22,576 nt of DNA from a virus, in IMG/VR virus record IMGVR_UViG_3300030102_000714, positions 1 to 22,576 of that record; one strand, 5' to 3'. Positions 1 through 22,576 of the stretch are shown here, in pieces. The notes under the pieces are model-generated. The model was not told the origin of the DNA. It ran no database searches and was given only the letters and a program-made list of their open reading frames with translations. Each line of letters begins with the position of its first letter. The first letter of the stretch is position 1. The translations under genes were made by a program, and so were the position numbers.

Positions 1-15
1 GTTTGGATTTGAATT

Positions 16-432
16 ATGAAAAAAGAATGGTATTTACAAAGAGCAACTGACGAAGAAAACCCTAGTCCGTTTTGGGATAGTTACGTCCATGACATGTGCG
101 AAGTCCTTGAAACCACAAACAAATCTCCTTTTGGTAAACCAATAAAAGAGTTTAAAGAAAATAAAAAAGACAGAAAATATTTTTTAGATCAAGCAGAGAA
201 GCTAATCAATGGTCCGAGAGCCAAAGAGTATGGGCCTGCTAAATTTAATCACGAAAGAATAGCAAGAATATGGTCTGTTATATTAGACAGAGAAGTTACG
301 GCACAAGAAGTTGTGGCTTGTATGGTTGGTGTAAAACTAGCCAGACTAGCAGAAACGATAGAACACGATGACAGTTGGGTCGATATAATAGGCTATGCTG
401 CATTAGGTGGAGAAATCATAAATGACAAGTGA
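16..432 (+). CDS. DUF6378-like phage protein
   Basis: A 138-residue protein whose C-terminal half (about residues 57-135) resembles the DUF6378 family of small helical phage proteins. The visible signature is a helix with INGPRAKEYG, then FNHERIARIW, a VTAQEVVACMVGVKLARL helix, and the closing block DDSWVDIIGYAALGGEI. Members of this family have no established reaction that I know of. The arrangement of acidic and histidine residues in helices recalls all-alpha NTP pyrophosphohydrolases (MazG/dUTPase-like), but that is only a suggestion. The first 55 residues are charged and not recognised. The gene overlaps the start of polA by 11 bases, so the two are probably translationally coupled and both belong to nucleotide or replication functions. 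No strong Shine-Dalgarno is visible in the 15 bases before the start; ATG at 16 is the first start available. Confidence 0.8.
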   Translation: MKKEWYLQRATDEENPSPFWDSYVHDMCEVLETTNKSPFGKPIKEFKENKKDRKYFLDQAEKLINGPRAKEYGPAKFNHERIARIWSVILDREVTAQEVVACMVGVKLARLAETIEHDDSWVDIIGYAALGGEIINDK

Positions 433-2332
433 CCAATACCATTTATTGGAACAAGATATAAAAGATGTGGCATGGGGGAATGTTGATTCAGACTGGACTC
501 CACCCGAAGTTATACCAGATCTATCACAGTACGATACTATAGCTATTGACTTAGAAACGAGAGATGAGAATCTAACAAAGCTAGGACCTGGATGGTGTAG
601 AAAAGACGGACACATCATAGGTATAGCCGTGGCGGCTGGAGATAGTTCTTGGTATTTTCCAATAGCACACACTGTAGGCAACATGCCGAGAAGAGTTGTT
701 CTACAGTGGATGACAGACTTGTGTAAGGATACAACTAAAACATTCGTGTTCCATAATGCACTATACGATCTTGGTTGGCTTAGAGCAGAGGGTGTAGAAG
801 TCAAAGGCAAGATTAGAGATACAATGGTTGCAGCGCCTTTGTTAAATGAAAACAGAAGATATTATAATTTAAACTCGTTAGCTGGAGATCATCTTGGCAC
901 ATATAAAGATGAGAAGATGCTCAAGAGTGCCGCCGAGGAGTTTGGTGTAGATCCAAAGTCTGGCATGTGGAAATTACCACCTCGATATGTTGGTGCTTAT
1001 GCAGAACATGATGCTGCAATAACTTTGAGATTGTGGAACGAGTTACGAAAACAAATAACCAAAGAAGAATGTAGTGGTATATTTGAACTAGAAACTAGAC
1101 TCACACCTCTGCTTCTTGACATGAAAACAAAAGGTGTACGAGTGGATTTAAACAGAGCAGAGCAAGTTAAGAAAGAATTGACTGCGTTAGAAAAATCACT
1201 TGTAGAAGAGATAGTCAAAGAAACTGGAGTTACGATTGAACCTTGGGTCGCCACATCTGTAGCAAAGGTCTTTGATGCTATGGGACTTGCGTATTCTCGC
1301 ACAGAAAAGTCCAGGGCCCCCGCGTTTACAAAACAATTTCTTGCTAATCACTCTCATCCCATTGCGAAGAAGATTATAAAGATAAGGGAAGTTAATAAAG
1401 CCAACACGACTTTTATCGATACAATTCTTGAACATTCTCATAATGGTAGAATACATTGTGATTTTCATCCTTTACGTTCTGATGGTGGAGGCACTGTTAC
1501 TGGTAGATTTAGCTCAAGCAATCCTAATTTGCAACAAATACCTGCAAGAGATCCATATATTAAAAAACTTATTAGAGGTTTATTTATTCCAGAGGAGGGA
1601 TCGAAGTGGGGATCTTTTGACTATGCTTCACAAGAACCTAGATGGCTTGTGCATTATTGTGCAACATTGAAAGGACTTGATAGACACCCACAGATAGATG
1701 ATGTTGTGTCTTTGTATCACAAAGGCGAAGCTGACTTTCATCAGATCGTGGCAGATATAGCAGGCATACCAAGAAAACAAGCAAAGACTGTGAATCTTGG
1801 ATTAATGTATGGTATGGGTAAAGGCAAGTTGGCAAACATTCTTGATCTGTCTGTTGATGAAGCAACAACTTTATTAGATAAATACAATGACAAAGTTCCG
1901 TTCTTAAGATCTATTTCAGAAAAAACAACAAGGAAAGCTGCCGAGAGTGGGATTATCAGAACTTGGTTGGGACGTAAATGTAGATTTAATATGTACGAGC
2001 CTAGATCCTACAAGTACAACAAGGCATTACCGATGAAAGAAGCCATTGATGAGTATGGTGGCAAGGGTAGCATCAGAAGAGCTTTCACATACAAAGCACT
2101 TAACAGACTAATACAAGGATCTAGTGCCGATCAAACGAAGAAAGCTATGGTCGATTGTTACGATGCTGGTCTTACACCAATGCTAACTGTGCATGATGAA
2201 TTGTGTTTTAACATACAAAACGATAAGCAAGTGGAGCAAATAAAAGAAATCATGTCTAATTGTGTGCCCGAACTCAAAATACCCTTTGATGTAGACGCTG
2301 AAATGGGGTCAAATTGGGGGGAAGTTGGATAG
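422..2332 (+). CDS. polA: Family A DNA polymerase with 3'-5' exonuclease
   Basis: Replicative phage DNA polymerase I of 636 residues, lacking a 5'-3' exonuclease domain, as is usual in phages. The proofreading domain has Exo I with Asp43 and Glu45 (AIDLETRD), Exo II with His111-Asn112 and Asp116 (FHNALYD), and Exo III with Tyr193 and Asp197 (YAEHDAA). Polymerase motif A is FDYASQEPR with catalytic Asp400; the SQEP variant is common in phage enzymes. Motif B is RKQAKTVNLGLMYG with Arg451, Lys455 and Tyr463. Motif C is TVHDE with His591, Asp592 and Glu593. All catalytic residues are present, so the enzyme should be active. The position equivalent to E. coli Phe762 is Leu459, a variant discussed for marine viral polymerases. 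The ATG at 422 lies inside the end of the upstream gene. It is the last + strand gene before the convergent structural operon. Confidence 0.97.
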   Translation: MTSDQYHLLEQDIKDVAWGNVDSDWTPPEVIPDLSQYDTIAIDLETRDENLTKLGPGWCRKDGHIIGIAVAAGDSSWYFPIAHTVGNMPRRVVLQWMTDLCKDTTKTFVFHNALYDLGWLRAEGVEVKGKIRDTMVAAPLLNENRRYYNLNSLAGDHLGTYKDEKMLKSAAEEFGVDPKSGMWKLPPRYVGAYAEHDAAITLRLWNELRKQITKEECSGIFELETRLTPLLLDMKTKGVRVDLNRAEQVKKELTALEKSLVEEIVKETGVTIEPWVATSVAKVFDAMGLAYSRTEKSRAPAFTKQFLANHSHPIAKKIIKIREVNKANTTFIDTILEHSHNGRIHCDFHPLRSDGGGTVTGRFSSSNPNLQQIPARDPYIKKLIRGLFIPEEGSKWGSFDYASQEPRWLVHYCATLKGLDRHPQIDDVVSLYHKGEADFHQIVADIAGIPRKQAKTVNLGLMYGMGKGKLANILDLSVDEATTLLDKYNDKVPFLRSISEKTTRKAAESGIIRTWLGRKCRFNMYEPRSYKYNKALPMKEAIDEYGGKGSIRRAFTYKALNRLIQGSSADQTKKAMVDCYDAGLTPMLTVHDELCFNIQNDKQVEQIKEIMSNCVPELKIPFDVDAEMGSNWGEVG

Positions 2333-2352
2333 TGGACAATACAAAAACACTC

Positions 2353-2398
2353 AAAAACAAAGGTATTTCTAGGGTACAATCACACACGGACACTTTGT
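2353..2398 (-). terminator. Weak candidate terminator for the leftward operon
   Basis: Read on the - strand, ACAAAG (2393-2398) can pair with CTTTGT (2357-2362) across a loop of about 30 bases, and the arm runs into a short T tract (complement of the A run 2353-2357). It lies just past the end of the leftward gene run, where a terminator is expected. The long loop and 6-bp stem make this a weak call. The rest of the 2333-2425 gap between the convergent genes shows nothing else I can name. Confidence 0.25.
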
Positions 2399-2401
2399 TT
2401 C

Positions 2402-2435
2402 GGCTCTGTGTGGCGATCTGAGAGCCTAATTTTTT
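2402..2435 (+). terminator. Candidate rho-independent terminator after polA
   Basis: A perfect 6-bp inverted repeat, GGCTCT (2402-2407) and AGAGCC (2421-2426), encloses a 13-base loop. It is followed by TAA and a run of six T (2430-2435). This is the right orientation to end transcription from polA about 70 bases after its stop codon. The stem is short and the loop long, so it is a modest terminator. Its right arm overlaps the last bases of the opposing 60-residue gene. Confidence 0.5.
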
Positions 2436-2608
2436 CGGACAGGCTTACAATATGCAGTGATTTTGCCTATTTTACCATCTGGTAGTGGGACATCGGGTTG
2501 ATTGTTCAAACGTCTAGAAAAATACAAACAAGTGTTAATATTTTCAAATCTTTGTGTCTGATCTATCACTCTCTCGTTGAGCATGAAGACCAGAAGAAAC
2601 TCTATCAT
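2426..2608 (-). CDS. Small conserved phage protein (60 aa), function unknown
   Basis: A 60-residue protein with a short hydrophobic start (MIEFLLVFML), a CLYFSRRLN segment and an ending with AYCKPV. It resembles short hypothetical proteins in marine phage genomes, but I know of no function. The hydrophobic stretch is only about ten residues, too short for a convincing membrane span, so it is unlikely to be a holin. The two cysteines, about 26 residues apart, are its most distinctive feature. It is supported as a real gene by the ATGA overlap with the gene upstream, which is typical of translational coupling in this operon, and by an AAGG about 11 bases before the start. It is the last gene of the leftward run, and its stop codon abuts the polA terminator hairpin. 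Confidence 0.7.
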   Translation of the reverse strand: MIEFLLVFMLNERVIDQTQRFENINTCLYFSRRLNNQPDVPLPDGKIGKITAYCKPVRKN

Positions 2609-3246
2609 TCATCTTTTGCCTTCCAAAAATACTCGTCCGTGTCTCCAAGTCTAAACTTTTGTCCGTTCTCAACTTGATATATCTCTGTGCTAACTTTAAA
2701 GTCTGGCTGCAGTGGCTTGTCTGGTGTGAGTGAATTGTCGTACACTCTCATTCTATTGTTTGGATACAAACAGAATTGTCCGTTCTCTAATTCTATTATA
2801 TTGTTTGATTTATGTTCTGCTGGTTTTTCGCTGGTAGAAAAATCTACTGCGTTTACATTCTCGTGATAATTATCAAGAGTGCATACATAAGATCCTTTTA
2901 GGATGCCGTGGTCTCTTGTATATACTTCAAAGTCCATAGATCCTATAAATTGTTTGCTAACAGCCACCACCCCATAGTCCATGCAATTCCAAAACTGGAG
3001 ATTATAAAGGTCCATATCTGGAGTTGGGGTCTGTGGTTCAGAAGTAAAAGCACTAATAGGTAGTTTATCATAAAGAGCACCGTAGTCAGGAAGGTAAGTT
3101 TCAAAATAAAAAGCTCTACCTGGAATAGATTTTGCTGTAACCCAGACACCTTTTACAAACTCTCCGTGACCATCTTCACCATCTCTTAAATATTCTTTTC
3201 TAACCCAAACATCAACCGAGGGTAAATTAACAACTAACGTAGACAT
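2605..3246 (-). CDS. Hypothetical protein (213 aa)
   Basis: A soluble-looking protein of 213 residues that I do not recognise. It is rich in aromatic and acidic residues (for example FYFETYLPDYGALYD near residue 47 and LQFWNCMDYGVVAV near 85), with no signal peptide, membrane segment or clear catalytic motif. The middle part reads like beta-rich structure (ENGQFCLYPNNRMRVYDN, then a second ENGQKFRLGD), which suggests two similar short beta modules carrying the phrase ENGQ. It starts immediately after the stop codon of the M15 peptidase gene and overlaps the next gene by ATGA. Its place after the lysin and the ejection proteins fits either a late accessory or a minor virion role; nothing in the sequence decides between them. 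Confidence 0.85.
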   Translation of the reverse strand: MSTLVVNLPSVDVWVRKEYLRDGEDGHGEFVKGVWVTAKSIPGRAFYFETYLPDYGALYDKLPISAFTSEPQTPTPDMDLYNLQFWNCMDYGVVAVSKQFIGSMDFEVYTRDHGILKGSYVCTLDNYHENVNAVDFSTSEKPAEHKSNNIIELENGQFCLYPNNRMRVYDNSLTPDKPLQPDFKVSTEIYQVENGQKFRLGDTDEYFWKAKDE

Positions 3247-3711
3247 CTATGTATAAATCAACCCCAATCTGTAACCGTTAACTCTATCGTATGTAAGGAT
3301 CTCTTTTCTGTTCGCATCTCCAACATAGGATACATGCACCCAACCAGAGCTTGGACCCTTGGCTCTGTCATAACACTCTAATATTAACTGATCGAAATCT
3401 ATTTCGTTTGCTATGTACTGTGCCAGTTCTGCATTAGCAACGCCTGGTATTTCTATATCAGCGGCTTGACCTTTGCAATGTTGACTGGTGGATTTTGATC
3501 CTATGGCTCGACATAACGCTGCGCTGCGATATCCAGAGTTAATCATGATTGGTTTACCAAAATGTTCACGGACAGGTTCAAGGACATTCTCACACAATGC
3601 CATCATAGCAACTACATGTTTATCTCCAGGCATATTTTCAATGCCCTTTCTTTCTGCCGTTTGTGATTTAACAAACTCTGTTATCGTAAAATGTGGTGAC
3701 AACCTACTCAT
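3247..3711 (-). CDS. M15-family peptidoglycan peptidase, probable endolysin
   Basis: A zinc D-Ala-D-Ala carboxypeptidase/endopeptidase-like protein of 154 residues, of the Peptidase_M15_3 type that phages use to cut cell-wall peptide cross-links. The metal-site motif SQHCKGQAADIE gives His78 and Asp85, and the WVHVSY motif gives the third ligand His126. MINSGYRS (57-63) is the usual substrate-binding block, and the acidic residues in FDQLILE (106-112) are candidates for the catalytic base region. There is no signal peptide and no separate cell-wall-binding domain, so a holin or another release route would be needed. An AGGAG lies 6 bases before the start, inside the end of the 1627-residue gene, and the two genes overlap by ATGA. 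The location next to ejection proteins leaves open that it is a virion-associated lysin instead. Confidence 0.9.
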   Translation of the reverse strand: MSRLSPHFTITEFVKSQTAERKGIENMPGDKHVVAMMALCENVLEPVREHFGKPIMINSGYRSAALCRAIGSKSTSQHCKGQAADIEIPGVANAELAQYIANEIDFDQLILECYDRAKGPSSGWVHVSYVGDANRKEILTYDRVNGYRLGLIYT

Positions 3712-6700
3712 CCAGTTCTCCTAGCGATCTGCATATTTTTTAGAACCTCTTCTGGATTAGAGCCTAAGAAAGCTGCTATCTCTCTGTTTCGTGGATCTGT
3801 TCTAAATAATTCATTGTTAATAGTGTTTTGTACTACATTTGTAGTTTGTTGTTGTGGTACTACATTTTGTGTCATAGGTGGTAATTCTGGTGTATTTATT
3901 GGTGCAGTATTTAAAATATTTCTTACGTCTGGAGCTGGTTCTTTTCTAACTGGCTCTGGAGTCAATCTCATATTTAGTCTGTTTCTAAAAATTCTATTTA
4001 TTGCGTTCATAGGAATCTTAATTCCTTTTCTTCTCGCTTCAATTCTTTTCTTTTTATCAATCTTATAAGGACGATATCTATCTCTCTGAAGAGAAGTTAT
4101 TTCTCTATTACCCAAGCCTGCTTTTTGTTTCAGAATTTTTCGAATCTCTACATCTCTCAAACCCATCTTCTTAAAATCATCATAAGCTAGTTTCATTTTT
4201 CTGAAGGCTTTTAATCGAGCATCATCTGCTCTGATATAAGCCTCTATCATTTGATTGTCTGTTGGGTTCTCTAATCGTAAAGCATCACTAAATAATGTAG
4301 CAGCGCTTGATCGTTCTCCTTTGAACTCTTGACCTGTAAACTGTAATATTTTGTCTCTGTCTATTATTTGAGTTTGAAGTCCAGTAAAAGCTCTAAATAT
4401 CTCACCTGCTGCTGTATAATCTCTACCAGTGGTTGGCTCTTCTGCGTTTACATTAAAACCTAAAAACTCTCCACCCTCTGGAAATAAAACACCTCTTGTT
4501 GTTCTTCCTAGTTCTATAGATTTTACTGGCTCAAAGTCTCTGCCCTCTAAGGCACTGGTAAGTCCTATGTCTGCACCAGTTGGTATTCTTATAGGTAATA
4601 CGTTGGGTTTCATTGTGTTTAGTATATGCAAGAAAGATTTTTCTATTGCCATTGCAGAACTGTCAGCTTCTTTGTAAACTTTAGCACCAGATTGTGTTAC
4701 GCCTCCTCTTCCCACTCCAAAAGACGAAATACCTTCTTTTGGTAGTACGTCAAAGAAAGCATCATAAATCATAGATACGCCAAAGAAAGGCTCAAAGAAC
4801 TCACCCATCGCATCATAAATAGCTCCTCTTGCATTTTGAACACCTGATTTATCTAGTTTTGTTCCTTCTCTTAAAGATTTTAAAACTGTATGAAATGGCT
4901 TAGACAATAGATCCCAAGGATTTGTGTGACTGAAATCAATAACTTCTGGATTTCCATCTTTATCTTTTCCGACTGGAATTAACTGTGCATTTTTCTGCCA
5001 AGGTGCAGCTCTTCTGTTGATTGCATCTAACTCATCATCAGATGTGCCAGTCATGAACTGACCAAATCTCTGCATCCCTTCTCCCAGAACACCGAAAGTA
5101 AACACTGCGTTTGTTAATCGTCTTGCACCTATCTCTCTAATTGCGGCACTATCACTAGTAAGTTCTTTTAAAGCTACATCTAAAGTATTGAACCCAGTTC
5201 TTAGTATTTCTGCTGGAAACGCTATGAAGTTACCAACTGGTAAACCCCTTAAACCTTTAATTAAATCTGGAACAAGCTCGTAGTTAGGAACTAAATTACG
5301 AACATTATCTGCTGCAAATTGTTTCATGGCTTCGTCTATTTGTTTTTGAATCGGACCAAAGGCAACTTGTTGTACTCCTGGATCGTTAGGATCTGGCTGT
5401 CTTCTAACATTGAAGTTTATATGTCTTCCAAACTGATTATCTGCACTCTCAACGGCTCTTGAGATATCATCTAAAGTAAAAGATGGATTTGTTTTTTTCA
5501 AACTTTGGATAGCCTCGTTTTGCATTTTACGTCTAGCATTTTTTAGTTTGTTTAACTCAAAGAAGTAATTGTATATCTTCCAAATGTCATCACCACCTCT
5601 GTATAAATCTTCTGCTACATTTAGTGGACCTTCAAAAAACTGTCCTAATTTACTTCGTCTAGTTACCTTAAACTCTGGACTCCTTTGACCACCTTGACCG
5701 CCAACTTCTCCAGGCAGTCTTAAGTCTCTACTTACTTGACCTGTTACATAATCGCCTTTTGATTCGTATCCTAAACCTTTTCTTAAGTTATCTTGTATCT
5801 CACGGAGTTGAGCCGAACTTCCAATGACACCTCGTTTTTGCATTTCCACAAGAAAGTCTAATGTTTTACCATCTCTTTCTAAGTCTAAGAATGTTATGTT
5901 TTTTAGTTTTAATTCTTTGTCCACTATATCTCTTAATACTGTATTAACAGATGTACCTAAACTAGATCCTTTGCCATAATTACCTTGAGCTAAAGCAAAC
6001 ATTGACGCAGACGTTACATTTCTAACTTGTGTTAATGGTGATAAAATAGTTTTTGCATACTGTGTAGCACCTTTTAATTTTTGCATTGTACCATAAACTT
6101 GTCTAAGAAAAGTCGGCATGGTATCAGCATCTGCCCAAACTGCGTTACTTAAATTATTAAACATAACTCTTGGAACTGCATATCCAAACATAGTGCCATA
6201 AATACTTTTGGTTGCGTTTGCACCCGCAGTATAGTCACCACCAGGTGTTGTATCAGAAGATCTTCCTAAAATAACATGGTTGGGATTATTTTCTTCAAAC
6301 AATCTTACTGCTTTTTGTATTGAAGCTGAGTCTAAATCACTAGTTCTTGATATTGTCGTTACATCAACACCTTGGAACTCACTAGGATTGTTTCTTATTA
6401 TATTAAGAACCTCGTCATCCATATTAAAAAACACTTGTTTTTCTGGATCTGCTCCCGCTGCAAGTCTAGAATTTCTAGCCGCCACTTGTGCTATGTTTGC
6501 ATCAACAGAGTTTTTAAATAATTGTAAAAATCTATCTGTGGCAATGAAGTTAGATAGTTCTGAAACAGTAGAAATAAACGCTTCTCTTGGATCTCTGATC
6601 TCTCCAAGTATAGCCTTAAGAACATCACTATCTACTTTTCTTTTTTGAATTAAACTTACATCAAGACGATTTTGAAAAATTCTACTTTGGTTTAAACCTC

Positions 6701-8591
6701 TACCACCTCTTAACTTAGCTTTTGTTGTAACCTCATCTATGTATCTAGTTGCTTGTTCTCTAGTGAAATTTAAACGACCAGCATATAGTTCTGCTGCTTG
6801 TGTATCAGTTAATCTGTGAGCAGTTCCAGAGAGAATACCTCTGACATGTCCTATATCTACGCCCTCACCTGTCATTATTTTTCGAATTATTTCTTCTTTA
6901 GCTTTGGGATCTAATTTAAAATTTTTATCGTTATATATTCTGTATTGCCTTCTAAGATAACCACCTTCTCTGGCAATCTTTCTTATTTGTGTTTGAAACT
7001 CACCTCTACTTATACCACCGTCTACAGCTTGTTCTGGTAATTCCTTTACCACATTACTATCTACAAACTGATTCGTTAAATCTTCAATAGTTTTTTTAGC
7101 GGATCTATATAAATCGTACAGTTCAGTCGGCAAATCAGTGATCTTAGCAGCAGCTTCTTCTGCTTTCTGAAGTCTTCTGCCTGTGAGCACAGCTGTATCA
7201 ATGTCTTCTCTTTTAACTGCTCCCTCTAGCACATCCATAAAATTATCAATGTATTTTTTCTTATGTTGATCTGGGAGACTTGCGAACCTATCTTTTTTTA
7301 AGAGCACCTTTATTTGGTCATCAATTTCTTGCATTTGTTGTTTTGCAAGTTTGATATTACCTTCAACCTCTGGATTAATTAAAGATCTAAGTCTTGCTAC
7401 TACTGGATCTAAGAAACCTCTGTATCGTGCAAGAGCTTCCATTCTTCCTATGATACCTTGTAAAGTGCTAACTCCTTCTTCTCCACCTATACCTCGTTGG
7501 AGTATTTCTTGTTCTCTTTGGAGTATTCTTCGAGTAGCTCCTTTGATTCCTTCTCTTACCATCGGCACAGTAAATCCACTAGCTATATCAAGAACTGTTG
7601 TTTCTTTACCAGTAGGTAAGGCTTTTGCTAAACCTCCTCCTAATGTTGGACTTATCTTATCTAAAAGCTCCGTGGGTCGTGCTGATAGAGTTCTGTTTGC
7701 AACATTCAAGGACGCTAAAAAAGCTGGAGGTAATACGGCAGTAGCTACACCACCTTCTATACCAACCTTCATCTTATTAAGTATTTTGGCAAAAGCTCTT
7801 TCTTGTCCCTCTTTTCCTACGGCATCTATTGTATTAGTAGGACCTGCTTCAAAAAAATCACCAATAGTTTGTGTGTCGTCTGTAGAAACTACGGCATCTG
7901 CAAAACCAGCGGCACTTGCCAACACTGCATATCTTCCAACCTTTTGTGACTTGGTTTCAATATCTCTTGCTCTTTTTGTTGGAAATGTAGAAAGTTCACG
8001 AGCATCTGTTTCACCGACTTTTTTAGTTCCAATTTTTACTTCACCTTCTCTTATTCTTCTTCTACGTTCTATGTTTGTTAGAGCTTTTTTAGTATCAGGT
8101 GCAAACCTTTTTAAAAGTGCACTTGTAACTCTTGTCCCAGGTCCAGTGATAAATCGATCTGGTCTAAGCAAACTGCCTGCTTTACCAGTGCCAGTAGCTA
8201 ACTTGCCAACTTTAGAAATAGCGGATGCTGCATAAAGACCTGGAATACCAAACTGTACAAGTGCTTCTGTTACTTTACCAGCTGCACCCTCTGGATCTAT
8301 ACCTGCGTCTTCTCTTAGATCATCAAACCATTTTTCAACAGTTGCAGTTGCGTTGCCTCCAGTAATTGCGTCATATACTAGAGTTCCAGTTGTAGCAATA
8401 CCCTCTGGTATTTTAGTAAGACCAGAAGCTACACCCTCACCAGCTTCAGTAAAAAAACCTTCATATCGTGGGTTTTGATTTTTTCTGCGAGTTCCAGTGC
8501 CAGGAGTTATCGTGACTCTACGTCTGGCTTCTTCTTCGCCTATTTCTTCAGAAAAGGTGTAGTTTGTTCCATCTATATTGTATGTGTACAT
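3708..8591 (-). CDS. Very large internal virion/DNA-ejection protein (1627 aa)
   Basis: At 1627 residues this is the largest protein here, taking more than a fifth of the window. It is mostly alpha-helical and charged, with alanine/glycine-rich stretches near the N terminus (about 70-135, including EGVASGLTKIPEGIATT) and long helical coils in the first third (for example LAKQQMQEIDDQIKVLL and the KKYIDNFMDVLEGAVKRED region). The C terminus has a very basic segment (about 1507-1546), a proline/asparagine/glutamine-rich linker, and a closing TDPRNREIAAFLG helix. I do not see the lytic transglycosylase ExxxxY/GLMQ motif expected of T7 gp16. By size, composition and position after three other probable ejection proteins and before a lysin, I infer an internal virion protein released into the host envelope with the DNA. 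An AGGTG sits 5 bases before the ATG. A polyvalent toxin-like role cannot be excluded. Confidence 0.75.
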   Translation of the reverse strand: MYTYNIDGTNYTFSEEIGEEEARRRVTITPGTGTRRKNQNPRYEGFFTEAGEGVASGLTKIPEGIATTGTLVYDAITGGNATATVEKWFDDLREDAGIDPEGAAGKVTEALVQFGIPGLYAASAISKVGKLATGTGKAGSLLRPDRFITGPGTRVTSALLKRFAPDTKKALTNIERRRRIREGEVKIGTKKVGETDARELSTFPTKRARDIETKSQKVGRYAVLASAAGFADAVVSTDDTQTIGDFFEAGPTNTIDAVGKEGQERAFAKILNKMKVGIEGGVATAVLPPAFLASLNVANRTLSARPTELLDKISPTLGGGLAKALPTGKETTVLDIASGFTVPMVREGIKGATRRILQREQEILQRGIGGEEGVSTLQGIIGRMEALARYRGFLDPVVARLRSLINPEVEGNIKLAKQQMQEIDDQIKVLLKKDRFASLPDQHKKKYIDNFMDVLEGAVKREDIDTAVLTGRRLQKAEEAAAKITDLPTELYDLYRSAKKTIEDLTNQFVDSNVVKELPEQAVDGGISRGEFQTQIRKIAREGGYLRRQYRIYNDKNFKLDPKAKEEIIRKIMTGEGVDIGHVRGILSGTAHRLTDTQAAELYAGRLNFTREQATRYIDEVTTKAKLRGGRGLNQSRIFQNRLDVSLIQKRKVDSDVLKAILGEIRDPREAFISTVSELSNFIATDRFLQLFKNSVDANIAQVAARNSRLAAGADPEKQVFFNMDDEVLNIIRNNPSEFQGVDVTTISRTSDLDSASIQKAVRLFEENNPNHVILGRSSDTTPGGDYTAGANATKSIYGTMFGYAVPRVMFNNLSNAVWADADTMPTFLRQVYGTMQKLKGATQYAKTILSPLTQVRNVTSASMFALAQGNYGKGSSLGTSVNTVLRDIVDKELKLKNITFLDLERDGKTLDFLVEMQKRGVIGSSAQLREIQDNLRKGLGYESKGDYVTGQVSRDLRLPGEVGGQGGQRSPEFKVTRRSKLGQFFEGPLNVAEDLYRGGDDIWKIYNYFFELNKLKNARRKMQNEAIQSLKKTNPSFTLDDISRAVESADNQFGRHINFNVRRQPDPNDPGVQQVAFGPIQKQIDEAMKQFAADNVRNLVPNYELVPDLIKGLRGLPVGNFIAFPAEILRTGFNTLDVALKELTSDSAAIREIGARRLTNAVFTFGVLGEGMQRFGQFMTGTSDDELDAINRRAAPWQKNAQLIPVGKDKDGNPEVIDFSHTNPWDLLSKPFHTVLKSLREGTKLDKSGVQNARGAIYDAMGEFFEPFFGVSMIYDAFFDVLPKEGISSFGVGRGGVTQSGAKVYKEADSSAMAIEKSFLHILNTMKPNVLPIRIPTGADIGLTSALEGRDFEPVKSIELGRTTRGVLFPEGGEFLGFNVNAEEPTTGRDYTAAGEIFRAFTGLQTQIIDRDKILQFTGQEFKGERSSAATLFSDALRLENPTDNQMIEAYIRADDARLKAFRKMKLAYDDFKKMGLRDVEIRKILKQKAGLGNREITSLQRDRYRPYKIDKKKRIEARRKGIKIPMNAINRIFRNRLNMRLTPEPVRKEPAPDVRNILNTAPINTPELPPMTQNVVPQQQTTNVVQNTINNELFRTDPRNREIAAFLGSNPEEVLKNMQIARRTG
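3718..3722 (-). promoter_or_regulatory. Shine-Dalgarno of the M15 peptidase gene
   Basis: On the - strand this reads AGGAG, 6 bases before the ATG at 3711. It lies wholly within the coding end of the upstream gene, so re-initiation is provided inside an overlap. Confidence 0.75.
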
Positions 8592-8598
8592 TTAACAC

Positions 8599-10344
8599 CT
8601 AATTTAACTTTATGTTTATAAAGAGAGATTTGTTTCTGTTAAAGATATCTAAAATAGGATCTCCTTCTTGAGCATTTCTTAACTCATTTTTTATGTCATC
8701 ATCAAGTTGATCGAAATCAAGTTTAACACCATCAAATTTTTGTAAAGGCTTGTATGCTCCTATAATTTGAGACAGAGCAGTTGCATAATTAGGGTCTGAC
8801 GGATCCATAGCCTCTTTATAAATACTACCACTCGTTTCTAGCTCTTTTATCTTCTGTCCAATGGCTTTTTTAACATTTTCTGGCATTGGCTTATCACTCA
8901 CATAACCTATACCGTATCCACCTAATTCACCTAAAATACCTCTGGTTTCTTGTGTATCTGTTATTTTGCTTATGTTCTTCTTGGATAAGATCTCTAGTAA
9001 ACTTTTACCGCTCTCTTTAAATTTTTGAGTTGGTTCTAAATTATCAGATGTTGCAGGTTTATTTGGATCAATCTTTGTAACATATCCATCAATAATAGCT
9101 CCTATTATTAAAGGCTCTTCCATCATCTTTAACTTTTGAAAAGCTATATCATTAGCTTTTTCTGCTTGATCTGCACTAACTTTAAATTTGAATTTTTCAA
9201 AATCCATATCGGCAAACGCTTTAAGATGGTTCATCTTCAACATTCTACCAGCAACTTCTCTGTTAAGTTGATTCAACAAGTTTTCTCTTTCTTGTCCAAA
9301 GAACTGACTTGTTATCTGATACTCTGACGCTGCTCTTTGTAGATTTAATGTGTTCTTTGCAAGTTCTTCTGCTTTAGCATCTTTCAACATAGTATATGCA
9401 GTTGTTGTATATGTTTTTACATCTTCTCTGTAATCATCTGTTAAGTTTTTCATGTCTCTTCCGTAACCTTCGAGACCTATGCCAAAACCTTTAGCTACGT
9501 TAGTTAAAGCGTTTTCTTTCTCACCAGCAGCCACTGCAAGACCTGCCCTCATCACATTTAACCAAACAGCAGATTGTTGATCTTTTGATAATTTTTCATC
9601 AAGCGTGTCTCTGTCGTAACCAAGAAGTTCAAACACATCATCTTTAACATCTGCAAAGTCAAGTTCTCTTGGTTTTTTGTTTAGAGCCTCTCTGTATTTT
9701 TCAACTGCCTTATTCATGGTTGTACCAAATAAATCTCTATTACCTAAATTTGACATATCTGTAGCAAAGTTTTTATATAAAGTGTTAATCTCGCCTGCTA
9801 TTTTTGTCATATTTTGTTTAGTAGGATTAAAATCAAACTCTTCTACAGCAGCAGTGTCATCTTCGGAGTCTGTTCTCAGTACGGTGTTAACATCTTTTGA
9901 TACATCTTCAACATCAACATTTGGTTTTGTGTCTAAAACTTTTTGAGTTGTGTTGTTTATTTTTGATTTCAAATCATCAACTGTTTTACTTGCTTTTTCT
10001 TTGGCTGTGTCTGTGGTAAGTTTTTTCTCAGTTGCAGCTATATCTTTTAGTTGTTCTAGTTTTGTTGCCTCTGCTGCAGGATCTACGTCTTCACTAGCCA
10101 TAACACCAACTTGTGGAAACCTAAATGTACCATCGTCTCTTTTGTCACCTCTAGCAACTCCCATAGTTTTTCCAGACATATCTAACATGGGTATTTGAAA
10201 AGTGTTTGTTACTATTGGATTTGCATTAGCGGTACTTGCTTTAATTAATTCTCCACTAGAAGCAAGTATACCACTAGGCATAGGACTGCTTCTCTTAATG
10301 TTAGGATTTTGAAACATTGGTCTGTCAAATACGCTTCTTATCAT
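8599..10344 (-). CDS. Probable internal virion protein, helical (581 aa)
   Basis: A 581-residue hydrophilic protein that I do not recognise by name. The N terminus is loosely structured (MIRSVFDRPMFQNPNIKRSS). A lysine/alanine-rich coiled-coil-like stretch at about 88-135 follows, including LEQLKDIAATEKKLTTD. Further long helices fill the centre (around 250-400, including ENALTNVAKGFGIGLEGYGR), and a compact C-terminal part contains DPNYATALSQIIGAYKPL. There is no signal peptide or membrane helix. Its start overlaps the stop of the upstream gene in a TAATG junction, and its stop lies 7 bases before the next start, so the genes are made together. Position between a Q/A-rich protein and the giant 1627-residue protein suggests one of the T7-like inner-core or P22-like ejected proteins. 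That role is inference from context. Confidence 0.75.
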   Translation of the reverse strand: MIRSVFDRPMFQNPNIKRSSPMPSGILASSGELIKASTANANPIVTNTFQIPMLDMSGKTMGVARGDKRDDGTFRFPQVGVMASEDVDPAAEATKLEQLKDIAATEKKLTTDTAKEKASKTVDDLKSKINNTTQKVLDTKPNVDVEDVSKDVNTVLRTDSEDDTAAVEEFDFNPTKQNMTKIAGEINTLYKNFATDMSNLGNRDLFGTTMNKAVEKYREALNKKPRELDFADVKDDVFELLGYDRDTLDEKLSKDQQSAVWLNVMRAGLAVAAGEKENALTNVAKGFGIGLEGYGRDMKNLTDDYREDVKTYTTTAYTMLKDAKAEELAKNTLNLQRAASEYQITSQFFGQERENLLNQLNREVAGRMLKMNHLKAFADMDFEKFKFKVSADQAEKANDIAFQKLKMMEEPLIIGAIIDGYVTKIDPNKPATSDNLEPTQKFKESGKSLLEILSKKNISKITDTQETRGILGELGGYGIGYVSDKPMPENVKKAIGQKIKELETSGSIYKEAMDPSDPNYATALSQIIGAYKPLQKFDGVKLDFDQLDDDIKNELRNAQEGDPILDIFNRNKSLFINIKLN

Positions 10345-11393
10345 TATGCTGCTTTCCCACCAAAGAAATTAGGAAAACCACCTGCAGCACCAACTGCTCC
10401 TAGACCCGCGATTCCTAGTCCAAGAAGTTGTGAAGATCTACTTGGTGGTGGAGTTGTTGTTCTTGATACAGTTTGTTGTAACGCTGGAACACCTCTGAAT
10501 ATATCAGATAAGAAACCTACTCTCTGGAATGGTAAAGCCTCTTGTGCCAATTCATTTGCTCTTGCTACATCAAGTTCTTTCTGTCCTTGTTGTTGTTGCA
10601 GACCACCTATTCCAAGCAATGTATTTACATCTTGGACACCTAACTGCTGCCCTAATTGACCAAGAGCAGCAGTTGATGTACCAAGTTGCCCGATTGTCTG
10701 ACCGAGTTGTCCAGTAGTCGCACCAAGTTGTCCAGTAGTTTGTCCTAATTGTCCAGTTAATTGTGCTTGTCGTAACGCTTGTTGTGCTCTTTGTGTCGCT
10801 GCTTGTTGTGCCAAGTTCTGTGCTTGTTGAAAACCAGCAGATCTTAATTGTGCACCAGTTCTTGCTTGTTGATCCATGACATTTCTTGCAATCTCTGCTT
10901 GAGCTATGCCTTGTCTAGATCCACCAAACGCACCACTTCCTATAGCTTGTCCAGCTAATTGATTCTGTTGCATCTGCCCTTGTCTTGCTATATCGGCTTG
11001 TGTCGCTGCAATCACATCTTCTGTAAATGGATTCATAAATTCTCTAAAAGATGTGGGATCAAAATCGTAAGTGGCTCCAGCAGTTTGATCTATTGCACTA
11101 CCAATAGTTCCTAATCCAGTACCGATTGTACCTAGTCCAGCACCAACAGCTCCTATACCTTGACCAATCGCCTCACTACCTCTTTGTATAAAAGGCTCGA
11201 AAGAACCTACACCTGCTCTAGCTCTGCTTATTGCATCTAGTTGACTTTGAGAAAGACCCGCCAACTGTTGTGGAGCAAAGGGCATGGTTGAACCAGGTTC
11301 TGTTACATTCTCTGCACTTTTAAATATATCTGCTAAAAATTCTTCTTGAAACGGTGCTAGTCTTACTATTTGTTCTTGTGTTGCTGTAGCCAT
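10344..11393 (-). CDS. Gln/Gly/Ala-rich ejection-type virion protein with TGQLG repeats
   Basis: A 349-residue protein with strongly biased composition. Residues 72-100 form a glycine-rich run (IGAVGAGLGTIGTGLGTIG). Residues 112-170 carry a block that I know from many phage virion proteins: FREFMNPFTEDVI, then QAIGSGAFGGSRQGIAQAE. Residues 185-215 are a Q/A helix, and residues 212-251 repeat a seven-residue phrase close to TGQLGQT. A hydrophobic, glycine-rich C terminus (322-348, LLGLGIAGLGAVGAAGGF) could insert in a membrane. These traits resemble small ejected proteins of podoviruses such as T7 gp14 or P22 gp20, which help form a channel across the cell envelope; the assignment is by analogy. 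The gene is joined to both neighbours by TAATG overlaps, which indicates coupled translation at matched levels. Confidence 0.75.
   Translation of the reverse strand: MATATQEQIVRLAPFQEEFLADIFKSAENVTEPGSTMPFAPQQLAGLSQSQLDAISRARAGVGSFEPFIQRGSEAIGQGIGAVGAGLGTIGTGLGTIGSAIDQTAGATYDFDPTSFREFMNPFTEDVIAATQADIARQGQMQQNQLAGQAIGSGAFGGSRQGIAQAEIARNVMDQQARTGAQLRSAGFQQAQNLAQQAATQRAQQALRQAQLTGQLGQTTGQLGATTGQLGQTIGQLGTSTAALGQLGQQLGVQDVNTLLGIGGLQQQQGQKELDVARANELAQEALPFQRVGFLSDIFRGVPALQQTVSRTTTPPPSRSSQLLGLGIAGLGAVGAAGGFPNFFGGKAA
10641..10760 (-). repeat. TGQLGQT heptad repeats within the 349-aa protein
   Basis: Residues 212-251 repeat a seven-residue unit (LTGQLGQ, TTGQLGA, TTGQLGQ, TIGQLGT and degenerate copies). 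The matching 21-base DNA repeat is visible as recurring CCAAGTTGTCCAGT-like phrases on the + strand. A period of seven with Leu at one position fits a helical or coiled bundle. Confidence 0.8.
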
Positions 11394-12205
11394 TATGCGA
11401 CCCTCTCTAGTTCAGACATCATTTCATACATTCTTGCAGCTCCAATGTCTCTGTCTCCACCGCCTGCACCTCTAACTGCTTTTGCAGTTAACACAAACTC
11501 TCCGTCTGATAGTCTTGCTGGTACAGAATCACTTGTGCCTGTTCCAGGCCCTTCAACTTCACCACCACCAGCGGCGGTCATTATTCCTACGTTTTTGTTT
11601 CTATCTTCTTCTTGTTTCCTTAAATCATTAAAATATCTTTTTCTATCTTCATCGTCATCTAGATTGTAACTCTTATCTCCAATAAAGCCAACACCTAATC
11701 TAGATTCACCTTTTGGATCTGGTCTTAGTTTAAATTCTTCTTGTTTTGGCTCTTCTCCAGTGAGTGCAGCTAAACCACCAATACCACCAATAGTTGCTAT
11801 ACCAGTAGGAGTCTTAGCAAAATCTACTGCCTTTTGAAAAAATGAAGGCTCTGGTGTCGGAACAAACTTAGGAATAGAAGAACTAGCTAAACCTGGAGCG
11901 GCACTATCTATTCCACTCGCAACAACAGAATCTGTAACTGCTTGTGTTCCAGCAGCCGTGGCACTTGGTGCGGCAGCCGTGAACAATTTACCACCACTTG
12001 CAGCATATCCACCAATACCACCGAGAAGTGCAGCTTTCAATGCGTCATCTGTGTCGGCACCTGCAGCGAGTGACCCTATACCTGCACCTAGAGCAGAACC
12101 TATGGCGGCAGAACCGAGTGGACCACCTATAGCAAAACCAATAGTGCCACCTATAACTGGAGCTGCTTTTTTTAAAATTTTTCTAAAACTTTTAAAAATA
12201 CCCAT
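11393..12205 (-). CDS. Membrane-active-looking virion protein with tape-measure-type C-terminal motif
   Basis: A 270-residue protein in two parts. The N terminus begins with a basic amphipathic segment (MGIFKSFRKILKKAAP). It continues into a long glycine/alanine zone (17-72) rich in GxxxG spacing, the pattern of glycine-zipper membrane helices, and a second hydrophobic stretch lies near 134-148 (IATIGGIGGLAAL). The C-terminal 55 residues carry GPGTGTSDSVPARLSDGEFV followed by LTAKAVRGAG. This signature ends many marine phage virion and tape-measure-like proteins and is of unknown function. I infer a protein that leaves the virion during infection and inserts in the host envelope. A GAGAGGG about 7 bases before the downstream gene's ATG lies within this gene's end. 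It starts directly after the stop of the 99-residue gene. Confidence 0.75.
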   Translation of the reverse strand: MGIFKSFRKILKKAAPVIGGTIGFAIGGPLGSAAIGSALGAGIGSLAAGADTDDALKAALLGGIGGYAASGGKLFTAAAPSATAAGTQAVTDSVVASGIDSAAPGLASSSIPKFVPTPEPSFFQKAVDFAKTPTGIATIGGIGGLAALTGEEPKQEEFKLRPDPKGESRLGVGFIGDKSYNLDDDEDRKRYFNDLRKQEEDRNKNVGIMTAAGGGEVEGPGTGTSDSVPARLSDGEFVLTAKAVRGAGGGDRDIGAARMYEMMSELERVA

Positions 12206-12505
12206 TTACGACACCGATACAGTAACATTACCTAATGTAGCAGTTCCAGAAGATCCGTCAACACCTGCTATGTTTAATAAACTTATTTTAACATCATTTC
12301 CAAATCTATACAAGGTTCCAGGCTCTAAACCCACATCACTTGTAGGCATGTTTGTAAAAACTAACTTAGTGTTTCTTCCTTCACCTGGATTATCAGATTG
12401 TTGTATAAAAAGATCTAAGGCTCTAACTAAATCAACAATGTATGTTTGATCGACCTCTCCAATCGGTAGAGGTAGTCTTGGTGAGACAAGATTTCTTGAA
12501 GACAT
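12206..12505 (-). CDS. Small conserved virion-associated protein (99 aa)
   Basis: A 99-residue protein without membrane segments. The N-terminal part contains LPLPIGEVDQTYIVDLVRALDLFI, a proline-bearing strand followed by a helix, and the C-terminal half looks like beta strands ending in GTATLGNVTVSVS. I recall small proteins of this form next to the gp10-like tail protein in marine phage genomes, but know of no assigned role. It overlaps the stop of the 621-residue gene in a TAATG junction with GGGAG a few bases upstream, so it is probably made in a fixed ratio to that protein. The ending TVSVS is close to the ending TVSTS of the 105-residue protein at 21416. A tail-hub accessory or assembly role is inference. 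Confidence 0.75.
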   Translation of the reverse strand: MSSRNLVSPRLPLPIGEVDQTYIVDLVRALDLFIQQSDNPGEGRNTKLVFTNMPTSDVGLEPGTLYRFGNDVKISLLNIAGVDGSSGTATLGNVTVSVS

Positions 12506-14370
12506 TATTTTCTCCCATCTGGTCTAATATCTACTCTTGGAGTTCCAAGTTTCCATGCTACACCCTGCTCCGTTGATTCGAGCTTCATGTTAAAAGATCT
12601 TCCTCTAAGTCTTACATTAATTAAATCAGTGAATTGTTCTACTGGTGCTGTTGCAGTTCTTACACTCGATCCACCTGAATTATTAGCATAAGTGCTACCA
12701 GGTCCTTTTCTTGCTTGTAACGTAAAAGTAGCACTTGGATTACCAGTATTTGATGTGGATCCGTTGAATGTAATATCTGGAATCAACTGCTTTATAAAAC
12801 TAAATTGATAACCATCACCAATATCTATTTGACTAGATTCAACAGATGCAGTCATAGCTGAGCCATCGTCATCATTACCACTCTCATGATTAAATAAATT
12901 AGGAGAGCCTGCGGCTATAGGAAATGATCGTATGCCTCTGTCAAGCCAAGCCGTTCTAGAAAGTGTTCCATAGTACCATATTTTTTCTAAATAATTATAT
13001 ATAACATATTTATCATTTTCTTCTGAACTAGCAGAAGGATAGAACCACCATATCTCACCCCATTTAGAATTGACTCCAGCAACAACTTTATCTGACTGTG
13101 CTGAGTTAAAATCTAAAAATACTTTATCTCTAACTGTGCAAGGTATTTGTTGTGTTTGTCCACCATACACATAAAAATTATCTTTACCCATCCAAAAAAC
13201 AGCATCATCCACTGCAACAGCAGCTTTAGGACTCATGATTGTAATATTTTTAGATAGCTCTTGTAGACCAAAAGTAAACGGAGGTCCGATAAATCTCATA
13301 CTGAATAAACTTCTATCTGTGTAAACAAGTATTTGTTGTTTTGTTTCTACAGCCTGCACAAAAGTAGAACCACTACTTAGTCTTAAATCTCCAGCAGTAT
13401 TCGTGGCAGTGGGAGTAAAATCAGTCAAAGACTCTTGAGATCCGAAGCGAATAAGTAAAGGATCTTGTGTCGTGGTTCCAATAGTATTTGCTCCAAAAAC
13501 AATAACATGTCTATCAAGATCTGATACTAATACTTGTTTCGCAATAGTTGGTGCATCTGAAGCACCAGACAAACTTGTTATATTTACTGCGGCTGTGCCA
13601 GTTCCATTTGATTTATCCCAATGAAAGACACCACCGTCTCTTGCATTAATTAGTAAATCTTCACCAAAATTATCATGACTCCACAAACGAAGTTGAGCCG
13701 TTGTGCCACTTGCTGCGGCTTGACCCCAACCAAAAGTTGATAAATCAGCGTTTACACCACCATATCCACCTGCACCCCAGCCATTACCACCAACACCAGT
13801 GTTAAGACCAACATTAATTTGATATACTCCGTCTACACCAGAGCCACCATTACCACTATCGGATGAATTTGCAGTTGCAGTCGCTGTTATTTTATAAGAA
13901 TTAGCATTAACAACGGATGTGATTTGATGCTCTTTATTTAATACAGAAGCCGTGATGTTACCACCTAGAGTAACTGCACCAGATATTGTAACAAAATCAT
14001 TTGCCACCGCACCATGAGAAGAGTCAGTTACTACTAATTCAGCGGAACCATCGGTTGCTGCAAAGGTAATACTATTAGTAGAAGTTTTACGAGTGGGAGT
14101 AACATCAAAAAAAGTGCCACCTTCTTCTATGTAATATTTTAAATGTGTGCCTACGCCTAAAAAGTTAGAGCCGTCTAACGCTATCCAGTTATGTAAAGCT
14201 CTGGCTGTTCCTTCATAAGTGTTGTCAGTTGCTTTAACCCAACCACCTATTTTTTCTGGGAAACCTGCATAGAATCTAACTTTTTCACAATCAAAAAAGC
14301 CACCTTCATTTGAGTAAGAGGTGATCTCTCTATTTATACCTGGTCTAAATTTTAAACTAGTTAATGGCAT
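12505..14370 (-). CDS. P22 gp10-like tail hub/packaged-DNA stabilisation protein
   Basis: A 621-residue beta-rich protein with the characteristic opening FRPGINREITSYSNEGGFFD and EKIGGW. That opening marks a large marine phage family related to P22 gp10, the protein that plugs the neck and connects it to tail needle and fibres. The N-terminal domain (1-100) is followed by an inserted strand-rich module (about 105-185) with Thr/Ala repeats. A tryptophan/glycine linker (GWGAGGYGG, WGQAAASG) comes next. The rest looks like a beta-propeller (RLWSHDNFGEDLLINARDGG, VFWMGKDNFYVYGG, WGEIWWFYP), ending with RVDIRPDGRK. No catalytic motif is seen. An AAGAGGT lies 4 bases before the ATG. The gene follows the two dioxygenases and precedes the ejection proteins, as expected for the tail hub. 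The inserted module could instead be a receptor or carbohydrate-binding domain. Confidence 0.8.
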   Translation of the reverse strand: MPLTSLKFRPGINREITSYSNEGGFFDCEKVRFYAGFPEKIGGWVKATDNTYEGTARALHNWIALDGSNFLGVGTHLKYYIEEGGTFFDVTPTRKTSTNSITFAATDGSAELVVTDSSHGAVANDFVTISGAVTLGGNITASVLNKEHQITSVVNANSYKITATATANSSDSGNGGSGVDGVYQINVGLNTGVGGNGWGAGGYGGVNADLSTFGWGQAAASGTTAQLRLWSHDNFGEDLLINARDGGVFHWDKSNGTGTAAVNITSLSGASDAPTIAKQVLVSDLDRHVIVFGANTIGTTTQDPLLIRFGSQESLTDFTPTATNTAGDLRLSSGSTFVQAVETKQQILVYTDRSLFSMRFIGPPFTFGLQELSKNITIMSPKAAVAVDDAVFWMGKDNFYVYGGQTQQIPCTVRDKVFLDFNSAQSDKVVAGVNSKWGEIWWFYPSASSEENDKYVIYNYLEKIWYYGTLSRTAWLDRGIRSFPIAAGSPNLFNHESGNDDDGSAMTASVESSQIDIGDGYQFSFIKQLIPDITFNGSTSNTGNPSATFTLQARKGPGSTYANNSGGSSVRTATAPVEQFTDLINVRLRGRSFNMKLESTEQGVAWKLGTPRVDIRPDGRK

Positions 14371-14379
14371 TTGTACCTC

Positions 14380-14964
14380 TTATTTAAACGGCTCACCACA
14401 AAACCATGTTACCAAAGAGTATCTTGTTCCTTTTGTTACTGGTTTTACTCTATGTTGCATATAAGACGGAAAAACTATTATTGTGCCCATCTTAGCTAAA
14501 ATTGTATCTTTTGCAAAAAACTCAAACTCACCACCCTCATACTCATCATTTAATATTATTGACATAGATAATTTTCTAGTTTTACCATGTGTATATTTAT
14601 TTCCGTTTTCAAATCGTGTAAAACCATTACCATCTTGATGAAATTTAAAATGTCCGTCTTTATTATATCGTGCTATCTGCATCCTTTCAGATGAGTCTAT
14701 TTGAAAATTCCAATTTGAATTTGTATTAGCTGTATGTAGATAATTCCAAACTATTTCATAAAGCCATTGTTCATCACTCCAAGCAACATCAGTAATTCTT
14801 TGGTCTTTGGCAGTTTTACCCTCTTTATTTAAATTTGATATTACCTCTGCTGGTTTCCAATCTTTTGCTAATCCTATTATTTTTTTACATGTTTCTTCAT
14901 CGAGTTCTCTTTCAAAGAACCAATAATCATCAGTTGCATTTTTTTGGATTGGAATACTGTCCAT
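14380..14964 (-). CDS. 2-oxoglutarate/Fe(II) dioxygenase, PKHD/prolyl-4-hydroxylase type
   Basis: A 194-residue 2-oxoglutarate-dependent oxygenase, which would use O2 and 2-oxoglutarate to hydroxylate a protein or small molecule, giving succinate and CO2. The iron triad is visible: His109 and Asp111 in KFHQDG, and His171 in MQHRV. Arg181 in KGTRYSLVTW is the expected 2-oxoglutarate carboxylate ligand. The core strands RKLSMSIILNDEYEGGEFEF and GTIIVFPSYMQH match the PKHD-type (YbiX/PiuC) hydroxylases. The length is slightly short, because there is no added C-terminal domain. GGGGGG in the end of the upstream gene lies 8 bases before the ATG, and the two dioxygenase genes are only 3 bases apart. 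The substrate is unknown. The position between adhesin and tail-hub genes makes a virion protein a candidate substrate, but that is inference. Confidence 0.92.
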   Translation of the reverse strand: MDSIPIQKNATDDYWFFERELDEETCKKIIGLAKDWKPAEVISNLNKEGKTAKDQRITDVAWSDEQWLYEIVWNYLHTANTNSNWNFQIDSSERMQIARYNKDGHFKFHQDGNGFTRFENGNKYTHGKTRKLSMSIILNDEYEGGEFEFFAKDTILAKMGTIIVFPSYMQHRVKPVTKGTRYSLVTWFCGEPFK

Positions 14965-14967
14965 GTT

Positions 14968-15579
14968 TTAAACCCCCCATCTATCCCACAAATAACTATA
15001 CCAACCTGTAACTATAGTTTTCTCTTTCGTTTGTGAGATCTGACCGACATGAGTGTGTGTCCAATCTACAGGAAAAATAACAGTCTTACCTTTTTGTGCT
15101 TTGATAATTCTATTTTGATAAATAAACTTAGTGCCACCATCATCTAAATCATTTAAGTATGTCATGAAAACCAAAATTCTTTTTATGGTTTTATTAAAAC
15201 TACCATTTCTTTCAAAGTGTTCTATTTTAAAACCACCACCTATTGGATAATGTTGAATGTTATAACCTTCAACAATATTAAACCTAACAACATGTTCTAA
15301 ATGTGGGTATATTTTTACATAATCATCTAAACATTTTTGTAATTCAATGCGATAATCCGTAAAAGGTTGTTCCCAATAATTAGCATCTATTGGTAAATCT
15401 GTTGACTCTTTAAAATCTTTTTTAACAATACTACCTTGTTTATTGGTTATCGCTTGTCCTGGTTCATGTTTGTCTGGATTGTTTTTAAAATACTCAACTA
15501 TGGCATCACAAATTTCTTCGGGTATATGCCATGTTTGTATAAAGTCTTCATTTTTTGTTATTGGATTCTGATAATTCAA
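14968..15579 (-). CDS. 2-oxoglutarate/Fe(II) dioxygenase with an HxE metal motif, TTG start
   Basis: A second 2-oxoglutarate oxygenase, 203 residues, only distantly similar to its neighbour. The fold's signature strands are KRILVFMTYLNDLDDGGTKF and GKTVIFPVDW. The likely iron ligands are His121 and Glu123 in EHFERNG (HxE in place of the commoner HxD) and His175 or His177 in WTHTHVG. Lys187, in EKTIVTGWY, sits where the 2-oxoglutarate-binding Arg or Lys is expected. Relatives of this HxE type with the WTHTH phrase occur in marine cyanophages and other marine phages. The start is a TTG. An in-frame stop lies just upstream, no other start codon comes between, the next in-frame methionine is deep inside the fold, and AAGG lies 9 bases before the TTG. 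The substrate is unknown. Confidence 0.9.
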   Translation of the reverse strand: MNYQNPITKNEDFIQTWHIPEEICDAIVEYFKNNPDKHEPGQAITNKQGSIVKKDFKESTDLPIDANYWEQPFTDYRIELQKCLDDYVKIYPHLEHVVRFNIVEGYNIQHYPIGGGFKIEHFERNGSFNKTIKRILVFMTYLNDLDDGGTKFIYQNRIIKAQKGKTVIFPVDWTHTHVGQISQTKEKTIVTGWYSYLWDRWGV

Positions 15580-15592
15580 GGTTCTATGCCTT
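15577..15592 (-). promoter_or_regulatory. TTG initiation region of the second dioxygenase
   Basis: On the - strand, AAGG (complement of 15589-15592) overlaps the stop codon of the upstream gene and sits 9 bases before TTG (15579-15577). An in-frame TGA a few codons upstream rules out a longer reading, so this weak start is the only one that preserves the N-terminal strand of the enzyme. Confidence 0.65.
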
Positions 15593-15974
15593 ACTCATAT
15601 CTTTTCCAGCCAGTGGTATTATCTGCCTGGTATGCGTCTTCGTCCCAATAATATACATAATCATCATCTGGGTGATCGCCAAGTGGTGATTCCCAAATCC
15701 ATTTTTTGGTATTTAAAATCCAACTTGGTTGTGGTTTAGGTCTATAAAAAACATCATTTGTACTATCATAGATATAACCGATCCCAGCAAAGTTACCTCT
15801 CAAAGCAACGCCACCATCAGGTAATCCAGTATCAGTATCAATATGTTCACCTTGTCGTGTATTATATGATGTTTGAACCCATGTTTCGTTTTCTGGTAAG
15901 GTGTCTATGAAATCTTGTTCTGCAACAATTACATTTGTTACAATCCCATCTTCTACTTTTGCAAAATGTGCCAT
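15591..15974 (-). CDS. Small conserved fibre-neighbour protein (127 aa)
   Basis: A 127-residue protein beginning MAHFAKVEDGIVTNVIVAEQD. I recognise this opening from many marine cyanophage and other marine phage genomes, where it lies near tail fibre genes. The middle has TWVQTSYNTRQG and a GGVALRGNFAGIGYIYD strand pair. The C-terminal half is rich in Trp, Tyr and Asp (YRPKPQPSWIL, KKWIWESP, YVYYWDEDAY). The exposed aromatic residues suggest a small carbohydrate- or fibre-contacting domain, but its role has not been settled as far as I know. AGGGAT lies 5 bases before the ATG, overlapping the stop region of the adhesin-like gene. It could be a fibre tip, a fibre assembly chaperone or a minor baseplate component. 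Confidence 0.8.
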   Translation of the reverse strand: MAHFAKVEDGIVTNVIVAEQDFIDTLPENETWVQTSYNTRQGEHIDTDTGLPDGGVALRGNFAGIGYIYDSTNDVFYRPKPQPSWILNTKKWIWESPLGDHPDDDYVYYWDEDAYQADNTTGWKRYE

Positions 15975-15983
15975 GTTTTATCC

Positions 15984-17135
15984 CTAGCTTTGGAATTGAT
16001 ATTTAAGTACGACTATACCAGAGCCACCATTATTACCTCTTGTACCACCAGTTCCAGAGGCTCCACCTCCACCTCCTCCACCAGTGTTAGTGCCTCCTGC
16101 ACCACCTTGACAAAAGTTTGTACTTGCAGTTCCAGCACCACCGTTAGCTACACCACCAGTTCCTCCTGGTTTACCACGATTTGAATTATTGGAGTCGTTA
16201 CCTCCTCCGCCTCCGCCGCCACCAGAGCCACCAGTACTTGCTCTTATGTTAGATGGACCTGCACCAACATTGGCTCTTGCTCCACCTCCTCCGCCACCAG
16301 AGAATGTAAAACTTGGACCTAATATACTACTTGAACCACCTGATCCAGCAGTTCCGTTACCATTACTTGCATTAACATTTGGTGGTTGTGATCCTTTTCC
16401 ACCACCATTACCTGATGCAACGGGAGCCGAGCCACTTGATCTTCCAGGACTTACACCACCTCCTGGATTACCTTGACCTGATGTTCCTGGACCACCACTT
16501 GATGTTTTATTAGTTCCTCCAGCCGCTCCGCCACTACCAGAGCCTCCAGGGTTTCCAGGATTTGCCGCATTTCCTTGGTTAAATCCTGCACCTCCACCAC
16601 CTCCAGTAGATGATATATTAGAAAAAGTACTGGTTCCGCCTTGACTTCCTTCTTGTCCTTCGTTGCCAACAACACCCTCACCTTTGGCTCCACCACCACC
16701 TACAGTGATACTATAGTTTTGTGCAGAAACTGAGAGGTTGCCAGTACGCATACCTCCACCTCCGCCACCACCAGCGATTTGACCTCCGCCACCTCCGCCA
16801 CCAGCGACAACTAAGTATTCAACAGAGTTAGATCCAGCAGAGTTTCCACCATCATTAACAGCAAAAGTTCCAGATGAATTAAATCTATGTATTTTAAAGT
16901 TACCAGATGTTGTTACTGTACCACCAGTTGCAGATACATAAGCAACATTTTGCGAACCTCTAAAGTCACCCATTTGTATTTCACCAGATGTCGGTATAGT
17001 TCCATTGTTACCACTTATACCAGAGGGAACATTTGATCCACCAGAATAATATTCACTTAAACTTATTGGATTAGAACCACCAAACTCCGTTTGGATGGCT
17101 GACATTGCTATTGAGCCAGATGATGGAATTGCCAT
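15984..17135 (-). CDS. Polyglycine-rich adhesin / receptor-binding fibre protein
   Basis: A 383-residue structural protein. The first 62 residues contain two related short motifs, IPSSGSIAMSAIQTEFGG (3-20) and IPTSGEIQMGDFRG (47-60), joined by a PISLSEYYSGG loop; this is a common N-terminal attachment region of phage fibres. A strand-rich linker leads to EYLVVAGGGGGGG at about 106, after which the chain is dominated by glycine, with runs of up to eight, plus Ser, Asn, Pro and Thr to near residue 373. The protein closes with the hydrophobic strand SGIVVLKYQFQS. The layout resembles polyglycine-helix adhesins such as the S16 gp38 tip protein, whose exposed loops determine host range. It lies between the S74 fibre and a small fibre-neighbour protein. 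GGGG precedes the ATG by 6 bases. Confidence 0.8.
   Translation of the reverse strand: MAIPSSGSIAMSAIQTEFGGSNPISLSEYYSGGSNVPSGISGNNGTIPTSGEIQMGDFRGSQNVAYVSATGGTVTTSGNFKIHRFNSSGTFAVNDGGNSAGSNSVEYLVVAGGGGGGGQIAGGGGGGGMRTGNLSVSAQNYSITVGGGGAKGEGVVGNEGQEGSQGGTSTFSNISSTGGGGGAGFNQGNAANPGNPGGSGSGGAAGGTNKTSSGGPGTSGQGNPGGGVSPGRSSGSAPVASGNGGGKGSQPPNVNASNGNGTAGSGGSSSILGPSFTFSGGGGGGARANVGAGPSNIRASTGGSGGGGGGGGNDSNNSNRGKPGGTGGVANGGAGTASTNFCQGGAGGTNTGGGGGGGASGTGGTRGNNGGSGIVVLKYQFQS
16008..16805 (-). repeat. Polyglycine low-complexity coding region
   Basis: The segment encodes about residues 111-376 of the adhesin-like protein. It consists of irregular glycine runs of 3-8 separated by short Ser/Asn/Ala/Pro/Thr stretches, seen on the + strand as repeated CCACC/CCTCC triplets. 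The runs are not a collagen GXY pattern. Such tracts are prone to length variation by slippage. Confidence 0.85.
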
Positions 17136-17138
17136 TTA

Positions 17139-17417
17139 CTACCCCTTTTTTAATTCATCAATTTCTGCTTTTAAGTCTTTGATTGCCTCAATCAAGACTG
17201 CTGTAAGTTTACCATAATCTACTGATTTTGTTTGCATTTCATCATTGGCAGTTAAAACAACCTCTGGAACAATAGCCTCCATGTCTTGTGCTAATACACC
17301 TACTTTTGTTTTTGCATCATCTTGGTCGTTTCTTTTGTAATAAACACCTTGCATTTGCATAACTTTTTCTATGCCATTTTCTATATTAGAAATATCTGTT
17401 TTTAATCTTTTATCAGA
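17139..17417 (-). other. Predicted S74 autocleaved chaperone domain
   Basis: Residues 335-426 of the fibre. The Ser-Asp-Lys-Arg-Leu-Lys motif at its start and the downstream conserved core indicate cleavage between Phe334 and Ser335, releasing a chaperone of about 10 kDa. The cleavage itself is inferred from the family. Confidence 0.75.
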
Positions 17418-18419
17418 AAAGGCAGTAACATCATCATTAAATGTTGCCGCTCCAGCTGCTGACATGTCTAATGTCATAGCAGTAATCCCTGACCCACCAT
17501 CATTGCCTCTTACAACAAAATCTGCATCTGATGGACCTACTGTAATTCTATATGAAGTATTTGATATATTACTATGTGTAGCAATCGTAGTGCCACCATC
17601 TGCAAACACTATATCTCCACCATCAGCATCTAACGTAATGTCACTACCACAATCTATCGTTAAATCACCACTATCAGATATAGTAGAACCATTTATTGTA
17701 ATATCATCTACAGTCAATGTTGTGAGTGTTCCTAGTGATGTTATGTTGCCTTGAGCCGCAGTTGACAAAGTTCCTGCAAGTTCTCCACTAGAACCATAGA
17801 TAACAGCTTTGCTATTAACAACAGTATTGGCACTGGAGCCATCAAGTAAATTTAGTTCGGCTGCAGTAGACGTAACAGAAGTACCATTTATAGATAAAGC
17901 ATCTGTTTCAGTAGTGCCATTAACATCTATACTACCTTCTAAATCAATATCGCCATTTACAATTAAATCATCATCCACAGTGAGATCAACTGCTGCAAGA
18001 TGTGCAAAAGCATCAACAACCGCTGCTCCAGAACCAGCACCATCCAAATAAACAGCCTTTGCAGTGCCAGGTGCTATTGTAACGTTTGCACCAGAGCCTT
18101 GTGATATAATTATATTTTGTGAACCACTTGTTGCATTTTCAATAATATGAACTCTTTTTAAAGTATTCGGACCTATGGTTATTGTACAAGCAGAATCTAG
18201 TGTACCAGTATATTTAATATACATGGCTCTACCCTCATCTGCCGAACCGTCTGCTACAGTGGTAGTATGTGTGTCAGCATTTGTGGTTATGCCTTCAGTG
18301 CCAAAACCTAGTGCCTCACCTATAAGTTCTAAATTTGTATTAGTTGAAGCACCCCATGTGCCTGATTCATCACCTGTGGCTATTTCTTTCAACCTTAAAT
18401 TATTAGTATATTCTGGCAT
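17139..18419 (-). CDS. Tail fibre with C-terminal S74 intramolecular chaperone
   Basis: A 426-residue trimeric-type fibre. The N terminus (LRLKEIATGDESGTWGASTN, residues 8-27) is a conserved virion-attachment segment in marine phage fibres. Residues 45-330 form a Thr/Ser/Asp/Gly-rich repetitive beta shaft with phrases such as DDDLIVNGDIDLEGSIDVNG and DDITINGSTISDSGDLTIDC. The C-terminal 90 residues are a Peptidase_S74 domain: SDKRLKTDI starts at Ser335, VGVLAQDMEAIVPEVV is the core, and SVDYGKLTAVLIEAIKDLK leads into a terminal coiled coil. In this family the domain helps trimerise the fibre and then cuts itself off just before the serine, so a mature chain of about 334 residues is expected. 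AAAGGG precedes the ATG at a TAATG junction. The host ligand is unknown. Confidence 0.93.
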   Translation of the reverse strand: MPEYTNNLRLKEIATGDESGTWGASTNTNLELIGEALGFGTEGITTNADTHTTTVADGSADEGRAMYIKYTGTLDSACTITIGPNTLKRVHIIENATSGSQNIIISQGSGANVTIAPGTAKAVYLDGAGSGAAVVDAFAHLAAVDLTVDDDLIVNGDIDLEGSIDVNGTTETDALSINGTSVTSTAAELNLLDGSSANTVVNSKAVIYGSSGELAGTLSTAAQGNITSLGTLTTLTVDDITINGSTISDSGDLTIDCGSDITLDADGGDIVFADGGTTIATHSNISNTSYRITVGPSDADFVVRGNDGGSGITAMTLDMSAAGAATFNDDVTAFSDKRLKTDISNIENGIEKVMQMQGVYYKRNDQDDAKTKVGVLAQDMEAIVPEVVLTANDEMQTKSVDYGKLTAVLIEAIKDLKAEIDELKKG

Positions 18420-19294
18420 TATGCTACCCTTTCAATCCAATTAGCTACTTGATCTGGAACAATCAAACCCCAGACATTCTCCTCTCCAGTAGAACCAGTT
18501 CCACTAACTCCAGTTAACGATACCACAGAACTAGCTGTTATTGCAACTGTTCCTAATGAAATTGTTGCTCCCGATAAGGTAACTGCCGTATTCGCATCTG
18601 CGGTAACAGATTCACTACCTAGTGCAGTTGTTCCTACAACTGTTGTTGTTGGTGCTCCAGTAGAAGTTATTAATGTAGGTGTGCCGACAGAGGTTGTCCC
18701 AGCAACACCAGTGGGTGAAACTAAGGCAGTTCCTACAACAGATTCATCACCAAAACCTATTGTACCTGTTAATCCAGTTTCGGTTACTCTAGCTCCAGCT
18801 GCTGCTAAAACGTCACCTACGGCAGTGGTTCCTACATTACCTGTTACTGAAAAAATACATGTACCAGTAACAGTAACTGTTCCTACAGCACCAGTACCTA
18901 CGGCAGAAGTTGGTACGACATCTTGTCCAGGAATAGCAGCGACACCACCACCCCAAACTCCAGCACCCCAGCCATCATTACCCCAACCAGTTAAAAATCC
19001 AGTTGTGGCAGATACGCCAGTTACTACGGCAGTAATTGGTATTTTAGGAAGGACAGTTCCAACGGCAGTTGTGGCAGATACACCAGTTGCACCAAACACA
19101 AACACGCTAGTTGCAACGACAGTTCCAACAGAACCAGTTGCCTCTAGTCCAGTTTCTATTACAAGAGAACCAGCGGTAGTTGCTTCATCACCAACGGCTG
19201 TCGTACCAGCTACGCCAGTAACAGCAAAGGAGGTATTACCAATACCACCCCAACCGACAGCACCCCAGGTGCCTTGTCCCCAGCCGTTAGCCAT
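18419..19294 (-). CDS. Repetitive Gly/Thr/Val-rich virion protein with WG clusters
   Basis: A 291-residue protein built from Gly, Thr, Val, Ala and Ser with few charges, which looks like an all-beta repeat structure. Two tryptophan-glycine clusters, GWGQGTWGAVGWGG (4-17) and GWGNDGWGAGVWGGG (103-117), divide it. Between and after them, a phrase like TGVAGTTAVG recurs with a spacing of exactly 22 residues at 26, 48, 70 and 92, and again at 151, 173 and 195, then less regularly to 270. The end is WGLIVPDQVANWIERVA. I recall similar repeat proteins with WG blocks and a WGLIVPDQ-like end in marine phage genomes, without a proven role. Surface decoration, a fibre shaft or a carbohydrate-binding array are possible. 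An AAGG lies about 9-10 bases before the start. The gene lies just before the S74 fibre gene. Confidence 0.75.
   Translation of the reverse strand: MANGWGQGTWGAVGWGGIGNTSFAVTGVAGTTAVGDEATTAGSLVIETGLEATGSVGTVVATSVFVFGATGVSATTAVGTVLPKIPITAVVTGVSATTGFLTGWGNDGWGAGVWGGGVAAIPGQDVVPTSAVGTGAVGTVTVTGTCIFSVTGNVGTTAVGDVLAAAGARVTETGLTGTIGFGDESVVGTALVSPTGVAGTTSVGTPTLITSTGAPTTTVVGTTALGSESVTADANTAVTLSGATISLGTVAITASSVVSLTGVSGTGSTGEENVWGLIVPDQVANWIERVA
18485..19225 (-). repeat. 22-residue (66-base) repeats in the 291-aa protein
   Basis: The region encodes residues 24-270. The conserved core TGxxxTTAVG recurs at intervals of exactly 22 residues in two blocks (starting at Thr26, 48, 70, 92 and at Thr151, 173, 195), separated by the second WG cluster. 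The + strand shows the matching GCCAGTTAC/ACGGCAGT phrases. Confidence 0.8.
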
Positions 19295-19305
19295 AAGGAT
19301 TTACC

Positions 19306-19758
19306 TTATGCTATACGGATAATAGCGTTTGAAGCGTCAGCAGTTGGAAACTGGATGGTAAATGTACCAGATGTTGAAGTTTTATTAGATGTAAAATCTA
19401 AAACACAAACAGCTTTATTACTATTAGTGTCATTATATATTAACGCACCCATAGCTGTTATTGTAGCTGTTGTAAAACTTAAATCTGAGAAATCTGTAAA
19501 AGCAGTTGTACCAGAACTAGTTGGAGCAACTTTTGTTAAAGTGCCACCACCAGTTGCATAAGTTCCACTTGAAGCAACTTCTCCAGTTGTAGTAAACGCA
19601 GTTGTTGTTGCACCTAATGTTGCAGTTGTTGATGATTTACCACCACTACCTTCTGCATAAAGTGCTAATTTGAAAGCGTTTCCGTTTGTTGCAAAATTGT
19701 GTGTACCTGTCAATAACTCTGTTTTGAAGGAAGTACACATTGCTTGTGCTATAGCCAT
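19306..19758 (-). CDS. Conserved marine phage structural protein (150 aa)
   Basis: A 150-residue Thr/Ala/Gly-rich, probably all-beta protein with a helical start (MAIAQAMCTSFKTELLTG). The conserved phrases are FKLALYAEG, YATGGGTLT, FTDFSDLSFTTATITAMGAL and the closing block FTIQFPTADASNAIIRIA. I recognise this combination as a family found repeatedly between neck and fibre genes of marine phages, usually annotated only as hypothetical. It has no membrane segment or catalytic motif. It has the strongest ribosome-binding site seen in the window, AAGGAG 8 bases before the ATG, which suggests high expression and fits an abundant virion component. A decoration or tail-attached protein is the likeliest role. 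Its stop lies 11 bases from the next gene, whose AAGG lies in the gap. Confidence 0.8.
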   Translation of the reverse strand: MAIAQAMCTSFKTELLTGTHNFATNGNAFKLALYAEGSGGKSSTTATLGATTTAFTTTGEVASSGTYATGGGTLTKVAPTSSGTTAFTDFSDLSFTTATITAMGALIYNDTNSNKAVCVLDFTSNKTSTSGTFTIQFPTADASNAIIRIA

Positions 19759-19759
19759 A

Positions 19760-20047
19760 TTAGAGTCTCCTTATATATTCAGCCGTTTCCTTTTGACCAC
19801 TCGATCGTAAGGCTTGAATGATAGTACCACGCTCTTCTCTTCTTGCCAAGAGGAGATAATGATATAGAACATTCTTGAGATGTTCTCTAAATTGGTTGGC
19901 TTGTTGCCTTATGTGTGGTGGTGCTTGATCTGATATGCTAACTATTTTATCAACAGCTAAATCTGCTATTTGTTCGTTTGTTAAACCACCCTTGTCTGAG
20001 GTCATTACATTTACTGTTCCAGCTTGTGATACTCCTACGTTAAACAT
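19760..20047 (-). CDS. Small conserved helical phage protein (95 aa)
   Basis: A 95-residue protein. The first 25 residues are strand-like and probably flexible (MFNVGVSQAGTVNVMTS). The rest is helical: LTNEQIADLAVDKIVSISDQ, the conserved phrase APPHIRQQANQFREHLKNVL, then HYLLLARREERGTIIQAL and a closing AEYIRRL. Proteins with the same PPxIRxQAxxF phrase and RRL ending are common in marine phages near neck genes, with no function that I know. The helix pair with many Arg, Lys and Gln residues could bind DNA or pack in the head-tail junction. GAGGAG lies 6 bases before the ATG and the gene is separated from the upstream stop by nothing, so it is firmly in the operon. Confidence 0.8.
   Translation of the reverse strand: MFNVGVSQAGTVNVMTSDKGGLTNEQIADLAVDKIVSISDQAPPHIRQQANQFREHLKNVLYHYLLLARREERGTIIQALRSSGQKETAEYIRRL
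19767..19772 (-). promoter_or_regulatory. Strong Shine-Dalgarno of the 150-aa structural gene
   Basis: On the - strand this reads AAGGAG, 8 bases before the ATG at 19758 and just inside the end of the upstream gene. It is the closest match to the full consensus among the starts inspected here. Confidence 0.8.
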
Positions 20048-20764
20048 TTATTTCTCCTCGTAAGTAACACCAGGTATGTCTTCTCTACCTACAATGTTAG
20101 GTGTAGAGTCTAAAGGCTCTGGTGGTTGTAGTTTTGATTTTCTTGTAATCAACATACTACCTTGTGTTGTGGTGGATACAATCGGATCTTCTAATCTATG
20201 ATATCCATAGAGTTTCTGATCCTCTTTTACATTTGTATCAAGCAATGATGAATTGTGTGCAATGTTAACTTTTATACCTTTTGATATAGCAATCGCTAAC
20301 CAAAACTCACAACATCCTCTGCCTGCTTCAGCAAAAGCTACGTTACTATATGTAAAATCTATGCCATACAAATGTATTTCTTTCACTTCTTGAGCTATTG
20401 CATAAGCAATACTATAAGCAACTGTATTGTTAAGATAAGCATATTTAGTTTTTTGTAGGACTTCTTGTAAAGGATATTCAACAACATCTGGACATCTTTT
20501 ATCTAAAACACAAGAAAAAATAGGAACACCTAACTTTGTTCGTAATCTATCTGTCATAATATTTGTTTGTTTACCAGCGTTAGGACTATCGAGAAATCTT
20601 GATGGTGGATCCATCATAAAACATTTATCGTGATAAATAACGCCAGATATAGAATTGATCGCCCAGACTTCATCAAACTTCTCGCTTCTGATTCTAGACA
20701 TTAGATACTCGCTACAACTATTGCCGAGACCGACAATGGCTATGCTACCTATTTTCTTCCCCAT
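20048..20764 (-). CDS. Rossmann-like protein resembling DUF115/MAF glycan enzymes
   Basis: A 238-residue soluble alpha/beta protein. The N terminus SIAIVGLGNSCSEYL (7-21) is a strand followed by a glycine-rich turn, as in nucleotide-binding folds. It is followed by FDEVWAINSISGVIYHDKCFMMDPPSRF. The most telling part is EIHLYGIDFTYSN (129-141) plus AGRGCCEFWLAIAISKGIKV (147-166), which recalls the core of DUF115/motility accessory factor proteins and related sialic/pseudaminic acid transferases (LxGxD then a helix of the same kind). A transferase acting on a surface glycan or nucleotide-linked sugar is therefore possible, but no catalytic set can be proven by eye. The C-terminal 50 residues are proline-rich and probably disordered. 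AAGGGAAG is placed before the ATG. Its place among neck and decoration genes is unusual. Confidence 0.7.
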   Translation of the reverse strand: MGKKIGSIAIVGLGNSCSEYLMSRIRSEKFDEVWAINSISGVIYHDKCFMMDPPSRFLDSPNAGKQTNIMTDRLRTKLGVPIFSCVLDKRCPDVVEYPLQEVLQKTKYAYLNNTVAYSIAYAIAQEVKEIHLYGIDFTYSNVAFAEAGRGCCEFWLAIAISKGIKVNIAHNSSLLDTNVKEDQKLYGYHRLEDPIVSTTTQGSMLITRKSKLQPPEPLDSTPNIVGREDIPGVTYEEK

Positions 20765-20774
20765 AATGCTTCCC

Positions 20775-21419
20775 TTATTGTTTCGGAATTTTTACCAAAC
20801 CTTCTCTATAAGCATCAGTATTCTCTTGTCCTTCTCCATAAACTTTAAGTCTGGATATGGCTTCACCATATCTACTAGTATAAAGTTGTAATAGATCAGA
20901 CTCCCCTTTCATAAAACTATATGCCTCAATCAAACAAGCGTACAACAAAGCATCTGGTGCATTAGTGCTTATCCAAGTTGTGCCAGAATCATCTGTGGTA
21001 AGTGAGGCAGGTCTATAATAATAATGTAATTCTGCTACATAATCAGCATCTGGTGTTGGAGCTACTATATAATTATCAACATCAAAAGAAGCATAATATA
21101 TTGGAGATCCAGTTGTTGCTGGATTAGGAGTATACTGTTGAATGAAGTTTACATCTTTTTGTAAAAGAAAAACATTTGCACTATCTTTTATATAAGATAA
21201 AGAAAAGGTAGCTAAGTAATCACTTGGTTTTTGTAAAAACTTATTACCAGTTGTTAAACCACCCTCAACATTTTTTCTAAAAAAATCTAAATCTACAGAT
21301 TTTAATATTCTTTCTTCTGCATTTTTGATAATGAAATCTAACTCATTTACAAAAGTTGTCTCATCATTTTCTGTCCAGTCTTGTATTGACTGTTTTAATG
21401 TAGTCAAAGTAAAGCTCAT
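20775..21419 (-). CDS. Neck/adaptor-like protein (T7 gp11 / SU10-adaptor type)
   Basis: A 214-residue protein with the layout of phage adaptor proteins, which form a ring beneath the portal and connect it to the tail. The N-terminal helices LKQSIQDWTENDETTFVNELDFIIKNAEERI (8-38) are typical of that family. They are followed by a strand-rich middle with LQKPSDYLATFSLSYI, GSPIYYASFDVDNYIVAP and ADYVAELHYYYRPASLT. A C-terminal helical part contains APDALLYACLIEAYSFMKG and ends with the RLKVYGEG helix. The assignment rests on fold-like pattern, length and location next to a second neck-type protein. It overlaps the previous gene by ATGA. It could equally be described as a tail-tubular A-like protein. 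Confidence 0.8.
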   Translation of the reverse strand: MSFTLTTLKQSIQDWTENDETTFVNELDFIIKNAEERILKSVDLDFFRKNVEGGLTTGNKFLQKPSDYLATFSLSYIKDSANVFLLQKDVNFIQQYTPNPATTGSPIYYASFDVDNYIVAPTPDADYVAELHYYYRPASLTTDDSGTTWISTNAPDALLYACLIEAYSFMKGESDLLQLYTSRYGEAISRLKVYGEGQENTDAYREGLVKIPKQ

Positions 21420-21733
21420 GATGTACTCACTGTTACTGTTCCCAGACTAGTTGTAGCCGTAAACGGTGTCATCTTTTGTCCTATTATACCATTTCCAGCA
21501 TTTGTGTATACTATAAATGCCGTTAAGTCTGTATCTTGATTTGGTCTTGGTTCATACAAAGCTGTTGGATCTGGGCCTGGATAATTAGGCTCTAGTTGAG
21601 GATGTTTAGCTTCATACTCATCTGGACCTACCTTAAGTCCATTCCATTCTTTTCTCATTTCACGCAAACGATAACGGAATCCAGACCTATCTGAATATCC
21701 CCATGCGTATCTGCCACTTGCGTACCTAGCCAT
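21416..21733 (-). CDS. Conserved small phage protein, DRSGF family (105 aa)
   Basis: A 105-residue protein opening with MARYASGRYAWGYSDRSGFR, then REMRKEWNGLKVGPDEYEAKHPQLEP and DPTALYEPRPNQD. This string is highly conserved in marine phages. In some relatives, as I recall, the DRSG region carries cysteines as part of a zinc-ribbon-like motif; here there are none, so no metal site is expected. The last 40 residues are strand-like and end in GTVTVSTS. Its role is not established, but it is always near neck genes in my experience. It is wedged between the two adaptor-like genes, with ATGA and TAATG-type overlaps on the two sides, and GAGGT lies a few bases before the ATG. A small neck or tail-joining subunit is a reasonable guess. 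Confidence 0.8.
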   Translation of the reverse strand: MARYASGRYAWGYSDRSGFRYRLREMRKEWNGLKVGPDEYEAKHPQLEPNYPGPDPTALYEPRPNQDTDLTAFIVYTNAGNGIIGQKMTPFTATTSLGTVTVSTS

Positions 21734-22401
21734 TAGTACCTCAAGTATGAAATGTTAGGTGTTAATTTGAGAGGTGTGCTACTTGCATCTTCTGCTGCGG
21801 CTCTTTGAAACTCTTCTTCATAGATAGCTTTTAGTATTTGTATTCTGTCGGGTGCTCTTTTTATAGCTATGTAATAAGCAAGTCCCGCTGCCATGCAAGG
21901 TAAGAATCTAAAAGGTGCGTCAGTTGTATTAACTAAAGCATCTGCGTCCTCTATTCGTCTTACATAGTAAAACACTAAAGTATAAGAGGTATCTGGAGTT
22001 GACCATAATGTGATCGTAGGAGTTACTTGTCTATCAAAAAAATACTGACTTGGTTGTCCAGAATTATCTTTGTTAGGTATTTTTAGATACTCACTACGGC
22101 TCATTTGAGTTAAAGTAAAATCTGTACCACTACTGTTTCGTAGAACAACTTCTAATAAATCTACAACTGTTGCATCTAAAAGAGTATAAGAAGCAGTTCC
22201 AGAAGTTACCGCCACAGTTGACTGCTTAACAGTCCAAAGATTTAATCCTCTGTTTGCCCAGTCAGCAAACATAAGATTCAAAGAACGTCTAGCTGTTCTA
22301 GCATCGTAACCAGTTCTCATTTCTAAGCCACATCTTTCGTATGCCTCTTCAATAAGTTCTGCTACATCTAAATTAAAATCTCTTGAGCTTGAAGTTGCCA
22401 T
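21733..22401 (-). CDS. Neck/tail accessory protein (P22 gp4 / T7 gp11-like)
   Basis: A 222-residue protein resembling the tail accessory factor family that closes the portal in P22-like and many marine podovirus-like phages. The N-terminal helices DVAELIEEAYERCGLEMRTG and RRSLNLMFADWANRGLNLWT (about 11-57) are followed by strands VAVTSGTASYTLLDATVVDL. Next come QPSQYFFDRQVTPTITLW and SYTLVFYYVRRIEDAD, and then the conserved helical block FRFLPCMAAGLAYYIAIKRAPDR, ending in PNISYLRY. The set and order of these phrases match a family I know well from marine phage genomes. It starts right after the stop of the basic protein gene, with AAGG about 10 bases upstream within it. Together with the 214-residue gene it supplies two related neck components. 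Confidence 0.85.
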   Translation of the reverse strand: MATSSSRDFNLDVAELIEEAYERCGLEMRTGYDARTARRSLNLMFADWANRGLNLWTVKQSTVAVTSGTASYTLLDATVVDLLEVVLRNSSGTDFTLTQMSRSEYLKIPNKDNSGQPSQYFFDRQVTPTITLWSTPDTSYTLVFYYVRRIEDADALVNTTDAPFRFLPCMAAGLAYYIAIKRAPDRIQILKAIYEEEFQRAAAEDASSTPLKLTPNISYLRY

Positions 22402-22576
22402 TTATTTTTTCCTTCTTCTCACTGCCTTAACTCTTCTAGGCTTACCTGCTGGTTGTCCTAAACTTTTCTTTTGAGATATCCTACTACGTTTTTCAGCAGC
22501 TGTCATCTCTGAAGCTGTCTTTGGTGTTTTACTAGAAATTCTTTTTGTTGGTCTACAATAAGGCGTACCTCTTTTC
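22402..22576 (-). CDS. C-terminal part of a small basic protein (partial)
   Basis: The last 57 or so codons of a gene that enters from beyond the right edge of the window. The visible residues are very rich in Lys and Arg: RGTPYCRPTKRISSKTPKT, then MTAAEKRSRISQKKSLGQ and an end with PRRVKAVRRRKK. The phrase PYCRPTKRISSKTPKT resembles the C terminus of small basic proteins with DUF5872-like sequence found in marine phages and some large viruses. In such proteins a positively charged tail may bind nucleic acid or another virion component. Function is not established. The stop codon TAA directly abuts the ATG of the neck gene, whose ribosome-binding site lies inside this coding end. No start is visible because the 5' end is cut off. 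Confidence 0.75.
   Translation of the reverse strand, partial: KRGTPYCRPTKRISSKTPKTASEMTAAEKRSRISQKKSLGQPAGKPRRVKAVRRRKK

Follow-up and report, generated by a model that had tools for sequence, protein, structure and literature searches.

Two anciently diverged 2-oxoglutarate oxygenases with a predicted prolyl-hydroxylase fold in the tail-fibre gene block of a marine phage

The oxygenase locus

The window analysed here is a whole IMG/VR virus record (IMGVR_UViG_3300030102_000714) of 22,576 bases. On its minus strand lie, in the direction of transcription, genes for an S74 tail fibre, a glycine-rich adhesin, a phrog_7759 protein (p7759), enzyme B, enzyme A and a phrog_3287 protein, here called the hub (Table 1). 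The latter family is termed 'virion structural protein' in PHROG, and its counterpart in phage DSL-LC04 is named 'stabilization protein'. A sequence-only reading of this DNA had placed two 2-oxoglutarate (2OG) dioxygenases between a polyglycine adhesin and the tail hub. Both open reading frames and all eight residues named as ligands were confirmed at their positions, and the stated location holds as well, except that the p7759 gene separates enzyme B from the adhesin and that the hub is phrog_3287. An in-frame TGA was read by eye 18 bases upstream of the TTG start of enzyme B. Since only 11 bases separate the end of the p7759 gene from the start of B, and 3 bases the end of B from the start of A, the three genes appear to be co-transcribed. 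No near DNA match to positions 12505-22401 was found in the phages collection. The structural block of the window also encodes a 238-aa protein (20048-20764) for which PHROG yields no match with E of 0.1 or below.

Table 1 Features of the oxygenase locus (positions in the window)
Feature	Position	Strand	Details
phrog_3287 virion structural / stabilization ('hub') protein	12505..14370	-	PHROG match; flanks cassette on the other side
Enzyme A, 2OG/Fe(II) oxygenase, PKHD/P4H-like	14380..14964	-	194 aa, ATG start; HxD...H...R (H109, D111, H171, R181)
Enzyme A, probable 2OG ligand R181 codon	14422..14424	-	invariant in alignment of 40; aligns with PKHD Arg
Enzyme A, distal metal ligand H171 codon	14452..14454	-	invariant in alignment of 40
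Enzyme A, metal motif H109-Q110-D111 codons	14632..14640	-	H and D invariant in alignment of 40
Enzyme B, 2OG/Fe(II) oxygenase, P4H-like	14968..15579	-	203 aa, TTG start; HxE...H...K (H121, E123, H177, K187)
Enzyme B, probable 2OG ligand K187 codon	15019..15021	-	aligns with Lys of solved P4Hs
Enzyme B, distal metal ligand H177 codon	15049..15051	-	invariant in alignment of 40
Enzyme B, metal motif H121-F122-E123 codons	15211..15219	-	H and E invariant in alignment of 40
phrog_7759 protein (p7759)	15591..15974	-	127 aa; PHROG match; often directly downstream of glycine-rich genes
Glycine-rich adhesin	15984..17135	-	383 aa; PF21722 Gly_rich_2
Tail fibre with C-terminal Peptidase_S74 chaperone domain	17139..18419	-	profile matches

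Family membership and active-site residues

Both enzymes pass the 27-bit cut-off of PF13640 (2OG-FeII_Oxy_3), enzyme A with 61.7 bits (1.4e-16) and enzyme B with 34.4 bits (4.4e-8). By profile and tree they are assigned to already known families, namely PHROG 61 (E 1.7e-36 for A, 1.5e-31 for B) and the cyanophage clusters T4-GC 412 (A) and 240 (B), the respective genes of S-SM1 and S-RSM4 falling inside the A and B clades. Compared with the PHROG 61 isolates, the window carries polA and phrog_3287, with 30-43% identity to isolate proteins among the matches listed.

The ligand sets that had been assigned to the two enzymes, HxD...H...R in A and HxE...H...Lys in B, were borne out. An alignment of 40 A-type proteins including that of the window shows no variation at H109, D111, H171 and R181; the same applies to H121, E123, H177 and K187, and also H175, in a corresponding alignment of 40 B-type proteins. 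Hence, HxE together with Lys is a constant signature of the B clade, and the notion that it is a distinguishing oddity of the B gene in the window had to be given up. The commonest residue sets among 332 aligned oxygenases (first 111 loci plus the window) are HDHR (135), HEHK (85, an inflated count, B having been the query for 80 of these loci) and HHHR (65).

In sequence-profile searches, the solved proteins nearest to enzyme A are PKHD enzymes (PiuC, Sbal_3634 and YbiX; E 4e-14 to 8e-14), the Arg of which aligns with R181, yet A stays below every cut-off of the NCBIfam PKHD-type equivalogs (PRK05467, YbiX/PiuC), reaching at best 45.7 versus 143 bits. Enzyme B is nearest to bacterial and viral P4H (E 6e-8 and 5e-5, respectively), and their Lys aligns with K187. 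Enzyme A displays the P4H residue set HxD...H...K/R in the form HxD...H...R; PHD2 likewise has Arg in place of Lys. Enzyme B departs from this set by carrying HxE for HxD, with His and Lys present, and is therefore named P4H-like in fold rather than a P4H. A literature search for the PHD2 substitution D315E found nothing. A and B are two separate, conserved enzymes, both of them presumably active.

Predicted fold

AlphaFold models of both enzymes are confident, with pLDDT values of 91.3 (A) and 92.1 (B). Foldseek comparison with the PDB returned named prolyl hydroxylases in 47 of the 50 best rows for A and in all 50 for B, counts that are inflated because the PDB holds many PHD2 entries. In VIA-align, where rows within Z 1 were treated as tied, enzyme A matched algal P4H with peptide (Z 18.1; 3.0 A, 168 residues), Pseudomonas P4H with EF-Tu (Z 17.6; 3.2 A, 169 residues), viral vCPH of PBCV-1 (Z 17.6; 2.6 A, 160 residues) and PHD2 (Z 17.5), with PiuC (16.2) and OGFOD1 (15.2) lower. 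Enzyme B matched the Pseudomonas P4H with EF-Tu best (Z 19.9; 3.0 A, 179 residues), along with Trichoplax PHD (19.0), algal P4H (18.9), PHD2 (18.6) and vCPH (Z 18.4; 2.5 A, 163 residues). Overall, both enzymes score Z 15-20 against P4H, PPHD, PHD2 and vCPH. The Pseudomonas enzyme (4iw3, 4j25), the top fold for B and within the tied top rows for A, is a host enzyme with only 20% (A) and 14% (B) identity to the phage proteins in the case of 4iw3. Likewise, vCPH (5c5t) has the same fold as A and B and a C-terminal-side Lys that aligns with K187 of B, but differs by HxD versus HxE in B and by Lys versus Arg in A, at identities of 21% (A) and 18% (B) in the VIA alignments. The models, taken together with conservation, show that A and B share the predicted fold of protein prolyl hydroxylases, and this shared fold leaves the substrate unfixed.

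One possible target class is host proteins, such as a translation factor, a ribosomal protein or a surface receptor, which A and B would hydroxylate late in infection. The best fold match of B, being a bacterial prolyl hydroxylase solved with EF-Tu, points in this direction, as does the occurrence of OGFOD1, a ribosomal prolyl hydroxylase according to the accessible part of its source (PMC4396695), among the matches of A; copies in replication-side loci (see below) would fit a host target, too. The frequent adhesin neighbourhood of these genes is not predicted by such a role, which is considered unlikely.

Descent and selection

A tree was calculated from 173 A and B proteins of at least 165 aa after dropping duplicates, using a quick search that left several long branches. 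In it, the A and B proteins split deeply into two clades (SH-aLRT 97 and 99), which upholds the initial view that they are not recent duplicates. Each clade holds genes of podovirus-like contigs, of pelagiphages and of the cyanomyoviruses S-SM1 and S-RSM4. Among the 89 rows labelled A, four, not including the window, sit next to the B group, and two of these four have long branches. Comparison with three near relatives each gave dN/dS values of 0.14-0.19 for A and 0.08-0.23 for B; the values for the hub (0.09-0.11 from two comparisons) and the adhesin (0.12-0.30 from three) are in the same range. Both genes are under purifying selection. Prediction and conservation together show that A and B are anciently diverged and selectively maintained.

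Within the A clade, four genes located by DnaB (L090, L092, L094 and L099) nest on short branches among A genes of fibre loci (L091, L093, L095, L096, L098, L100 and L101). Closely related A-type genes thus switch between DnaB-helicase and adhesin-p7759 regions, which suggests recent relocation or duplication.

Linkage to the adhesin and p7759

Relatives were sampled as the best 80 of 600 loci fetched with B, 25 loci fetched with A, the best 80 of 599 fetched with the hub and the best 80 of 263 fetched with p7759. The profile for the oxygenase family was the product of uncurated iteration, and glycine-rich genes were recognised by their composition. Near relatives repeat the order S74 fibre, adhesin, p7759, oxygenases and hub with varying oxygenase content, and the variants found in one syntenic slot are B and A, B with an HxH-type oxygenase and A, A only, B only, or none. 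A and B are part of an oxygenase cassette of variable content that lies among the tail-fibre genes of marine phages. An oxygenase lies within two genes after p7759 in 32 of the 80 B-fetched loci (best 80 of 600) and in 4 of the 25 A-fetched ones. An A-type gene is present in 55 of the same B-fetched loci, in 29 of them within an unbroken oxygenase run; an obligate A-B pair was rejected, as a B-type gene occurs in only 2 of the 25 A-fetched loci, many contigs being short.

The cyanomyoviruses S-SM1 and S-RSM4 carry homologues of the adhesin and p7759 followed by B and A, with one HxH oxygenase sitting between p7759 and B in S-RSM4. In S-SM1, GC 240 and GC 412 are adjacent as in the window, B and the best-scoring A being the first two genes after the adhesin-p7759 pair. 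The 174 kb scanned of this genome hold 11 oxygenase-family matches, 6 of which lie at 33.5-38.6 kb, directly after the sole adhesin-p7759 pair found. The whole genome of HTVC023P has three family matches, all between the hub and a stretch of four consecutive glycine-rich genes, and a fifth glycine-rich gene stands among them. Furthermore, among 49 hub loci with more than 5 kb upstream, p7759 was present in 18 of 25 carrying A or B versus none of 24 carrying neither (p = 5e-8, an optimistic value given the bias from relatedness and choice of anchors).

Nevertheless, oxygenases are no constant companions of the adhesin-p7759 pair. Among the 80 p7759 loci (best 80 of 263, chosen regardless of oxygenases, contigs partial), any oxygenase was found in 8 and none by family profile in 72; hence, the adhesin module can do without these enzymes. 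In 61 of these 80 loci a glycine-rich gene lies directly upstream of p7759 (a gene upstream being present in 73), and in 67 one lies at most two genes up or one gene down, so that p7759 is the usual adhesin partner and the oxygenases are optional extras. In support of the sequence-only reading, the order of adhesin, p7759 and oxygenase is found again in marine phages that are not related to one another, yet most of the p7759 loci sampled show no oxygenase. Of the best 80 of 599 hub loci, 15 carry an oxygenase.

Other gene contexts

Of the A and B genes in loci L001-L105, 69 of 87 and 59 of 85, respectively, have a fibre-module gene as their nearest recognised neighbour, whereas the other 18 and 26 have a gene from outside this module or none. 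These remaining contexts comprise helicase/polymerase (10 A, 3 B), packaging/sheath (2 A, 14 B), glycosyltransferase (0 A, 3 B) and no recognised neighbour (6 A, 6 B). A- and B-type genes also adjoin DnaB helicase, terminase, polA and psbA/nrdAB, as in P-TIM40, where a B-type gene lies between nrdAB and psbA. Thus, fibre-exclusive A/B genes were rejected; at the family level, such genes do occur independently of the fibre locus, which the sequence-only reading had itself named as grounds against its proposal. S-SM1 carries both types at two places, the fibre locus (L283:33496-38636) and the recombination genes (L285).

Such variability may indicate an insertion hotspot, i.e. that the interval between fibre and hub is a hypervariable slot for accessory genes whose substrates are unrelated to the fibre and whose position provides only late expression. 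In line with this, cassette content varies within one syntenic slot, A/B-type genes also occur at terminase, DnaB, polA and psbA regions, and the fibre zone of pelagiphages and cyanomyophages is described, in the accessible part of the source, as a hypervariable host recognition cluster (PMC7029224). The p7759 association within one hub background (18/25 versus 0/24) and the same neighbours in cyanomyoviruses with other backbones speak against a mere hotspot, both being open to shared-descent and sampling bias. Overall, this explanation is regarded as somewhat unlikely.

Alternatively, A and B could act on small molecules or nucleic acids, with nucleotides, DNA bases, lipids, glycans or 2OG pools as targets. 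For cyanophages, DNA repair and nitrogen signalling have been proposed in the accessible part of one study (PMC3037559); the recombination region of S-SM1 (L285:16833-17405, 42858-43454) has a paralogue of type A flanked by uvsY and uvsW, and a weak one of type B flanked by uvsX and gp41; glycosyltransferase and terminase genes are neighbours of B-type genes in L017 and L022; and in sequence, A comes closest to PKHD enzymes, PiuC among them. The closest folds, however, act on peptides, and a fibre gene block is an odd site for repair or metabolism. Activity on such targets is deemed about as unlikely as action on host proteins.

p7759 and proline content of the adhesins

As to the adhesin partner, phrog_7759 occurs in auto-, podo- and myovirus records (the window, L081 and L192-L270), and p7759 may be a partner or chaperone dedicated to glycine-rich adhesins. 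According to the accessible part of the source, cyanophage Pam3 (gp24-gp25) similarly has a receptor-binding domain rich in glycine and a small partner protein dedicated to it (PMC9608196). Unlike for the Pam3 chaperone, such a role of p7759 is inferred, its profile having no credible solved match; p7759 as a known chaperone by sequence was rejected, since the best profile match to any solved chain (E 1.4) was an unrelated protein.

If A and B hydroxylated prolines of the adhesin, neighbouring adhesins might be enriched in this residue. Proline content was therefore compared in 102 adhesins, 38 beside A/B and 64 without, after dropping 2 of 104 with other oxygenases. Glycine-rich domains contain 3.7% proline beside A/B versus 1.7% without (p = 1e-4, kinship ignored) and 1.1 versus 0.24 PG pairs per 100 residues, whereas the remaining proteins encoded in these loci have slightly less proline (3.2% versus 3.6%). 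Residues N, Q, E, T, A, V and W differ between the two adhesin groups as well. An X-Pro-Gly preference was not found in these domains (Pro-then-Gly 0.30 versus 0.25, with Gly at 0.36 and 0.35). Pairing on a tree of 88 rows (duplicate p7759 rows dropped) gave four supported independent pairs, with no trend and 0.05 unreachable; over all branches, supported or not, there are 10 such pairs. Composition alone does not show a proline-hydroxylated adhesin, as descent could explain the proline excess and as loci L008 and L010 contradict it, having both enzymes yet 0 and 1 proline in the glycine-rich domain. The excess counts neither as support for adhesin prolyl hydroxylation nor as its disproof.

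Further enzymes in oxygenase-rich regions

A third oxygenase type occurs in the same cassettes, matching PF13759 with E 2e-10 to 1e-17 (four tested); examples are L002:3877-4488, L106:5912-6448, L107:6417-6980 and L108:7636-8268, among others. Its motif HxH...H, with R, K, F or L at the 2OG-ligand column, was found in 104 of the 332 aligned proteins and possibly represents a three-histidine iron site.

Six phage 'ferrochelatase' genes of phrog_2954 (L109:8477-9121, L108:8261-8881, L106:7557-8198, L274:6401-6967, L111:10527-11126 and 11113-11643) were compared with Pfam ferrochelatase, and none matched at E up to 1. The 'ferrochelatases' of L109 and L063 have an HxD...H pattern and match the oxygenase profile; 'ferrochelatase' gp67 of HTVC023P gave no oxygenase-profile match at 1e-4. 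From these patterns, phage 'ferrochelatases' may be misannotated oxygenases. Tryptophan halogenase genes are likewise seen in oxygenase-rich regions, namely L106:1-1243 (HTVC008M, annotated) and L043:3734-5200 (phrog_2928).

Relation to published work

Several reports, each accessible in part, touch upon these families. Sullivan et al. (2010) tabulated GC 104, 240, 412 and 611 as 2OG oxygenases (PMC3037559), and Wittmers et al. (2022) described eight non-orthologous 2OG families in pelagiphages, often together with 'ferrochelatases' (PMC9599517). Enrichment of phrog_61 in seasonal marine viruses was reported as well, the accessible part of that text leaving its role undetermined (PMC11561400), and S-SZBM1 is stated to have nine 2OG oxygenase copies scattered over its genome (PMC9146016). 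In S-TIM4, a 2OG gene was mutated, and its product (ORF23) is given as absent from the particle proteins in the accessible part of the report (PMC6224464), which neither helps nor hurts the view of A and B as assembly enzymes. Viral P4H and collagen tail fibres have been mused upon in the accessible part of one source (PMC9301287), while that of another says that bacteria and viruses are without the prolyl hydroxylases needed for phage collagen-like domains (PMC3368898). A literature search, mostly without full texts, found no report of hydroxylated tailed-phage virion proteins and no published report of an adhesin-p7759-oxygenase module.

Proposed function and implications

Fold and neighbourhood put the hydroxylation of fibre-tip proteins ahead of the other hypotheses, weak as it still is. 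The tentatively favoured view, at less than even confidence, is that A and B hydroxylate peptidyl residues of these proteins, probably prolines. Both enzymes would be made late, together with the fibre-tip genes, each binding Fe(II) by its His-x-Asp/Glu...His triad and 2OG by Arg or Lys. Using O2, they would hydroxylate one residue kind, proline in the first place, on the adhesin, p7759 or the S74 fibre during tail-tip assembly, thereby altering the stability of the tip or its specificity for the receptor. With their different active-site residues, A and B would each be responsible for a site or residue type of its own. From the original suggestion of virion- or host-modifying enzymes, two conserved enzymes with a fold like that of protein-acting prolyl hydroxylases remain, while the proline excess is not separable from descent.

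As far as the accessible parts of the literature go, 2OG oxygenase genes are common in ocean phages, often in multiple copies, and their published roles (DNA repair, nitrogen signalling, seasonal AMGs) are guesses. The prolyl-hydroxylase fold and the recurrent adhesin-p7759 neighbourhood narrow the candidate substrates to a short list that is measurable in the available isolates S-SM1, S-RSM4 and HTVC023P. In a broader, rather unlikely scenario, the interchangeable hydroxylase-fold cassettes of ocean phages would modify the phages' own receptor-binding tip (adhesin or p7759), and host recognition would then hinge on the oxygen, iron and 2OG that the infected cell contains. If fibre-tip hydroxylation proves wrong, a common kind of phage gene is still without a substrate; if it is true, tail-tip chemistry would be tuned after translation.
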